Below the pieces are notes generated by a model. It was given only the letters and a program-made list of their open reading frames with translations, searched no databases and had not been told where the DNA came from. Of a DNA stretch of 64,000 bases, positions 1 to 64,000 are shown piece by piece (position 1 is the first letter of the stretch; each line of letters opens with the position of its first letter). Source of the DNA: Bacteroidota bacterium (GTDB taxonomy: Bacteria; Bacteroidota; Bacteroidia; Cytophagales; Cyclobacteriaceae). The stretch spans positions 177,879-241,878 of the forward strand of contig JAFDYT010000012.1 of assembly GCA_018266055.1 (NCBI GenBank). The letters run 5' to 3'. The position numbers were made by a program, and so were the translations under genes.

Positions 1-1
1 C

Positions 2-265
2 ATTGTAGAGTTAATGAAGTTCAACCCTACAGTAACCATCGAAATCTCCGCGCATACGGATGACGTAGGCACCGACGCGAACAACCTTCAACTGTCGGAC
101 AAGCGTGCAAAAAGTGCTTTCGAATACCTGAAGACGAAGGGAGTGAATTTTGAAAAACTGGTGCCGAAGGGTTACGGCGAATCGAAGCCGGTGGTGCCGA
201 ATGATTCCGATGCCAACCGCGCACAAAACCGACGCGTTGAACTTCGGATATTAAAATTGTCTTAG
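2..265 (+). CDS. OmpA-family outer-membrane protein, C-terminal end (partial)
   Basis: The gene enters from the left edge, so its start is outside the window. The visible 87 codons are the end of an OmpA-type peptidoglycan-binding domain. Its signatures are an NxxLSxxRA helix (NLQLSDKRAKSAFEYL) followed by GYGESKP and an N-RR-VEL ending (NRRVELRIL). Such domains anchor outer-membrane proteins to the murein. Whether the missing N-terminus is a beta-barrel, a TPR/WD40 region or a lipoprotein cannot be seen. An internal ATG at 14 is only a methionine inside the domain. The family call is secure; the full architecture is unknown. Confidence 0.85.
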   Translation: MVELMKFNPTVTIEISAHTDDVGTDANNLQLSDKRAKSAFEYLKTKGVNFEKLVPKGYGESKPVVPNDSDANRAQNRRVELRILKLS

Positions 266-367
266 CGTTTTAGCTTCGGCATCGTGTAGCGCTGCCCGGA
301 TTTCACGGCGAATCATTTGTGTTTTCGCGGCCGCACAATTGGGATAAAGGATACGCCATAAAATCCT

Positions 368-375
368 TAGTTTTG
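368..375 (+). promoter_or_regulatory. Putative -7 box of the priA promoter
   Basis: TAGTTTTG matches the Bacteroidota -7 consensus TAnnTTTG and lies 13 nt before the priA ATG. The nearest upstream TTG (339-341) is 26 nt away, a little beyond the usual 17-23 nt, so the -33 element is uncertain. Confidence 0.35.
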
Positions 376-388
376 GTGGCTGAGTGCT

Positions 389-2896
389 ATGGCAAAAGAA
401 CTTTCACTTGAGTTTGATCCCCGCGAAACCCTTTTCGCCGATCTGGTCATTCCGGTGCCCATTGATAAGCTCTTCACCTACCGTGTACCCGCTGCCTTCA
501 ACGATAAAATAAAAGCAGGCCAGCGCGCCATCGTGCAGTTTGGTGCCAAGAAAATACAGACAGGCATCATCGTGCGATTGCACAATCAGCCGCCCGCCGA
601 CCACGAAGCCAAGTATATTCTCGATTTGCTTGATGAGAATGAGGTGATCTACGCGCAGCAGTTTACTTTGTATCAGTGGATGGCCTCGTATTATCTCTGC
701 ACGCTTGGCGAAGTGGTGAACGCAGCGCTGCCCTCCGGACTAAAACTTTCCAGCGAGTCGATGGTGCAGATCGATCCTCGTTTTGATTTTGAGACCACTG
801 CGTTTGATTTCTCTGAAAAAGAACGGATGGTGCTGCAGCGACTCAAGCATGAATCGCTGAACTACTCGGCCATTGTAAAACTCGCCGGATCAAAGGCCAT
901 CTACAATCTTCTCAAATCGCTCGTGGCCAAAGAGGCGATCATTATCTTCGAACAAGTCAAAGAAAAATTCAGACCCAAGACCGAGAAGCGAATCCGGCTG
1001 GCCAAAGAATACACGAACAAAAAGAAACTCGAATTCCTGTTTGAAACCATTGCCAAAAAACCAAAGCAGGAAGCAGTGCTCTTAAAATACCTGCAGCACA
1101 TTCCGGTATTCGCCGATGCGTCGCTCAATGAAAAAGGAATGGCGAAAGCCTTGCTCGCCGACGAAGAGATTTCTGATTCAGTAATCAAAACGCTCATCAA
1201 AAATCGTATCCTCGAAGAGTTTGAAGTCACCGTGCCGCGGTTTGGTTTCGATGATCCGAAGCACGACCATCCGGTGTTGCTCAGCGAACAGCAAGAGCAG
1301 GCGCGCAATGCCATTCTTACGTTCTTCGAAGAAAAGAATACGGTGTTGTTGCACGGCGTTACAGGCAGTGGCAAAACGGAAATCTACATTGACCTGATCC
1401 GGCGTGCGCTAGAAGGCGGCAGTCAGGTGTTGTACCTCCTTCCGGAGATTGCACTCACTACGCAGATTGTATTGCGACTAAAGAAAATATTCGGCAGCGC
1501 GCTGGGTGTGTATCACTCCAAGTTTTCGGACAACGAGCGTGTCGAAGTGTGGAACGGAGTGCTCACCAACAAATTCCGGTTTGTGATCGGTGTGCGCTCG
1601 TCTGTCTTTCTTCCTTTCGATAACCTCGGGCTGATCATTGTAGACGAAGAGCACGACCCGTCATACAAACAACATGAGCCTGCGCCACGCTACCATGCGC
1701 GCGACGTAGCCCTGTGGATGGGACAGGCCCACAACGCCAAGGTGATTCTCGGCAGTGCTACGCCTTCGGCGGAGTCGTATTATCAGGCAACCAACGGCAA
1801 GTATGGGCTGGTCACGCTCACGCAACGCTTCGGCGAAGCCACACTTCCGCAGATTTTCTTCGCCGACATGGCGATGGAGAAAAAAAGCAAGACCAACCGC
1901 GGCGAGTTTTCGTCGCTGCTCCTTCGCTCCATCGACGAGGCTACGAAGAAAAAAGAACAATCCATTCTCTTTCAAAACCGACGTGGCTATGCGCCGATGG
2001 TGCAGTGCGAAGACTGTGGCTGGGTGCCCAAGTGCATCAACTGCGCCGTAAGTCTTACCTATCATCAGTATCGCCATGCGCTGGTGTGTCACTACTGCGG
2101 ATACCGCGAACCCCTGCCGGCACAGTGCCCCGAATGTTCGTCGAAGCGCATCTTGACGCTGGGCTACGGTACGGAAAAACTGGAGGAAGAACTCAAGCTT
2201 CACTTTCCGGAAATCCATACGCAGCGCATGGACCTCGACACCACGCGCACCAAGTCGGGGTATGACGACATTATCTCCGGCTTTGAAAGCGGCGCTACCG
2301 ACGTGCTCATCGGCACACAGATGGTGACAAAAGGTCTAGACTTTGATAAGGTAAGCCTGGTGGGTGTATTTGATGCCGACAGGCTCATGCACTTCCCCGA
2401 TTTCCGTTCGTATGAAAGAGCATTTCAACTGATCACGCAGGTGAGCGGTCGTGCGGGCCGTCGCGCCAAGCAAGGGAAGGTGGTCATCCAGACGTCTAAT
2501 CCAAAGCATGCGCTGTTTGCCTATGTGATTGAAAACAAAGTGACGGAGTTTTTAAAAGAAGAACTCGCCGACCGGCAGCGGCATTATTATCCACCGTTTG
2601 CGCGCCTCATCGAAATCACCTTCAAGCATACCGACAAGAAAGTAGTGGTGGAAGCTGCCGAGCAATACACCGCTGCTGTGAAAGCGAAAATCAAATCAGT
2701 GAAAATACTTGGCCCCGGCGAGCCGATGATCTCCAAGATCAGAAACGAGTACCTCATGCACGTGCTCATCAAGATTGCCCGCAACCAGGGAGGCTTGCCT
2801 GACATTAAAGCCGTGCTGCATGCGCAGGAAACAATCCTTCATCAGGAGAAAAACTTCAGAAACGTGAAGGTGGTGTTTGATGTCGATCCCGCCTGA
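389..2896 (+). CDS. priA: Primosomal protein N' (PriA replication-restart helicase)
   Basis: This is a superfamily 2 3'-5' DNA helicase that recognises stalled forks and reloads the replicative helicase. The 835 residues carry an N-terminal 3'-DNA-end binding domain (about 1-110), a Walker A motif GVTGSGKTE near residue 323, a DEEH motif II near 417, and a zinc-binding insertion with eight cysteines around 540-584 (CEDC, CINC, CHYC, CPEC). The helicase core continues with TKGLDFDKV and QVSGRAGR motifs. Its length is slightly above the 730-residue E. coli protein, as is common in this phylum. The ATG at 389 follows a plausible promoter. A short 7-nt repeat array begins at its stop codon. Confidence 0.97.
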   Translation: MAKELSLEFDPRETLFADLVIPVPIDKLFTYRVPAAFNDKIKAGQRAIVQFGAKKIQTGIIVRLHNQPPADHEAKYILDLLDENEVIYAQQFTLYQWMASYYLCTLGEVVNAALPSGLKLSSESMVQIDPRFDFETTAFDFSEKERMVLQRLKHESLNYSAIVKLAGSKAIYNLLKSLVAKEAIIIFEQVKEKFRPKTEKRIRLAKEYTNKKKLEFLFETIAKKPKQEAVLLKYLQHIPVFADASLNEKGMAKALLADEEISDSVIKTLIKNRILEEFEVTVPRFGFDDPKHDHPVLLSEQQEQARNAILTFFEEKNTVLLHGVTGSGKTEIYIDLIRRALEGGSQVLYLLPEIALTTQIVLRLKKIFGSALGVYHSKFSDNERVEVWNGVLTNKFRFVIGVRSSVFLPFDNLGLIIVDEEHDPSYKQHEPAPRYHARDVALWMGQAHNAKVILGSATPSAESYYQATNGKYGLVTLTQRFGEATLPQIFFADMAMEKKSKTNRGEFSSLLLRSIDEATKKKEQSILFQNRRGYAPMVQCEDCGWVPKCINCAVSLTYHQYRHALVCHYCGYREPLPAQCPECSSKRILTLGYGTEKLEEELKLHFPEIHTQRMDLDTTRTKSGYDDIISGFESGATDVLIGTQMVTKGLDFDKVSLVGVFDADRLMHFPDFRSYERAFQLITQVSGRAGRRAKQGKVVIQTSNPKHALFAYVIENKVTEFLKEELADRQRHYYPPFARLIEITFKHTDKKVVVEAAEQYTAAVKAKIKSVKILGPGEPMISKIRNEYLMHVLIKIARNQGGLPDIKAVLHAQETILHQEKNFRNVKVVFDVDPA

Positions 2897-2937
2897 GGAA
2901 AGGTACGAGATTAAAGGTACGAGAGTAGAGGTACGAG
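2896..2937 (+). repeat. 7-nt tandem repeat array after priA (6 units)
   Basis: Six contiguous heptanucleotides start at the last base of the priA stop codon. The dominant unit is GTACGAG, present three times (2903, 2917, 2931), separated by ATTAAAG and AGTAGAG. There are no indels. The same units occur after the propeller gene at 4107-4183. Confidence 0.75.
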
Positions 2938-2944
2938 GTGTTTC

Positions 2945-2979
2945 AATTCACGGATAACGATTAACAAATAACCAATTCC
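2945..2979. repeat. Short degenerate 7-nt repeat of the ATAAC type
   Basis: Consecutive heptamers GGATAAC, GATTAAC and AAATAAC, flanked by weaker units, share an AAC ending. Similar ATAAC heptamers flank the superoxide dismutase terminator near 62,754. No gene is seen between 2,897 and 3,084. Confidence 0.45.
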
Positions 2980-3084
2980 AAACCCGTTGCCGCCTGCATA
3001 CTTTATTCACACGGTGGAATAAAGAACCATTCCCGATTGTCTGAGATGTACTAGTTTCGATTATCAATTCAACCAAAAACAATC

Positions 3085-4110
3085 ATGAAAAAGATTCTTT
3101 GCGCAGTGATGGCTGCGGCGTGTATCACACCGTGGACAGGGTTTGCTCAACACGGGTTTCAGTTACTGAAGAAATCCGTGATCGGGGGAGAAGGAGGTTG
3201 GGATTACCTGAGTGTGGATGCGCAAAACCAGCGCCTTTACGTGTCGCACGGCACACAGGTAGAAGTGCTGAATGCCGTCACGCACGAAAAAGTAGGTGCC
3301 ATCAGCGGACTGCAAGGTGTGCACGGCGTGATTGCGGTGCCTGAGGCAGGCCGGGGCATTACCACCAATGGCCGCAGCAACACAGCTACGATCTTTGATT
3401 TGAAAACCTTGAAGCCGATTGTAGAGTTGCCTACCGGCAAAAATCCTGACGCGTTACTGTATGATTCCTTTTCCAAACGAGTATTCATCTTTAATCACAG
3501 CGACGTGACTACCACCGCCATCGACATTGCGCAAGGCAAAGTAGTAGGTACTGTGGAGGTGGGCGGCACTGCACTCGAAGCAGGCGTATCGGATGAACAG
3601 GGAACGATCTTCGTGAACCTGGAGGACACGCACGAGATCGTATCGTTTGATGCAAAAACCCTGGCCATTAAAAACAAATGGAAAATTGCACCGGGCGAAG
3701 AACCAACGGGACTGGCCATCGATGTGAAAACTCATCGGCTCTTCAGCGTATGCCACAACGGATGGATGATGGTAGTAAACAGCGACAATGGAACACTGGT
3801 CGCACAACTGCCGATTGGCAAACGTGTGGATGGTGTAGTGTTTGATCCTGTATTGAAGTTGGCGATCAGCTCCAACGGAGAGGGCTCAATGACGGTGGTA
3901 AAAGAAATTTCGGCCAACGAATTTAACGTAGTAGAAACGGTGAAGACGCAGGCTGGCGCGCGCACCATCGCGCTTGACGCCGCCACGCATCACGTGTTTG
4001 TAAGCACCGCCAACTACGGTGAGACACCGCCCGCTACCGCCGAAAACCCCAACCCCAGACCTAAGGTGATACCCGGAACCTTTATGGTGATGGAGTTTGG
4101 AATGAAGTAG
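3085..4110 (+). CDS. Secreted YncE-like beta-propeller protein
   Basis: The 341-residue protein starts with a Sec signal peptide (about 1-21, ending GFAQ). It then has repeated blades of the YVTN/YncE type, for example LYVSHGTQVEVLNAVT, TTAIDIAQGKVVGTVEVGG and RLFSVCHNGWMMVVNSDNG. Such proteins are periplasmic or surface seven-bladed propellers whose ligands are usually unknown. The ATG at 3085 is followed directly by the signal peptide. A 7-nt array overlaps the stop codon, and a bidirectional terminator separates the gene from the convergent desaturase. The fold is confident; the molecular role is not. Confidence 0.85.
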   Translation: MKKILCAVMAAACITPWTGFAQHGFQLLKKSVIGGEGGWDYLSVDAQNQRLYVSHGTQVEVLNAVTHEKVGAISGLQGVHGVIAVPEAGRGITTNGRSNTATIFDLKTLKPIVELPTGKNPDALLYDSFSKRVFIFNHSDVTTTAIDIAQGKVVGTVEVGGTALEAGVSDEQGTIFVNLEDTHEIVSFDAKTLAIKNKWKIAPGEEPTGLAIDVKTHRLFSVCHNGWMMVVNSDNGTLVAQLPIGKRVDGVVFDPVLKLAISSNGEGSMTVVKEISANEFNVVETVKTQAGARTIALDAATHHVFVSTANYGETPPATAENPNPRPKVIPGTFMVMEFGMK

Positions 4111-4183
4111 GAGAGTAGAGGTACGAGGGTAGAGGTACGAAAGACGAGGTTAGAGATACGAGGTACGAGAGTAGAAGTACCAG
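4107..4183 (+). repeat. 7-nt tandem repeat array after the propeller gene (11 units)
   Basis: Eleven heptamers run without any insertion or deletion, starting inside the last codons of the propeller gene. Units include GTACGAG (4121, 4163), GTACGAA, ATACGAG, AGTAGAG and GGTAGAG, so the consensus is roughly (G/A)(T/G)(A/T)(C/A)GAG. Read on the minus strand the array gives heptapeptides such as RTSTLVP. The same unit appears after priA, and a close relative (GTACGAC) is found in the large array at 5223-5957. Confidence 0.8.
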
Positions 4184-4198
4184 GATGCACAAACAAAA

Positions 4199-4226
4199 AA
4201 AGTCCGGAGCTCACTCCGGACTTTTA
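4199..4226. terminator. Bidirectional rho-independent terminator
   Basis: A perfect 9-bp stem (AGTCCGGAG at 4201-4209, CTCCGGACT at 4214-4222) has a 4-nt loop. An A-run lies before it and a T-run after it. It can end both the plus-strand propeller transcript and the minus-strand desaturase transcript. Confidence 0.85.
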
Positions 4227-4251
4227 CCCTATATATAACCCAGCAAAATCG

Positions 4252-5022
4252 TCAGGCGGCTTTTCTTATCCGCTCCAGTTTGATTTCTTTTTGACGCGCT
4301 ATTTCAATCACGCCCACTTTGTCGAGCACCTTGATAATAAAATAGGTCGGGTCAAGTTCATGCCAGCGTATGCCACCGAAGTTGGCCCGTGAGCCATGCT
4401 TGTGGTGGTTGTTGTGATAGCTTTCGCCCATCATCAGGAAATCGACAGGCAGAAAGTTGCGCGACGTATCGCCTACTTCGTAGTTGCGGTAGCCGTACTT
4501 GTGAGCAAACCAGTTGATGATCGCGCCATGAATAGGGCTCATCAAAAACTGAATCGGCAGCAACAGCCACAACCACCAGGCGGTAGCAAAGTTCCAATAG
4601 AACAGCGCGTAGAGCGCACCCCAGAAGATACGCGACGGCCACGAGCGGGCAATCTTTTCAAACGCTTCCCATTGCGGCACGCCATCCGTAAAGCGGCTTT
4701 CTACCTTCATCTCGCGGTTGGTGATGGCCGAGTAGATGGTTTTCGTTTTCCACATCATCTTCCAGATGCTTTCGTCGTATTTGGGTGAGTGCGGGTCGTT
4801 TTCGGTATCGGCAAAGGCATGGTGCATGCGGTGCATCACTCCGTAGCCGTAGGGACTGAGGTAGTTGGAGCCTTGAAAAATCCAGGTCAGCACAAAGAAT
4901 ACCTTTTCGGTAAACTTATTCATGGTAAAGGCTTTGTGGGCGGCGTAACGGTGCAGGAAAAACGTCTGAAAAAACAGCGACAAGTACCAGTGCGCCACGA
5001 AAAAAATGAGAATTGCTTTCAT
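4252..5022 (-). CDS. Acyl-CoA/fatty-acid desaturase, membrane di-iron type
   Basis: The 256-residue integral membrane enzyme has the three histidine clusters of the fatty-acid desaturase superfamily: HRYAAH near residue 24, HRMHH near 64 and HNNHH near 203. These bind two irons that insert a double bond into an acyl chain. Hydrophobic segments at 4-20, 40-56 and 135-165 fit a membrane enzyme. It is shorter than eukaryotic stearoyl-CoA desaturases but of normal size for bacterial members. It likely adjusts membrane fluidity. The leader holds a terminator-like hairpin (5057-5079) about 35 nt before the start, which may make expression conditional. Confidence 0.92.
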   Translation of the reverse strand: MKAILIFFVAHWYLSLFFQTFFLHRYAAHKAFTMNKFTEKVFFVLTWIFQGSNYLSPYGYGVMHRMHHAFADTENDPHSPKYDESIWKMMWKTKTIYSAITNREMKVESRFTDGVPQWEAFEKIARSWPSRIFWGALYALFYWNFATAWWLWLLLPIQFLMSPIHGAIINWFAHKYGYRNYEVGDTSRNFLPVDFLMMGESYHNNHHKHGSRANFGGIRWHELDPTYFIIKVLDKVGVIEIARQKEIKLERIRKAA

Positions 5023-5054
5023 GTAAATAGAACAGGTTTGGTAAAAAACATACT

Positions 5055-5079
5055 AAAAAACCCCGAAATGAGGGGTTTT
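5055..5079 (-). terminator. Terminator-like hairpin in the desaturase leader
   Basis: The arms AAAACCCC (5057-5064) and GGGGTTTT (5072-5079) pair perfectly around a 7-nt loop. On the minus strand the stem is followed by a T-run. It lies 35 nt upstream of the desaturase ATG on the same strand, so it could end a transcript from the repeat array or act as an attenuator. Confidence 0.6.
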
Positions 5080-5222
5080 GAGGTGTAAGACAAACTCGTG
5101 ACCCGGTTTGTGACAGGCTTTTTGACAAAATTCAATTTTTTTTACTGAACTCTCCTTTTGACGCAACCAACAGCATACTAATAATGGTTCACAAAGAGCA
5201 GGCTGCAGTCACCTCCTGGCCC

Positions 5223-5957
5223 GAAATAGACGTTTTTGGGGCCTAGACGAACGTTTTTGGGTATGAAATAGATGTGGCAGCACGTCCGATGCCCCTCATA
5301 GTGTAAGAAATAGACGTGGAGGTGTGCCCGACGATTAGCAGGCGACGTGCGACGACTGAAGTCGATCGTATGACGATCGAAGTGCGACGTGTTACGATCG
5401 ATGCACGACGTGTTACGACTGATATACGACATGTGATGATCGAAGTGCGACGTGTTACGATCGATGCACGACGAATTACGACTGAAGTGCGACGTGTTAC
5501 GACTGATGTACGACATGTGACGATCGATGTACGACGTATTACGACTGAAGTGCGACGTGTGACGATCGAAGTGCGACGGGTGACGATTGAAGTGCAACGT
5601 ATGACGATTGATGTACGACGTGTGACGACTGATTTACGACGTATGACGATCGAAGTGCGACGTATGACGACTGATTTGCAACGTATTACGATTGATTTAC
5701 GATGTGTGATGATCGAAGAGCGACGTATGACGATCGATGTACGACGTGTGACGATTGAAGAGCGACGTATGACGATCGATGTACGACGTGTGACGATTGA
5801 AGTGCGACATATTACGATTGAAGTCAATCGAGTGCCAACTGAAGAGCGACGTGTGACGATTGAAGTTGCTCGAGTGATGTCTAACGCCCCTCCTGTAATG
5901 TCTAAAGTTCACCGAACGAGGTCTGACGTGGTGTGCATGGTGTCTATGCTGGCATGC
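5223..5957. repeat. 35-unit 21-nt tandem array built from 7-nt subunits
   Basis: From 5223 to 5957 the sequence has an exact 21-nt period with no insertion or deletion. The central units (5349-5852) are well conserved and the outer ones (5223-5348, 5874-5957) are strongly diverged. Each unit splits into three related heptamers, for example GTACGAC, GTGTGAC, GATCGAT. A CGATCG palindrome recurs in many units. Because 21 is a multiple of three, long frames stay open on both strands. The plus frame (GTG at 5316, stop at 5993) reads RRVTIEV heptads. A minus frame (open from about 5912 to 5243, no ATG) reads TSIVTRR heptads. Common variable positions 3, 9, 12 and 15 of the unit are wobble positions in both frames, and all four changes are silent in the minus frame. 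No known protein family is recognised. Confidence 0.85.
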
Positions 5958-5985
5958 CTGAAAAACGATTTCATTAGGTTGCTGT

Positions 5986-6006
5986 CCGACTGATTAAAAC
6001 AGTCGG
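5986..6006. other. Inverted repeat at the array edge
   Basis: CCGACTG (5986-5992) and CAGTCGG (6000-6006) form a 7-bp stem around a 7-nt A/T-rich loop. The stem overlaps the stop codon of the plus-strand repeat frame. No T-run follows on either side, so it is not a canonical terminator. Confidence 0.4.
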
Positions 6007-6079
6007 CCCTGTGATTGGTTTACGAATAAAAGACTTTTGGATGGTGTATAGGGATTGGGTAGATTGGGGTAAGAGAGGG

Positions 6080-6118
6080 CTATATGCAATAGTTGCATAT
6101 AGCGGGATGTTGGCTGCC
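6080..6118 (+). other. Right end of an attC-like cassette spacer (first of the cluster)
   Basis: A perfect inverted repeat (CTATATGCAA at 6080-6089, TTGCATATAG at 6093-6102) is followed by GTTGGCTGCC at 6109-6118. That last motif is the exact reverse complement of GGCAGCCAAC at 6480-6489, so the lipoprotein gene is bracketed by the pair. The GCATATAGCG-GAT-GTTG block recurs before the MlaD-like gene at 9108-9127. The left half of this site is not recognisable. Confidence 0.5.
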
Positions 6119-6132
6119 ATTTATTTTGGACA

Positions 6133-6477
6133 ATGAGGACTCTTCTGACAATCGCGACAATTTTAATTCTAACGACTTCCTGTCAACAAAAATTTGAAAA
6201 GGAGAAATGGCAAACGCAGGGCGACTTGGGGACTTATCCATATCGAGAATCTATGCTTGTGGACATTTTGGACAGTAAACAATTCGTGGGACTGAGACTT
6301 AGACAAATACCAGACTTACTCGGAGCACCAGATGGACTGGCCGACTGTGAGATTTCCTATTCAATTATTTTGGACTACGGATCAGATATTGACCCTGTTT
6401 ACACTAAGAATCTTGTTCTGACTTTTGACAAAGACTCAATCGTGACAGCAATGAAGATAGAGGAGTGGAAAAAATAA
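6133..6477 (+). CDS. Small lipoprotein of unknown function (cassette gene 1)
   Basis: The 114-residue protein has a lipoprotein signal with a TTSC lipobox and Cys17, followed by a polar domain. The stretch LRLRQIPDLLGAPDG resembles the conserved turn of small SmpA/OmlA-like envelope proteins, but the match is too weak to name a family. It begins 14 nt after an attC-like end, and its stop is only 2 nt before the next spacer. This compact layout is typical of a gene cassette without its own promoter. Base composition is clearly more A/T-rich than the flanking chromosome, suggesting transfer. Confidence 0.75.
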   Translation: MRTLLTIATILILTTSCQQKFEKEKWQTQGDLGTYPYRESMLVDILDSKQFVGLRLRQIPDLLGAPDGLADCEISYSIILDYGSDIDPVYTKNLVLTFDKDSIVTAMKIEEWKK

Positions 6478-6479
6478 AC

Positions 6480-6614
6480 GGCAGCCAACAGTGCGCATAT
6501 TACAGCTGCGGGTTTTTTGCAGTTGGAAAAATTATTTCATTATCTTCGTTTGGCTCGTGCGACAAGGCGCGGCAGTGAAAACCGTAGCCGCAATATGCGC
6601 GGGTCGTTGGACGC
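6480..6614 (+). other. attC-like inverted-repeat spacer between cassette genes 1 and 2
   Basis: The outer arms are GGCAGCCAAC (6480-6489) and GTTGGACGC (6606-6614). The inner arms GCGCATATT (6493-6501) and AATATGCGC (6592-6600) are perfect complements. GTTGGAC fits the integron R' core GTTRRRY. Total length is 135 nt, within the range of known attC sites. Nested paired boxes separated by unpaired bases are the hallmark of a single-strand-folding recombination site. Confidence 0.6.
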
Positions 6615-6630
6615 AATTATCAAATAGACC

Positions 6631-7695
6631 ATGGGAAAGAAAAAAGATATTTCGAAAAGAACTAGTGAATTTAAAGGAGTCCTTACAAGTGGGTTTCTAA
6701 TTCATGACCCTAGATTTGTCACTACCATTTCTCTTTTATTTGACAAGGTATACATTCCTAATAACCTTGAGTTTGTAATAGAATTTTCAAAGAAGCATAA
6801 ACTATTACCTTCAATTGACACTAGTAAATTTCAGATGTCGATTGAACCAGTTGATAGTGATACTGATGATGACCCGTTTCAGAACCTAACCAAACAAGAG
6901 AAAGAAACGGCAAATTACTATCTGTTCCATTCAGGTAATTTTTGTCTACACCATCACGAATTATTTCCATCTATACTACAAACAAGCTTATTCGAAAAAG
7001 GAGAACCATTAACTGCCAAACTCCTAAAAAAAGGAAAGAAAGGGAAAAAGAATTTATATAGAGTGACTACAAATCCACTCATTGTTACACTGGACGGATT
7101 TGACAATCTCAATAAAGAGTTAGATAATAACGCGATTCCGATTGTTGAACTAACTAAATCGAAAAACTCCTTTACACCAACAGGGCTGAAGCAAAACAAA
7201 GAAATAGCAGCGATTCTAGCAATGAAATCGATCGAGATGCTATTACCATCTTTTAAGGCAGTTAAGCCTCAATTGATACTTGAGGCCAGGGATAAACTCT
7301 CCGACCAACTACCACAATATTGGTCGACTATGCTGAAATTTTCCCAAGAAGCGAAGCAAATCATTTCAGAAACAAAGTCCTTAACTGAGGCTTTAAATGA
7401 ATGCCAGAATATCGTAGATTCAAATATAAGACCAGCATTAATCGACCTAAATAGAAAGCTGGAATTAGAAAGAAAAAACTGGTTCTACAGGATTTTAACA
7501 CCTGTTGGAAAAACAATTAAGCTTTTAGTTGGTCAACCTGCAATGACCACACAAGATTTACTGTCTGCATCTATATCTTTGACGACAAACGTGACCTCTG
7601 ACTTTGTACGACACAAAAGAAAAATTGAAGAATTACAGAATGACGCTGGACTAACATACTTGTTTGAATTGAATAAATTAATTGAGGGAAGATAA
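6631..7695 (+). CDS. Hypothetical 354-residue protein (cassette gene 2)
   Basis: No family is recognised. The protein is soluble in appearance, Lys/Glu-rich, with a basic N-terminus (MGKKKDISKRTSEF), an acidic patch near residue 75 (DSDTDDD), and a long predicted helical region (about 200-345). There is no signal peptide. The ATG at 6631 lies 16 nt after the attC-like end. The stop at 7695 is followed within 3 nt by the next spacer. Low G+C content and cassette-like packing suggest horizontal acquisition. A defence or stress role would be guesswork. Confidence 0.75.
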   Translation: MGKKKDISKRTSEFKGVLTSGFLIHDPRFVTTISLLFDKVYIPNNLEFVIEFSKKHKLLPSIDTSKFQMSIEPVDSDTDDDPFQNLTKQEKETANYYLFHSGNFCLHHHELFPSILQTSLFEKGEPLTAKLLKKGKKGKKNLYRVTTNPLIVTLDGFDNLNKELDNNAIPIVELTKSKNSFTPTGLKQNKEIAAILAMKSIEMLLPSFKAVKPQLILEARDKLSDQLPQYWSTMLKFSQEAKQIISETKSLTEALNECQNIVDSNIRPALIDLNRKLELERKNWFYRILTPVGKTIKLLVGQPAMTTQDLLSASISLTTNVTSDFVRHKRKIEELQNDAGLTYLFELNKLIEGR

Positions 7696-7697
7696 CT

Positions 7698-7869
7698 GCG
7701 CCCAACAAAATGTATGTGCCATTGTGGGGTGTAGTGTAAATTTGTAGTTTGGTTTTCAAACAACGTTCGGTCACGGTGGACCGTTTTGGGGTAAGTCGGG
7801 CAAAACAGTCGTTCCTCCTTTATTTACCCTCCTATGTCCGCAACGTCACATACACAAACGTTATGTGCC
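7698..7869 (+). other. attC-like inverted-repeat spacer between cassette genes 2 and 3
   Basis: GCGCCCAAC (7698-7706) contains a perfect integron R'' core, GCCCAAC (RYYYAAC). The inner arms TGTATGTG (7711-7718) and CACATACA (7847-7854) are perfect complements. The far end is GTTATGTGCC (7860-7869). The near end mirrors GTTGGACGC before gene 2 (8 of 9 bases complementary). Length is 172 nt, slightly long for attC. Confidence 0.55.
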
Positions 7870-7888
7870 ATAATTTGACAAAGAGTAA

Positions 7889-8848
7889 ATGAGTTTAAAG
7901 GTTAGAGAACAATTTCCAGAATTTGAAGTCGATGAGTTCACTGAAGAAAAAGAACTAACGCTGGACGAGACAATAAACGCACTAAAAGAATTTAACTGGA
8001 CAGAAGAATATTCCAAGAGTGTCAAAATAATTGAGCAACACGCTGAACCCTCGATTTGGTTAAAGAATCAGTGTGGAGACAAACTATCGATCTATTGGGC
8101 AGAGAACAATAAGTTCGCTATTTACTTTTCTCCAAAAATGCGAAGATCAAGCACTTCAATTGTAAATGGACTTGATCAAGTCGATGCTGTCGTTAAATTA
8201 TTCGACAGAGGTGAGAGACATTTGCTCCTAAATCGACTTAGGACGTCTGAGTATCATCACAAAACTCATTGGTTTCTTGACTTGATACAATTCTTTATTC
8301 ACAAAAATAAAACGAGGACTTCACGAGAAATTGTCAAAGAAGAATTTGTCTATCAGATGAAGAATCTTTCGATAATTAAGAAACTCACGTTTTCTCTGCT
8401 GTTTTTTCTAATGCCTTCAACAATCTGGGTTTATTCTTACTTGGTCAATAATAAGCCGTTTAATCTAACAGCGTTTTTAGGGATACAAACCTTTATGACA
8501 TTGATGGCCACCCCAGGAATTATTATTGCAATCAATCATTGGAGAAAGAACGGCAGATGGAATGTCTATTTTAGAAAAGGAGACAACAAGTTTATTATAG
8601 TGTCCCCGACAGGAAAAGAAATCTTTGACAAAGTTGATTTTACAAAGAGGTCAACTACAGTGAACGACAGCCACGCACCCTGGAACAGTTTTGAGTACAC
8701 AACACTGATAAAAAACACTGGAGAACAAATTCACTTTTCAAATCTGTTAATTCCAACATCGGACTTTGATAAATTATTTGGACGAATTGAAGAAACGAGG
8801 TGCAAAAGCGGATTTCAAATAATAAAGGATAAGAAAATTAAAGATTAA
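7889..8848 (+). CDS. Hypothetical membrane protein with two transmembrane helices (cassette gene 3)
   Basis: The 319-residue protein has a cytoplasmic-looking N-terminal domain (about 1-160). Two adjacent hydrophobic helices follow (about 165-185 and 193-213), then a C-terminal domain of about 105 residues rich in aromatic and basic residues. No catalytic motif or known family is recognised. The hairpin of two helices between soluble domains resembles a membrane-anchored sensor or effector layout, but that is speculation. The gene starts 19 nt after one attC-like site and ends 8 nt before the next. It is A/T-rich like the other cassettes. Confidence 0.75.
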   Translation: MSLKVREQFPEFEVDEFTEEKELTLDETINALKEFNWTEEYSKSVKIIEQHAEPSIWLKNQCGDKLSIYWAENNKFAIYFSPKMRRSSTSIVNGLDQVDAVVKLFDRGERHLLLNRLRTSEYHHKTHWFLDLIQFFIHKNKTRTSREIVKEEFVYQMKNLSIIKKLTFSLLFFLMPSTIWVYSYLVNNKPFNLTAFLGIQTFMTLMATPGIIIAINHWRKNGRWNVYFRKGDNKFIIVSPTGKEIFDKVDFTKRSTTVNDSHAPWNSFEYTTLIKNTGEQIHFSNLLIPTSDFDKLFGRIEETRCKSGFQIIKDKKIKD

Positions 8849-8856
8849 GAAATTAC

Positions 8857-9132
8857 GGCACACTACATTATGGTTATGTCAGCTTGTGGCTCGTATTAGA
8901 TAGTAGTTAAGTTTTCTTTATTTCCTTCATCGCGGAGTTACTCGTTTGGAGAACTCTGCGTATGAAACAGGTTGGAATTATGTGTTGCTGAGTCCCTTTT
9001 TTACAGACACTTCTTTTGTGCAGTCCCGGTTAAATACTCACCGGCGTTTGAGAAGAAAGGATAAAAGGGTATTTTGGAGGAACGCAATAGAGAGGTATGT
9101 GTAATAGGTGCATATAGCGAGATGTTGCCAGC
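8857..9132 (+). other. Long attC-like spacer between cassette genes 3 and 4
   Basis: GGCACACTAC (8857-8866) is nearly the reverse complement of GTTATGTGCC, which precedes gene 3. GTTGCCAGC at 9124-9132 precedes gene 4. A TTTTCTTTATTT segment is shared with the spacer after gene 4. The right end (9108-9127) closely repeats the end of the first site near 6095-6112. At 276 nt it is longer than normal attC sites and inner arms are not clear. It may be two fused spacers or contain a lost cassette. Confidence 0.4.
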
Positions 9133-9166
9133 AATGCTTCAGGACATAACTAGTTAACAATTTAAC

Positions 9167-9628
9167 ATGGCTAGACTTCTTATTTTGTTTTCATTCTTAT
9201 TGACAAGTTGCAATGCTTTCAGGGATGACCTTGAATTGAAAATAGTTTTCGCTGACGTATCGGGACTAACAGTCAGTTCTAGAGTTACACTAAATGGACT
9301 GGAACTAGGACGCGTGAAATCAATTGAACTGGACAATTCCTATCAAGTAATCACGACAATATTTCTAACTGACAACTTACCGTCTGATTCTCAATTTACT
9401 TTAATACCAAATGCCTTAGGACAATCAGAAATAAAAGTAACGACAGGAAAAAGTACCTCTCTTTTTAAAACGGGTCAGCAAGTAACTGGACAAATTGAAA
9501 AATTCAAACCTAGCTCAGAAGAAGGCGACAATCTCATTGACAACTTATTCGGAATAAAAAAACGCGACTCGTTATTATTAGAACTTCGAAGACTTAATAA
9601 GAAGGTCGACAGTTTAATGAAAAAATAA
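9167..9628 (+). CDS. MlaD/MCE-domain lipoprotein (cassette gene 4)
   Basis: The 153-residue protein has a lipobox (LLTSC, Cys15) and one MCE/MlaD-type beta domain. The MCE signature is FADVSGLTVSSRVTLNGLELGRVKSIEL. Its C-terminus is a short charged helix ending KKVDSLMKK. MCE proteins form hexameric rings that pass lipids between membranes and normally have an N-terminal transmembrane helix and ABC-transporter partners. Here a lipid anchor replaces the helix and no mlaE/mlaF genes are nearby. It sits in the cassette cluster 34 nt after an attC-like end. A stand-alone lipid-binding or regulatory role is possible but unproven. Confidence 0.75.
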   Translation: MARLLILFSFLLTSCNAFRDDLELKIVFADVSGLTVSSRVTLNGLELGRVKSIELDNSYQVITTIFLTDNLPSDSQFTLIPNALGQSEIKVTTGKSTSLFKTGQQVTGQIEKFKPSSEEGDNLIDNLFGIKKRDSLLLELRRLNKKVDSLMKK

Positions 9629-9646
9629 AGTTTGGAGTTTCGCACT

Positions 9647-9820
9647 GCTGCCAACTGTTTATATCAACTGCGGGTGACGTGTAGATTTGAAGTTTAGTTT
9701 TCTTTATTTAGTTTGGCTCGGTGGACAAGGCGTTGAAGGTCGGCCTTGGCATTCCGCTTCGCTTCATTGCTAAGCCCTCCTAAACCTCGCTACCGCTCAT
9801 ACACTCACGTTAGTGGCAGC
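9647..9820 (+). other. attC-like spacer after cassette gene 4
   Basis: GCTGCCAAC (9647-9655) faces GTTAGTGGCAGC (9809-9820), which can pair except for a 2-base mismatch. The first motif also mirrors GTTGCCAGC before gene 4. The spacer contains the GTTTGGCTCG-GACAAGGCG block also found in the 6480-6614 spacer. Inner arms are not obvious. No open reading frame of note lies in 9,629-9,939. Confidence 0.5.
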
Positions 9821-9892
9821 CTACTAAGACCGCCCATTTAACCGACGTAAAATTTTTTATAAAAAAATTTCCAAATATTTTTGTTACTATAT

Positions 9893-9930
9893 GTATAGTT
9901 GCTAAACTAGCAGTGGTTTAGCAACTATAC
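9893..9930. promoter_or_regulatory. Perfect palindromic operator upstream of the MarR gene
   Basis: Two 15-bp arms (GTATAGTTGCTAAAC at 9893-9907 and its exact complement at 9916-9930) flank an 8-nt centre, ending 9 nt before the MarR start. A site of this size at this place is what an autoregulating MarR dimer would bind. Confidence 0.8.
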
Positions 9931-9939
9931 TATAACACT

Positions 9940-10413
9940 ATGTCAAATAAAAATAAATCAATAGAGAGAGGCTTTGAAGTTTTTACAAAAATCTTTATGA
10001 AATATGATATTCTCGGTAAACAGCCTAGGAACATTGGCAACAATATAAGAATCAATAGTTCAAATATTCATACAATAGAAGCCATTGGAAAAGGATATGC
10101 AAATTCAGTTACAACCCTAAGTCACTACTTCATGATTACAAAAGGTGCAGTTTCTCAAGTCGTCTCCAAACTTCATAAAGAAGGTTATATTAAAAAAATA
10201 CAAGCCGAAAATAAAATTGTATTGCTTGAATTGACCTCTTTGGGTAAGCAGGCACTTAAAGCTCACGATAAATACAATCTTTCAGTTATACGAAAATTGC
10301 AAATCGTTGAGAGCAAATATAGTAGTAAAGAATTCGATGCGTTTTTTAGAATTCTATTAGAAGTGGATAATTGTTTTGGAGAGTTCATTGAAGAATTTAA
10401 AAATATAAAATAA
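9940..10413 (+). CDS. MarR-family transcriptional regulator
   Basis: The 157-residue protein has a winged helix-turn-helix at about 48-105. The recognition region reads LSHYFMITKGAVSQVVSKL, followed by a wing (KKIQAENKIVLLEL) and C-terminal dimerisation helices. MarR proteins are usually small-molecule-responsive repressors. A perfect 15-bp-arm palindrome lies just upstream, and the hydrolase gene follows after 6 nt, so the pair is almost certainly one operon under autoregulation. The ligand may be a substrate or product of the hydrolase. A/T-rich composition matches the adjacent cassette region. Confidence 0.88.
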   Translation: MSNKNKSIERGFEVFTKIFMKYDILGKQPRNIGNNIRINSSNIHTIEAIGKGYANSVTTLSHYFMITKGAVSQVVSKLHKEGYIKKIQAENKIVLLELTSLGKQALKAHDKYNLSVIRKLQIVESKYSSKEFDAFFRILLEVDNCFGEFIEEFKNIK

Positions 10414-10419
10414 TAAGGG

Positions 10420-11745
10420 ATGAGATTAAGATTTAAAAATAAGTACATGGATGTAGGGACTCCAGAGTTTCTTTGGATGAGAGCAACAATGCCAATTTGT
10501 ACAGGTGGTGCAGACCTTGCTGAATGTCTTACTGTGATTGAGCAAATTGATGGCTCAGATAGAAGTTGGGTATCAGAATGGAATAAAAAAGCAGAACAAC
10601 TTCAAAGGGCCGCAAACATTCATTTGGAAACAAACCAAATAATTACTGCAAAATTTGAACTACTCAGAGCCTCCAATTATTACAGAACCGCTATGATGAG
10701 ATCCAAAGCTGCTTCTGCTGAAGCTGATGATCTACTAACAAAAAGCAGAGAGAGTTACATTCAAGCTTTATCTCACATTAATTCTTCTGTTGAATTTGTT
10801 AAAATACCTTTTGGAGAGCATCTCCTGCCTGCATACTATTACAATTGTGGTAAGCCCGATTCTCCAACGTTGATAGGGATCGCTGGGGGTGATTCTACTA
10901 ATGAAGAGATGTTTAATTTACTTGGTTTTGCTGCTATTGAAAGGGAATGGAATTGTCTTGTATATGAAGGTCCGGGCCAATACACAGCCCGCCAGCTAAA
11001 TCCAAATTTGCATTTAATGCACAATTGGGAAGCTCCTAATGGAGCTATTGTTGATTGGCTCAATAACAGACCAGAAGTAGCAAAAGATAAAATAGCTTTA
11101 TTTGGATGGTCGTTATCATCAAACCTTGCAATAAGAGCTGCTGCATTTGACAAACGCATTGCTGCTGTAGTTTCAAATGGTTTAATTGTAGATGTATATC
11201 AAGCATGGTATGGTGTTTGGCCTAAGTGGTTGCAAAGAGCAAAACCAAAGTATTTTGATTTTTTCTTTCACATTCTTGAAAAATTAAGTTCACAGGTAAG
11301 AGCAATTGCAAGTGTGTTTTATCAAATGCATGGGGTAACTACTCCAACTAAAATGATACAAGCTTGGAAGCCTTTTAATGTAAGTGATTGCGCAGACAAA
11401 GTAGAATGCCCCACTCTTTTTATAACTGGTGAAGCTGAATATGCCGAACAATCGGCAGGACCACTTATACTTTCGATTGGAAATTTTCTTAAAAATATTA
11501 AAGCGCCATCATGGTTTCATGAGTTTGGTTTTGAATCTGGGTGGGCGGCTTCGCACTGCCAGATCGGAGCGCAACAAAAACTACAGGAATTAACTTTTGA
11601 CTGGCTGGAAATGGTACTGATACATCCTGATAAACTCCAAGAAGGGAGACAGAAAGACCATGATTTTTCAAAAGTAATTTCTTACTTCAACAAAACCCCC
11701 GGTTTAGAAACCATTTTGAATGAAGTAAAAATTAAAAGTTTTTAA
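10420..11745 (+). CDS. Alpha/beta-hydrolase, FrsA/pseudooxynicotine-hydrolase-like
   Basis: The 441-residue protein has an N-terminal helical lid region (about 1-125) and a C-terminal alpha/beta-hydrolase domain. The nucleophile elbow GWSLS lies near residue 228-232. An acidic triad candidate is in LFITGEAEYAEQ near 335, and the histidine candidate is in ASHCQIG near 377. The arrangement resembles the DUF1100/FrsA group, which includes C-C bond hydrolases such as 2,6-dihydroxypseudooxynicotine hydrolase. The true substrate is unknown. It is co-transcribed with the MarR regulator 6 nt upstream. No terminator was found after it. Confidence 0.85.
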   Translation: MRLRFKNKYMDVGTPEFLWMRATMPICTGGADLAECLTVIEQIDGSDRSWVSEWNKKAEQLQRAANIHLETNQIITAKFELLRASNYYRTAMMRSKAASAEADDLLTKSRESYIQALSHINSSVEFVKIPFGEHLLPAYYYNCGKPDSPTLIGIAGGDSTNEEMFNLLGFAAIEREWNCLVYEGPGQYTARQLNPNLHLMHNWEAPNGAIVDWLNNRPEVAKDKIALFGWSLSSNLAIRAAAFDKRIAAVVSNGLIVDVYQAWYGVWPKWLQRAKPKYFDFFFHILEKLSSQVRAIASVFYQMHGVTTPTKMIQAWKPFNVSDCADKVECPTLFITGEAEYAEQSAGPLILSIGNFLKNIKAPSWFHEFGFESGWAASHCQIGAQQKLQELTFDWLEMVLIHPDKLQEGRQKDHDFSKVISYFNKTPGLETILNEVKIKSF

Positions 11746-11847
11746 TGGAAGTAAATTACAGCATGACCTATTGAAGTGGTATTGAGAAAACGGGTAACTC
11801 TACGATGAAATGGTGAGGAAGAAATAGCGTTTAACGTCTTAGGCCAT

Positions 11848-13296
11848 TCACTCTACCTTCGCGAATTTAGCGAATGCCACAAACCCGATGACGGTGGCTA
11901 CACACAGCCATCCAAACCAGTCGCCCCAGGCGGAGTACACTGTCTTCACGTGATACACGGGTGCTTTCGCCAGCAACGAGGTGGCGGCGCCTTGTTCGGC
12001 GTTGGCTTCGGCTACTACTACGCCGCGGTAATCGCTTACCGTAAGCCGACCCTGCCGCCCGGCCCGCACTATGGTGTAGCCGTTTTCCACGCCGCGAAGT
12101 ATAGCCATGCGCGAGTGCAGCCATCCGTCGGCAACAAAATCCCAGGCAGGCACAAACAGCAGTTCTACGTTGTGGTATCCGCGCAGCCACACAGGAAAGT
12201 CCATGTCTTTGCAGATGGCCATGCCGGCCTCACACGGTGTGCCGTGAAGAAAGCCGATCGTCTTGCCCGGCTCAAAGTCTCCTTCAAAGCCCTGCACGTG
12301 AAATCGCTTTTGATACTCCTGTACTGTGCCGTCGGGTGAAATAAATTCGACAAGGTTTAGCCTGCTGCTTTCCTTGCGCACGGCGATGCCACCGATGACA
12401 GTAACGTGATGTTGTGCAGCTATTTTCTTGAAGGCGCCAAGGAGAGAGTCTTTCAGCGTTTCGCGGATATGAAAAATTTTCTCTGGAAAGAGAACGTAAG
12501 CGGCACCTTGGTTGGCAAGTGCACCAATCTGTTGGTCGTACTGCGCTACGATGCGTTGCTTCATCAGCGTGGCAGGGACGTTGTCCTGGTAGAGGTCTTC
12601 GGCCACGGCCGTGATGCCCACCGGAATCTGCGTGTAAGGAGTTTCCTCCGTGCTGCGAAGTAATCCGAACACAATCACACCACCTATCAGCACGGTACTA
12701 AATGTGGCGATCAGCAGTTGGTGGCGAGGACTTTTCCTGAAATGCCAGAGGCCAACAAGTGCGGCCGGAAACAGTGAAGCAGTGAATACGATTCCCCAGA
12801 TGCCGGTGACGGAGGCGATCTGAATCAGCGTCACGTAGTTGGCCTGCGAGTAAGCCAGACTTCCCGCAGTACCATCGCGTGACACGGAGAACAATACAAA
12901 TTCAATGGCTGAAACAAGAGCAGGAAAGGCCAGCACCGACCACGGACTCCGGCTTTTCAATACGATCCATCGGTTGATGCAAACATAAAGACCGAAGGCC
13001 AGAGCGGGCATGAGGGTCAGGATCGTGATCGGTAGTACGGGCATGAGCAGCGACAGAAAGGGCACCCAGTTTGTTCTTCCGATAAGGTATGCGAAGAATG
13101 CGGTGAAGAAAGAAACCCTGGCGCTGTTCTGCAGCGATACCCAAAGTATCGGCAACGGTGCTATCCACAACAAAAAGCCGAAGTCGCCGCGAATATCGAT
13201 GGTAAAATACCAAAGGCATCCGGAGAGAAGTGTGGCGGCCACAACAGCAAGCCGCGAGGGACGTAAGGAATTATTCATGCGATGAGATTGGGTCAT
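11848..13296 (-). CDS. Apolipoprotein N-acyltransferase-like membrane nitrilase
   Basis: The N-terminal half (about 15-215) has several transmembrane helices and the C-terminal half is a carbon-nitrogen hydrolase domain, followed by a last helix near 460-478. The Glu-Lys-Cys triad is visible: LFPEKIF (near 270), KRFHVQG (near 330) and GMAICKDMDF (Cys near 361). Lnt adds the third acyl chain to lipoproteins in the inner membrane. At 482 residues it is a little short for Lnt, so it may be a paralogue of the main enzyme. A second in-frame ATG 18 nt downstream (13278) is an equally good start. Confidence 0.75.
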   Translation of the reverse strand: MTQSHRMNNSLRPSRLAVVAATLLSGCLWYFTIDIRGDFGFLLWIAPLPILWVSLQNSARVSFFTAFFAYLIGRTNWVPFLSLLMPVLPITILTLMPALAFGLYVCINRWIVLKSRSPWSVLAFPALVSAIEFVLFSVSRDGTAGSLAYSQANYVTLIQIASVTGIWGIVFTASLFPAALVGLWHFRKSPRHQLLIATFSTVLIGGVIVFGLLRSTEETPYTQIPVGITAVAEDLYQDNVPATLMKQRIVAQYDQQIGALANQGAAYVLFPEKIFHIRETLKDSLLGAFKKIAAQHHVTVIGGIAVRKESSRLNLVEFISPDGTVQEYQKRFHVQGFEGDFEPGKTIGFLHGTPCEAGMAICKDMDFPVWLRGYHNVELLFVPAWDFVADGWLHSRMAILRGVENGYTIVRAGRQGRLTVSDYRGVVVAEANAEQGAATSLLAKAPVYHVKTVYSAWGDWFGWLCVATVIGFVAFAKFAKVE

Positions 13297-13350
13297 TCGC
13301 TACAAAGAACGAGAGGCCTCGTCAATTAGCTGTTGATAAATATCACCAAA

Positions 13351-13917
13351 TCATTTTCTGGATTTTAACCTCGACAGCGTTTCTTTGGTGATGCCCAGAT
13401 ACTCGGCAATGACATTGGCAGGCAACTGCTGAAACAGTTTGGGTTTTTCTTTGAGTAAAAGACGGTAGCGCTCGTAGGCACTCATAGAAATCAGGCTTTC
13501 GATACGGTGGATGGCCTGGATATAAGCCTGTTCGATAAGTCCGCGGTAATACGTTTCAAATTCAGGAACCTTCTTGCAGAGGAGGTTGAGGTCTTGATAG
13601 GAAAGGCGCAGCACTTCGCATTGGCCCACGCACCGGATTGACGCCGTCGAAGGTTTTTGTGAAACGAAACTGGGAAAGGCTGTTCCCACCATTCCTTCTT
13701 CAATCAAAAAGCGGGTGAACTGATGGCCCACACTATTGGTGACACCCACACGCAGATACCCTTTCACTACAAAATAGATGTGCCTGGCTACTTCGCCACG
13801 ACTCACAATCTCCTGGTTGCGCCGCGTCTTGAAAGGCTTGTACAGGGCGACGATCATTTTAATTTTCTTTTCGGATAAGGTGGTATTTTTTCGGAGAATA
13901 TCGGCGGGCAGTGACAT
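13351..13917 (-). CDS. Crp/Fnr-family transcriptional regulator
   Basis: The 188-residue protein has a cyclic-nucleotide-binding-like beta-roll (about 20-125) with IVSRGEVARHIYFVVKGYLRV. A C-terminal helix-turn-helix follows, reading IAEYLGITKETLSRL (about 168-184). It ends soon after the recognition helix, as in many short Bacteroidota Crp-like proteins. No cysteine cluster of the FNR type is present. Possible targets include the divergently transcribed TrmO-like gene 130 nt away. The effector is unknown. Confidence 0.88.
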   Translation of the reverse strand: MSLPADILRKNTTLSEKKIKMIVALYKPFKTRRNQEIVSRGEVARHIYFVVKGYLRVGVTNSVGHQFTRFLIEEGMVGTAFPSFVSQKPSTASIRCVGQCEVLRLSYQDLNLLCKKVPEFETYYRGLIEQAYIQAIHRIESLISMSAYERYRLLLKEKPKLFQQLPANVIAEYLGITKETLSRLKSRK

Positions 13918-14049
13918 AGCAGGAGTTAAGTGATATTAAAAATACAAACTTATTCGCCAACCGGACTTGCTGCCGGGAGTTGGTTTGGAATTTTAGCAAA
14001 AGCTGAAGAGATTTAAGTGAAATAGCAGGAGCAATAATTTGAATACTTT

Positions 14050-14508
14050 ATGGAAATAACAATTAAGCCGATCGCCACGGTAAGGAACTCACGGGTAGAA
14101 CCGATAGACGATCACTGGGCGGCCATCGTCACGGACATCGTGCTTACTGAGGATATGCCTACGGAAGTATTCAACCACATCGCAGATTTCTCGCACCTTG
14201 AAGTCATCTACTATTTTGATAAAGTAAAAGACGAAGACATTGTATATGCCGGCCGGCCGCGGGGAAATCCGAATTATCCGTTGACCGGCATTCTCGCGCA
14301 GCGCAAAAAAGACCGCCCTAATAAAATCGGACTGGCTACGGTAGAATTAGTGGCGCACCATGGACGGACCATCACGGTAAAATACCTTGACGCCATTGAC
14401 GGCACGCCGGTGGTGGACATCAAACCCGTATTCAAAGAATTTCAATCCAAGACTGAAATCAGGCAGCCGGACTGGGTAGCAGATCTGATGAAAAACTATT
14501 GGGTATAA
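14050..14508 (+). CDS. TrmO/TsaA-family SAM-dependent tRNA methyltransferase-like protein
   Basis: The 152-residue protein matches the TsaA/TrmO (YaeB, UPF0066) fold. Markers are the opening IKPIATVRN, the central PRGNPNYPLTGILAQR-KKDRPNKIG stretch and LDAIDGTPVVDIKP. E. coli TrmO N6-methylates the t6A37 base of tRNA-Thr using SAM. This version has only the core domain and an insertion-free C-terminus, so its exact substrate could differ. It is divergent from the Crp-like regulator. Confidence 0.8.
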   Translation: MEITIKPIATVRNSRVEPIDDHWAAIVTDIVLTEDMPTEVFNHIADFSHLEVIYYFDKVKDEDIVYAGRPRGNPNYPLTGILAQRKKDRPNKIGLATVELVAHHGRTITVKYLDAIDGTPVVDIKPVFKEFQSKTEIRQPDWVADLMKNYWV

Positions 14509-14584
14509 TGCTTCAGCTTTATTGTACACACAAAAGCCACCTGTTTGTGTTAGAAAGTAATTTGGGATTACCTTTTTGAATTTG

Positions 14585-14872
14585 ATGACTACGCTGAAGA
14601 CAATCTCCGGCTTTTTAATTTTTGTTTTCTTTTTCGCTAAAGTAATTGTGCACTACTACCTCGACCGGAAGCACGGCAGGAGTGGAGGTTTTCTCTATTC
14701 CCTGATTTCTCCCATGGCTTATTTTCAAGGGTACAAAAGCGACGTAGATATTCGGCATCATCACCTGAAGCGCCATTGTAATGGGCTGTTTTGGCTTGCC
14801 CTTATTTCCTTGCTGGTGAATGTCGCGCTGGGCGCAATTCTCTATGTAAACCCAAACTGGCGAATGCCTTAA
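14585..14872 (+). CDS. Small membrane protein of unknown function
   Basis: The ATG at 14585 gives 95 residues with an N-terminal hydrophobic helix (about 8-22) and a second one near 69-89. The loop between is basic and His-rich (RHHHLKRHC). A TTG 9 nt upstream could extend it by three residues. No family is recognised. It lies 76 nt after the TrmO-like gene on the same strand. The following 14,873-15,114 stretch holds no convincing gene. Confidence 0.55.
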   Translation: MTTLKTISGFLIFVFFFAKVIVHYYLDRKHGRSGGFLYSLISPMAYFQGYKSDVDIRHHHLKRHCNGLFWLALISLLVNVALGAILYVNPNWRMP

Positions 14873-15114
14873 GGTTTGCATTTGCAAAGTAGTGTGTGGC
14901 GCCATTCGTTCATGCAGCTCATGTCACACCTGGTCAGAATCAATAGACTGTAGAGTAGATCAGATCAGTTACGCTACCATAAAAAAAGGTAAGCGGCTTG
15001 CATGGTTGGAAAAACAGAGCAAAAAACACAGTTATGCAACGAATTCACTTCTTGTTGATACAAAAATACTAATGTCAGGGAGGCGTTGATTTTACTTTTG
15101 TCCCCAAAAAAAGT

Positions 15115-16596
15115 ATGTTGTATCCTCGGCGTGTTCGGCTCATTAAGCCATTATCATTTTGTTTTGCTGCGTTATTAATACTTGTCAGTGCGGGTTGTTC
15201 TAAACACGACGGAACGCCCGCACCGGTGATCAACTCCATTACGCCTATGGCCGCCATAGCCGGGGCTACGGTCACAATTACAGGTGATCATTTCGGTACT
15301 TCCATATCATCGGCAAGTGTAAAGTTTAATGGAGCGCCTGCTACGATCGCCACCATTACACCTACCGTGATTACCGTGACCGTACCAGCCAGTGCCACTT
15401 CCGGCAAAATTTCTGTTACTGTGAATGGAGTTACGTATCAATCCACCTCTGATTTTACGGTTATTGCTCCGCCGTCAGTCACCGGTATCACCCCCACGGC
15501 CGGTGTGGCTGGTACCGCGGTGACCATTGCAGGTGCCAATTTCGGGACAGCTGCGACAGATGCCATCGTAAAATTCAATGGTGTGCAAGCTACTATTACC
15601 AACCTCACTTCGTCATCAATCACGGCCACCGTTCCGACTGCGGCCACCACCGGTAAAGTGGCGGTAACGGTGAATGGAATTACAGTTCAATCGGCTTCAG
15701 ACTTTACCGTTATTCAACCTCCGACCATTACCTCCGTGGCACCTCAGTCAGGAATTGTTGGTTCAACAGTTACCCTTTCAGGCAGTAATTTTGGTGCAGC
15801 GGTGACGGACGCGGTGGTAAAATTCAATGGCACTCAAGCCACTGTTACCAACCTCACTTCCACCTCTATAACTACAAGTGTTCCGGCCAACGCTACCACC
15901 GGAAAAATATCGGTGACAGTAAATGGCGTTACGGTGCAGTCGGCTTCAGATTTTACCGTTATACCTCCGCCGGCCATCACTAGTTTTTCACCTTCTTATT
16001 ATAATGTAAAGGATGCGCTGCCTACCATCACGATCAACGGTACAAATTTTTCTTCGACCGTGGCCGACAACGTAGTGAAGTTTAATGCAGTGCAGGCTAC
16101 TGTACTTACCGCCAGCGCTACGGTGCTTACTGTGAAATTGCCGGCCACTGCCACTTCCGGTACGATCACTGTTACCACCTTTGGCCAGACGGCTACCAGT
16201 GCAACCTCCTTTCTGATTGGATGCCCTGATGCAAAACCATCGAATCTCTCCATCACTTCCATTACCGACAGTGGCGGAACGGGTGCGTTTCAGATTGTGG
16301 CCGAGCTTGATCTTGAAAATGCGGGAACGATTCCCTACGATATAAAGGACTTTTATGCGCAAACCTACGTCACCACTGATGCGGCCGGAAAACTTGGAAA
16401 CGCTGCGGGTGGCAATGTTTTTGTGACAAAAAGTCAATTGCTAAATCCAGGCGATAAGAAGCATTTTATATTGAATTGGATTAATGGCATTAACTTATCA
16501 ATCTACAGTTACCTCCGTGTAGATGTAGCCCCTGAGCTTACCGCACCCACCGAATGCGATGCTACCAACAATACGGCTATTGTAAAATTGAAGTAA
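15115..16596 (+). CDS. Surface lipoprotein with four IPT/TIG domains and a CARDB-like tail
   Basis: The 493-residue protein has a lipoprotein signal (LVSAGC). It carries four IPT/TIG Ig-like repeats beginning near residues 35, 119, 203 and 287, each opening with a form of I-S/P plus G-TVTI-G-NFG. A C-terminal CARDB-like domain (about 375-493) ends ECDATNNTAIVKL. Such proteins are cell-surface adhesins or carbohydrate-binding scaffolds. Repeats 2 and 3 are nearly identical at DNA level (FNGVQATITNL, FNGTQATVTNL), pointing to recent internal duplication. A TACTTTTG -7 box lies at 15093-15100. A related gene is at 17208. Confidence 0.85.
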   Translation: MLYPRRVRLIKPLSFCFAALLILVSAGCSKHDGTPAPVINSITPMAAIAGATVTITGDHFGTSISSASVKFNGAPATIATITPTVITVTVPASATSGKISVTVNGVTYQSTSDFTVIAPPSVTGITPTAGVAGTAVTIAGANFGTAATDAIVKFNGVQATITNLTSSSITATVPTAATTGKVAVTVNGITVQSASDFTVIQPPTITSVAPQSGIVGSTVTLSGSNFGAAVTDAVVKFNGTQATVTNLTSTSITTSVPANATTGKISVTVNGVTVQSASDFTVIPPPAITSFSPSYYNVKDALPTITINGTNFSSTVADNVVKFNAVQATVLTASATVLTVKLPATATSGTITVTTFGQTATSATSFLIGCPDAKPSNLSITSITDSGGTGAFQIVAELDLENAGTIPYDIKDFYAQTYVTTDAAGKLGNAAGGNVFVTKSQLLNPGDKKHFILNWINGINLSIYSYLRVDVAPELTAPTECDATNNTAIVKLK

Positions 16597-16609
16597 GCCT
16601 GAGAAGCAG

Positions 16610-17149
16610 ATGAGAGTTGAACGAGGAACTAATCAAGTGCTGATACTTCTGCTTGTCGTGGTGATGGCCGCGTGTTCAGGAAGTAAGAAAGAAGAAACTA
16701 TATCTGAGGATGCATCAGATCCTTCTACGGCAAGCGTAGAAACGCCGATACCTTTTGCCCACATTGATTCACTTTTTGTAGTGAACAATAACACGTTTCG
16801 TGTCACGGTTTCTCAGTTTGATGTTTCTGAGCAGCCGGAGTTCAAAACGGACTCTTCGGCACATCCGGTTTATCTCAGTTGGGTTGAGGTGAGAGATGCG
16901 AATCGCCAGCTTTTGCTGAGCGATTCGCTCTATCGCGACAGTTGGGGATACCCGGGGAAAACAGCCTCGATTAAATCGTACCAGCTCTATTTTCCGGTGA
17001 TAAGAGTGGAAGACAATGCGATTGTATTTCGATTTAATCTTTACGATGAAAAAAACGAAGAAGGAGTTTGGGGTGTCATTACCTACGACGTTGTAAAACG
17101 CAAATCCGATTATTCCTGGGTAGAGAATTTTTCGGTCATGAATGAGTGA
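16610..17149 (+). CDS. Lipoprotein of unknown function
   Basis: The 179-residue protein has a signal peptide with lipobox VVMAACS followed by a Ser/Lys/Glu-rich linker. A beta-rich domain (about 45-179) follows, with no recognised family. It starts 13 nt after the TIG-domain gene and precedes the second TIG-domain gene by 58 nt, so the three may form one surface-protein operon. Its partner role is only inferred from position. Confidence 0.7.
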   Translation: MRVERGTNQVLILLLVVVMAACSGSKKEETISEDASDPSTASVETPIPFAHIDSLFVVNNNTFRVTVSQFDVSEQPEFKTDSSAHPVYLSWVEVRDANRQLLLSDSLYRDSWGYPGKTASIKSYQLYFPVIRVEDNAIVFRFNLYDEKNEEGVWGVITYDVVKRKSDYSWVENFSVMNE

Positions 17150-17207
17150 TTGCTATTGCACTACAAGCGCAGAAAAATAATACCCACCCAAATAAAGTTA
17201 ACTCCAC

Positions 17208-18752
17208 ATGCATACACCACGTATTAAAATAGTAGCTGTTTTAAGTTTTGTTACATTGACTTTAGCATTATTAAGATGCACAAAAGACCACCACGCTATA
17301 GGTAACAATATCACTATTAGTTCGATTACTCCAGACAAAGGCTTTCCCGGTACAGAAGTAACGATAACGGGAACAGGATTTTCTTCGCTGGCCGGCACAA
17401 GTGAAGTTTATTTTAATGGCCTAAGTTCTACAATCTCAAACCTTAGCGAAACCTCACTAAAAGCCACGGTGCCAGTGGGCGCAACACCTGGTAAAGTGAC
17501 TGTAAAAATCGGTAATCAGTCGGTACAAAGTGCGGTGTCATTTGAAGTTCTTCAGCCGGCCCAAGTCATATCATCCTTTTCGCCTGGCTATGGTGAAGTT
17601 GGATCGACCGTTACCATTGCGGGCACAGGGTTTTCTACTTCGGCTAATTTGGATGAAGTCTATTTTAATGGAGTGCGGGCTACGGTTACCACGGCCACTG
17701 AAACTTCGCTTACAGTGACTGTCCCTTCTGGCGCTAGTTCTGGCAAATTGACTGTGACCATCGCCGGGTATTCCGTACAAAGTGCAGGGAGTTATGAGTT
17801 ACTTCAACCGAACCAGACAATTACCTCCTTTGCACCTGCAAAAGGATTAACAGGCACTGCCGTTACCATCTCAGGGTCTGGCTTTGAAACCTTTGCGAAA
17901 GAAATAAATAAAGTCTATTTCAATGGAGTCAGTGCGCCGGTTTTGAGTGTCACATCTACATCGCTTGTAGTTAATGTGCCGCAAGGCGCCACGTCCGGTA
18001 AATTAACCGTCACCATTGGTAGCTTAACGGTGGAGAGCACACAGCCTTTTGAAGTGATAGTAGATATCCCTCGCGACGGGTTGGTGGCATTTTATCCCTT
18101 TAGTGGTAATACTAAAGATGCCGGAACCAACATGCTTGATGGCGTAGCGATGAATGGCCCGGCACTGGCGGAAGACCGGTTTCACGTAGCCAATCAGGCC
18201 TATTCATTTGATGGTGTTGACGATTTTATTACCATGGGTAATCCTGTTCCGCTCCAACTTCATGGTAGCTTCACTGTCTCAGGGTGGTTTAACTTGAAGG
18301 ATGTTACGACCGATCATACCATCGTAAGCAAAGCGTTTGATAATCCAGCGAAAGGCTACAATACTACGCAAGGATATATATTGGCTGGTTCCCCGCTGGG
18401 AGCGAATGCGGAGTATAGGTTGTTTCAAACTATTTTTTCATCCGTAGGTACGAGTACTCAAGTAGATCAATTTATAAACTACTATACTTCACCAATTGTA
18501 GCTGATCAATGGTATTTCTTTGCGATGGTAATTGATTCAAAATCATTTAAGATATATTTAAACGGTTCGCTCAGCGGTTCATTCTCTATGCCCTCAGAAA
18601 TTCTCCCGGATGGGACCAATGGAGATTTTATTATCGGATCACACCGCAATGCCTATTGTGCCAAGGGATTTATCGATGACGTGGCCGTGTATAATCGTGC
18701 CCTTTCGGAAGCAGAGATCACACAGCTTTATCAGCAGACTATTACAAAATAG
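17208..18752 (+). CDS. Surface protein with three IPT/TIG domains and a LamG/concanavalin-like domain
   Basis: The 514-residue protein begins with a hydrophobic export signal and a possible lipobox Cys (LALLRC). Three IPT/TIG repeats start near residues 36, 120 and 204. A C-terminal LamG-type jelly roll (about 287-512) is marked by LVAFYPFSGNTKDAG, YSFDGVDDFI, VSGWFNL, IYLNGSLSG and the closing FIDDVAVYNRALSEAEI. This combination suggests glycan binding at the cell surface. It is a paralogue of the gene at 15115, with the TIG part shared and the C-terminal module different. Confidence 0.87.
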   Translation: MHTPRIKIVAVLSFVTLTLALLRCTKDHHAIGNNITISSITPDKGFPGTEVTITGTGFSSLAGTSEVYFNGLSSTISNLSETSLKATVPVGATPGKVTVKIGNQSVQSAVSFEVLQPAQVISSFSPGYGEVGSTVTIAGTGFSTSANLDEVYFNGVRATVTTATETSLTVTVPSGASSGKLTVTIAGYSVQSAGSYELLQPNQTITSFAPAKGLTGTAVTISGSGFETFAKEINKVYFNGVSAPVLSVTSTSLVVNVPQGATSGKLTVTIGSLTVESTQPFEVIVDIPRDGLVAFYPFSGNTKDAGTNMLDGVAMNGPALAEDRFHVANQAYSFDGVDDFITMGNPVPLQLHGSFTVSGWFNLKDVTTDHTIVSKAFDNPAKGYNTTQGYILAGSPLGANAEYRLFQTIFSSVGTSTQVDQFINYYTSPIVADQWYFFAMVIDSKSFKIYLNGSLSGSFSMPSEILPDGTNGDFIIGSHRNAYCAKGFIDDVAVYNRALSEAEITQLYQQTITK

Positions 18753-18919
18753 TTTTATAAGGCCGCTCGAATTGCATTGCTGATAAATGGGTGCGGCATG
18801 AAACGTATCCCGTTCAGTTTGTTTTGAGGGGCCTTCGCCGATACGCCTGCTCCTGGTGGGGAACTCGTAGAATATTCATCAGAAGGATTTTATTCATTAC
18901 ATTTCATCCTGCGTTTGTA

Positions 18920-19402
18920 ATGCATACTTTCAAAGCGACCCTCAAGATCATAGGTGTAAATCCTTTTGTTTCACTTCCCGCGGCGGTGCTTCGCACTATT
19001 ATTAAAGCTGCCGGTAAAGACAGAGGCCCGATCCGCATCAAAGGCACGATCAACGACAAACCGTATCGGCAGACGTTGGTAAAATACAGCGGCGAATGGC
19101 GCCTTTACATCAACACCAGCATGCTGAAGAATTCGCCTAAGCGCATCGGCGAGAAAATTGAAGTAACTGTGGAGTTTGATCCGGATAAGAGAGAAGTAAA
19201 AGCTCCACTGGCTTTTGCAGAAGCACTGAAATCAAATCACAAAGCAAAAGAAGTATTGGCTGGTTTGCCTCCGTCGCGAAGGTTGGAGATTGTTCGCTAC
19301 CTCGCGAATCTTAAATCCGAAGAAGCGTTGGCGCGCAACATCACACGAGCGTTGAATTTTTTAGAAGGAAAGGGGAGATTTGTGGGAAGGGATAAGCCGT
19401 AA
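18920..19402 (+). CDS. DUF1905/YdeI-like (OmpD-associated family) protein
   Basis: The chosen start (ATG 18920, MHTFKATLKIIG) gives 160 residues and matches the normal opening of DUF1905 proteins. A longer in-frame extension from 18791 lacks similarity to the fold. The N-terminal beta domain (about 1-90) contains GTINDKPYRQTLVKY. The C-terminal YdeI-like helical segment includes AFAEALKSNHKAKEVLAGLPPSRR. The biochemical role of the family is unknown. No transmembrane segment is seen. Confidence 0.8.
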   Translation: MHTFKATLKIIGVNPFVSLPAAVLRTIIKAAGKDRGPIRIKGTINDKPYRQTLVKYSGEWRLYINTSMLKNSPKRIGEKIEVTVEFDPDKREVKAPLAFAEALKSNHKAKEVLAGLPPSRRLEIVRYLANLKSEEALARNITRALNFLEGKGRFVGRDKP

Positions 19403-19405
19403 GGC

Positions 19406-19440
19406 TTGTGAACTAAATACAATGCGATGTGTTACTTTTG
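19406..19440 (+). promoter_or_regulatory. Putative promoter of the lipoprotein at 19481
   Basis: A TTG at 19406-19408 and TACTTTTG at 19433-19440 match the Bacteroidota -33 and -7 elements, with a 24-nt spacer, one over the usual range. The start codon follows 40 nt later. Confidence 0.5.
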
Positions 19441-19480
19441 ATAGTCCAAACCTTACGGTCACACATCAACCTCAAAAATT

Positions 19481-19969
19481 ATGCGCAACGTCACTTTTGT
19501 TCTTTTGCTGTTGGCGGCAGCCGGTTGCAAAACTTATTATATGACTCCCGGGAGTTTGAAAGAACAACTGCAGAGTATTGATCCGGCCAAGGCACGCGAA
19601 GTGTATGATGTGCTGCGCTTGCCGGTACCTGTCCCTCCTGTGCCGGGCACAAATACGTCGGCACAAGTAAGTGTGCCGCTTGTCACAGGCACGCACATGT
19701 ACAACGGGCTCACCGAAGTGACCTGTCAGGATAATACCGGCGCGACGTGGAAGGTCTCCATCAATTACTTGTCGCAGGCGAGAATCACTGAAAAAAGCGG
19801 CCGTCACAAAATCGTGTACTTCGATACGATGTTCCTTCGCGATTCACTGTTGTACGCCAGCAAGTCGCACATGATTCACGCGGCCATCAATCCCCCGTTT
19901 AATATCAACAAGGTTACGAAAGTGGAGTTGCAGTTTCGGAATTCAAGAAAGACTAAAGTAGTGCCATGA
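19481..19969 (+). CDS. Lipoprotein of unknown function
   Basis: The 162-residue protein has a short lipoprotein signal (LLAAAGCKTYY, Cys16). It is followed by a helical stretch (LKEQLQSIDPAKAREVYD) and a beta-rich C-terminal half. No family is recognised. It has a good upstream -7 box and stands alone between the DUF1905 gene and the AraC regulator. Only an envelope location can be inferred. Confidence 0.75.
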   Translation: MRNVTFVLLLLAAAGCKTYYMTPGSLKEQLQSIDPAKAREVYDVLRLPVPVPPVPGTNTSAQVSVPLVTGTHMYNGLTEVTCQDNTGATWKVSINYLSQARITEKSGRHKIVYFDTMFLRDSLLYASKSHMIHAAINPPFNINKVTKVELQFRNSRKTKVVP

Positions 19970-20045
19970 GTAGTACTACCCGGTTTCCTTATCTGGTCAG
20001 AAAGACTAGCCAAAATATTTTTTCTAACTTGAACGAGGTGAAAGA

Positions 20046-20900
20046 GTGAAGTCCATCCCGATCCGATCTATTCCCACCTCATCGATTGAGCCTGTTTATT
20101 CGGAAGCGTTCGTCATTCGTGATGTTCGCACGCTGATGAAGGACAAAGACATGGTGCAAGACCTTCATCGTCATGATTTCTTTTTTATCATGGCCTTGCA
20201 AAAGGCAAAAGGCATTCACTCCATCGACTTCACCGACTACCGAATTGGCAATCGTTCGGTAATCTTCATGCGCCCTGGTCAAGTGCATCAGCATACGCTA
20301 AAAGCAGGAAGCACAGGATACCTGGTGGAGTTCAAGGCTGACTTTTATCCTTCTACCAATTTTGCGCAGCAGTTGGTGCGTAGGGCAGGGGCCGCGAGTT
20401 TTTATCAGCCCGCTGCAGCTAGTTTTGCCAGGCTTTTCTCTTGCCTCCATCAGGTGACCGAGGAATATGGCGGACGCCAGGAGAAGTACCTGGACGTGAT
20501 CAAAGCCAACCTCGATATTTTCTTTATTGAACTTATTCGCAACAATCCTAAAACGCCAACCGATCGCAAGGCCGTTTACCAGATGGAGCAACTGGATAAA
20601 TTTAACGCCCTGCTCGAAAAGCACGTAGCCACAGAGAAGCAAGCTTCTTTTTATGCGAATGAGATGAACCTTACCCTGTTTCAGTTGAATACTATTACGC
20701 ACGCTACCGTGGGCAAGACCTGCTCAGCGATGATAACGGATTACATCATGCTGGAAGCGCGCCGGTATTTATTAGCGACGACCAATCAGGTATCACAAAT
20801 TGCTTACCATTTGGGCTACGACGATGTTTCTTATTTCATCCGGTTTTTCAAAAAGCATTCGGGGTATTCACCCGAGGCATTCCGAAACAAGTTCAGATAA
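20046..20900 (+). CDS. AraC-family transcriptional regulator
   Basis: The 284-residue protein has an N-terminal cupin-like sensing domain (about 20-110, with HRHDFFFIMALQKAKGIHSIDF and VIFMRPGQVHQ). The C-terminal double helix-turn-helix (about 185-284) ends with the AraC signature QIAYHLGYDDVSYFIRFFKKHSGYSPEAFR. The start is a GTG at 20046. The cupin layout is typical of regulators sensing small organic ligands. It may control the small membrane protein and methyltransferase downstream, which have their own promoter. Confidence 0.9.
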   Translation: MKSIPIRSIPTSSIEPVYSEAFVIRDVRTLMKDKDMVQDLHRHDFFFIMALQKAKGIHSIDFTDYRIGNRSVIFMRPGQVHQHTLKAGSTGYLVEFKADFYPSTNFAQQLVRRAGAASFYQPAAASFARLFSCLHQVTEEYGGRQEKYLDVIKANLDIFFIELIRNNPKTPTDRKAVYQMEQLDKFNALLEKHVATEKQASFYANEMNLTLFQLNTITHATVGKTCSAMITDYIMLEARRYLLATTNQVSQIAYHLGYDDVSYFIRFFKKHSGYSPEAFRNKFR

Positions 20901-20929
20901 GTCCTGTCGAATTGCTTTTTTGTCCTACC

Positions 20930-20957
20930 CCCAAGAGACGCGGGTCTTTTACTTTTG
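20930..20957 (+). promoter_or_regulatory. Bacteroidota promoter of the 20995 operon
   Basis: TTG (20930-20932, within a T-run) and TACTTTTG (20950-20957) are separated by 17 nt, an ideal -33/-7 pair. The start codon of the membrane protein follows 37 nt downstream. Confidence 0.65.
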
Positions 20958-20994
20958 AGGTATTAAATAAATTTCAAAACTTAAATTTTCAAGT

Positions 20995-21216
20995 ATGAAA
21001 ACAAAAGCAAAATTAATTGCCTCTTTAAAAATCTGGTTGGCGATCTACCCATCCATCACGTTTTTCCTTTACCTGTTTGGCGAAGCCCTGTCTGTGTTGC
21101 CCTTGTATCAGCGCACATTGCTGCTTACCCTTTCGTTGGTTCCGTGGATTGTATTTGTTGGCGTACCCTTTGTGGATTCAGTGATCGGAAGATTCCTTCC
21201 TACCAAACAAAATTAA
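20995..21216 (+). CDS. Small two-helix membrane protein
   Basis: The 73-residue protein has two hydrophobic helices (about 12-30 and 41-60) linked by a short loop and a basic tail. This is reminiscent of small DUF2798-like proteins, but the match is not certain. It has a strong promoter upstream and is followed by the methyltransferase after 14 nt, suggesting an operon regulated by the AraC protein. Confidence 0.65.
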
Positions 21217-21230
21217 AAACCAGCAAAGTC

Positions 21231-21851
21231 ATGAATGAATGGATTAACCGGTGGAATGAGCGCTTTGCGAAAACGGAATATGCCTATGGCAAAGAGCCTA
21301 ATGAATATCTGCGGGAGCAACTAACGAAGTTGCCTGTCGGCAAAATACTTTTTGCTGCGGAAGGCGAAGGCCGTAATGCCGTATTTGCCGCGCAGCAGGG
21401 ATGGCAGGTTTCCGCGTTTGACATCAGTGTAGAAGGCAAAAGGAAAGCCCTTCAGCTTGCGGCCGAACGGGGAGTAACTCTCGACTATCAGGTAGGTGAA
21501 CTGCAGTCGCTCGGCTATGCGCCCAATCAGTTTGATGCCATCGCGCTGATCTATGCGCATTTTCCTGCCGCGATTAAATCGAAGATGCATCGGGAGTTGG
21601 ATCGCTATTTGCGAAAAGACGGTGTAGTGATCTTTGAGGCGTTTAGTAAAAGGCATATTGAATACAATTCAAAAAACGAAAAGGTGGGCGGGCCGAAAGA
21701 CCTTGCTTCCCTTTTTTCAGTAGAAGAATTACAATCTGATTTTGCCAACTATCATACTCTCGTGTTGGAAGAAAAGGAAATTGAATTGAATGAAGGGCTT
21801 TATCACATCGGAACAGGCTCTGTGATCCGCTTTGTGGGTAAGAAGAAGTAG
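21231..21851 (+). CDS. Class I SAM-dependent methyltransferase, TehB-like
   Basis: The ATG at 21231 ([12 protein letters not shown]) gives 206 residues. A longer frame from 21144 overlaps the upstream gene and is not needed. The Rossmann core begins with motif [21 protein letters not shown]. Motif II-like [11 protein letters not shown] and post-motif [12 protein letters not shown] follow. Bacterial relatives include tellurite-resistance TehB-type and thiopurine-type small-molecule methyltransferases. The usual DxGxG of motif I is replaced by AEGEG, common in this subgroup. The substrate is unknown. Confidence 0.85.
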
Positions 21852-21913
21852 AAACATGACCGATAGCATGTGCTGACGACCAATTTGGCCTTAAATTTGG
21901 TTACGATCATCAC

Positions 21914-22660
21914 ATGAAACCCATTACCCTCCTCCTCGTCATCTTTTCCTGTCACCTGGCCTCGGGGCAGACCGATGAAATCAAAAAGAAGTCTACTGAA
22001 AATGCAGGTAACCGCGGCAGTGGCCGATCCGAAGGCTCGTCTTCGGGGGGCAGCGGCGGTGGCTGGTTTTTCTTCAACTCGTTTAAGTTGCTGGCGCAGT
22101 GGCAGGCGATAAAACTTGAAAAGGCACAAGAAAACAAAAGACTCATTTCGCTGGAGACTTATTTTCAAGGAGCAGTTCAGCCTTCGAGTTATTATATCGC
22201 GAATCCTCGCATTCGCGGAAACTGGGGTTTGTTTTCTACCGACTTCCGTTTTAATTATCTCGTCGAAGAAAGCAAAGGAAGCGGCTCCGGTGATTTATCT
22301 ACGTTCGACTGGCAGATTCTGCAGCTCAACATTGTGACCACAAAAAATGTGATCGGCAGAGTTGGCTTTGGAAACATGGTGGAAAATTACGGAGCAAAAC
22401 AAACTTTTTTTGAATGGACTACTGGCGTAAATATTCTCTCCAACGACCAAAAGTTCGGTGGTGCATTGGAGTATCGTGTGGCGAAAGATTACAACACCAA
22501 CGCGATTCCCCGAAGGGAAGTTAATTTCTTTGTAGAGAAGCAAATCTTTTCAACGGGCGCCTTGCACGGTGCGCTCACACTCGGTGGCATGTACCAGCGC
22601 TATTATGAATCGGTATCGGTGTGGGGAATGCAGGCCGGGCTTGTGATGCGGATTTATTAA
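21914..22660 (+). CDS. Hypothetical outer-membrane beta-barrel-like protein
   Basis: The 248-residue protein has a signal peptide (about 1-19, ending LASGQ). A Gly/Ser-rich low-complexity linker (about 34-48) follows. Alternating hydrophobic/polar strands with aromatic girdle residues run to the end (YYESVSVWGMQAGLVMRIY). This pattern suggests an outer-membrane barrel of about eight strands. No family is recognised. The DUF1684 gene follows after 14 nt. Confidence 0.65.
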   Translation: MKPITLLLVIFSCHLASGQTDEIKKKSTENAGNRGSGRSEGSSSGGSGGGWFFFNSFKLLAQWQAIKLEKAQENKRLISLETYFQGAVQPSSYYIANPRIRGNWGLFSTDFRFNYLVEESKGSGSGDLSTFDWQILQLNIVTTKNVIGRVGFGNMVENYGAKQTFFEWTTGVNILSNDQKFGGALEYRVAKDYNTNAIPRREVNFFVEKQIFSTGALHGALTLGGMYQRYYESVSVWGMQAGLVMRIY

Positions 22661-22674
22661 GCTATTTTGGGTGC

Positions 22675-23298
22675 ATGAAAAATAAAAGCCAACTGGTTCT
22701 TGCCGTCATTATCCTTTTTTCTGCTCCACGGATATTCGCGCAGGCGGATTCTGTAAAATGGATTCAGGAAGCCCGGGCCTACCAGGAAAACCTCAACGCG
22801 GAGTATAAGGACAAAAGCAAATCACCACTTGATAAAGAAGCACTGGCGACATTTACAGCACACGAATTTTTTCCTATCAACCTTACGTTTCGTGTGGTCG
22901 CTAAACTTAAACTCGCACCCGGCTCACCATTCCTAAAGATGAAGACGACCACCATGCGGCTGGATGAGCAACGGATTTACGGAATGCTGGAATTCACCAT
23001 CGATGGAAAGAAGTTTGAGTTGCCCGTGTATCAATCTTCCAACCTGATGAAGACAACCGAATACAAGGATTATCTTTTTCTGCCGTTCACAGATTTAACC
23101 AACGGCAACGAAACCTACCAGGGTGGCCGCTACATCGACTTGTTGATTCCTAACGGGGATGAGATCGTGATCGATTTCAATAAAGCATACAATCCATATT
23201 GCGCCTACAGCCATCGCTTTTCGTGCCCGATTGTTCCCGCAGCCAATCGTCTTCCGATTGCGGTGAAGGCAGGAATAAAATACACTCCTAAAAAGTAG
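22675..23298 (+). CDS. DUF1684 family secreted protein
   Basis: The ATG at 22675 gives a signal peptide (ending RIFAQ) and 207 residues; an upstream extension overlaps the preceding gene. Family markers are the N-terminal Glu/Lys-rich helix with SPLD, FTAHEFFPINLTFRV, and the C-terminal TYQGGRYIDLL, DFNKAYNPYCAYSHRFSCPI stretch with conserved cysteines. DUF1684 proteins are widespread and of unknown function. The gene converges on the L-2-hydroxyglutarate oxidase, with 2 nt between stop codons. Confidence 0.88.
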   Translation: MKNKSQLVLAVIILFSAPRIFAQADSVKWIQEARAYQENLNAEYKDKSKSPLDKEALATFTAHEFFPINLTFRVVAKLKLAPGSPFLKMKTTTMRLDEQRIYGMLEFTIDGKKFELPVYQSSNLMKTTEYKDYLFLPFTDLTNGNETYQGGRYIDLLIPNGDEIVIDFNKAYNPYCAYSHRFSCPIVPAANRLPIAVKAGIKYTPKK

Positions 23299-23300
23299 CG

Positions 23301-24494
23301 CTAAATCTTTTTCAACGCCAGTGCGGCTACGGTTTCTCCGATGGCAAGCGAGGATGTCGCAGCGGGCGAAGGCGCATTGCACACGTTGATTACTTTTTTC
23401 TCTTCCAGAATCATAAAGTCATCGACCAGACCACCGTCGCGGCTGCACGCCTGCGCACGCACGCCTGCGCCGCCTTCGGTTAAGTCGCTCTCCTGAATTT
23501 CCGGAATCAATTTTTGCAACGCTTTGGTGAATGCGGCTTTGGAGAAGGAGCGGTACATTTCGCCGAACCCGGTGCGCCAATATTTGGCAGCAACTTTCTG
23601 AAAACCTGGCCACGCCAGCGACTCAGTCAGCTCAGCCAGATTGATGTCTGATTTTTTGTATCCTTCGCGGCTGAACGCGAGCACTGCGTTAGGACCAGCT
23701 TCTACACCGCCTTTGGCCATGCGTGTGAAGTGTACACCGAGAAACGGAAAGTTAGGATCGGGCACAGGGTAAATCAGGTTTTTCACCAGATACTCTTTCT
23801 CCTTTTTCAGCTTGTAATATTCTCCCCGAAAGGGAATGATTTTCACATCGACATGAGGCACCGTCAACCGCGCTACTTTATCCGAATACAAACCTGCACA
23901 GTTGATCACCAGTTTGGCTGTGTAGGTTCCCTTGTCGGTGACTACTTCGTGCTGATCGGTTTTGCTCAGTATGCGTACCACGCGTTCGCCAAGGTTGATG
24001 GTCGCTCCGTTTTGCTGCAACACCTCGCCGTATTTCAAGGCCACTTTCGTGTAATCGACAATTCCGGTTTGCGGCACAAATATTCCTTCCAGACCGGTGA
24101 CGTGCGGCTCGTATTCTTTCAGTTCATCTTTGGTGAGGCGTTTAAGATTCTCAAGTCCGTTTTGCTGGCCGCGTACAAACAGGTTTTGCAGCAAAGGCAA
24201 CTCGGCCTGGTCGGTGGCTACCACAATTTTCCCGCAAAGGTCGAACGGAATTCCATGCTCACGACAAAAGTCGATCAGCAGGTGATACCCGCGAATACAG
24301 TTTTGCGCTTTCAGGCTGCCGGGTTTATAATACAGGCCCGAATGAATTACACCGCTGTTGTTGCCAGTTTGGTGTTTGGCTAATACGGTTTCTTTTTCAA
24401 GGAGTAAAAGGCGAAGCGAGGGATTTCCTTTTTGGATCTGCAACGCGGTGGCGAGCCCCACAATGCCCCCACCCACAACGACTACGTCAAACAT
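23301..24494 (-). CDS. lhgO: L-2-hydroxyglutarate oxidase (FAD-dependent)
   Basis: The 397-residue protein opens with a dinucleotide-binding VVVGGGIVGLATAL motif and an acidic strand end (LLLLEKE). It continues with the DAO-fold markers HQTGNNSGVIHSGLYY and GAGVRAQACSRDG near the C-terminus. The enzyme oxidises L-2-hydroxyglutarate to 2-oxoglutarate, feeding electrons to the membrane quinone pool, and repairs a by-product of malate dehydrogenase. Length agrees with E. coli LhgO (YgaF, 422 residues). The amidotransferase gene lies 29 nt upstream on the same strand. Confidence 0.93.
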   Translation of the reverse strand: MFDVVVVGGGIVGLATALQIQKGNPSLRLLLLEKETVLAKHQTGNNSGVIHSGLYYKPGSLKAQNCIRGYHLLIDFCREHGIPFDLCGKIVVATDQAELPLLQNLFVRGQQNGLENLKRLTKDELKEYEPHVTGLEGIFVPQTGIVDYTKVALKYGEVLQQNGATINLGERVVRILSKTDQHEVVTDKGTYTAKLVINCAGLYSDKVARLTVPHVDVKIIPFRGEYYKLKKEKEYLVKNLIYPVPDPNFPFLGVHFTRMAKGGVEAGPNAVLAFSREGYKKSDINLAELTESLAWPGFQKVAAKYWRTGFGEMYRSFSKAAFTKALQKLIPEIQESDLTEGGAGVRAQACSRDGGLVDDFMILEEKKVINVCNAPSPAATSSLAIGETVAALALKKI

Positions 24495-24523
24495 AAAATC
24501 AAGAATTCAGATATATAAAATTA

Positions 24524-25378
24524 CTACGCATGAATCGGGCGGATGCGCACGTTCAGCGTTTGTTCTACAATTACAAAATGATTGGGCGGAATCATCGTCC
24601 AATACGGGTCGTCCGAAAGTTTTTCGGATACCACCAACACCGCCTGATCGTCGTCGTCGGGGGCTTCCATGCGGGTTACGCCATCTTCCACCACATAGCG
24701 GCTTCCTTCCGAGTGATACAAAGTTAGAGGTTCTTCCTTTGGATCTGTGCAGTAGCGCGTGGCCACCAGAAACAAACCGTTGGTGACCACCATATTCAGG
24801 TAGGCCGGCTCGGTGATTCCGTGATCGCGCATCAACTTTTTTATTTCGGTAAATGTGTGTTCGAAGGAGGCTACGATCGTGTCCGGGCTTACAATCTTAT
24901 GGCTTTTGAAAAGCTCGTTGAGCAGAAAGGCAAAAATGTGCTCGGAGTCGGTTTGTCCTTTGATCCAGTTGTATAATTCATCCGACAGCGGCTCGCGGAT
25001 AAGCCTTTTGATCTTGCCAAAATCTTCTATGCCACCGTTGTGGGCCATCAGCATGTTTTTGTATTGAAAAGGATGGCAGTTGCTTTCGCTAACATCACCT
25101 ACGCTGGCGGCCCGCACATGCGCGATCATGCAGTCGGTTTTGATTTTGGGTGCCAGGTTGCGCAGGTTGCGGTTATTCCATGCGGGATTGACCGATACAA
25201 AAGTGATCGGCTCGTAGTTTACCTCCGGCACATACCATCCCACCCCAAATCCGTCGCCATTGAGCGGCTCCTCGATTTCGCGGGCGTGGAAACTCTGGTT
25301 GATCAGCGAGTTTTTGGGCTGATACAGCAGCTTGTCGATGACAATGGGAGTGCCTTTATAGGCCATTAACCTGCACAT
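24524..25378 (-). CDS. Class II glutamine amidotransferase (YafJ/EgtC-like)
   Basis: The 284-residue protein has the catalytic N-terminal cysteine (MCRLMAY, Cys2) expected of Ntn-type glutaminases. Further signatures are NGDGFGVGWY, HVRAAS, NCHPF and MAHNGGIEDF. These form a glutamine-hydrolysing domain; the final acceptor is unknown. EgtC in ergothioneine synthesis is a related family, but no egt genes are nearby. It probably forms an operon with lhgO downstream. Confidence 0.85.
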   Translation of the reverse strand: MCRLMAYKGTPIVIDKLLYQPKNSLINQSFHAREIEEPLNGDGFGVGWYVPEVNYEPITFVSVNPAWNNRNLRNLAPKIKTDCMIAHVRAASVGDVSESNCHPFQYKNMLMAHNGGIEDFGKIKRLIREPLSDELYNWIKGQTDSEHIFAFLLNELFKSHKIVSPDTIVASFEHTFTEIKKLMRDHGITEPAYLNMVVTNGLFLVATRYCTDPKEEPLTLYHSEGSRYVVEDGVTRMEAPDDDDQAVLVVSEKLSDDPYWTMIPPNHFVIVEQTLNVRIRPIHA

Positions 25379-25598
25379 GATTCTAGGTTTTTTTTGAAAA
25401 TATACTAAAACCTGCTGAGAGCGCGCCGCCTACCCGAGGTTTCGGGGCAAGCCTTACTAAAAAGGGAGCCTTATTCTTTGGATTTGATTTAAACATTAGG
25501 CAAGTTGAAGGAGTTTGCGGCTTTTTTGGCAAATTTATTGGAGAAGCCTATTTTCGGTAAATCTTTTTGATGTGGGAAAATGGGCATTTTTTAATATT

Positions 25599-25625
25599 TT
25601 TGGAGATGTGCCCTTACTAAATTTG
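25599..25625 (+). promoter_or_regulatory. Putative promoter of the YfiR-like operon
   Basis: TAAATTTG at 25618-25625 matches the -7 consensus, with a TTTG at 25599-25602. The 15-nt spacer is slightly short. The YfiR-like start lies 20 nt downstream. The rest of 25,379-25,645 is A/T-rich with no gene. Confidence 0.4.
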
Positions 25626-25645
25626 AACTCTTTTTACACTCAAGA

Positions 25646-26149
25646 ATGAAGAAAATCCTTTTTGGCGGCGTGTTTATCGTTTTGTCTGTAGCTTCTTTCG
25701 GGCAATCACAAAACTACCAGACACACACGCTTTTCATGTATGGATTTATGAAGTACGTGCAGTGGCCTGCCGAAGATGCCCAAGGTGACTTTGAGATCGC
25801 CGTGTTGGGCGATTCGCCTATTCTAGCTGAATTGAAGCTGATGGCGGAGAAAAAGAAGTTAGGCACCCGAACCATTCATGTCACTAAGATCACCTCGATC
25901 GACGAAGTCAAAAAAAGCCATATTCTTTATATTTCACCTGCTTTCAACCCACGGTTTGCTGACCTTGCCGCCAAAGTAGGCGACCAGTCCATTTTAATGA
26001 TTACCGAACTGGCACCAGCGACCAGCAAAGGCAACATCAATTTTGTCAATAAAGACGGCAAACTGGCTTTTGAAATGAACCAGGCTTCGCTGACCAAGCA
26101 ACACCTGAAAGCGTCCAATGAACTCATCCGAATGGCGATAACGAATTGA
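25646..26149 (+). CDS. YfiR-like (DUF4154) periplasmic protein
   Basis: The 167-residue protein has a signal peptide (about 1-19) and resembles the YfiR/HmsC family. Markers are the opening FMYGFMKYVQWP, FEIAVLGDSPI, the strand HILYISPAF and LMITELA, and the closing strand INFVNKDGKLAFEMN. In Pseudomonas, YfiR represses the membrane diguanylate cyclase YfiN from the periplasm. Here the next gene, 10 nt downstream, is a two-helix membrane HAMP-GAF-PAS protein, so a comparable periplasmic-to-cytoplasmic control is plausible although no cyclase domain is visible. Confidence 0.8.
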   Translation: MKKILFGGVFIVLSVASFGQSQNYQTHTLFMYGFMKYVQWPAEDAQGDFEIAVLGDSPILAELKLMAEKKKLGTRTIHVTKITSIDEVKKSHILYISPAFNPRFADLAAKVGDQSILMITELAPATSKGNINFVNKDGKLAFEMNQASLTKQHLKASNELIRMAITN

Positions 26150-26159
26150 ATAACTATTT

Positions 26160-28145
26160 ATGGAAAACGATACCAAGTCTAAATTCAAATTGCGGCTCTC
26201 GATAGGCAATAAAATTTTTGGAGGATTCACCATCCTCATTGTTTTATTTGCCATTAATGCCATTATCATCTTTTTCACCGTCAATACCATTGACAACAAA
26301 GTGGCGATGTCGTCGCAGGTGGTTAATCCTTCCAAAGATGCCATCAACGAGTTAGTTACGTTGGTGCATCGTTCACGGATGTTGATTACCAACTGGGTTT
26401 TCCTGCAGACCAACGACGACGACAAGAATGCCCTCAAATACATCATCTCGCACGAATACCCCGGCGTGAAGGAAAGAATTCAAAAACTGATGAAGAATTG
26501 GGACGCGGATAGCGCGGCGGCCGGCTTCAAAAAAGACAGCTCTCAGCGTGTTATGATGACTAAAGCTTTTGGCAAATACGACTCCTTGCTGAAAGGCTCC
26601 ACCGACAACATTATCAATACCCTGCGCAAGTTTGAAGACTACGAAGACCCGTCTACCAAACTTCTGGCTGGTGATTACATTGATCAGGTGGTGATTCCGG
26701 AGTCCAACAAAATCATTGAAATTCTTTCAGCCATTAAGAAGAGACAGGAAGTGCTGGCCGAAAGTACATCTGCCACGCTGGTGGAATCGACCGGCAACTT
26801 GCGGATCATTACCATCGTGCTCGGCCTTGCTATCATCGGTATAGGTTTCTTAAGCGCTTACCTGCTGGTGCGCACGATTACCCGCCCGATCAATTACATC
26901 AAAGATGTTGTGGTAAAATTAGGACGCGGCGAATTGGTGGAAGACAAGGGAACGAAATTTAGCAACGATGAAATCGGCGAGATGGCGCTGGCTACTGATA
27001 GCCTGGTGACGGGCTTGAAGGCAACCACGGTATTTGCCGAAAACATCGGAAGCGGAAAATACGATTCTCAATTTACACCGCTCAGCGACCATGATGTGTT
27101 GGGTAATGCCCTCCTGAACATGCGCAGCAACCTGGCGCGCGTGGCGGAAGATGACAAGAAGCGCAACTGGACTACCGAAGGTCTTGCTAAGTTTGGCGAA
27201 ATATTGCGTGGCAATAATAGTGACGTTCAAAAACTCACTGACGAGATTGTCGGGAACCTGGTGAAATACTTAAAAGCCAATCAGGGCGCGCTTTATATTA
27301 TCGACGATACAAACGAAAACGAAGAGCAAACCATGTCGATGGTGTCATGCTATGCCTGGGATAAGAAAAAATTCATCAATCAGAAAGTGCACATTGGCGA
27401 AGGCCTTGCCGGCCAGGCGTGGCAGGAAGGTGATACTATATATATCACGGATGTTCCGCAAAACTACATCAAGATTACCTCGGGCCTCGGGGATGCCAAC
27501 CCCAATGCTATCCTAATCATGCCATTGAAAGTGAACGACCAGATTTTTGGTGTGGTTGAACTGGCCACGTTCGGATCCTTCCGGGATTTTGAAATTGATT
27601 TTGTGAAACGGATCGCCGAAAGTATTGCGTCAACCATTTCTTCAGTGAAAGTCAATGCCCGCACACAGCGTTTGCTGAGCGAATCGCAGCAGATGACCGA
27701 AGAAATGCGCGCACAGGAAGAAGAGATGCGCCAGAACATGGAAGAACTACAGGCCACTCAGGAAGAAATGCAGCGCGGCCAGTTGGAGTCTTCGGCAGCC
27801 ATGGAAGTGATCAACAACAGCACGGCGATGGCCGACTACGACACAGAAGGAAACATCATTTACGCCAACACCAACTTCCTCAAGTTGATGGGCTACTCAT
27901 TGGATGAAGTGAAAGGGGAGAGCCACAAAATGTTTGCCCACCGCGACGATCGTACGGGTGAAGCGTATCGCAAATTCTGGAAAGATCTGGCCGCAGGAAG
28001 AACTCAGAAAGGCGAGTTCAGAAGGGTTTCAAAGATTGGTAAGGAACTGTGGGTGTACGGTCAATACAACCCGGTGATCAACAAAGACGGCAACGTGTAT
28101 AAAATCACCGAGATCATTTTTGATATTTCTGCCTACAAAAATTAA
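26160..28145 (+). CDS. Membrane sensor with HAMP, GAF and PAS domains but no output domain
   Basis: The 661-residue protein has one transmembrane helix near 19-40, a helical periplasmic domain (about 41-214) and a second helix (about 215-238). HAMP (about 240-295, RTITRPINYIKDVV), a linker and GAF (about 345-500) follow. A coiled coil rich in Glu/Gln/Met (about 505-545) and a terminal PAS with PAC motif (about 548-655) complete it. It ends right after PAS: no histidine kinase, GGDEF, EAL or methyl-accepting domain is present. It is translationally close to the YfiR-like gene, which may bind its periplasmic domain. A terminator follows at 28163. Confidence 0.88.
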   Translation: MENDTKSKFKLRLSIGNKIFGGFTILIVLFAINAIIIFFTVNTIDNKVAMSSQVVNPSKDAINELVTLVHRSRMLITNWVFLQTNDDDKNALKYIISHEYPGVKERIQKLMKNWDADSAAAGFKKDSSQRVMMTKAFGKYDSLLKGSTDNIINTLRKFEDYEDPSTKLLAGDYIDQVVIPESNKIIEILSAIKKRQEVLAESTSATLVESTGNLRIITIVLGLAIIGIGFLSAYLLVRTITRPINYIKDVVVKLGRGELVEDKGTKFSNDEIGEMALATDSLVTGLKATTVFAENIGSGKYDSQFTPLSDHDVLGNALLNMRSNLARVAEDDKKRNWTTEGLAKFGEILRGNNSDVQKLTDEIVGNLVKYLKANQGALYIIDDTNENEEQTMSMVSCYAWDKKKFINQKVHIGEGLAGQAWQEGDTIYITDVPQNYIKITSGLGDANPNAILIMPLKVNDQIFGVVELATFGSFRDFEIDFVKRIAESIASTISSVKVNARTQRLLSESQQMTEEMRAQEEEMRQNMEELQATQEEMQRGQLESSAAMEVINNSTAMADYDTEGNIIYANTNFLKLMGYSLDEVKGESHKMFAHRDDRTGEAYRKFWKDLAAGRTQKGEFRRVSKIGKELWVYGQYNPVINKDGNVYKITEIIFDISAYKN

Positions 28146-28162
28146 GAAACCGCTATAAATGC

Positions 28163-28191
28163 AAAAAACCCCTCCGCCTGAGGGGTTTTTT
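28163..28191. terminator. Rho-independent terminator
   Basis: A 12-bp stem (28163-28174 with 28180-28191, core CCCCTC/GAGGGG) has a 5-nt loop and is flanked by A and T runs. It ends the sensor operon and could work in both directions. Confidence 0.88.
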
Positions 28192-28312
28192 GTTTACCTA
28201 AACCTAAACCTATGAGAGAATTACTCTACTTAGAGTTTCAAACGGACAGAAGGTTTAGAGGTTACACAAAAAATTACAGAAAGGTAAAATTCAGGGTCTA
28301 ATGGTTCGCACC

Positions 28313-28936
28313 TCATTTCTTTAGCTTCGCGCTGAACTGCTTTTTGAATTTTTCAACCTTGGGGCGTATCACATATTGGCAATAACCTTGGTTCGGATTG
28401 AGTGCGTAATAGTTTTGGTGATAATCTTCTGCCGGATAAAAATTCGTCAAAGGACTGATCTCAGTAACAATCGGATTTTTATACAAGTGCGATTCCTCTA
28501 ATTGCTTTTTGTACTGCTCGGCAATTTTCTTTTGTTCCTCGTCAGCATAAAAAACCGCTGAGCGGTATTGCGTTCCTTCGTCGGCACCCTGACGGTTGAG
28601 CGTGGTAGGATCGTGCGTGTTCCAGAATACTTCGAGCAAATCGGAAAAGGAAACGACTTTGGGGTCGTAGGTAATTTGTGTCACCTCGGCATGACCCGTG
28701 AGCCCTGAGCAAACTTCACGGTAGGTGGGGTTTTTTACTTTTCCGCCCGAGTAGCCCGACACTACTTTGGTCACCCCTTTTACATTAAGAAATACTGCTT
28801 CTGTGCACCAAAAACATCCGGCACCGAAAGTGGCCGTTTTCAATTCTGTTGATTCCATCACTTTTTTTGTTTGAGCCTGGGTTTGAAGTAAGATACCGGC
28901 AAACAGCGCCGATAGCATGGTTAGTTTTGTTGTCAT
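28313..28936 (-). CDS. msrA: Peptide-methionine (S)-S-oxide reductase MsrA, secreted
   Basis: The catalytic motif [12 protein letters not shown] is present near residue 40, followed by the family segments [42 protein letters not shown] and the closing [15 protein letters not shown]. The enzyme reduces S-methionine sulfoxide in proteins. The ATG at 28936 gives a signal peptide (ending TQAQ), so it acts in the periplasm. A TTG-started extension of 8 residues is less likely. Two motif cysteines and a C-terminal Cys are present for recycling. Confidence 0.93.
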
Positions 28937-29015
28937 AGGTAATTTTATTAAACCTACCAACGCAGATTTAGTTCAACCCGATGCCCGGAAAATGTCGGGC
29001 TCAATACAAAAGGGC

Positions 29016-30122
29016 CTAATATTGGCTATAAAATGATTTTAACTGCTGCCCAATATTGCTCTGCAGGTTTCGGATGGATTGATTATAAAGATCCTGTTCA
29101 TTGGGGAAGGCCTCACGGCGTTGTACAAGATTCGCGGCATTACCTGTCAAGGCTCTTGAATCTCCCGTAAAGGTAGCCCAGTCACATTCCCAGTTCATGG
29201 TCCCTTCAATGTTTTGGTTTTGCAATGAAGAATTGCTCGAATAGTCGGTGACCGATATGTTGGCGTAACTGGTAGCCCCCACTGATTTATGAAAGAAGGT
29301 GACGGAAGCGGTTACAGTTTGAAACTGATCCTGAGTTTTTCCGTCCGCTCCTTTGGTCTGGCCTATCACAATTTGCCGCGATACGTTTTCTGTGCGTGTA
29401 GAAATGGAGGGTCTGAACTGCTGATAGTTGTTGAATACAATGCGAAGGATTTGCTGAGGAGGCACGGTATCTTTTTGTGTGATAGGTTTGAAGGAGAGAA
29501 ACAATCGCTGCAAGGAATTTATCACAGGTTGAAAAGTGCCATAGTTGAAGCGTGAAGCATTGATCTCTTCAAAGGCTACTCTGATGGTAGCTTTAAATTC
29601 AGCCTGAGTCATCATCTCGATGGATTCCTTATAACCGGCCTTAAATCCATTGGCATCTTTAAAAGCATAATACGCCTGCTTGTAATCTTCGCGTGTATTT
29701 TTCATCATGTCGTTGATCCCTTCATTGTAGGCTTCGTCCGCTGCTTTTTCTTTGGCTTCGGCCAATTCTTTAAATCGCGTTTGCGGGTTGGTGATCACCT
29801 TCATGGCCCCGAGTGAGGTTTTGATCTGATCGTTGATGAAATTGATGCGGTTGTAACCGTCTACGGCATTGCGCCATTTCCTGGGGTCGTCGGATTTTAT
29901 CCCGTTTTGAATGTTGGTGTCGATATATTCAATGGTGAGTGGATAGGCTTGGGAGAGCACCTCAGTTGCCTTCTTGTGCGTTGGGCTTTCCCGTAATCTT
30001 TTGATGGATTCAAGTGTGGCATCGTAGTAGTCACCTTTTTTCAGGGCCGCCTTGCCGGAGGAGCAGGCGTTCAAAAGAAAAATCATCAACAAGATTGTCG
30101 AGACGCGGGTAATGGTTTTCAT
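29016..30122 (-). CDS. Lipoprotein of unknown function, helical N-terminal half
   Basis: The 368-residue protein has a lipobox (LLNACSSG, Cys20). It has TPR-like helices near 30-60 (ALKKGDYYDATLESIKRLRESP) and 130-180, and a C-terminal beta-rich region with TVTASVTFFHKS. No family is recognised. It lies between MsrA and the esterase on the same strand, with gaps of 79 and 53 nt. Peptidoglycan or outer-membrane attachment is likely. Confidence 0.75.
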   Translation of the reverse strand: MKTITRVSTILLMIFLLNACSSGKAALKKGDYYDATLESIKRLRESPTHKKATEVLSQAYPLTIEYIDTNIQNGIKSDDPRKWRNAVDGYNRINFINDQIKTSLGAMKVITNPQTRFKELAEAKEKAADEAYNEGINDMMKNTREDYKQAYYAFKDANGFKAGYKESIEMMTQAEFKATIRVAFEEINASRFNYGTFQPVINSLQRLFLSFKPITQKDTVPPQQILRIVFNNYQQFRPSISTRTENVSRQIVIGQTKGADGKTQDQFQTVTASVTFFHKSVGATSYANISVTDYSSNSSLQNQNIEGTMNWECDWATFTGDSRALTGNAANLVQRREAFPNEQDLYNQSIRNLQSNIGQQLKSFYSQY

Positions 30123-30175
30123 GGGGGTCAGGTAAATTCGGTCCTTAAGTTAATCACTGTAAGCGAAGTAAAAAA

Positions 30176-31399
30176 TCACTTTAAAGCAAAGAAATCCAGG
30201 AGGATATCGTCTATCAGGTTGCGCCAGTTGCCCCAGCTATGACCTTCGTTCACCTCGCGGTAATGGTATTCGCAGCTGCTAACAGCCAATATATCTTTCA
30301 TCTTCCGACTTTCCTTACTGGTGTCGTTGATCAGTCCGGAGGTCATGGATATTTTCATTTTTGGATTGTTCGGATTGGAGCAAAGTTGGTAAATCTGAGG
30401 CTTTGTCCAGAACGCAGGTGATTGTATGCCGGCCATCCCGAACACATCGGGTCGTTCAAACGCGAAGTAGGTAGAAGTAAGTCCACCCATAGAAGTGCCG
30501 AGGATAGCGCGTTGTGAGGCGTCGGCGATGACAGGATATTTCTTCTCGATTTCAGGAATTAATTCATTGGTGAAAAAATCAAGATAGGTTTTGTTCATTG
30601 CCAGTTCCTGCATGCGCTTGTTGTTGGATCGGTTCACCGGTTCACGATGGTCGATGAAGATCGCGACCACGGGTTTGATTTTTTTCTCGCCGATGAGGTT
30701 GTCTAACACGGTGACCATGTTTCCCAATTGCGGGAGCAGATATTCGTAGCCGTCGGTGACGTACACGGCGGGCATTTTCCCCAGGTTTTCATACCCGTAA
30801 GGAAGGTACACGCTGTACGTAATCTGATAGCCTAAGATTTTACTATTGAACAGGATATCACTTTTCAATGAGCCTTTTGAAATTCCGGGATGAACTTGCA
30901 GTTCCGGATCTTCTTTCCACAGCGGCATGCGCAATTCGGAGTTAGGACTGCCGCCGCCCACGCCGCTCCATTGCTGATGTGGATTGTTGGGATCAAGAAT
31001 ATAATCCGAACCGTTGATTACAATTTTGTAATCAAGTCGCGCGTCTTTCGGGAAAGCGCATTTCAAATACCAGATGGACGTGTTGGCAATTTTTCTTCCG
31101 CGGTTCTTAAAGGACTCATCGTGGCCCCAACCGTTAAAGTCACCCATCCACACCACAGATTTGACATCGCCTTGAAAGAGAAACAACACGGAGTCCTCCT
31201 CAACAAGAGGAATGGCATTGGAGTCTTTGAGCGCGCCTAACCATTTTTCAACTGCAGTAGCACGTTGCGCCGAATCGGTGAGAAGGGAAATCTTTTGAAT
31301 GTCGCTCCAGGTTTGCTGAAAGCGTTGGTATGGCTGGCTGAGGGACCTGCTAGTGAACAAAGTGAATACAGTTATGAAACTGACAACTAGTTTGGCCAT
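30176..31399 (-). CDS. Secreted esterase with N-terminal E-set domain
   Basis: The 407-residue protein has a signal peptide (about 1-21). An AMPK/CBM48-like E-set domain (about 60-160, with VLFLFQGDVKSVVWMGDFNGW) is followed by an esterase-D-like alpha/beta-hydrolase domain (about 180-407). The nucleophile elbow GTSMGG and the terminal NEGHSWGNW histidine are visible. Such enzymes remove acyl groups from polysaccharides or siderophores. It lies 24 nt downstream of the MFS transporter at the end of the minus-strand arm of the starch locus, so an accessory role in glycan use is likely. Confidence 0.87.
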   Translation of the reverse strand: MAKLVVSFITVFTLFTSRSLSQPYQRFQQTWSDIQKISLLTDSAQRATAVEKWLGALKDSNAIPLVEEDSVLFLFQGDVKSVVWMGDFNGWGHDESFKNRGRKIANTSIWYLKCAFPKDARLDYKIVINGSDYILDPNNPHQQWSGVGGGSPNSELRMPLWKEDPELQVHPGISKGSLKSDILFNSKILGYQITYSVYLPYGYENLGKMPAVYVTDGYEYLLPQLGNMVTVLDNLIGEKKIKPVVAIFIDHREPVNRSNNKRMQELAMNKTYLDFFTNELIPEIEKKYPVIADASQRAILGTSMGGLTSTYFAFERPDVFGMAGIQSPAFWTKPQIYQLCSNPNNPKMKISMTSGLINDTSKESRKMKDILAVSSCEYHYREVNEGHSWGNWRNLIDDILLDFFALK

Positions 31400-31423
31400 A
31401 AAGTCTTTGTTGTTCGCTTGCGC

Positions 31424-32791
31424 TTATGATTTAACGGCATCTGAAACCACGTCATCTTTATCGTCAACAAATCGGGTACAGAAAGCGGCGATCAACAAGA
31501 ATACACCCGCCATGACAATGCTGTATATCGCATGCGATCCGTAAAGATATTTTACAATTGGACCACCTACAATGCCGTTAAAAATTTGAGGGAGCGTGAT
31601 GAAGAAATTGAAGACGCCCATGTAGATGCCCATTTTTCTGGCAGGAATTGCGCCAGCCAAAATTGCGTACGGCATGGCCAAGATGCTCGCCCAAGCCATT
31701 CCCACACCTATCATGGAGACTATCAACATTTTTGGGTCGTGAATAAAATAAATGGAGATTAATCCGATTCCGCCAGCGACCAGTGAAATACTGTGTGTGA
31801 GTTTTCTGCCGAGTTTGAAAGCAATGTACGGCAAGAATAAGGCATAGATTGCAGATATGCCATTGTACACGCCAAAGATGATACCAACCCAATTGCCGGC
31901 CTCGTTAAAGGCAAGTGATGAACGATCTGTGGCGGGCAATCCATAGATGTGAACTGCCACCGCGGAGGAAGTAAATACCCACATGGAAAACAAAGCGAAC
32001 CAGGAAAAGAACTGTACCAATCCCAATTGCTTCATGGTCTTGGGCATCCGGGCAAAGTCAGCAACAATTTGACGCAATCCTTTTTCCCCTTTTTCTGATT
32101 CTTCTTTAAGATATTCTGAATCAGGTGGGAATTCTTTGGTGGTTACTACTGTCCACAAAATTGCAATAAGGAAAGCTACCGCTCCGGTATAGAAAGAGAT
32201 GGTAACGTTAAAGGGGACCGAGCCTTCGCTCGCAATTTTCTCCACCCCAAACCACTCTGCATAAATGTAAGGCAGCCACGATCCCAGCACCGCGCCTAAC
32301 CCGATAAGAAATGTTTGAATAGAAAATCCAAGTGTGCGCTGATCGGCAGGTAAAAGATCAGCCACCAAAGCTCTGAAGGGTTCCATGGCCACATTAAAGG
32401 ACGCGTCCATCACCATTAATATTCCGGCGCCGACATATAAGGGTGGAAGCAGGCTGGCCAGAAATTGAGAATTGGGCATGAGCATTAACGCCGACGAAGC
32501 CAGGATTGCACCGGTAAGAAAATAGGGCCGCCTTCTTCCCAACGAAGTCCACGTGTGATCACTGTAATAACCAATAAGAGGTTGAACGATCATTCCGGTT
32601 AGCGGTGCAGCTAGCCAAAACCAACTCAAATGTTCTACATCCGCTCCAAACGTGGTGAGAATTCTGGAGGCATTTCCGTTTTGTAGAGCGAACCCAAATT
32701 GTATTCCGAAGAATCCAAAACTCATGTTCCAGATTTGCCAGAAGCTGAGTTTTGGTTTTTGTGAAAGTGAAGTCATACGTGCAGTGTTCAA
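31424..32791 (-). CDS. MFS sugar transporter (maltodextrin importer candidate)
   Basis: The 455-residue protein has about twelve transmembrane helices. It carries sugar-porter-like motifs of the GPH/SUT type, with IGYYSDHTWTSLGRRRPYFL after helix 2 and DASFNVAMEPFRALVADLLP in helix 4-5. It is placed between the GH31 glucosidase and the esterase in a starch locus, so it probably moves maltose or maltodextrins from the periplasm to the cytoplasm. It starts 33 nt after the GH31 stop, indicating co-transcription. Confidence 0.9.
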   Translation of the reverse strand: MNTARMTSLSQKPKLSFWQIWNMSFGFFGIQFGFALQNGNASRILTTFGADVEHLSWFWLAAPLTGMIVQPLIGYYSDHTWTSLGRRRPYFLTGAILASSALMLMPNSQFLASLLPPLYVGAGILMVMDASFNVAMEPFRALVADLLPADQRTLGFSIQTFLIGLGAVLGSWLPYIYAEWFGVEKIASEGSVPFNVTISFYTGAVAFLIAILWTVVTTKEFPPDSEYLKEESEKGEKGLRQIVADFARMPKTMKQLGLVQFFSWFALFSMWVFTSSAVAVHIYGLPATDRSSLAFNEAGNWVGIIFGVYNGISAIYALFLPYIAFKLGRKLTHSISLVAGGIGLISIYFIHDPKMLIVSMIGVGMAWASILAMPYAILAGAIPARKMGIYMGVFNFFITLPQIFNGIVGGPIVKYLYGSHAIYSIVMAGVFLLIAAFCTRFVDDKDDVVSDAVKS

Positions 32792-32824
32792 TGCTCCACT
32801 AAATGTATCTAATATTTTGAAGCA

Positions 32825-35221
32825 CTACCAATTTACTTCAATTTTCTCTGGTGTGTAATCGACCTGAATTGATTTCACCCACTCTTCACCCATCGAATCG
32901 GGAGCGTTGATGGGATCGTATTTTTCAAGAGGAGAGAAGAACGAATGCGGATCGTGTCGCAACTCTTTACGTTCGCCGTGGATATACACTTCGTTGGCCC
33001 ACAGATTGTGGAATACCAATTTCAATTGGGTGTAATGAACCGGTAAGGTTCCCTCCGTGGTGTGAAGGATGAGCCGGTTTTCGCTTCCCTTGTACTCCAA
33101 CTTTCGTTTGGCGAACGAGCCTTTTTGATAGCCAAATGTTTTTCCGTCGTCGGCAAAGAAAATAAACTCTGACGGCTGACTTCCGGCGTAGATGTGGAGT
33201 ATGAGTTCGTCTGTTTTTTCTTCCGTGTTGATCACCGGTTTTTGCATCGGCAATACGGAGCCAGCTTTAATAAACACCGGCAGCTTGTGGATCGGGCATT
33301 CAATGAAAATTTCCTGATCACCGGAATAGGTTTTGCCTGAGTAGAGATAGTACCATTCGCCGGCAGGCAAAAACACTTTGGTGATTTCCTTATGGCTTTC
33401 TACCGGTGCAACCAATATGGCCGGCCCGAATAAATACTGATGCTGAAATTTTTTTTCAAACACCTGATGTTGATGAGAATAATCCAAGGCCAGCGACCGT
33501 TGAATTGGAATGCCGGTTTGAGAAGCTTCGTAAAACACGGAATAGATGTACGGCATGAGCTGGTACCTGAACCGGATCACATTTCGGCAAATAGACTCCA
33601 CTTCTTCGCCGTAGCTCCACGGCTCGCTATCGCGCGAGTTGATCATAGCGTGTGCACGGAAGAATGGTGATAACGAAGCGATTGACATCCAGCGGGCGAA
33701 AAGATTTTTGTTGGCATCGCCCACAAAACCACCCGCATCATATCCCGCAAAGGCAACACCCGAGAGACCCAAACTATTGACGAGGCGAACACCCAGCATC
33801 ATGTGTTCGTCGTAGGCTACGTTATCGCCGGTCCAGAGGGCGGAGTAGCGTTGCACACCGGCAAAACCTGACCTTGTGAGATTGAACGGGCGATGGCCAT
33901 TCAGTAACTGTTTAGTTCCTTCGTACGTGCTGCGCGCCATTTGAAAACCAAACACATTTCTTCCGTTACGCATGGTTCCTTTGTGCCCGTCAAAATCGAA
34001 CTCGATGTTTTCGGGCAGGGCATTTCCCCACGTAGCAATTTCGTTCATGTCGTTCCAGAATCCTTCCACACCCAGCGCTACATAGTCTTTGAATTTGCTC
34101 GCCCACCACGTGCGGGTTTTGGGATTGGTAAAGTCTGGAAAGTGGCACCAGCCGGGCCACACCTGACCGGTGTAGTTTTCGCCGTCAGGATATTTCAGAA
34201 ATACATTGTTGCGAATTCCGTCGTCGTAGGTTTCGTATCCTTGTTCCACCTTGATGCCCGGGTCGCACATAATCACCATGTGAAACCCTGCCGCTTTGAG
34301 GGCAGCTATCATTCCCTTGGGGTCAGGAAATTTCTTGTTGTCCCAAGTGAAGATTTTGTAGTGATCCATGTAGTGAATGTCGAGCACGATGGCGTCGGCG
34401 GGGATCTCCTTTTCACGAAACGTGCGCGCCACATTCAGTACTTCCTTGTCGGGATAGTAACTGTAGCGGCATTGCTGATAGCCAATGCTCCAGGCGGGTG
34501 GCATTTCCATTCGGCCGGTAAGCCAGGTATAATGATGAATGATTTCGCGCACCGAGTTGCCGTACATGAAATAATAATTCAAGTCGCCGGCGTCAACCGA
34601 AAAACTGGAGAAGCGATTGTTGGAAGCACCAAAATTGAAAAACGATTTGAACGTGTTGTCGAGAAAGATTCCGTACGTCAATCCGTGATGAAGTCCAATG
34701 TAAAAAGGAATCGAAGAATAGAGCGGATCGGTGCCTGCGTTGTAGGCGTAGGCGTCAGTGTTCCAGTTTTGTAGCGCCGTTCCCCGTCGATCCAGGTTTC
34801 CTGTCTTTTCTCCCATGCCGATGAAGCGCTCGCCATCCTGAAGTTTTCTGTAAGTCGAGATTTGTTCGCCGATCCACGAGGTAGCAAGAGGATCTTCTTC
34901 GTTTAGAATCCGGCCATCAGCGGTCTTGAAGATCAGTCGCACCGGATTCTTTTCGATTACCAAATGCACATCGGCAGTTCTGGCTACTAGGTATTCCCCG
35001 GCATCGTCAAGTTCGAATGTGTTAGTGGTTGGCGATTCAATGACCGAATAAGAGAAATCCTCAAACTCACCCGATGCGGACACTGTGACGCGCACTATTT
35101 TTGGTGAGTAGGCTGTGATCTTTAACCAGCCGAACGTTGTTTCAACGGTGATCTGAGGTCCGTTGATTTGAAAATTTAAAACGCTGCCGAGCCGTTGACA
35201 CGTTGAAGATTTTGCAGGCAT
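32825..35221 (-). CDS. GH31 alpha-glucosidase
   Basis: The ATG at 35221 gives 798 residues; an upstream TTG would add 21 unconserved residues. The GH31 core is clear. The nucleophile aspartate lies in GFWNDMNE (near 387) and the acid/base aspartate in LWTGDNVAYDEH (near 463). IVLDIHYMD, the N-terminal galactose-mutarotase-like domain and C-terminal beta domains complete the family plan. No signal peptide is present, so it likely hydrolyses imported maltodextrins to glucose inside the cell. A LacI-type palindrome lies 83 nt before its start. Confidence 0.94.
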   Translation of the reverse strand: MPAKSSTCQRLGSVLNFQINGPQITVETTFGWLKITAYSPKIVRVTVSASGEFEDFSYSVIESPTTNTFELDDAGEYLVARTADVHLVIEKNPVRLIFKTADGRILNEEDPLATSWIGEQISTYRKLQDGERFIGMGEKTGNLDRRGTALQNWNTDAYAYNAGTDPLYSSIPFYIGLHHGLTYGIFLDNTFKSFFNFGASNNRFSSFSVDAGDLNYYFMYGNSVREIIHHYTWLTGRMEMPPAWSIGYQQCRYSYYPDKEVLNVARTFREKEIPADAIVLDIHYMDHYKIFTWDNKKFPDPKGMIAALKAAGFHMVIMCDPGIKVEQGYETYDDGIRNNVFLKYPDGENYTGQVWPGWCHFPDFTNPKTRTWWASKFKDYVALGVEGFWNDMNEIATWGNALPENIEFDFDGHKGTMRNGRNVFGFQMARSTYEGTKQLLNGHRPFNLTRSGFAGVQRYSALWTGDNVAYDEHMMLGVRLVNSLGLSGVAFAGYDAGGFVGDANKNLFARWMSIASLSPFFRAHAMINSRDSEPWSYGEEVESICRNVIRFRYQLMPYIYSVFYEASQTGIPIQRSLALDYSHQHQVFEKKFQHQYLFGPAILVAPVESHKEITKVFLPAGEWYYLYSGKTYSGDQEIFIECPIHKLPVFIKAGSVLPMQKPVINTEEKTDELILHIYAGSQPSEFIFFADDGKTFGYQKGSFAKRKLEYKGSENRLILHTTEGTLPVHYTQLKLVFHNLWANEVYIHGERKELRHDPHSFFSPLEKYDPINAPDSMGEEWVKSIQVDYTPEKIEVNW

Positions 35222-35303
35222 TGATGCTGTGGTTGAGTGGTTAAGCCACCAAGTAACTTGAAATGAAGGCACGCCACAAGTCAAATCCGCTTTTAAAAAA
35301 GCA

Positions 35304-35315
35304 GAAAACGTTTGC
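35304..35315. promoter_or_regulatory. LacI-type operator upstream of the GH31 gene
   Basis: GAAAACGTTTGC is a near-perfect palindrome around a central ACGT, one change away from the perfect GCAAACGTTTGC at 36427. A second palindrome, GCTTTT-AA-AAAAGC, sits next to it at 35290-35303. Both lie between the lacI stop and the GH31 start, so the regulator probably controls this arm directly. Confidence 0.65.
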
Positions 35316-35336
35316 GACTAAAATTTTTTGCGACGA

Positions 35337-36380
35337 TTAGCCTTTTTTCTTGTCTTTTTTCAGCGATGAATTGCGAATCACCAGTTTGGTCTTCAGAATT
35401 TTTGTCTCGAGCACAGGCTCGCCTTTGTCTTTTGACTCAATTTGTTTGATGAGCATGCGTGCTGCTTCCTGACCCATTTCAAAACCAGGCTGATCTACGC
35501 TGGTGAGCGATGGATCCATCACTTCACCGAAGAACCAGTTGCTGAAGCCAACGATAGCAATGTCTTCCGGAATACGCAGCCCTTTTTCTTTTATTGCCAT
35601 CATGGCGCCCATGGCCATCGGGTCGTTGTTGGCAAATATTGCATCAGGCGGATTGGGAAGAGACAAAAGCTTTTTTGTGGCACGCTTGCCTTCTTCAAAT
35701 GTGCCCGAGTAGCATTCCATCACATATTCCTTATTTGGTTCTAGTTTGCTTTCGATGAGTGCATCCTGGTATCCTTTCAATCGGTCAATGCTGATGATGA
35801 GGTTAGGGGCAGCCATCAGGTGAGCAATTCGTTTACATCCCTGATCCACCATATGAAGCACAGCTTCTTTAGCACCGGCGTAGTCATCCACAATTACTTT
35901 GCTTGAGGTAGGGCTATCGTACATGCGGTCGTAGAAAACGATCGGTACACCTTTCGAGATAATGGATTCGATGTGATCGAAGTTTGTGGTTTCGCGCGAA
36001 AGCGAAAGCAGCATCCCGTCAACGCGGCTATTGAACAGCGCTTTCATGTCTGTTACTTCGCGTTGATACGATTCGTTGGATTGTGCGATGATGACATTGT
36101 ACCCGGCCTGGTAGGCTACGTCTTCAATACCACTGATGATGGTGGAGAAGAAGAAGTGTACAATTTCAGGGATTATGACACCGATGGTATTGGTCTTTTT
36201 CTGTCGGAGATTGAGGGCTACAATGTTGGGTTGATAATTCAATTTTTCAGACAAGGCATTCACCGCCTTCTTTGTTTCAACACTGATGTCTGGATGATCT
36301 TTCAGCGCTCTGGAAACAGTGGAAGGAGAAATACCGAGTTCTCGCGCGATGTCTTTGATGGTAACTTGATTGAATTTCAT
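35337..36380 (-). CDS. LacI-family transcriptional regulator of the starch locus
   Basis: The 347-residue protein has an N-terminal helix-turn-helix (about 5-26, TIKDIARELGISPSTVSRAL) with the hinge region. A periplasmic-binding-like sugar-sensing domain follows (about 60-335, for example NTIGVIIPEIVHFF, GVPIVFYDRMYD, PDAIFANNDPMAMGAM). It sits between the GH31 gene and divergent susC. Matching palindromes occur upstream of GH31 and between lacI and susC, so autoregulation and control of both arms are expected. Bacteroides starch loci use the unrelated SusR, so this is an alternative control scheme. Confidence 0.93.
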   Translation of the reverse strand: MKFNQVTIKDIARELGISPSTVSRALKDHPDISVETKKAVNALSEKLNYQPNIVALNLRQKKTNTIGVIIPEIVHFFFSTIISGIEDVAYQAGYNVIIAQSNESYQREVTDMKALFNSRVDGMLLSLSRETTNFDHIESIISKGVPIVFYDRMYDSPTSSKVIVDDYAGAKEAVLHMVDQGCKRIAHLMAAPNLIISIDRLKGYQDALIESKLEPNKEYVMECYSGTFEEGKRATKKLLSLPNPPDAIFANNDPMAMGAMMAIKEKGLRIPEDIAIVGFSNWFFGEVMDPSLTSVDQPGFEMGQEAARMLIKQIESKDKGEPVLETKILKTKLVIRNSSLKKDKKKG

Positions 36381-36426
36381 TAAGCGTGGATTACAGATTG
36401 GAAGAATAAATATACAACATTTTTCA

Positions 36427-36438
36427 GCAAACGTTTGC
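36427..36438. promoter_or_regulatory. Perfect LacI-type operator between lacI and susC
   Basis: GCAAACGTTTGC is a 12-bp perfect palindrome with the central CG typical of LacI-family sites. It is 46 nt upstream of the lacI start and 32 nt upstream of the susC -33 element, so it can govern both directions. Confidence 0.75.
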
Positions 36439-36469
36439 GGATTCGTTTCCCGTAATTTTTAGGGGTTTT

Positions 36470-36503
36470 TTTGAATTTTTTATCGTGCCCAAACATACCT
36501 TTG
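36470..36503 (+). promoter_or_regulatory. susC promoter
   Basis: TTTG (36470-36473) and TACCTTTG (36496-36503) match the Bacteroidota -33 and -7 elements with a 22-nt spacer. Confidence 0.7.
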
Positions 36504-36603
36504 AATAAGCCGAGTTCATTATTTAAAGTCCTATACTACTCAAAATTATTTAATGAAACCCGACTTAAACAACTTTTTAATAACCTATAAACCAAAGTAC
36601 TTT

Positions 36604-39600
36604 ATGATCAAATTTTATCTGTCACTAAGCAGGTATTTGACAGTGTTGTTGGTCTGCGGGGCTCTCTCGGGTTTTGCACAACAAAGGACTGTATCGGGTA
36701 AGGTGACCTCATCGGATGATGGAGCCGCTTTGCCGGGCGTAAACATCCTTGAAAAAGGAACTAGCAATGGAACCGTTACGGATTCCAACGGCGAATTTAA
36801 AATCAACGTGGGCGACAAAGCCGTTCTCGATTTTTCATTTGTAGGGTATAAGACCCAGGAAGTAGAAGTTGGCGCGCAAACAATGATCAACATTGTGCTG
36901 CAAACTGATGTGGTTGCTCTCTCTGAGATTGTAGTGGTTGGTTACGGTCAGCAGGAAAAGAAAGATGTGACTGGCTCAATCGCTGCGGTGGGAACCAAGG
37001 ACTTCAACAGAGCGATTCTTTCTTCACCTCAAGACATGCTCATCGGTAAAGTAGCCGGTGTGCAAATCACAACCAACAACGGTGCTCCGGGTAGCGGATC
37101 AACAATTCGTATTCGTGGAGACGGTTCAGGTACTGGTAGCAGAGATCCTCTAATTGTGATCGATGGTTTTCCGGTGGACAACAATGGAACTTCTGGTTTG
37201 GCCAACCCGCTGGCGGCGTTGAACCCGAATGACATTGAATCGTACACGGTGTTGAAAGACGCGTCGGCTACGGCTATCTACGGTATGCGTGCGGCCAACG
37301 GTGTGATCATCATCACAACCAAGAAAGGTAAAGAAGGTAAACCGCAGGTAACTTATAATGCCACTGTAGCGGCCGCTTCACCAATGAAATATTTTGAAGT
37401 AATGAACGGCGATCAGTTCAGAAAAACAGTAGCCGATCAATTGGCTGCTGGCTTGTCTGGGTTGACTGCTGCGGCACAGAAAAGATTGGGCACTGGCAAT
37501 ACCGACTGGCAAAAGGAAATTTTCCAAACTTCTATTTCGCATGACCATAACCTGAGTGTTTCTGGTACTTATAAAAATCTTCCATACCGTGTTTCGTACG
37601 GATACACCGATCAGGAAGGTATTTTGAAGACTACCAATTTCGTTCGGAATTCATTGAACTTGAACTTGAATCCCTCGATGCTGGATGGGGATCTGGTAAT
37701 GAACGCCTCCTTCAAAGGAAGCTACACTACTCAAAACTTCAGCAACGCCGGAGCAGTAGGTGCAGCGACTTCATTCGATCCGACGCAACCCGTTTATAAC
37801 GGCAACAAAGATTGGGGTGGCTACTACACCTGGACCAGCCTTTCAAGTTCGTTGCCTAGCGGTGCTATTGATCCGGAAGCAAACCCGATCACCATTGCTA
37901 CTTCTAACCCAGTGGCCATGTTGTATCAAACCGACAATAAGTCGTATGTATATCGTGGTATTGGTAGCTTAAAATTGGACTATCGCCTTCGCGCACTTCC
38001 TGCGCTTAAGTTTACAGTGAATGCCGGTTTTGACTATTCAACTTCTACTGGTCATAACAATGCGCCTTATAATGCAGCCTTTACTTTTGGTAGCGGCTTC
38101 GGTCAACGAATCAATTATACCGGTGATAACAAATCACGCCTTATTGATTTGTACGCCAACTATTCAAAGCAAATCAACCAGCACAAGTTTGATGTCACTG
38201 CAGGTTACTCGTATCAGGCATTTGAAAGGTACTCAACCAACTTTGCCAGAACTGCACCGCCAACGCAAGCGCAATGGGATGCCGGAAACTATGCTTCCTA
38301 CAATGGTGCAAATCCTCCGGCAGTAGTTTATACTTTCAATGATGTAGCCGCCGATAAGGTTACACCTGTGCCAAAAGCAGCTGTTCCAAATCCGAATTAT
38401 CTTCTTTCATTTTTTGGTCGCGTGAATTATTCGTACGCCAATAAATATTTAGTAACAGCTTCTTTCAGGGATGATGCGTCGTCGCGTTTCTCTTCACAAA
38501 ACAGATTCAAAATTTTCCCTTCTGTTGCGGTGGGATGGACCATGAAGAACGAATCGTTCTTGCAAGATTCAAGACTGATTTCAGATTTGAAACTGAGAGC
38601 AAGCTACGGTATCACAGGTAATCAAGATGTAGGTGGTACGTACCCTTATTTGGCGTTGTATCAATTGAGTAACACACAGGCGCAATATCAATTTGGTAAT
38701 TCGTTTGTAAATACCTGGCGCCCTCAACCGTATGACCCTAACTTCAGATGGGAAACTACGGCACAAGTAGATATTGGTGTTGACTTTGGTATCCTGGATA
38801 ACAAGATCACCGGTACGATCGATGTGTATCAAAAGAAAACCAGCGACCTTATCAATTTTATCCCGGTTGCTGCCGGAAGTAACTTCTCTAACTACCTTAC
38901 CACCAACGTAGGTAATCTTCAAAACCAAGGTATCGAATTGACCTTGCGTGGTGTGGCTGTGAAAACTCAAGACCTCGAATGGAATATTGGTTTCAACATG
39001 GCTCACAATGAAAACAAGGTTACTAAACTGTTGAAAACTGACGATCCGACTTATCCGGGTATTTTGACTGGCGGAATCTCCGGAGGTGTCGGCACTACAA
39101 TCCAGAATATTCAAGTGGGATATCCTGTGAACACCTTCTTTGCATTCAAACAAATCTACGATGCACAAGGCCATCCGATTGAAGGACTGTATGTGGACAA
39201 AACAGGTAAAGGCGGTGACATCACAGCCAGCAACCTGAACAAGTTCCATTACTTCAAACCGCAGCCCGACCTGCTCATGGGTATCAACTCGCGCGTAACG
39301 TACAAGAAGTTTGACTTTTACTTTTCAGGTCGCTTCAGCTTTGGCAACTACGTGTACAACAACAACCAGTCGTCTAAAGCATTTTATGCCGCGATGTACA
39401 ACCAGGCTGGCTTCTTCAACAACCTGCCAACTGGAATCAGCGATACGAAGTTTGTTAACCCTCAGTACTACTCGAGCTATTACATTCAAAATGCTTCCTT
39501 CTTCAAGATGGATAACATCAGCTTTGGTTACAACATCGACCAACTCTTCACCCAGAAGTTGAAAGCACGTCTTAGCTTGACTGTTCAAAATGCATTCTTC

Positions 39601-39705
39601 GTGACGAAGTACAAAGGCATTGATCCGGAAGTGGACGGTGGAATCGATAACAACATTTACCCACGGCCTCGCACATTTTTGTTAGGCTTGAATGTTACTT
39701 TTTAA
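36604..39705 (+). CDS. susC: SusC-like TonB-dependent outer-membrane receptor
   Basis: The protein has a signal peptide (MIKFYLSLSRYLTVLLVCGALSGFA region) and a carboxypeptidase-D-like N-terminal extension (VSGKVTSSDDGAALPGVNI). A TonB box-like segment (SEIVVVGYGQQ), a plug (about 115-240) and a large barrel ending LLGLNVTF follow. With SusD it forms the pair that draws maltooligosaccharides across the outer membrane using TonB energy. The ATG at 36604 starts directly on the signal peptide. An ATG at 36553 would add 17 residues and cannot be excluded; from it the protein is 1,050 residues. Confidence 0.95.
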   Translation: MIKFYLSLSRYLTVLLVCGALSGFAQQRTVSGKVTSSDDGAALPGVNILEKGTSNGTVTDSNGEFKINVGDKAVLDFSFVGYKTQEVEVGAQTMINIVLQTDVVALSEIVVVGYGQQEKKDVTGSIAAVGTKDFNRAILSSPQDMLIGKVAGVQITTNNGAPGSGSTIRIRGDGSGTGSRDPLIVIDGFPVDNNGTSGLANPLAALNPNDIESYTVLKDASATAIYGMRAANGVIIITTKKGKEGKPQVTYNATVAAASPMKYFEVMNGDQFRKTVADQLAAGLSGLTAAAQKRLGTGNTDWQKEIFQTSISHDHNLSVSGTYKNLPYRVSYGYTDQEGILKTTNFVRNSLNLNLNPSMLDGDLVMNASFKGSYTTQNFSNAGAVGAATSFDPTQPVYNGNKDWGGYYTWTSLSSSLPSGAIDPEANPITIATSNPVAMLYQTDNKSYVYRGIGSLKLDYRLRALPALKFTVNAGFDYSTSTGHNNAPYNAAFTFGSGFGQRINYTGDNKSRLIDLYANYSKQINQHKFDVTAGYSYQAFERYSTNFARTAPPTQAQWDAGNYASYNGANPPAVVYTFNDVAADKVTPVPKAAVPNPNYLLSFFGRVNYSYANKYLVTASFRDDASSRFSSQNRFKIFPSVAVGWTMKNESFLQDSRLISDLKLRASYGITGNQDVGGTYPYLALYQLSNTQAQYQFGNSFVNTWRPQPYDPNFRWETTAQVDIGVDFGILDNKITGTIDVYQKKTSDLINFIPVAAGSNFSNYLTTNVGNLQNQGIELTLRGVAVKTQDLEWNIGFNMAHNENKVTKLLKTDDPTYPGILTGGISGGVGTTIQNIQVGYPVNTFFAFKQIYDAQGHPIEGLYVDKTGKGGDITASNLNKFHYFKPQPDLLMGINSRVTYKKFDFYFSGRFSFGNYVYNNNQSSKAFYAAMYNQAGFFNNLPTGISDTKFVNPQYYSSYYIQNASFFKMDNISFGYNIDQLFTQKLKARLSLTVQNAFFVTKYKGIDPEVDGGIDNNIYPRPRTFLLGLNVTF

Positions 39706-39720
39706 TCTCAAAAAACAGAG

Positions 39721-41310
39721 ATGAATATGAAATCATTAAAAACAATAGTTGTAGCATTAGCCCTGATTGCGTTAATGCCTTCGTGTGTCAATGACTTGAA
39801 TCCTAAGTCGCTCGGAAGCCAGGCGGTAACCGCGACTACAGTGTATAACACACCTGCCGATTATCTTTCAGGATTGGCAAAATTATATGCGAGCTTTGCG
39901 TTGAGTGGACAACAAGGACCTGCAGGTAATTCGGATATCGCCGGATTGGACGAAGGTTTCGGTGTGTACTTGCGTGAACTTTGGAATACGCAGGAACTCA
40001 CCACCGACGAAGCGGTGATTGCCTGGAATGACCAGACGATTAAAAACTTTCACTGGCAAAACTGGACTCCAAACGACGTGTTTATCGCGGCCATGTATTC
40101 CCGCGAAATGTACACCGTGACGATCGCCAATGAATTTATTCGCGCATCTGCAGCTTCTTCTGATGCATCGGTAAAACAATACCGCGCGGAAGCACGATTT
40201 GTAAGAGCGCTGGCGTACTGGCATGCATTGGATCATTTCGGTTATCCTCCGTTTGTGACGGAAGCTGATTTGCCAGGTGCATTCTTCCCTAAGCAAACTG
40301 ATCCAGCTTCACTGTTTAGCTACATCGAAGGTGAACTAACTGCGATTGAAAGCGCACTTCCTGATCCATCAGGCGTTCCTGGCGGCGCTGATTATGGCCA
40401 TGCCACCAAAGGGGCGTTGTACATGTTGCAAGCTAAGTTGTATCTCAATGCAGAAACATACCTTGGCGCTGGGAATAAAAAATACACTGAGTGTATCACA
40501 GCTTTGAACAAACTTTTCGCGCTGAACAAATATTCTCTGGCAAGCAATTACCTGCTGAACTTTGCAGCGAATAACAATACCAGCCCTGAGTTGATCTTCA
40601 CCATTAACTACGACGGTGCACATTCACAATCGTACGGTGGTATGGATTACATCATTCACGCAGCATTGGGCGGCTCAATGACGGCTACTAATTTTGGTGT
40701 GACTGGTACATGGGGTGGTACGCGCACTACTTCGGCATTGGTGGCCAAGTTTGCAGATCCAAGTGGCAATACCGACAAGAGAGCTCAGTTCTATACTTCA
40801 GGTCAGAACTTAGTGATCACCGATATCGGCGCTTTCACTGACGGATATGCCATTAAGAAATTTACCAACCGTACAATTCCTGACGGTCCTTCAGCAAGTG
40901 GAGTTCCTGATTTCGTAGATACCGATTGGCCGATGTTCCGCCTGGCGGATGCATACTTGATGTATGCCGAAGCTGTGTTGCGCGGTGGTTCTGGTGGTGA
41001 TGCAGCTACAGCGCTTACGTATGTGAATTCAGTGTTGACCCGTGCCTATGGAAATACAACAGGAAATATTACCGGCGCACAACTTACCCTCGATTGGATT
41101 CTTGATGAAAGAGCCCGCGAGTTGTACTGGGAAGGTCACAGAAGAACTGACCTCATCCGTTACGGCAAGTTTTCTAACAGCACTTACGTTTGGCCTTGGA
41201 AAGGAAATGTGGCAAATGGAATGTCTACGGATGCTCATTTGAATCTTTTCCCTATCCCGACCACCGACTTGAGTGCGAACCCTACTTTGAAGCAAAACGC
41301 AGGATATTAA
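39721..41310 (+). CDS. susD: SusD-like starch-binding lipoprotein
   Basis: The 529-residue protein has a lipoprotein signal (IALMPSCVND, Cys20 region). The RagB/SusD fold shows TPR helices (AEARFVRALAYWHALDHFG, about 155-175) and the C-terminal motif LDWILDERARELYWEGHRRTDLIRYGKF. It acts as the lid over SusC and captures glycans. It starts 15 nt after the susC stop. The sequence MFRLADAYLMYAEA is the conserved SusD helix. Substrate assignment to starch rests on the amylases and SusE/F-like proteins nearby. Confidence 0.95.
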   Translation: MNMKSLKTIVVALALIALMPSCVNDLNPKSLGSQAVTATTVYNTPADYLSGLAKLYASFALSGQQGPAGNSDIAGLDEGFGVYLRELWNTQELTTDEAVIAWNDQTIKNFHWQNWTPNDVFIAAMYSREMYTVTIANEFIRASAASSDASVKQYRAEARFVRALAYWHALDHFGYPPFVTEADLPGAFFPKQTDPASLFSYIEGELTAIESALPDPSGVPGGADYGHATKGALYMLQAKLYLNAETYLGAGNKKYTECITALNKLFALNKYSLASNYLLNFAANNNTSPELIFTINYDGAHSQSYGGMDYIIHAALGGSMTATNFGVTGTWGGTRTTSALVAKFADPSGNTDKRAQFYTSGQNLVITDIGAFTDGYAIKKFTNRTIPDGPSASGVPDFVDTDWPMFRLADAYLMYAEAVLRGGSGGDAATALTYVNSVLTRAYGNTTGNITGAQLTLDWILDERARELYWEGHRRTDLIRYGKFSNSTYVWPWKGNVANGMSTDAHLNLFPIPTTDLSANPTLKQNAGY

Positions 41311-41337
41311 TAACACAGAATATTAAATATCACATTT

Positions 41338-42162
41338 ATGAAAAACTTTAAATCCTTATTTATTTATTCTCTGTTGGCAGGATTGCTATTCGTGTCCTGC
41401 AATAACGATGATACCAACGTAACCTACGTGGGAGGCTCCACGCCGACGCTGTCAGTTTCTTCCGCTGCTGATTTGGTGCTTTCGAAGGCACAGGAAAATT
41501 ATAGCACTGTTCAGTTTCAGTGGACCAACCCTGCCTATTCGTTTTCGAATGGGGCGAGCACGCAAGATGTTCACTACACACTGCAGATTGATACTACGGG
41601 CTCTAATTTCTCAAACCCTAAGATGGTTTCACTGTCGTACACCAACGACAGACTCCATACTTTTACGGTGAAGGAATTGAACACGGCTCTTTCTAACCTT
41701 GAGTTAAAGGATTATTACGTACATCCTTTTGAGTTCAGAATTAAAGCAACGTTAGCCAATGGCAAAGAACCGCAGTTTTCGAATGTGGTGAAGATTAACA
41801 TATCGACCTACCTCGATGTGGTTTATCCGGTTCCTGCTCACCTGTACATTGTGGGTGATGCTACTCCATCAGGCTGGGCCAACGATTCTACGCATCCGGA
41901 TGCAACGCAGACCTTCACGAAAGTGAATTCGTACTTGTTCCAGATTGATGCCCTGGCGCTGACCGGCGGAAAACAATTCTTGTTCATTCCGGTGGCTGGC
42001 GATTGGACGCACAAGTATGCATTTGATGCGCCTGGTTCAACCAACAATACCTCGGGCGATGCCTTCAAGCCAGATGCCAACAGCAACTTCCAGGGACCTG
42101 GTGCTTCTGGTACATACAAAATCATTGTCAATTTCAAGACCGGAAAATATTCTATTCAATGA
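41338..42162 (+). CDS. SusE-like starch-binding lipoprotein
   Basis: The 274-residue protein has a lipobox (LLFVSCNND). An N-terminal SusE Ig-like domain (about 30-150) is followed by one SusF/SusE-type starch-binding module (about 160-274) opening HLYIVGDATPSGWANDST. It is bound to the cell surface and helps hold alpha-glucan near the SusCD pore. It is shorter than Bacteroides SusE, with one binding module. Its stop overlaps the start of the next gene (ATGA). Confidence 0.88.
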   Translation: MKNFKSLFIYSLLAGLLFVSCNNDDTNVTYVGGSTPTLSVSSAADLVLSKAQENYSTVQFQWTNPAYSFSNGASTQDVHYTLQIDTTGSNFSNPKMVSLSYTNDRLHTFTVKELNTALSNLELKDYYVHPFEFRIKATLANGKEPQFSNVVKINISTYLDVVYPVPAHLYIVGDATPSGWANDSTHPDATQTFTKVNSYLFQIDALALTGGKQFLFIPVAGDWTHKYAFDAPGSTNNTSGDAFKPDANSNFQGPGASGTYKIIVNFKTGKYSIQ

Positions 42163-43901
42163 AAAATTTTAATCGTATGAACAAATCTTGGGTTTTAGTT
42201 TCGATAACGGCTATCGTAGCTCTTATCGCTTCATGTACCAAGCTTGAAGAAACGCCGCAGTTTGCGCTGAACAGCACGGCGCTGTCAATTTCAGCGTCGA
42301 CAACAACCGTATCTATCTCGGCGAAGGATTCGCTGAGTTCGGCCTTGTCGCTGACCTGGAATGACCCTAAATACGCCACAGGTTTGGTGCCTAAGTTTAG
42401 CATCGTGGTGGGCGCTTCGGGCAAAAATTTTGCGACAGCATATACCAAGGATATCACCGGTACCTCGCTTGCGTTAGGTGGAGCCCTGCTGGGCAAGGAG
42501 ATCAACGCCATGGCGTTAAAACTTGGCGGATCAATCGGCAAAGTGGTATCGCTGGATGTAAAGGTAGTTTCATCGTTGAGCAACAACGCGCAAGAGAAAA
42601 CTTCGAATGTGGTTCAGGTTTCTGTAACACCTTACGGTGACTTAGTGTTGTCGTCTACTTCAACTAAAATCAAAACGTCGGCGGCTACATCAAGCAAAAT
42701 CGGTGATACACTTTCGTGGAATGTGGCCTTCAATGGTTATAACGGAGTGAAAGTATATCAACTGCAATATGCAAAGGGTGGTACCAACTTCGCTACACCG
42801 AACTCAACGGTAATGTCATCGTTCAGCAAGACTTACACGCAACTTGATTTGAATAAGATTGCGTTGGGCTTTGGTACAACGCCTGGCGCAGATGGTTTGG
42901 TGGATTTCCGTGTAAAGGCAACCAATGAATCAAATGATACCATTTATTCCAACGTGGTTACACTGACAATTACAACTTACGTAGCCAGCAACTCGATTGG
43001 AATTATCGGTGACGCTACCGCAGGCGGTTGGAATAACGATACCGATTTATATCGTCCTGATCCAATCAACAAACCCGGTGATTGGACGACGAAGCTGTAC
43101 CTAATTGGAGGTAAATCAGCGAAGTTCCGCGCAGACGATGCGTGGACGACCAACTGGGGTTCAGCTGACTTCCCGACTGGAACTGGTTTGCCAAATGGAG
43201 CTAATATTCCTGTGAATAATTCAGGGTACTATCAGGTGGACTTTAATTCCGGTACAGGAGTTTATACCTTCACTCCGCTTACTACCACGACCTACACGAA
43301 AGTGAGTGTAATCGGTGATGCAACTCCAGGCGGCTGGGGCGCTGACACCGAGTTGACAAAGAGCGGCACCGATCCTAACGTATGGACTGGCACTGTAACA
43401 ATGACCGGAGGAAAACAATTTAAATTCAGAGCCAACGACGATTGGGGTACTAACTGGGGTTTGGGTTACATCTCCTCCACAGGATTATCTGGTTGGGGCA
43501 AGTTAGGTGGAGATAACATTAATGTAGCAAGCACAACCAGCTACTTTGTGTACATCAACACAGCCACCGGAGAATTCTTCTTTGGCGACGCGACCAACAA
43601 TGCAGTAGCAGGTACAACTTGCACTCAACTTGGAATCATTGGTGATGGAACTCCAGGCGGATGGGGAACAGACACATTCCTCATTCAGAACCCAGCCAAC
43701 CCTTACAAATGGTCTGGCAAAGTTACACTGACTGCGGCTTCTGCTAAATTCAGGGCCAACGCGGCATGGACTATCAACTGGGGTAATACCACTTTCCCTA
43801 ACGGTATCGGCACGCAAGGTGGAAGCAATATTCCTGTGACTGCAGGGACTGCTCAAATCACCTTCAACACGGCGACAGGAGAGTACACATTTAGTTTCTA
43901 A
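42159..43901 (+). CDS. SusE/SusF-like lipoprotein with three starch-binding modules
   Basis: The 580-residue protein has a lipobox (ALIASCTKL). Two SusE-like Ig domains (about 30-280) are followed by three tandem modules beginning near residues 282, 380 and 488. Each opens with a GIIGDATAGGWNNDT-type motif and ends with a GEYTF-type strand, with conserved Trp in WTTNWG and WTINWG. The start overlaps the previous stop by 4 nt; a second ATG lies at 42177. The tandem modules should give high avidity for starch. A strong terminator follows. Confidence 0.9.
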   Translation: MKNFNRMNKSWVLVSITAIVALIASCTKLEETPQFALNSTALSISASTTTVSISAKDSLSSALSLTWNDPKYATGLVPKFSIVVGASGKNFATAYTKDITGTSLALGGALLGKEINAMALKLGGSIGKVVSLDVKVVSSLSNNAQEKTSNVVQVSVTPYGDLVLSSTSTKIKTSAATSSKIGDTLSWNVAFNGYNGVKVYQLQYAKGGTNFATPNSTVMSSFSKTYTQLDLNKIALGFGTTPGADGLVDFRVKATNESNDTIYSNVVTLTITTYVASNSIGIIGDATAGGWNNDTDLYRPDPINKPGDWTTKLYLIGGKSAKFRADDAWTTNWGSADFPTGTGLPNGANIPVNNSGYYQVDFNSGTGVYTFTPLTTTTYTKVSVIGDATPGGWGADTELTKSGTDPNVWTGTVTMTGGKQFKFRANDDWGTNWGLGYISSTGLSGWGKLGGDNINVASTTSYFVYINTATGEFFFGDATNNAVAGTTCTQLGIIGDGTPGGWGTDTFLIQNPANPYKWSGKVTLTAASAKFRANAAWTINWGNTTFPNGIGTQGGSNIPVTAGTAQITFNTATGEYTFSF

Positions 43902-43920
43902 TCAAATTTTAGATTTCATT

Positions 43921-43946
43921 AAATCAGGGGCTTCGGCCCCTGATTT
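43921..43946. terminator. Rho-independent terminator with TTCG loop
   Basis: An 11-bp stem (43921-43931 and 43936-43946, core CAGGGGC/GCCCCTG) closes on a TTCG loop and is followed by T residues. It separates the susCDEF-like group from the amylases. Confidence 0.9.
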
Positions 43947-43981
43947 TCTTATAGTACCTTCGTATAGTTAAATCGAACGTG

Positions 43982-46831
43982 ATGAAGAAAAATAGTTATT
44001 TAACAGCGCTTGCATTTTTTCTTTCGTGCGCGCTGTATGCGCAAAAGGTCACCCTCAATCCGACCATTACTCCAACGCTCTTCCGATACAATGATCAGAT
44101 TACTGTCAACTATGATGTCACGGGTACTTCGCTGGCGTCGCTCACGGATGCGTGGGTATGGGTGTGGATTCCTGGAAACACTGCGATCAATGCCAACTAC
44201 AACGTGAACCCGGCAAGCAGTAATACCGCAACAACCAATCACGCCAAATGCACCTTATCAACGGCTGGAGGAAAAACTATTTTTTCGATTACGTTCAAAC
44301 CTTCTGATTTTTTTGCCTCTGACATCAGTACGCAAACTCAATTGGGTATTCTGCTGAAAGGAAACGATTGGGCCAACGGCCAGACCACCGATTTCATTGC
44401 CACCTTTTGGGATGGATCTTTTCAGGTGAAACTTACTGCGCCTACACAACAGCCATTGTTTGTAACAAAAGGAAATACCATTCAGGTGCAGGCTACCACA
44501 CCTGTCACCGCCGACTTTAGTTTATCGATCAACAATAAAATTGTCAATACGCAAACTGCACTGACCAGCTATTCTTACACGCTAACCGTAAGCGATACGG
44601 TTTCTTTCTATAGTGCAACGCTTACGGCAACCGCCAATTCCAAATCAAGCTCGGCGACATTTACTTTTAATATTCCACAGACAAGCCCCGTGGCTTCACG
44701 TCCGGCTGGAATAATTGACGGAATCAATTACAATCCCAATGACGCCTCCAAAGCGACGCTCAGTTTCTGGGCGCCAGGAAAAACTTCCATTTATGCCATT
44801 GGAGATTTTTCCAATTGGAGTGTGTTGCCCTCGAATCTCATGAACAAGGACGGCGAACATTTTTGGGTTGAACTTACCGGGCTGACTGCAGGAAAAGAAT
44901 ATGCGTTTCAATATTTGGTCGACCAAACCTTACGCATCGCCGACCCCTACGCAGATAAAATTCTGGAACCTGAAGACACTCAGATTCCGGCCACTACCTA
45001 TCCTAATTTAATTTCAGTTCCTGCGAATGCAATTAGTTCGCAATGGTACTTCAACCGCTTTTCTGTATTACAAACCGGACAAACACCTTATCAATGGCAG
45101 ACGGTGAACTATACCAAGCCAGCCAAGGAGAAATTGGTCATCTACGAAGTATTGATCCGCGATTTTTTTGACTCGAACCATCGCAACTTTCAAAGCCTGA
45201 TCGACACCATTTCTTATTTTAAAAAATTAGGCGTGAACGCCATTGAGCTGATGCCCATTACTGAGTTTAATGGTGAGATCGGCTGGGGATATAACCCCAC
45301 GTTTATGTTTGCCGTGCAGAAATACTATGGCACGAAAAACAAACTCAAAGAATTTGTGGACAAGTGCCACGCCAATGGTATCGCGGTGATTATGGACATT
45401 GTGATGAACCATCAGGATTTACCCAACTCGTATGCGATGTTGGATTATGATTTCGTCAACGGTCATCCAAATGCTACGAATAAATGGTTTAATGTTTCGG
45501 CGCCGCATCCGTACAGCGTGTTTAACGATTTAAACCACGAAAGTCCGTACACTCGAAAATACCTTGACACAATCAATTATCACTGGATCAGCGAATATAA
45601 GATCGATGGATATCGCTACGATTTAGCGAAAGGCTTTACCCAGACAGTTTCCAACGAGAGTACTGTGGGCAACTACGACCAATCACGCGTCGACAACTTG
45701 AGTCGCATGGCGAATGTGCTGTGGTCTAAGTTTCCAGATGCATATATTATTCTTGAACACTTCGCTGCCAACTCCGAAGAGACAGTTCTGGCCAACTATC
45801 AGGTGGCGCAGGGAAGAGGGATGATGCTGTGGGAAAACTTCAACTACGCTTACGGACAAAACACGATGGGCTACGCTAGTGGCGCCGATATCAGCGGAAT
45901 GTATTACGGCAATAAAGGATGGTCTGCACCGCGTGCTGTGGGTTATATGGAAAGTCATGACGAAGAGCGGGAGATGTACAGAAACCTACAGTTCGGAAAT
46001 GTATCGGGCGATTATTCAGTAAAAAATAATGTGATCGCACTAAATCGGATGAAAGCAGCGTCGTTGATATTTTATACCATACCTGGTCCAAAGATGCTGT
46101 GGGAATTTGGCGAACTTGGCTTTGATCACAGCATCAATGAATGCCAGGATGGAACAGTAAACAATAATTGCCGCCTTGACCCCAAGCCTGTAACGTGGAG
46201 CTATCTGCAGGATCCTACCCGTAAATCCTTGTGGAACTTTACTGCAGACTTGATGCGACTGCGAAAAAACTTTAACGTGTTTACCTCAACTGGTGCCGCA
46301 CAATTTAGTAACAGCAGCTCCTCGCTGGTGCAGATGATCTCGTTGAAGAATACACCTTACACCGCAACGCCCGCAGACTCAACACAAATGAATGCGCAGA
46401 TTGTTTCCAATATGGATGTCACTAGCCAAACTATCACGATGACTTTTCCACATGCTGGTACCTGGTACGATTATTATAATCAGGGAGCGGCAGTTACTGT
46501 TCCTTCGTCGGGGCTTCCCCTTACCATTGCTCCGGGAGATTATCATCTTTACACGGATGTCAAAATCAAATCACCATCCGTGGTTACGGCCATTGCTGAT
46601 ACACCTTCGGTAGAAGTGACGATTTATCCCAACCCGGCGCAAAACAGATTTCAAGTAAAATCAGATGCGGACATTATTCAGGTGCAGGCAAGAACGCTGA
46701 CCGGCGCAGCCTTGCAACCCACTCGGGTGGATGAGAAAACGTGGGACATCTCTACTTTTTCTTCCGGACTTTATGTTCTTGAGATTTCAACCGGAGCCGG
46801 AGTGGTAAGAAAAAAGATCATCAAAAATTAA
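43982..46831 (+). CDS. GH13 alpha-amylase with type IX secretion tail
   Basis: The ATG at 43982 (MKKNSYLTALAF) gives 949 residues with a signal peptide. N-terminal Ig-like domains (about 25-235) are followed by a CBM48/E-set domain (about 245-350, SFWAPGKTSIYAIGDFSNW). The GH13 barrel (about 385-790) has catalytic aspartate in DGYRYDLAKG, glutamate in YIILEHFA and aspartate in MESHDEER. The C-terminal about 80 residues (EVTIYPNPAQNRF to VVRKKIIKN) form a type A T9SS sorting domain, so the enzyme is exported and anchored or released outside. A GTG 3 nt upstream is the alternative start. Confidence 0.93.
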   Translation: MKKNSYLTALAFFLSCALYAQKVTLNPTITPTLFRYNDQITVNYDVTGTSLASLTDAWVWVWIPGNTAINANYNVNPASSNTATTNHAKCTLSTAGGKTIFSITFKPSDFFASDISTQTQLGILLKGNDWANGQTTDFIATFWDGSFQVKLTAPTQQPLFVTKGNTIQVQATTPVTADFSLSINNKIVNTQTALTSYSYTLTVSDTVSFYSATLTATANSKSSSATFTFNIPQTSPVASRPAGIIDGINYNPNDASKATLSFWAPGKTSIYAIGDFSNWSVLPSNLMNKDGEHFWVELTGLTAGKEYAFQYLVDQTLRIADPYADKILEPEDTQIPATTYPNLISVPANAISSQWYFNRFSVLQTGQTPYQWQTVNYTKPAKEKLVIYEVLIRDFFDSNHRNFQSLIDTISYFKKLGVNAIELMPITEFNGEIGWGYNPTFMFAVQKYYGTKNKLKEFVDKCHANGIAVIMDIVMNHQDLPNSYAMLDYDFVNGHPNATNKWFNVSAPHPYSVFNDLNHESPYTRKYLDTINYHWISEYKIDGYRYDLAKGFTQTVSNESTVGNYDQSRVDNLSRMANVLWSKFPDAYIILEHFAANSEETVLANYQVAQGRGMMLWENFNYAYGQNTMGYASGADISGMYYGNKGWSAPRAVGYMESHDEEREMYRNLQFGNVSGDYSVKNNVIALNRMKAASLIFYTIPGPKMLWEFGELGFDHSINECQDGTVNNNCRLDPKPVTWSYLQDPTRKSLWNFTADLMRLRKNFNVFTSTGAAQFSNSSSSLVQMISLKNTPYTATPADSTQMNAQIVSNMDVTSQTITMTFPHAGTWYDYYNQGAAVTVPSSGLPLTIAPGDYHLYTDVKIKSPSVVTAIADTPSVEVTIYPNPAQNRFQVKSDADIIQVQARTLTGAALQPTRVDEKTWDISTFSSGLYVLEISTGAGVVRKKIIKN

Positions 46832-46843
46832 ATCCTCAATACG

Positions 46844-48709
46844 ATGCGCTCAATAACTGCCAAAATTTCTATACTCGTTTTAATAACTGTACTTTCATCT
46901 GGCGTTTGTTTTTCACAAACCGCAACAACCTTTGATCGCGTAGAGCCAGCGTTCTGGTGGGTAGGGATGAAGAATCACGAGTTGCAGATTCTGTTTTATC
47001 ATCACAACGCAGATCTGAGCAAACATGAGGTATCGTTAAGTTATCCCGGCGTCACGTTGCTTCAAAAAATAAATGTTGAAAATCCGCATTACCTGTTTCT
47101 AAAACTTGATGTGAGCGCATCTGCAAAGGCAGGAACTGTTGCCATTCAATTCAAGGCTGGTAAGAAAACGTTTACCTACAATTACGAACTAAAAAATAAA
47201 TCAACAGCCCCCAATCGCATTCAGGGCTTCAACTCCAGCGACGTAGTTTACCTGATCATGCCCGACCGGTTTGCTAATGGTGATGCTAAGAACGATACGC
47301 TGCCTGGATTTTTTCAAGGCACGCATCGTGAAAAACCCTTCGGCCGACATGGCGGCGACCTCAAGGGAATTTCAGATCATCTCGATTATATTAAAAACCT
47401 TGGAGTTACAGCGCTTTGGCTAAACCCGGTGTTGGAAAATAACCAGAAACGCGAAAGCTACCATGGCTATGCCATCACCGATTTGTATAAAGTGGATGCG
47501 CGCTTCGGCAGCAACGAAGAGTACCTTACACTGATCAACAAGTCACATCAGTCTGGAATGAAAGTAATTCAAGACATGGTGATGAATCACATTGGCAATG
47601 AGCATTGGTTAGTCAAAGATGCGCCCGAGAAAGATTGGATCCATCACTTTCCCACCTACACCAGCTCTAACTACAGAGGAGGTTTGATCTCTGATCCGTA
47701 TCGGTCAAAAGCTGACTCCGTGCTGATGGTAAACGGTTGGTTTGATACAACCATGCCCGATGTAAACCAGTCGAATCCATTATTCGCACAGTACCTGATT
47801 CAGAATTCATTGTGGTGGATTGAGTACGCCGGTATCGACGGCATCCGGATGGATACTTACCCCTATCCTGATAAATATTTCATGGCGCGGTGGGCGAAAG
47901 CACTTACTGACGAATATCCTCAGTTTGGACTCGTAGGTGAAGTGTGGATTCCGTCTGTTGCGCAGACTGCCTACTGGCAAAAAGGCGCAAAGAATACCGA
48001 CGGGTATGAGTCTAATCTTCCTTCGGTAACTGATTTCACTTTTTGTTTTGCTGTTCCCAGAGCGCTCAACGAAAATGGAGGATGGGATACCGGGCTTACC
48101 CGGTTGTATGATCTACTGAGTCATGATTTTCAATACCCGAATGCCAACAACAACCTCACTTTTTTAGACAACCATGACATGACCAGGTTCTTCCTGACCG
48201 TAGGGAAAGACCTTGCCAAGTTTAAAATGGGACTTTCATTTCTGATGACGGCTCGCGGAATTCCAGAGATTTATTACGGAACTGAAATATTAATGGACGG
48301 TGATGCGAGCAGTCATCCTCAGGTGCGCCGGGATTACCCTGGCGGCTGGCCTGGCGATGCCTCGGATTTATTTAATCCCAAAAATGGTACGCCTGATCAA
48401 CTTGAGGCTCGTGCATTCATTACTAAACTGCTTAACTGGCGCAAATCAAAGCCGGTAATTCATTCAGGCAAGATCACCCATTTCATTCCAAAGGATAATG
48501 TGTACGTGTACTTTCGTACCCTCGGCAACGAGATGGTGATGGTGATCATGAATGGTAATGCCAACGAGAATGTTCTTAACACACAACGCTTTCAAGAGCT
48601 TTTAAAAGGAAAGGTTCGTGCGAAAAACGTAATCACGGATGAGGTGATACCATCGCTGGATGCCATCAAGGTTCCTGCAAGAACGGCCTTGATCCTTGAG
48701 CTTGAGTAA
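46844..48709 (+). CDS. susA: GH13 neopullulanase/cyclomaltodextrinase-like enzyme (SusA-like)
   Basis: The 621-residue protein has a signal peptide (ending GVCFS). An N-terminal cyclomaltodextrinase-type beta domain (about 25-120) is followed by a GH13 barrel with GIDGIRMDTYPYPD, the acid glutamate in LVGEVWIP, and LDNHDMTRF. The closing beta domain includes ALILELE. It most likely acts in the periplasm on oligosaccharides imported by SusCD, as SusA does. It follows the T9SS amylase by 12 nt in one operon. Confidence 0.92.
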   Translation: MRSITAKISILVLITVLSSGVCFSQTATTFDRVEPAFWWVGMKNHELQILFYHHNADLSKHEVSLSYPGVTLLQKINVENPHYLFLKLDVSASAKAGTVAIQFKAGKKTFTYNYELKNKSTAPNRIQGFNSSDVVYLIMPDRFANGDAKNDTLPGFFQGTHREKPFGRHGGDLKGISDHLDYIKNLGVTALWLNPVLENNQKRESYHGYAITDLYKVDARFGSNEEYLTLINKSHQSGMKVIQDMVMNHIGNEHWLVKDAPEKDWIHHFPTYTSSNYRGGLISDPYRSKADSVLMVNGWFDTTMPDVNQSNPLFAQYLIQNSLWWIEYAGIDGIRMDTYPYPDKYFMARWAKALTDEYPQFGLVGEVWIPSVAQTAYWQKGAKNTDGYESNLPSVTDFTFCFAVPRALNENGGWDTGLTRLYDLLSHDFQYPNANNNLTFLDNHDMTRFFLTVGKDLAKFKMGLSFLMTARGIPEIYYGTEILMDGDASSHPQVRRDYPGGWPGDASDLFNPKNGTPDQLEARAFITKLLNWRKSKPVIHSGKITHFIPKDNVYVYFRTLGNEMVMVIMNGNANENVLNTQRFQELLKGKVRAKNVITDEVIPSLDAIKVPARTALILELE

Positions 48710-48712
48710 TCC

Positions 48713-49378
48713 TTAGCGGCTTCCAAAAATGGAAGTACCGATTCGCACCAGCGTACTTCCTTCTTCAACAGCGATGTCATAATCCTGGCTCATGCCCATG
48801 GATATTTCTTTCATCTCCATGTTGGGAGGTAAATTAAGTTGCGCAAGCCTGGTGAAAAGAGTTTTTAAACTTTTGAATTCGGTTCTCACTTGGTCTTTAT
48901 TTTCGGTGAAGGTGGCCATGCCCATCAGGCCACAAACTTTTATTGAATTAAGTGAAGCGATTTTACCCGACTGAAGTAAGTCCATCAACTCTGCTTCGTC
49001 AAATCCGAATTTGGTTTCTTCTTTTGCAATGTAAACCTGCAAAAGGCAGTTGACGATTCGATTATTTTTTTTTGCCTGCTTGTTAATTTCTTCCAATACT
49101 TTGAAGCTATCCACAGAGTGAATCAACGATACGAAAGGCACGAGTTGTTTTACCTTGTTGGTTTGCAGATGACCGATCATGTGCCACTCAATGTCTGATG
49201 GCAATTCGCTTTGCTTCGCCACAAGTTCCTGCACTTTATTCTCACCAAAAATCCGCTGGCCCGCGTCATAGGCTTCCTTGAGTTTTTCAACGGGTTGGGT
49301 CTTGCTTACGGCCACCAGCCTGCATCCGGTATTTAAGAGTTTATTTCGGAAAAAGGTAATATTATTTGTGATGTTCAT
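48713..49378 (-). CDS. yggS: YggS/PLPBP pyridoxal-phosphate homeostasis protein
   Basis: The ATG at 49378 (MNITNNITFFRNKL) gives 221 residues. The PLP lysine lies in LVAVSKTQPVEKL near residue 30, and the TIM-barrel markers FGENKVQELVAK, WHMIGHLQTNKV, HSVDSF and the closing MGMSQDYDIAVEEGSTLVRIGTSIFG are all present. It binds PLP without catalysis and balances vitamin B6 pools. The gene converges on susA, with 3 nt between stop codons. Confidence 0.94.
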   Translation of the reverse strand: MNITNNITFFRNKLLNTGCRLVAVSKTQPVEKLKEAYDAGQRIFGENKVQELVAKQSELPSDIEWHMIGHLQTNKVKQLVPFVSLIHSVDSFKVLEEINKQAKKNNRIVNCLLQVYIAKEETKFGFDEAELMDLLQSGKIASLNSIKVCGLMGMATFTENKDQVRTEFKSLKTLFTRLAQLNLPPNMEMKEISMGMSQDYDIAVEEGSTLVRIGTSIFGSR

Positions 49379-49415
49379 TGTATAAATTAGCCTCAATTAT
49401 CATTTCCGTAAAGTT

Positions 49416-50951
49416 ATGGCGATCATCGGTACGTTACTCAAAAAAGGGATTAAACTTCGCGAAAACCTTCACCAGGAATATTCTTCGCCCCTTGAACTTC
49501 AAAAAGAGGAACTTAAAGAGCTGATGATTACGGCTCGCGGCACTGAGTTTGGTAAGTATTACGACTTTGATTCCATTTTGTCGCAGTTCCGCAAAAAAGG
49601 GAAATCCTTTTATGAAGCATACAAAGCTTCGGTGCCGATTCACGATTATAACAAGATTTATAAAGACTGGTGGCAGCTGACCTACAAGGGCGCGAAAAAT
49701 ATATGTTGGCCAGGCCGGATAAAATACTTTGCCCTTAGCTCGGGTACCTCCGAGTCAGCGTCGAAGCATATTCCCGTTACCAAAGAGATGACGAAGGCGA
49801 TTCAGCGCACGAGCATTCGCCAGATTTTATCACTTTCCAAATACGATTTGCCGGCTTCTATTTTCGAGGCTGGCATTTTAATGATTGGCGGAAGCACTCA
49901 TTTGAATAAGAAAGGAAGTTACTTCGAAGGCGACCTTAGCGGGATTCAGGCGGCACGCCTGCCGTTTTGGTTTCAGCATTTTTATAAGCCCGGGAAGAAG
50001 ATTGCCAAGAGTCGTAACTGGGAAAGTAAACTCAACCAGATTGTGCGCAAAGCAAAGGATTGGGACATTGGTATTATTGTGGGCGTTCCGGCGTGGATTC
50101 AGATTCTGATCGAAAAGATTTTAGATTATTATAAGGTGGCGAATATTCACGAGATATGGCCTAACCTTCGCGTGTATGTGCACGGCGGCGTATCGATGGA
50201 TCCTTATCGCAAGGGATTTGAAAAATTGTTAGGGAGACCGATCTATTATATTGAGACATACCTTGCGTCGGAGGGATTTCTCGCCTATCAGGCTGTGCCA
50301 AAGAGCAAGTCGATGAAACTGGTGTTGAACAACGGACTGTTTTATGAATTTGTACCCTTTGACGATCGCAATTTTTTGCCTTCCGGCGAAATTAAACCCG
50401 ATGCGGAAGCGCTACTCATTGATGAGGTAGAAGAAGGAAAAGACTATGCACTTCTGCTTTCTACCTGCTCTGGCGCGTGGCGTTACCTGATTGGCGACGT
50501 AATTAAATTCACGTCGATTGAAGAATCTGAAATACATATTACAGGACGAACCAAGCACTTCCTCAGTTTGTGTGGAGAGCATCTCTCCGTTGAGAATATG
50601 AATAAGGCCATAGAAATGGTTTCCAATGACCTGAACATTTCTATTATGGAGTTTACCGTGTCCGGAATTCCGTACGGATCACTCTTCGCTCATCACTGGT
50701 ACATCGGTACTGATGATAAAGTGGATCCTAAAGTATTGAAAGATAAAATCGATCAACACCTGAAGGAACTCAACGACGATTATGCCGTTGAACGAAGCGC
50801 TGCACTGAAGGAAGTGATCGTGGATGTGTTGCCGTTGCAGAAATTTTATGATTGGTTGGAATCAAAAGGAAAGGCTGGAGGTCAGAATAAATTTCCGCGC
50901 GTGATGAAAAATGCGCAATTGGAAGAATGGATTAACTTTATTTCCCGCTAA
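49416..50951 (+). CDS. GH3 auxin-responsive-promoter family acyl-adenylating protein
   Basis: The 511-residue protein belongs to the GH3 superfamily of acyl-acid amido synthetases. Signatures include FALSSGTSESASKHIPVT (phosphate-binding loop), GGVSMDPYRKGFEKLLG, YIETYLASEGFLAYQ and the C-terminal ITGRTKHFLSLCGEHLS. Plant members conjugate hormones to amino acids; bacterial roles are largely unknown. It is followed by a LysE-type exporter whose ATG overlaps the stop by 1 nt, suggesting that an amino-acid conjugate or related product could be exported. Confidence 0.88.
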   Translation: MAIIGTLLKKGIKLRENLHQEYSSPLELQKEELKELMITARGTEFGKYYDFDSILSQFRKKGKSFYEAYKASVPIHDYNKIYKDWWQLTYKGAKNICWPGRIKYFALSSGTSESASKHIPVTKEMTKAIQRTSIRQILSLSKYDLPASIFEAGILMIGGSTHLNKKGSYFEGDLSGIQAARLPFWFQHFYKPGKKIAKSRNWESKLNQIVRKAKDWDIGIIVGVPAWIQILIEKILDYYKVANIHEIWPNLRVYVHGGVSMDPYRKGFEKLLGRPIYYIETYLASEGFLAYQAVPKSKSMKLVLNNGLFYEFVPFDDRNFLPSGEIKPDAEALLIDEVEEGKDYALLLSTCSGAWRYLIGDVIKFTSIEESEIHITGRTKHFLSLCGEHLSVENMNKAIEMVSNDLNISIMEFTVSGIPYGSLFAHHWYIGTDDKVDPKVLKDKIDQHLKELNDDYAVERSAALKEVIVDVLPLQKFYDWLESKGKAGGQNKFPRVMKNAQLEEWINFISR

Positions 50952-51589
50952 TGTCAATCGTATTCAACGGAATACAGTTCGGGTTTTTGCTCGCCTTTCT
51001 GGTAGGCCCTGTGTTCTTCACCATCATTCAAACAAGTGTGGAGAAAGGGTTCTGGAATGGAGCATTGGTGGCGATTGGTGTATCCGTCAGCGACATCATC
51101 TACGTCACCATCTGTTATTTCGGACTGTTTCAGTTTCTTAACGACCCCCATTCAAAAACGGTCATGGCCTACATTGGAGGCGCGATCCTTATCTTGTTTG
51201 GGTTATATCATCTGGTGATCAAAGCGCGCAAAGCAAGAGAAGTTTCCTTCATGGCTGCCGCCGAAAAGCGCCCGCTTAAATACATTCTTAAAGGATTTAT
51301 CATCAACGGAATTACGCCGATGGTATTTATTTTCTGGATTGGTACCATCAGCTTTGCTACGGTGGAGTTCCATTATTCCACAGGCTTCGAATTTTTTATC
51401 TTCTTCACTGCGTTACTTACCACGGTGCTGGCCACCGACATTACAAAGGCTTTTCTCGCCGACAAACTGCGCCGCCTGATCACGCACCGCTTTCTGATGA
51501 TTATGAATATCGTCATTGGTATTTGCCTCATCGGCTTTGGAATAAAGCTACTGATGATGGCCAAAGATGGCGTGATCTTACTTCAATGA
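50951..51589 (+). CDS. LysE/RhtB-family amino-acid exporter
   Basis: The 212-residue protein has about six hydrophobic helices. The LysE opening reads FGFLLAFLVGPVFFTIIQTSVEKGFWNGALVAIGVSVSDI, where the GP of helix 1 is conserved. Family members export amino acids or derivatives. The start overlaps the GH3 stop (TAATG), so the two are translationally coupled. It converges on queA, with a 7-nt overlap of coding ends. Confidence 0.88.
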   Translation: MSIVFNGIQFGFLLAFLVGPVFFTIIQTSVEKGFWNGALVAIGVSVSDIIYVTICYFGLFQFLNDPHSKTVMAYIGGAILILFGLYHLVIKARKAREVSFMAAAEKRPLKYILKGFIINGITPMVFIFWIGTISFATVEFHYSTGFEFFIFFTALLTTVLATDITKAFLADKLRRLITHRFLMIMNIVIGICLIGFGIKLLMMAKDGVILLQ

Positions 51590-52782
51590 TTTCGGAATAA
51601 CAGCGAGCTGTCCCCATAACTAAGGAAACGATAGTCGTTGCTCAGCGCTGCGCCATAGATTTTTTTCCAATCGTCACCGACAAAGGCAGCCACGAGCAAA
51701 ATCAGCGTGGAGCCCGGCTGATGAAAGTTAGTGATGAGTACTTCGACTAATTTGAAATCATAGCCCGGCATGATGTAGATGGAACTCTCGCCAATAAGCT
51801 GATCAGTTTTTGAGTCATCCATTTTTTTAAGTACTGCCTCCAACGACTCTTCTTTTGAGCAAGGTTTCAGTGTATAAGCATCTTGCTGGTGGATAATAAA
51901 ATCTGCCTGAGCATGGTGAACTAGTTTTACGCCATACCAATATAAACTCTCCAGCGATCGCATCGACGTGGTGCCCACGGCAACTACTGGTCTGTCAGCA
52001 ATCAGTAGTTGCTCCACGTTTTTCCTGGTGATAATGATCTGCTCAGCATGCATCGTATGCTCTTTTGCATTGGCTGTTTTCACGGGCTGAAAAGTGCCAG
52101 CGCTCACGTGCAAGGTGAGAAACTCAGTGACTATGTTTCGTTCCTTCAGCGACTCAAGGACCTTATCTGTGAAATGAAGTCCTGCGGTAGGTGCGGCAAC
52201 GGCTCCTTTTTCTTTTGAATAAACGGTTTGGTATCGCTCGCTGTCTTCGCGTTCGGCTTTTCTTTTAATATAAGGAGGAAGTGGAATGGAGCCGACTTTT
52301 TCCAATACCTCAGAGAAGGTAAGATCAGCAGGCGACCACGTGAATTCAACTACTGCGTTTGCTCTGTCGATCAACTTCGCGTCAAGCGCAAAGTGCTCTG
52401 TTTCGACAACCAAAGGAGTATTCTCTTTCCATCGTTTCAGGTTTCCAATCGCGCAATGCCATTGTGACTTTTGTGTGGCGGTCATCGCTATGGAAACAAT
52501 AGGAGATGGCGAGATGGGATTAAGCAAAAAGACTTCGATGGTGGCGCCGGTATTTTTTTGAAAAAACAATCGCGCGGGAATTACTTTGGTGTTGTTGAAA
52601 AACAAAATCGAGTGGGAGGGCAGGTAATCACTTAGTTTAGAAAAACGCGAGTGCACGATTTGCCCTTGCCGGTACACCAACAGTTTTGATTGATCGCGTT
52701 CGGCCAATGGCGTAAGCGCAATACGATCTTCCGGAAGGTGATAAGTAAAATCGTTTATCGAAATAGCTCGATCAGTACCCAT
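51583..52782 (-). CDS. queA: S-adenosylmethionine:tRNA ribosyltransferase-isomerase QueA
   Basis: The 399-residue protein makes epoxyqueuosine on tRNA by transferring the ribosyl part of SAM. Signatures are FTYHLPEDRIALTPLAERDQSKLL near the start, SILFFNNTKVIPARLFFQKN, KGAVAAPTAGLHFT, FLTLHVSAGTFQPV and the C-terminal ITNFHQPGSTLILLVAAF. It is longer than E. coli QueA (356) by about 40 residues, in line with Bacteroidota homologues. Its neighbour paaC ends 34 nt upstream. Confidence 0.95.
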   Translation of the reverse strand: MGTDRAISINDFTYHLPEDRIALTPLAERDQSKLLVYRQGQIVHSRFSKLSDYLPSHSILFFNNTKVIPARLFFQKNTGATIEVFLLNPISPSPIVSIAMTATQKSQWHCAIGNLKRWKENTPLVVETEHFALDAKLIDRANAVVEFTWSPADLTFSEVLEKVGSIPLPPYIKRKAEREDSERYQTVYSKEKGAVAAPTAGLHFTDKVLESLKERNIVTEFLTLHVSAGTFQPVKTANAKEHTMHAEQIIITRKNVEQLLIADRPVVAVGTTSMRSLESLYWYGVKLVHHAQADFIIHQQDAYTLKPCSKEESLEAVLKKMDDSKTDQLIGESSIYIMPGYDFKLVEVLITNFHQPGSTLILLVAAFVGDDWKKIYGAALSNDYRFLSYGDSSLLFRNH

Positions 52783-52816
52783 GGTTTGAAAAGGCTAAAG
52801 ATAATTGGCTGCGCCA

Positions 52817-53572
52817 TTACCACTCGGCAGTAGGGTCAATTCGAAATACTTCTCCCATCTCGTTCAGCAGCAAGGTCAGGTGTTCGCTATGATGCCCGGA
52901 TCTTCCGCCTGTTATTGGTGTGAGTGTTGAAATGTCGGGAACGCGGAGCTGAGTTTGGATGAGGACTTCGTTTATTTTTTGAAGCCATTGCTTTTTTAAT
53001 TCCTCTTCACCAGCGAAAAGACGGGTCGAGATAATTTCTTTTTCAAAAGGAGATTCTTCGAAGATGCCGAGCGCGTAAGGCAAGGCCTGCTCCAGTGAGT
53101 GCTGAAGACGCGCAATACTCTCGGTGGTAGCCGATCCTAATTGTTTTACCCACGTATTGGCGTGAAGGGTGTGATAGCGCAATTCACCTTTGATTTTTTT
53201 GGCAAGCAATGCCAGCGGCTCATACGACGATTGTGTCAATAATTCCCAGCGAAGAAAATCAGCGGTGTCAAAGAGAAAATGCCGCACGAGGCTAAAGTCA
53301 TACTCCTGGTTAGGCAACTCGACCAATTGGCAATTGTGAAATTGGCTGGCGTTTCGTGTGAAGGCGATGGTGTCAGGCGCTTGTTCTCCGAGGTCATGAA
53401 GTATTTGATACAAGGCATAGCTTTGCCCGATTTTATCTTGTGCCATCGACGAGAAGGCAATGTCTTCTTCCAGCAACGGCCCAAGTCCGGTCCATTCGCT
53501 GTTGCGATGACCGAGAATGAGCAAGTCGTCTGCCATCTTGTAAAGAAGTTCTTTTAATGCGTCGTTGTTCAT
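52817..53572 (-). CDS. paaC: 1,2-phenylacetyl-CoA epoxidase structural subunit PaaC
   Basis: The 251-residue ferritin-like protein has the PaaC pattern: DDLLILGHRNSEWTGLGPLLEEDIAFSSMAQDKIGQS near the N-terminus, then LVRHFLFDTADFLRWELL and ELRYHTLHANTWVKQLG. PaaC partners the catalytic PaaA in the phenylacetyl-CoA epoxidase. The C-terminus ends near GGRSGHHSEHLTLLLNEM, usual for the family. Its start overlaps the stop of the preceding small membrane gene by 4 nt (ATGA). paaD and paaE are not in the window. Confidence 0.93.
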   Translation of the reverse strand: MNNDALKELLYKMADDLLILGHRNSEWTGLGPLLEEDIAFSSMAQDKIGQSYALYQILHDLGEQAPDTIAFTRNASQFHNCQLVELPNQEYDFSLVRHFLFDTADFLRWELLTQSSYEPLALLAKKIKGELRYHTLHANTWVKQLGSATTESIARLQHSLEQALPYALGIFEESPFEKEIISTRLFAGEEELKKQWLQKINEVLIQTQLRVPDISTLTPITGGRSGHHSEHLTLLLNEMGEVFRIDPTAEW

Positions 53573-53886
53573 TCAGTTACTTTTTGATTTTCAAAACTTC
53601 CTTTCAGAAATGAATACAAAGCAAGCAGTGCGATGGTGAAAATAAAATTTAATCCCTGAAGCGTAAACACAATTACGATGGCAGGAATAAGAACCAAGAT
53701 TGACTTATGAAAAAGTGAAATAGATTTAGCGCTCTTCACCTCGATCCATATATAATATAAACTGATTGTCAAAGCTCCTAACTGTATAAGAATCTCGCCA
53801 AGGTTTATTTTAAATAAACTAAGCACTACGCCAAGCACCAGAATCAAATGAATAGACGTCTCAATCTGCTTTATCCGCGAATTCAT
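53569..53886 (-). CDS. Small membrane protein between paaB and paaC
   Basis: The 105-residue protein has about three hydrophobic helices (about 10-30, 32-48, 62-95) and no recognised family. Its ATG immediately follows the paaB stop (TAAATG) and its stop overlaps the paaC start (ATGA). It must therefore be translated with the epoxidase genes. It is absent from the standard paaABCDE operon. It could be a lineage-specific accessory or an insertion that kept coupling. Confidence 0.7.
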   Translation of the reverse strand: MNSRIKQIETSIHLILVLGVVLSLFKINLGEILIQLGALTISLYYIWIEVKSAKSISLFHKSILVLIPAIVIVFTLQGLNFIFTIALLALYSFLKGSFENQKVTE

Positions 53887-54498
53887 TTATTTCGATTTAG
53901 CATCAAGAAAATTCTTCAACTTTTCTCCACCCTTATAATCAGAGGCGTCGCGAAATTTCTTTTCCGGAAGGGTGTTCCAAAGGTCTTGTTCTTCGGGCGT
54001 AGTGAATCTGATCTTGCCTCGTTCGGCTACCCACACATTATAAATTACTTTGTCAGCACCCCAAAGGCTTTTCGCTTTTGAGAAAGCTCCGCCAGGAGAG
54101 CCTGCCTCCAGGCTTCCGGCATGCACATGTTGCTTGCCGCGTTTGGTAAGATGGTAAACCTCGTACCATTTTTTGTCAGGACCATCCTTCACGTCGTCAA
54201 TGAGGCTGTACACATTTTGATTTCCTTCGGTGGTTGGCGAGGCGGATACATCCTGTGTATCGACCACGTACAACGACACGCAGGTAAACCGACGGGTGAA
54301 GGCTTCCTTCGCCAGGATGTATGCCATTTCCAGGTTTGGCGCATGCACACAGCCTTCGTGTTGAAAGGGCTTCCCTTCTTTCGCCTGCACAAAGACTTCA
54401 AATGTGCCAAACTGATCAAGCGCTGTTTTGGCTTTGGTATCAGCTACTTGCGGAAGTCGGGCGACGCGTGGATCAAGAGATTTCATGAGATATAACAC
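53887..54498 (-). CDS. paaB: PaaB-like epoxidase subunit with duplicated domain
   Basis: PaaB is normally about 95 residues; this protein has 203. The first PaaB unit spans about 30-86 (FGTFEVFVQAKEGKPFQHEG to YVVDTQDV). A second unit spans about 108-163 (KKWYEVYHLTKRGKQHVHAG to VWVAERGKI). Both keep the E-V-F/Y, KxGK, H-G and AF-R/K pattern. PaaB bridges PaaAC units in the complex, so a tandem version could mimic a PaaB dimer. The likely start is the ATG at 54486 (MKSLDPRV) or the first ATG at 54498. Confidence 0.85.
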   Translation of the reverse strand: MLYLMKSLDPRVARLPQVADTKAKTALDQFGTFEVFVQAKEGKPFQHEGCVHAPNLEMAYILAKEAFTRRFTCVSLYVVDTQDVSASPTTEGNQNVYSLIDDVKDGPDKKWYEVYHLTKRGKQHVHAGSLEAGSPGGAFSKAKSLWGADKVIYNVWVAERGKIRFTTPEEQDLWNTLPEKKFRDASDYKGGEKLKNFLDAKSK

Positions 54499-54537
54499 AA
54501 CAAATATATTGGTTTATCCCGGTTATTATGAAGAGGG

Positions 54538-55254
54538 TTATTCCGGCACTTCGGTTGTGGTGTTTCCCTTGTCTTTCTTCTTCTTTTTCTTCCCCACCTT
54601 GATGGTAAAATCCAGATCGATGCCGTAGATGTTGAAGGTGTGCAGGTATTTTTTGGTGTAGTCGGGCTGCCAGATGTAAAAGAAATTTATTTTCTGGTTT
54701 TTGATGTACTCGTATTTCACGCCGGTGGCATTCTGCCACCAGTCAACACTCGTTGTGTTTTGGAGATCAACGAACGGTTCACCGTAGGCATACACATCAA
54801 GACGTTTGGTTATGGCATATCGGATTTTAACACGCGGCCTGAGATATGCACTCGAGCCGAAGTTGTTTTCGTCGTCGCCAAGGAAGTACTGATTTTGCCG
54901 TTGCACCATTGGCCTGAAGGAGAACTCGAATTTTCTCCATTTGGTCTGAGCTTCTATGCCCACGGCGTAGCGATGGTAGTGCCCCACATCCACTATTGAG
55001 GCATTGCGGTAGTCGAGGAAGAATTTGAAATGTTTGTTGATCTTGTACTCCATGGTAGCAAACAGGTACGAGCCGTAGTATTTGGTTACGTCTTTGGTTT
55101 CGCGAACGCGGTATTGCACGGAGGCCGCCCATCCTTTTTTGAAATCAAAAGTGCATGAACTGCCCAGCCAGATTTGGTTTTCGGCAAAGGTTTTTTGCGC
55201 TTCCACCCGACAGACGCTGATAAGAATAAAGAAGATGAGTACGACTTTGCCCAA
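54538..55254 (-). CDS. DUF2490-like outer-membrane protein
   Basis: The 238-residue protein has a signal peptide (about 1-19, CRVEAQ). DUF2490-type strands follow, such as FDFKKGWAASVQYRVRE, HFKFFLDYRNA and RVKIRYAITKRLDVYAYGEPF. The C-terminus is lysine-rich (GKKKKKKDKG). These are predicted barrels of unknown function. The divergent DUF4956 gene starts 72 nt away, sharing the promoter region, and CotH follows; this trio sits inside the split paa genes. Confidence 0.82.
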   Translation of the reverse strand: MGKVVLIFFILISVCRVEAQKTFAENQIWLGSSCTFDFKKGWAASVQYRVRETKDVTKYYGSYLFATMEYKINKHFKFFLDYRNASIVDVGHYHRYAVGIEAQTKWRKFEFSFRPMVQRQNQYFLGDDENNFGSSAYLRPRVKIRYAITKRLDVYAYGEPFVDLQNTTSVDWWQNATGVKYEYIKNQKINFFYIWQPDYTKKYLHTFNIYGIDLDFTIKVGKKKKKKDKGNTTTEVPE

Positions 55255-55326
55255 TTCCCTTTTATGTTACTGTAATGTTGCCTAATATAGGGCAAGGATA
55301 AATAAAATTTACTAACACAGGCAGAA

Positions 55327-55896
55327 ATGGAGCATTTATTCAATACAAATTTTTTGATTCGGATACTGATCGACATATTTTCCATGTTCATACTGGTGCG
55401 GCTGGTGTATCATACCATCTACAAGAAAAAGGACTTCTTCTTCACGTTTTTTCTATTCAACCTGGTGATATTTATTATCACCTACATGCTGCAGGCGGTA
55501 GAGTTTTCTGTCGGGGCAGCCTTCGGTTTATTTGCCGTCTTTTCGTTGCTGCGCTACCGCACCGAGAATATCTCTACCAAAGACATGACGTACTTATTTA
55601 TCGTGATTGCCTTGGGGCTGATCACGGCAATCAGCCGGGGAGATTACTGGGAGATCGCCGTGCTTGATGGCTTTATTATTATGTTTGTGTTTGCCCTTGA
55701 CGGGAACCTGTTGATCCGCAACGAGAAAGTACAACGCATTACCTACCGCGGCCTCGAATACATTGCACCGTCGGCAAAGCCTCAGTTTATCGAAGAGCTA
55801 AAGGCAAAGACCGGCCTGAACATTCACAAAATCTCGATTGAGAAAATTGACTTCATCAAAGGAACGGTAGAACTTAAGATTTACTACTACGATTAG
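55327..55896 (+). CDS. DUF4956 membrane protein
   Basis: The 189-residue protein has four to five hydrophobic helices (about 8-27, 34-54, 58-72, 88-104, 112-130). The conserved DUF4956 region reads FAVFSLLRYRTENISTKDMTYLF. A C-terminal cytoplasmic alpha/beta tail ends GTVELKIYYYD. DUF4956 genes are often found beside CotH and polyphosphate-polymerase-like (VTC) genes. Here CotH is the convergent neighbour with only 2 nt between stops, and no VTC gene is present in the window. Confidence 0.85.
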   Translation: MEHLFNTNFLIRILIDIFSMFILVRLVYHTIYKKKDFFFTFFLFNLVIFIITYMLQAVEFSVGAAFGLFAVFSLLRYRTENISTKDMTYLFIVIALGLITAISRGDYWEIAVLDGFIIMFVFALDGNLLIRNEKVQRITYRGLEYIAPSAKPQFIEELKAKTGLNIHKISIEKIDFIKGTVELKIYYYD

Positions 55897-55898
55897 AT

Positions 55899-57527
55899 TT
55901 AATTCTTAATCACCTTCGTGTAGCTCACTTCATTTTCCACCCTGGCTTTCAGAATGTAACAACCAGCCGGTGCACTCAGCGTGTAGTCTACTTGTTGTAA
56001 ACCATTGTCACCACTTGTTTTCGAAAAGCCGACCAGTTTGTTGCCCATCAGGTCGTAAAACTCAAACTGAGCTTCCGAGGGTGTTTTGCTTTTGTATTGT
56101 ATGGTGAAGGATGAGGTAAATGGATTTGGATAAACTTCTACGGATGAAGCAGCAGATACAGGTTCAACTGCCGTGTTGATCTGCGGAAGATTCGCGTCAA
56201 GCCAGATCATACGTTGGGTAACCCAATTCTTCAGCCAGTTCACTTCGTCAACAAAGGTTTGGCCTACGTAATAGTTGGGCCATACATAGGTGCCGAGAAC
56301 GGGCCACCGCACAAAATTTCGTTGCTGCGCCGAATCTACGGTCAACACATTGGCGATCGAGTCGATGTGGTCAAGCACGGCTTGTGTTTTGAATGGGCCA
56401 TTCCTTAGTTCTGTCCAGCGCGAAGCCACTCGGCTTACGAAGGCAGGGTCTTTAAAAAATTGATCCCACCAAAACGGAATGAGCCAATAGTCGCCGTTGC
56501 AGAGGTAATTGAAGTTGGTGACAAACCCCTCCGGGTTGCCCTGGGTGCAATAGTCGACATTACCGAAGCCTTCATTAAAATCCCAGATCGGGCCCATCGA
56601 GAGTTTGCCGCCTTTCGAGTCTTTGTCTTTGTAAAGAAACGTACTGAGCCGGTAGCCGTCGGCGTTTTTGGTTACTTCCATCATCAGCATGAAATCGACG
56701 AAGGAGCCGACGTCAATGTATTTGGCGTAGCCGTTGATGGGATCTTTGAAATTGCTGGACGACAGCGCGACTTCAAAGTTGTTTACGTATTGCTGGATGT
56801 ACGATTTCTGCTGACTTACAATGTCCACGTCTTGCGGGTAATCGTACAGAAAGTAGATGTATTGATTGTTGGACCGGTTAAGCGGAGGAAAAGCTGAAGC
56901 CCAACCGTCGCTGCCGCCACTGCCGGTGGTTTTGTCAATCTTAATAATATAGCCGCCTGTCACATCGTCGCCGCTTATGTCGGTAGTGGTCAGCTTGGCA
57001 ATGTTAACTCTGTTTTTGTCGCGCTTGATTTTTTCGAGGAGCACATACACCCCCTGGTAGTTGCCATTCAGCACCAGTTCGCAGTAGCGTACGCGCGACG
57101 CATAGCGGCCTTGCGCTCGGCCGAGGTGATAGGCAAGCGCATCGCGCATTAACGATTTGTCGTCGTAGGCGGCAAAAAGAATCCAATCGTCTTTGGCAGG
57201 CATGCCGAGCAGCGAAGCATCAATAGCGGCACCACTGGCATCGCGCACTTCCAGGCCGTAAGGCTTTTTGGGAAACGACTGTGAGCTTGATCCCCTGAGT
57301 TCGATTCCGATTTTTCCGTTGTAGTCATTAAACGCATCGGTCACGTGATTGATGTTGCCAGCACCGTTGTTGATGATCCCCATGTCGGCGGTAATTTTGG
57401 GTTCGTCGGGGATGGTTTGCCCATGCGTGTCGATTACAATGATGGGGAGATTCGACGACTTGAAATTTACCTGTGCACGCACGGCGACCGCTAAAAGGAC
57501 AAGACTTACAATCAGAGAATGTTTCAT
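55899..57527 (-). CDS. CotH-kinase-family protein with T9SS tail
   Basis: The ATG at 57527 (MKHSLIVSLVLLAVAV) gives 542 residues with a signal peptide. The CotH domain (about 85-420) has IELRGSSSQSFPKKPYGLEVRD, DWILFAAYDDKSLMRDALAY, GVYVLLEKIKRDKNRVNI and WDFNEGFGN. The last about 80 residues (EVYPNPFTSSF to EVSYTKVIKN) form a type IX sorting domain, so it is secreted. CotH proteins are protein kinases of spore coats or unknown extracellular kinases. It lies between paaA and paaB on the minus strand. Confidence 0.9.
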   Translation of the reverse strand: MKHSLIVSLVLLAVAVRAQVNFKSSNLPIIVIDTHGQTIPDEPKITADMGIINNGAGNINHVTDAFNDYNGKIGIELRGSSSQSFPKKPYGLEVRDASGAAIDASLLGMPAKDDWILFAAYDDKSLMRDALAYHLGRAQGRYASRVRYCELVLNGNYQGVYVLLEKIKRDKNRVNIAKLTTTDISGDDVTGGYIIKIDKTTGSGGSDGWASAFPPLNRSNNQYIYFLYDYPQDVDIVSQQKSYIQQYVNNFEVALSSSNFKDPINGYAKYIDVGSFVDFMLMMEVTKNADGYRLSTFLYKDKDSKGGKLSMGPIWDFNEGFGNVDYCTQGNPEGFVTNFNYLCNGDYWLIPFWWDQFFKDPAFVSRVASRWTELRNGPFKTQAVLDHIDSIANVLTVDSAQQRNFVRWPVLGTYVWPNYYVGQTFVDEVNWLKNWVTQRMIWLDANLPQINTAVEPVSAASSVEVYPNPFTSSFTIQYKSKTPSEAQFEFYDLMGNKLVGFSKTSGDNGLQQVDYTLSAPAGCYILKARVENEVSYTKVIKN

Positions 57528-57672
57528 TGAACTACACGTTGGGTAATTCAAAGATAAGGAGGAAAAAACAGATGTTATCTTCAGGTTAAAAGAAATCGAT
57601 GCCGCTTAACGAAAGCTCGTTTCTTGTGATTTGAAATTATCCTAAATTAGTAAGACACTTAATGTAATAGGC

Positions 57673-57909
57673 ATGAAATACCTGGAGTTTTTGTGGGCTA
57701 CGGATTGGCTTTCGCGCTATTACCCGAAATATTATGCCAGCGAGTTGATGCAACTTGCCGAAGATATTTTGAAATGGTTTGATGAAGAATTACCGGAAGA
57801 CAGCAGCACGCTGATTTACCTGAAGAGTTTGTATCACTCGCCCGACGAAGCGCTGGACGACATCAGCGATGAAATTCAATTGCTGACGGGCGCGAATAGC
57901 ACGAATTGA
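57673..57909 (+). CDS. Small acidic protein of unknown function
   Basis: The 78-residue protein is acidic and mostly helical, with aromatic residues in the first half (MKYLEFLWATDWLSRYYPKYY) and Glu/Asp-rich helices after. No family is recognised. It converges on paaA, with 15 nt between the stops. Composition and codon use look like the neighbours. It is called real on its clean start and position, not on homology. Confidence 0.55.
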   Translation: MKYLEFLWATDWLSRYYPKYYASELMQLAEDILKWFDEELPEDSSTLIYLKSLYHSPDEALDDISDEIQLLTGANSTN

Positions 57910-57924
57910 TTTTGAACCGATTGC

Positions 57925-58911
57925 TTACGCCAACGGTGTAATGTATTTGGCGGAGGGCGACTTCAGCGCTTCGCGCACCCAGCGGCCGCGCTCTTCGGCA
58001 ATGCGGCGAACTTCAAGCCGCTCTTTGTTGCACGGGCCATCGCCGTTGATCACTCGCTTAAATTCCTCCCAGTCGGGTTCGGTATATTCCCACTGACCGG
58101 TGGCTGTGTTTTTTCTGAGCAAGGGATCAGGAATAGTAAACCCAAGCTCCCAGATTTTAGGCACGTACATGTCCAAAAACTGATTACGCATTTCGTCGTT
58201 GGTTCCCATCTTCACCTTCCAACGCATCAGGATTTCGGTGTGCGCCGAGATCTTGTCGCTCGGCCCGAAGAAGTGCATCATCGGCGGCCACCAGCGGTTG
58301 AGCGCTTCCTGAAACATCGCGCGCTGCGCAGGTGTGCCGCTTGCCAGATAGATCACGCAATGATGTCCGTACTTCAAATGAAATGATTCTTCGGCGCAGA
58401 TACGATCCAGTGCGCGGCAATACGGTCCGTAGCTTCCTTTGGCGTTGGCCATCTGGTTGACGATTGCTCCGGCATCCACCAGCCATGAGATGAAACAGCA
58501 GTCGGCCCAGGTGAAGGTAGGGTAGTTGAAGATGTTGGAGTACTTCGATTTCCCCGAAATCAAATCGTCGATCATTTGTTCGCGTGGCTTGCCCAGCGTT
58601 TCGGCGGCGCTATATAATAATTGAGCGTGCCCTACTTCGTCCTGCACTTTCGCCATGAGCGACATCTTGCGCTTGAATCCCGGTGCGCGGGTGATCCACG
58701 TTCCTTCCGGCAAGGCGCCGATGATTTCGCTGTGCGCATGCTGCTCAATCATCCGGATAAGCTGTTTGCGGTAGAGCTGCGGCATCCAGTCGGTAGGCTC
58801 AATCTTTTCGCCGCGTGCGATGCGCGCTTCGAATGCTTCCAGCAAAATCGGGTCTTCGGTAGCAATGCTATCGGTCTTGATCCCTTCGAATGTGTTTCCG
58901 CCGCCGTACAT
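57925..58911 (-). CDS. paaA: 1,2-phenylacetyl-CoA epoxidase catalytic subunit PaaA
   Basis: The ATG at 58911 ([12 protein letters not shown]) gives 328 residues. The di-iron ligands lie in [25 protein letters not shown] and [15 protein letters not shown], as expected for PaaA. It inserts oxygen into the aromatic ring of phenylacetyl-CoA. A longer frame from 58941 has no family support. It is 3.4 kb away from paaB, unlike the usual tight paaABC order. Confidence 0.94.
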
Positions 58912-59039
58912 AGTTGCACTATTGTTTATCAAAAATAACAAACAGAAAACAGAAACGGTATTCTTTTTTTACACGCGGCTCTGTCGCCTCAGCGACATCG
59001 TCAACCCAGACAGTCATCTATTTTTGAAGAAAAAACGTT

Positions 59040-59630
59040 ATGAAAAGGAATGTGATGACGACCCTCGTTGCGATGTGGATAGGGTCATTGTGTTTTGCAC
59101 AAAATACACCAAAGGGACTCATGATGGGAGAGGTGGCTCCTGATTTTACAGCCACCGATCAGTACGGAAAAAAGGTAAACCTGAAGTCGCTGCTGACTTC
59201 AGGCCCTGTAGTGCTGGTGTTTTACCGCGGCGAATGGTGCCCGTTTTGCAATAAATACCTGAAGCAACTGGAAGATTCCTTACCGCTACTCACCAAGCGC
59301 GGTGCACGGGTGGTTACCGTGTCGCCGGAGAAGTCGGAGAACATTGCCAAGACGGTGCAGAAAACAAAAGCGAGCTATTCCATCCTGCACGACGAGTCGC
59401 TTACTATCATGAAAGCCTATGACGTGGCGTATCCCGTGGATGACAAAACCATTCTGCGTTACAAACGATACGGCATCGACTTGCAGGCGGCCAACGGTGA
59501 AAACGGTGCGAACCTTCCTGTGCCCGCTGTGTACATTATCTCACCGAATGGAAAGATTGCCTATCGGTTTTTCAACTGGGATTACAAGATCAGGGCAAGT
59601 GTGAAAGTGATTCTCGCCAACCTTCAATGA
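59040..59630 (+). CDS. Secreted peroxiredoxin-like (AhpC/TSA) protein
   Basis: The 196-residue protein has a signal peptide (about 1-21, SLCFAQ). The thioredoxin fold carries the active site FYRGEWCPFCNKYLKQL near residue 62, a CxxC form found in the peroxiredoxin-like subgroup. Other markers are VAPDFTATDQYGKKVNL and VSPEKSENIAKT. It likely reduces peroxides in the periplasm. It converges on the beta-barrel gene with overlapping stops (7 nt). Confidence 0.88.
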   Translation: MKRNVMTTLVAMWIGSLCFAQNTPKGLMMGEVAPDFTATDQYGKKVNLKSLLTSGPVVLVFYRGEWCPFCNKYLKQLEDSLPLLTKRGARVVTVSPEKSENIAKTVQKTKASYSILHDESLTIMKAYDVAYPVDDKTILRYKRYGIDLQAANGENGANLPVPAVYIISPNGKIAYRFFNWDYKIRASVKVILANLQ

Positions 59631-60376
59631 AATAATCCCATCACCGTAAAGAACACACCGTTGTTTACCGGATAGGTATCGGGTGTGGTTGTGTACGCCA
59701 TCACAATGGTGGAGGCTCCGGCGCTCAGGTGAAGGTGATCGTTGATTTTCATGCGACTGTAAAAGACACTTGCGCCGGTAGAAAAGTAAACAGTGTTGTC
59801 GTGGTCGATGACTTTGTTGTTGTGCCATCCGCTCACGGTCACATCCCAATGGTTTTTGGAGTAGAGCAACCGAAGACGATTCACCCAGTCGCGATCTTCT
59901 TGTGCGATAGCCAGGTTGAAGAACACCGCGGTGTACTCGACGGAGAAACTGGAGGAAACCTTATACGTGTTGATCACAAAAGCGCTCAGGTCTGTTCCCT
60001 TGTCGGCAATGGAGTGCGATTGCTCGAAAATGAATCCGGCTTGTGGTGTGATCGTGAGCCGTTTGCCCACATGAAAGTTCTTGCGGATCATCGCCAGTCC
60101 GAAATTATTATCCGTCGTGTGATCGTACAAGTCAAACGCTTTGAAAACAACAAAACCCCACTGCTTGCGATCGTATTGATAAAAGAAATCGAGTGCCGGG
60201 TTGGGGCTGATGATTCTTCCGGAAAACATAAACTGCCCCTGGTTGTGCAAGCGCACGTTGAGCGACTGCTTGTAACGCTTTTCCTGTTTCTGCGTGCGCA
60301 CTGAATCGCGTGGTGCGGATTGCCCCTGCGCCAGTGCGGTGAAAAAACAAAGAATAATCAGTACAGTGTATTTCAT
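59624..60376 (-). CDS. Hypothetical outer-membrane beta-barrel protein
   Basis: The 250-residue protein has a signal peptide (about 1-18, ALAQGQ). Alternating strands follow, such as SLNVRLHNQGQFMFSGR, YQYDRKQWGFVVFKAF and KRLTITPQAGFIFEQ. No family is recognised. A predicted outer-membrane barrel is the best reading. It stands alone on the minus strand between the peroxiredoxin-like gene and the MocR regulator. Confidence 0.6.
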   Translation of the reverse strand: MKYTVLIILCFFTALAQGQSAPRDSVRTQKQEKRYKQSLNVRLHNQGQFMFSGRIISPNPALDFFYQYDRKQWGFVVFKAFDLYDHTTDNNFGLAMIRKNFHVGKRLTITPQAGFIFEQSHSIADKGTDLSAFVINTYKVSSSFSVEYTAVFFNLAIAQEDRDWVNRLRLLYSKNHWDVTVSGWHNNKVIDHDNTVYFSTGASVFYSRMKINDHLHLSAGASTIVMAYTTTPDTYPVNNGVFFTVMGLFH

Positions 60377-60534
60377 CTTTTTTTACGCAAAGAATCACCT
60401 TAATCCAGGGCAGATCAACCTGATTCTTGCCTGATTTCGGTGCAAAGCTCTCGTGTTTCAGCAAACTAAAACAGTTTCATTTTATTAAATCTTGACCAGA
60501 TCAGTTAGCTTTGAGCAAACAACAGTTTACACGA

Positions 60535-61968
60535 ATGAAAACAGTAGTAGCACGCGATCATAAATATACTACCGTAGCCGACCGTATCGGCAGGCTGATT
60601 GAAAACGGTGCGCTGAAGGTGGGCGACAAGCTTCTTTCGGTGCGTGCGCTCAGCAAAGAACAAGACATCAGCCTGAGCACGGCTTTTCAGGCGTATTATC
60701 ACCTCGAAGCACGCGGGTTAATTGAAGCAAGGCCGCAGTCGGGCTACTACGTTAAGTTTTCACCACGCCACGGACTGTCGTTACCCAAGTGTTGCGAACC
60801 CATCGACGAAGTGATGCCCGTAACACTCGACGACATGATCTCTACGGTGTATCACGATTTGCGCTCCGATAAATTAGTGCAGTTTTCTTTAGGTGCGCCC
60901 GACCATTCGTTGTTGCCGGCAGCGAAGCTCAATAAGTCGGTGATGCACGCCATCCGAAATGAAAAAGACAGCTGTCTGAATTACGAACACATTCAGGGCA
61001 ACGCCATTTTGCGCAAGCAGATTGCACGTCTTTCCTTCAACTGGGGTGGTGCATTGAGTGAAGAAGATATTGTAGTGACGGCCGGATGCATGGAGGCGCT
61101 CACGCTTTGTCTGAAAGCGACTACCAAACCCGGCGACGCGGTAGCGATTGAAAGTCCCACGTACTTCGGCATCTTTCAGGCTATGGAAAGCCTGGGCCTG
61201 AAAGTAGTGGAGATTCCGGCTAACCCCGAGACGGGTGTGGACCTCAACTACCTGGAGCGTGCCATCCCCCGGCATGATATTAAAGTATGTCTGTTTGTGA
61301 CCAACTTTAATAACCCCATCGGCTCGTGCATGCCCGACGACAACAAGAAGAAGCTGGTGGAGATGCTCGCCAAAAAGGAAATCCCCCTGATTGAAGACGA
61401 TATCTACGGCGAACTCTTCTTCGGGAAGACCCGACCGAAAACCTGTAAGGCGTTCGACAAGAAAGGATTGGTACTGCAATGCGGATCGTTTTCCAAATCG
61501 CTGGCTCCCGGTTACCGCATCGGGTGGGCAGTGCCCGGCCGCTTTAAAGAGCGCGTTACCCGCCTTAAGCGTATGAACAGTGTGGCTACCAATACGCTGG
61601 CGCAAACTGCTATCGCTCATTTCCTGCAAAACGGTCGCTACGAACTGCACCTTCGTCACCTGCGCAAAGCGCTGCATCAGCAATGTTTGCTTTACACGCA
61701 GGCCGTGACCGAATATTTCCCTGAAGATACCGGCATCACACGGCCACAGGGCGGCTTTGCACTGTGGATTGAGATGAACAAAAAGATCGATGCCTACAAA
61801 CTGCACAAGCGGGCGCTGAAGCACAACGTGGGCATTGCCCCCGGACAGATTTTCTCAACGCAAGGTCAGTTCAAGAACTATTTCAGGCTTAGCTACGGCT
61901 TGCCGTGGAGCGAACGCGTGGAAGACGGCATTCGCATACTCGGCGAGTTGGCGCGAAAGGGAGTTTAA
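60535..61968 (+). CDS. MocR-type GntR/aminotransferase-fold regulator
   Basis: The ATG at 60535 gives 478 residues; a TTG 24 nt upstream is possible. An N-terminal GntR winged helix (about 8-75, with LLSVRALSKEQDISLSTAFQAYYHLEARG) is fused to a class I aminotransferase domain (about 100-470). The PLP lysine is in CGSFSKSLAPGYRIGW near residue 320, and VTNFNNPIGSCMP is conserved. MocR proteins are PLP-sensing activators, often of vitamin B6, GABA or taurine genes. A -7 box TAGCTTTG lies at 60506-60513. Its target is not evident from neighbours. Confidence 0.9.
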   Translation: MKTVVARDHKYTTVADRIGRLIENGALKVGDKLLSVRALSKEQDISLSTAFQAYYHLEARGLIEARPQSGYYVKFSPRHGLSLPKCCEPIDEVMPVTLDDMISTVYHDLRSDKLVQFSLGAPDHSLLPAAKLNKSVMHAIRNEKDSCLNYEHIQGNAILRKQIARLSFNWGGALSEEDIVVTAGCMEALTLCLKATTKPGDAVAIESPTYFGIFQAMESLGLKVVEIPANPETGVDLNYLERAIPRHDIKVCLFVTNFNNPIGSCMPDDNKKKLVEMLAKKEIPLIEDDIYGELFFGKTRPKTCKAFDKKGLVLQCGSFSKSLAPGYRIGWAVPGRFKERVTRLKRMNSVATNTLAQTAIAHFLQNGRYELHLRHLRKALHQQCLLYTQAVTEYFPEDTGITRPQGGFALWIEMNKKIDAYKLHKRALKHNVGIAPGQIFSTQGQFKNYFRLSYGLPWSERVEDGIRILGELARKGV

Positions 61969-62038
61969 ACCCGTTCAATCCGGTTATTTACACGGATTCG
62001 TTCGTCTAAAAAAACTTTCCGGTGGGCTTTGGGGTTGT

Positions 62039-62046
62039 TATATTTG
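62039..62046 (+). promoter_or_regulatory. Putative -7 box of the superoxide dismutase gene
   Basis: TATATTTG fits the TAnnTTTG consensus, 23 nt before the start codon. No clear -33 element at the right spacing was found. Confidence 0.4.
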
Positions 62047-62069
62047 AATTACTAAACAAATAAAAGAAT

Positions 62070-62672
62070 ATGGCCTTTACACTTCCTGCGCTTCCTTATG
62101 CATTTAATGCACTGGAGCCTCACATTGATGCACGCACCATGGAGATACACCACGGCAAGCATCACAACGCATACGTTACCAATCTCAACAACGCAGTAGC
62201 CGGCAAACCGGAAGAAAACTTGAGCATCGAAGAGATCTGCAAAAACATTTCGAAATATCCGGTGGCCGTGCGCAACAACGGCGGCGGACACTATAACCAC
62301 AGTTTGTTCTGGACCATCATGGGTCCCAATGCGGGCGGCGCACCTACCGGCGCGTTGGCCGATGCCATCAACGCTGCGTTTGGCAATTTCGATGAATTCA
62401 AAACCAAGTTTGCCGCTGCCGGTGCTACACGCTTTGGCTCAGGCTGGGCCTGGTTGATCAAAGATGCGTCAGGAAAACTGGCCATCACCTCTACACCGAA
62501 TCAGGATAACCCGTTGATGGACATTGCCGAAGTAAAAGGCACACCCATTCTCGGTCTTGACGTATGGGAACACGCCTACTACCTGCACTACCAAAACCGT
62601 CGGCCCGACTATATCTCCGCATTCTGGAGTGTAGTAAACTGGAATGAAGTAGCTGCGCGCTTCGCGAAGTGA
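62070..62672 (+). CDS. Superoxide dismutase, Fe/Mn family
   Basis: The 200-residue protein has the full Fe/Mn SOD pattern: [18 protein letters not shown], the ligand histidine in [26 protein letters not shown], and the [19 protein letters not shown] signature with Asp and His ligands. It converts superoxide to peroxide and oxygen in the cytoplasm; no signal peptide is present. Metal preference cannot be decided from the sequence, so sodA versus sodB is left open. A terminator with flanking 7-nt repeats follows. Confidence 0.95.
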
Positions 62673-62684
62673 GGGAGAGGTGGC

Positions 62685-62712
62685 TAATAGTTATTTGTTA
62701 TTAGTTAATTGT
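62685..62712. repeat. 7-nt repeats of the GTTATT type
   Basis: Four heptamers, TAATAGT, TATTTGT, TATTAGT and TAATTGT, run without gaps just after the dismutase stop codon. They are partly complementary to the block at 62754-62781, so the two could fold together. Confidence 0.55.
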
Positions 62713-62753
62713 AGTGCTGAGTAAACGATACTGTCGGTGTCCTTGGGTTCCGC

Positions 62754-62781
62754 AAATAACTGATAACAATTAACTGATAAA
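62754..62781. repeat. 7-nt repeats of the ATAAC type
   Basis: Heptamers AAATAAC, TGATAAC, AATTAAC and TGATAAA run in a row just before the terminator. They are roughly the inverse complement of the block at 62685-62712 and resemble the repeats at 2945-2979. Confidence 0.55.
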
Positions 62782-62788
62782 AAAAACA

Positions 62789-62816
62789 AAAAGGCTTCCG
62801 TTGGGGAAGCTTTTTT
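62789..62816. terminator. Rho-independent terminator after superoxide dismutase
   Basis: GCTTCC (62794-62799) and GGAAGC (62805-62810) form the stem, extended by A/T pairs with one bulged G, and a T-run follows. Confidence 0.8.
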
Positions 62817-62869
62817 GTTTGTAACGGGTTTAGTAGTGGATGATAGTTTAAGTTTTTAATGCATTTAAC

Positions 62870-62896
62870 CGCGGAGGACGCAGAGGTTCGCAGAGA
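62870..62896 (+). repeat. Three 9-nt repeats of the CGCAGAGG type
   Basis: CGCGGAGGA, CGCAGAGGT and TCGCAGAGA are contiguous. The surrounding region (62,820-63,360) has no convincing gene. Confidence 0.45.
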
Positions 62897-62946
62897 AATT
62901 ATTCTTTCTTTCTAAAGGACACGGAACGCGCGCATTCTCCCTCACA

Positions 62947-63155
62947 TCCCGTCCGGTGTGACAGGTTTAATGGGGAGCGCCGCGCTTTTGCATAATCACT
63001 ATTATGAAATCTTATCTTCTCGTTTTGTTGTCGTGCCGGACAGCCAGGCGCCGGGCAAGTGTGCGATCCGGCATCTCGTTTAGGTAAGAAGTTATCCCGT
63101 CTGGTGTGACAGCGTAATGGGGAGTGCGACGCTTTTGCATAGGCACTATTATGAA
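62947..63155 (+). repeat. Two direct copies of an about 60-nt repeat
   Basis: Copy A (about 62947-63008) and copy B (about 63095-63155) share blocks such as GGTGTGACAG, TAATGGGGAG, CGCTTTTGCATA and CACTATTATGAA in the same order, with scattered substitutions and a 2-nt length difference. The spacer between is about 87 nt. No open frame is supported. Its nature is unknown. Confidence 0.7.
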
Positions 63156-63294
63156 TTGTGAGAAGCACGCCGCACTTCTTTACACCCGCACTCCTGAGAG
63201 GTCAATTCACACGACAGGTTATAAAGATGAAACGGCGCGCGGGCCCGGCAGAAAGGCGGGGGTGGGATGGAAAGTGCGGTGGGAGCATCTTTTT

Positions 63295-63312
63295 TCCCGA
63301 TAGCTATCGGGA
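63295..63312. other. Perfect 18-bp palindrome
   Basis: TCCCGATAGCTATCGGGA is a perfect palindrome. It lies 12 nt before a second hairpin and 53 nt before the repeat-rich reading frame. Confidence 0.7.
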
Positions 63313-63323
63313 TTGTCCTTTTG

Positions 63324-63352
63324 GTACTTTTTGCGACTAAGGCAAAAAGTAC
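63324..63352. other. Hairpin with 11-bp arms before the repeat frame
   Basis: GTACTTTTTGC (63324-63334) and GCAAAAAGTAC (63342-63352) pair perfectly around a 7-nt loop, ending 12 nt before the ATG at 63365. It could occlude or define the start of the transcript. Confidence 0.7.
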
Positions 63353-63364
63353 GGAAAGAAGGAA

Positions 63365-64000
63365 ATGCACATCACTGCGAACAGCTTCTCGATTTCCATT
63401 TTCTCGTTAGCTAATACCATCCTCTTCATACGAGATACCGGAATGTTACAAGGACCGGTAGTCGCTCGGTCTCTGTTGACTAAAATCAAATTCGGCGCTG
63501 AAATAATCATAGTGGGGAGTGGTTTGACCAGGGTAAGGTGTGAAATCACTACTACGCATGCTGTTAAAATCAACATTGGGGCTATTATAATTATAACAGG
63601 TGCTGTTATAATTATTATGGGTGCTAAAACAATTGTAACAGGTGCTGAGATAATTATAACAGGTGCTGAAACAATTGTAACGGGTGCTGAGATAATTATA
63701 ACAGGTGCTGAAACAATTGTAACGGGTACTGAGATAATTATAACGGGTGCTGAAACAATTATAACAGGTGCTGTTATAATTATTATGGGTGCTGAAACAA
63801 TTGTTATGGGTGCTGAAACAATTGTTATGGGTACTGAGATAATTATAACGGGTGCCGAAACAATTGTTATGGGTACTGGAACAATTGTTATGGGGGCTGA
63901 AACAATTGTTATGGGTACTGGAACAATTGTTATGGGTGCTGAAACAATTGTTATGGGTACTGGAACAATTGTTATGGGTGCTAAAACAATTGTTATGGGT
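63365..64000 (+). CDS. Open frame made mostly of heptapeptide repeats (partial, runs off right edge)
   Basis: From the ATG at 63365 the frame is open to the end of the window (212 codons). The first 43 residues are non-repetitive or very diverged and include a hydrophobic stretch (SISIFSLANTILFI). From residue 44 every 7 residues repeat: early units such as GAEIIIV and RCEITTT are diverged, later ones are GAETIVM, GTGTIVM and GAETIVT. A purine-rich stretch precedes the ATG. No known family is recognised and the 7-residue period does not fit hexapeptide or pentapeptide beta-helices. Whether it is translated is unknown, since a 21-nt period keeps frames open automatically. Confidence 0.45.
   Translation, partial: MHITANSFSISIFSLANTILFIRDTGMLQGPVVARSLLTKIKFGAEIIIVGSGLTRVRCEITTTHAVKINIGAIIIITGAVIIIMGAKTIVTGAEIIITGAETIVTGAEIIITGAETIVTGTEIIITGAETIITGAVIIIMGAETIVMGAETIVMGTEIIITGAETIVMGTGTIVMGAETIVMGTGTIVMGAETIVMGTGTIVMGAKTIVMG
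63494..64000 (+). repeat. Second 21-nt tandem array (24 complete units, continues beyond window)
   Basis: Twenty-four units of exactly 21 nt run from 63494 to 63997 with no indels. Divergence falls from left to right: the first four units are barely alike, the last eight almost identical. Most later units contain the 10-bp palindrome AACAATTGTT. Some units recur as alternating pairs (GAETIVM and GTGTIVM), suggesting duplication of 42-nt blocks. The repeat is direct, without unique spacers. Confidence 0.9.

Follow-up and report, generated by a model that had tools for sequence, protein, structure and literature searches.

The closest known object to the array described here is BrickBuilt, a minisatellite-MITE of Porphyromonas gingivalis which, in the excerpted account of Klein et al. 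(2015; PMC4596501), consists of 23-nt units with a leader and a tail, has IS5-like ends and occurs as 19 dispersed intergenic copies in one strain. The same excerpt describes MITE464/PgRS, which has a 41-nt unit and terminal repeats almost identical to those of BrickBuilt. Bidirectional promoter activity is a further trait of the BrickBuilt type. Another precedent is provided by the TAACTGA heptamer direct repeats, reported in the excerpted text of MacGregor (2015; PMC4679880) from Beggiatoaceae, Cyanobacteria and some Bacteroidetes.

The window analysed here is a stretch of 64,000 nucleotides (contig C3, positions 177879-241878) within a 4.79-Mb genome of 21 contigs. Judged by sequence comparison, array A1 in this window belongs to a repeat element that is dispersed and changes fast, and whose class has in common a pitch of about 21 bp and not a sequence. 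The features referred to below are as follows, in window coordinates.

4252..5022, minus strand: fatty acid desaturase gene, context and not part of the element (PF00487, E 7.7e-18)
5199..5347, plus strand: 5' edge or leader region of A1, its outer units doubtful (support for row 5327, marginal scores for 5243 and 5264)
5348..5872, plus strand: A1 core, 25 clear 21-nt units (each row outscores all 20,000 background 21-mers; TRF; A2 match E 5e-82)
5873..5935, plus strand: three decayed in-phase units of A1 (p 0.0003-0.0134, weight matrix)
5894..5961, plus strand: tail that A1 has in common with A2 (C8) and A12 (C2), overlapping the decayed units (A1/A2 84% over 44 nt; A2/A12 77% over 61 nt)
6133..6477, plus strand: small ORF, lipoprotein-like by eye, context, on the side where the partner A2 carries an fn3-like gene
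63539..64000, plus strand: A3, a second orphan array of the class (TRF; match to gene-linked array C1:1-351, E 7e-65)

TRF assigned A1 a period of 21 at 5330-5866 (25.6 copies), together with an 84-nt higher-order period. When rows were scored with a weight matrix made from 24 core units, against a background of 20,000 21-mers from the window, 29 of the 35 claimed rows were supported at p<0.014. These comprise 25 rows spanning 5348-5872, for 24 of which the score is circular as they built the matrix, plus the rows at 5327, 5873, 5894 and 5915. Scores are marginal for rows 5243 and 5264 (p 0.03-0.04), and rows 5222, 5285, 5306 and 5936 have no support against the same background; based on these scores, the outer 5' 'units' are mostly not demonstrable. 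The final rows (5894-5961) are partly the tail common to A2 and A12, and the leader stretch common to these two loci is weak at most in A1. The original prediction of 35 indel-free 21-nt units thus stands as a length-constant array of 25 clear and four decayed in-phase units, the other six rows being marginal or unsupported. A1 contains no indels; two class arrays in other genomes shift by 1-2 nt (units inspected by eye).

Each unit had also been described as three related heptamers. A weak 7-nt sub-period is indeed present in A1, but an exact 7-nt unit was not found there, with lag-7 identity at best 0.59 against up to 0.84 at lag 21. The sub-period is seen in A1, in A2, in one stretch of locus L122 and in short intergenic 7/14-nt runs, and was not seen in the remaining arrays among 20 array loci fetched from genus genomes. 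Such a sub-period, and the frequency of short 7/14-nt runs here, would fit an ordinary slippage minisatellite grown from a heptamer without any link to a gene. In the majority of the genomes surveyed by Mrazek (2007; as relayed in the excerpted text of PMC4679880), heptamers were more frequent than any other longer simple repeat. We consider this origin improbable, as the other fetched arrays mostly keep the 21-bp pitch without the sub-period, and it is already weakened by the gene association described below. Tests for enrichment of palindromes, dyads and stems in 26 unit consensuses gave p 0.02, 0.06 and 0.09, respectively.

Several observations concern the surroundings of A1. The desaturase gene is not syntenic in the seven relatives examined, and therefore neither an empty site nor an orthologous A1 was found. 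At 5080-5120, 5' of this gene, TGTCACA is followed after ~15 nt by TTGTCTTAC (by eye), a motif that also occurs in relatives (L027-L033) despite the non-syntenic neighbourhood. Short 14-nt (7-nt based) intergenic arrays at 2889-2969 and 4082-4191 sit immediately behind the ends of a priA-like gene and a beta-propeller gene. On the 3' side of A1, 6060-7890 may be an integron-like cassette array, with long imperfect palindromes (6080-6125, 6478-6625, 7697-7885) between small unknown ORFs; the ends of these palindromes resemble what we take to be putative attC sites. A3 runs on to C3:242.0k, interrupted by Ns, and near it a palindromic element resembling that 3' of A1 (C3:242.5-243.6k, L005 8538-9600) is followed by an ORF that, by eye, resembles a putative CD-NTase.

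A search with blastn gave a single other locus in 39 genomes, A2 at C8:94.5-95.2k of this genome (70% identity, E 1e-64). The conceptual translation of A1 matches 12 of 62 same-genus genomes, this one included, and the 20 loci fetched after this search are arrays with lag 21 and/or 42 and differing units. Because the query is a 7-residue repeat, arrays found in relatives in this way are biased to 21-nt multiples, a bias that gene-based array searches lack. A census for arrays of at least 150 nt at TRF score 100 covered 1.264 Mb of this genome (the window and 60 tiles, partly on contigs known to carry arrays, with the known sites A2, A11, A12 and A14 skipped). It gave nine arrays, with a period of 21 nt in six, 20/40/60 nt in two and 41 nt in the remaining one. 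In six other genomes, tiles amounting to 100-200 kb per genome held no array of census size and period; short lag-21 stretches were seen in genomes G008 and G028.

The array elements are ~0.8 kb in length, with flanks that are common within families. Family I comprises A1, A2 and A12, family II A8, A9, A11, A14 and A16, and family III A4, A5 and part of A13; in all three, the dispersed copies have a conserved leader and tail. Inspected by eye, the homology ends of families I-III showed no recognisable terminal inverted repeats or target duplications. Unit sequences are without match between families, and family II alone holds three different units, every one of 21 nt. The family II leader carries two boxes, TTGAY-N4-RTYAA, which we take to be CRP/FNR-like. 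In A8, A9, A14 and A16 they are spaced by 42 nt, and some of them deviate at one position. A 20-nt signature round the second box has four exact occurrences in the genome (0 mismatches), each adjoining an array. These boxes were observed in family II and not in the family of A1.

The ORF adjoining A2 (gene at C8:95.5k) encodes a ~200-aa protein with an fn3-like C-terminus and an N-terminal part of helical look by eye. The best Pfam matches of the linked protein family are fn3-like, and lie below the curated cut-offs where cut-offs are given. The original prediction named no matching family for the array; one exists, and it is tied to a gene outside the interval first considered. The gene has 16 matches in this genome, two of them cut by contig ends. 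Of the 14 copies with readable upstream sequence, 13 have a clear 5' array (nine 21-nt based, two 42, one 20/40 and one 41) and in the last the array is decayed (lag 42 at 0.71); as the search was by gene, this count is free of period bias. The list for this genome holds 26 arrays, of which 13 sit 5' of the ~200-aa gene. A1 itself has no adjoining fn3-like gene, with no homolog in the window by tblastn or in its first 12 kb by profile search; its copy A2 has one. In this assembly, several contigs break off within or next to a gene-linked array, or within the gene itself (C8:1, C1:1, C6:1, C2:1, C8:305466, C7:180383), and assemblies therefore probably undercount gene-linked arrays.

The link between array and gene recurs elsewhere. 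At E 1e-10, fn3-like homologs were found in 8 of 62 same-genus genomes, including this one. In the seven others, the best lag in the 1300 bp upstream was one of 20, 21, 41, 42 and 63, with identity of at least 0.62, at 14 of 16 loci. Random 1300-bp windows scanned with this lag set reached the threshold in 23 of 1500 cases in the own genome and in 0 of 1500 in five other same-genus genomes. A phylum search gave fn3-like matches in 10 of 395 genomes; outside the genus, clear 21/42-nt upstream arrays accompany five of the seven full-length homologs and weak ones the other two, and three partial, fn3-only matches have no upstream array.

Among named genomes we used the best 80 of 85 loci, 75 of which have at least 500 bp upstream. 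By their record titles, which for MAG taxa are possibly wrong, they belong to Bacteroidetes, Verrucomicrobia and planctomycetes, and to Pyrinomonadaceae and Blastocatellia, which we take to be Acidobacteriota. A 1000-bp scan, with a lag set that adds 22 and 43 to that of the random control and similar thresholds, assigned 60 of the 75 loci (48 strong, 12 weak) a best upstream lag of 20-22, 41-43 or 63. These counts are not independent, because the named loci overlap those of the genome searches above (L257 is G200; L270, L271 and L276 resemble G043/G047) and include ten from Sphingobacterium. Some same-genus loci are also in this set under the title Cytophagales, as inferred from matching array positions. 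The other 15 loci lie off-set, at least five with a best lag of 44 or 60 and nine with weak off-set lags only, and a strong in-set lag occurs downstream of the gene in 2 of 72. Base pitch, tallied within lags 18-24, 38-46 and 60-66, is 21 in 50, 22 in 6 and ~20 in 2 of the 58 arrays that reach an identity of 0.62 upstream of the gene. The median distance between the end of these arrays and the start of the matched gene is 280 bp.

Among the five loci viewed at larger scale, the array is weak or missing at the A37T11 copy and at one of the two from Sphingobacterium, and no common neighbour of the fn3-like gene was seen by eye in the five 8.5-9-kb stretches. A1-like arrays were fetched at 14 loci from other genus genomes, and 12 of these loci have no fn3-like gene in the 4-8 kb examined.

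Other ORFs were noted near the gene. A DUF5675-family ORF (Pfam E 2.5e-30 for the copy tested) lies 3' of it at 11 loci, of Sphingobacterium (L304-L333) and Chryseolinea (L300), and an HTH_17-like ORF, under the cut-off, precedes it at ten Sphingobacterium loci. A collagen-like ORF is found 3' of it at nine Verrucomicrobia- or Prosthecobacter-titled loci. In the 5.1-Mb genome of Bacterium A37T11 (FOBR01), the fn3-like protein family has 27 matches.

Taken with the census, the gene-based loci lend support to the spacing rule that had been put forward as a constraint on A1, as a pitch near 20-22 bp for the class, though helical phasing is not thereby proven. A strict helical phase is doubtful because arrays of 20, 22, 41 and 44 nt exist.

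Alternatively, the arrays could be a minisatellite-MITE like BrickBuilt, selfish or neutral and mobilised by a transposase in trans, with the array functionless and the fn3-like gene a passenger or common neighbour. The dispersed copies with common leader and tail and the many gene-less orphans fit such an element, and BrickBuilt, as the excerpt of PMC4596501 presents it, is a comparable object from the same phylum. We nevertheless rate this as unlikely, given that distant genomes, whose units differ, repeat the link with the array on the 5' side of the gene, and that no terminal inverted repeats were recognised by eye at the homology ends of families I-III.

The original prediction had offered a reading frame as the other possible constraint, with the minus frame TS(I/V)V(T/I)RR as the candidate. 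The two open frames of A1 are at chance level, since column-permuted arrays are expected to have just 0.5-0.6 stops in them. The codon-usage score of the minus frame TSIVTRR (-0.36) is the lowest of six, and that of the plus frame is -0.11, compared with -0.03 to +0.22 for four long ORFs and the desaturase gene. No frame of six is open in 7 of 24 class arrays and in 24 of the 58 arrays upstream of the fn3-like gene, and periods of 20, 22, 41 and 44 likewise speak against translation as a heptad-repeat protein. There are signals in the opposite direction. A1 and A2 share an open plus frame, and stops in one frame are too few in A2 (0 vs 2.3 expected, p 0.01) and A10 (0 vs 3.5, p 0.01). Variability in A1 is highest at the third positions of the plus frame (p 0.03, or 0.10 if any class may win), with a weaker excess in A2 (p 0.07 / 0.21), and A8, A9 and A14 have an ORF running through the array with an A-rich start context by eye. 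In the family II leaders, however, three paralogous pairs show the ORF part to be less conserved (72-77% identical) than the part upstream (76-84%), without third-position excess, so that the proposed comparison of synonymous and nonsynonymous change gave no coding support in these paralogs, against the weak A1/A2 signal. The arrays are not supported as protein genes, and we regard a translated heptad-repeat protein as very improbable.

A scan of the genome contigs with the A1 translation found no relative. Pfam matches of array frames (DUF948, coiled coils, H-kinase_dim) were set aside as composition, the H-kinase_dim match just exceeding its curated cut-off. RNA structure of A1 showed no excess over shuffles on either strand, and three Rfam matches under gathering scores were taken as chance.

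Gene-linked copies were also compared with each other. Between C17:610k and C12:5.0k, gene DNA is 93%, leader 85% and tail 94% identical, and the arrays are unmatched; between C1 and C6 the gene is 84% and the tail 79% identical, and the arrays ~55%. From these two comparisons, the array changes faster than its surroundings or is replaced.

Orphan arrays tend to resemble particular gene-linked ones. Seven match a gene-linked array at E 2e-24 to 1e-106 (A1-A2, A3-C1, A5-A4, A8-A9, A11-A14, A15-A7 and a 20-nt pair), with A1-A2 at E 5e-82 compared with 1e-16 for the best foreign control. Searching the genome with pieces of six more gene-linked arrays gave orphan partners for C14:81k, C11:413k (both array and partner of 41 nt) and C10:19k, and none for A13, C17:611k and A16 (whole genome, 126-nt queries). 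Ten of 13 gene-linked arrays thus have an orphan partner, the whole-genome searches having covered A1 and six gene-linked arrays. The chance of ten distinct partners is 0.0075, on the assumption of an unbiased orphan list, and the actual list is biased. The C6 array has one further 48-nt match, at a contig end, and A3 and A5 each have a weaker second match (E 7e-25 and 1e-22). The pairings A6-A16, A10-A2 and A12-C17 were not counted, being within the composition level (foreign control down to 1e-19). G069 carries a single fn3-like gene at E 1e-10, whose array matches one orphan at 85%; no match of this kind links the known orphans of G043 and G003 to the gene-linked arrays of the respective genome. 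No neighbour gene is common to the 12 orphan arrays examined.

This pairing might reflect a cognate two-locus system, in which each fn3-like protein (or leader transcript) reads its own array and one matching orphan; in such a system the gene at C8:95.5k would have its trans site in A1. We think this possible but on balance unlikely. If true, the arrays would diversify quickly, like satellites with a conserved ruler, and fast diversification would therefore make the pairs private.

The reading we favour, and hold to be moderately probable, is that A1 is a gene-less orphan of a dispersed unit consisting of a conserved leader, a non-coding array of ~21-bp pitch and hypervariable sequence, a conserved tail and a ~200-aa fn3-like gene, the array being a putative protein-binding platform in cis. 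At the level of sequence, the anatomy of the unit, the 5' position of its array, its spread over phyla, the turnover of the array in a conserved frame and the matching of most gene-linked arrays to an orphan are shown. Mechanistically, units would be homogenised, with whole units gained and lost through unequal exchange or slippage, such that homogenisation acts in the middle of the array and decay at its edges. The pitch would be held near two helical turns by the use of the array as a repeated protein-binding platform, in cis on the gene, and the protein that binds it is perhaps the linked fn3-like protein. Orphans would arise from duplication of the 5' part, and may serve as decoy sites.

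As the class keeps its pitch and place while its sequence turns over, a rule other than sequence is needed, for which DNA geometry, a binding protein and the copying mechanism are candidates. Arrays of ~21 bp in intergenic DNA gain a concrete genetic partner, which can guide the search for them across many sequenced genomes, and both the cis-regulatory and the cognate-pair hypotheses become testable.

The pairing of array and protein looks to be undescribed: open-licence literature (titles and abstract beginnings, with searching partly directed at heptamers and minisatellites) gave nothing linking such arrays with an fn3-like gene. CRISPR loci have a leader followed by a regularly pitched array of varying content beside a protein gene. 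The layout here is similar, but the units are head-to-tail copies with no division into repeat and spacer, and, unlike CRISPR, three linked proteins have no match in PADLOC-DB and the family's best Pfam matches are fn3-like. The likeness to the TAACTGA repeats, which are also 7-nt-based intergenic arrays and lie near start codons in some species (excerpted text of PMC4679880), is confined to the sub-structure of A1; theirs is one fixed heptamer, whereas here the unit is ~21 bp, its sequence is not fixed and a heptamer sub-period is mostly absent. With BrickBuilt, as far as its excerpted description goes, the arrays have in common the phylum Bacteroidota, tandem units of about two helical turns, leader and tail flanks and dispersed copies. 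BrickBuilt has one consensus unit of 23 nt and recognised inverted ends, whereas here the unit is 21 nt, differs between copies at constant pitch, and is flanked by no inverted ends recognised by eye. Finally, the excerpt describes BrickBuilt without a linked gene, whereas here 13 of 26 listed arrays stand 5' of a ~200-aa gene, in an arrangement that recurs in other phyla.
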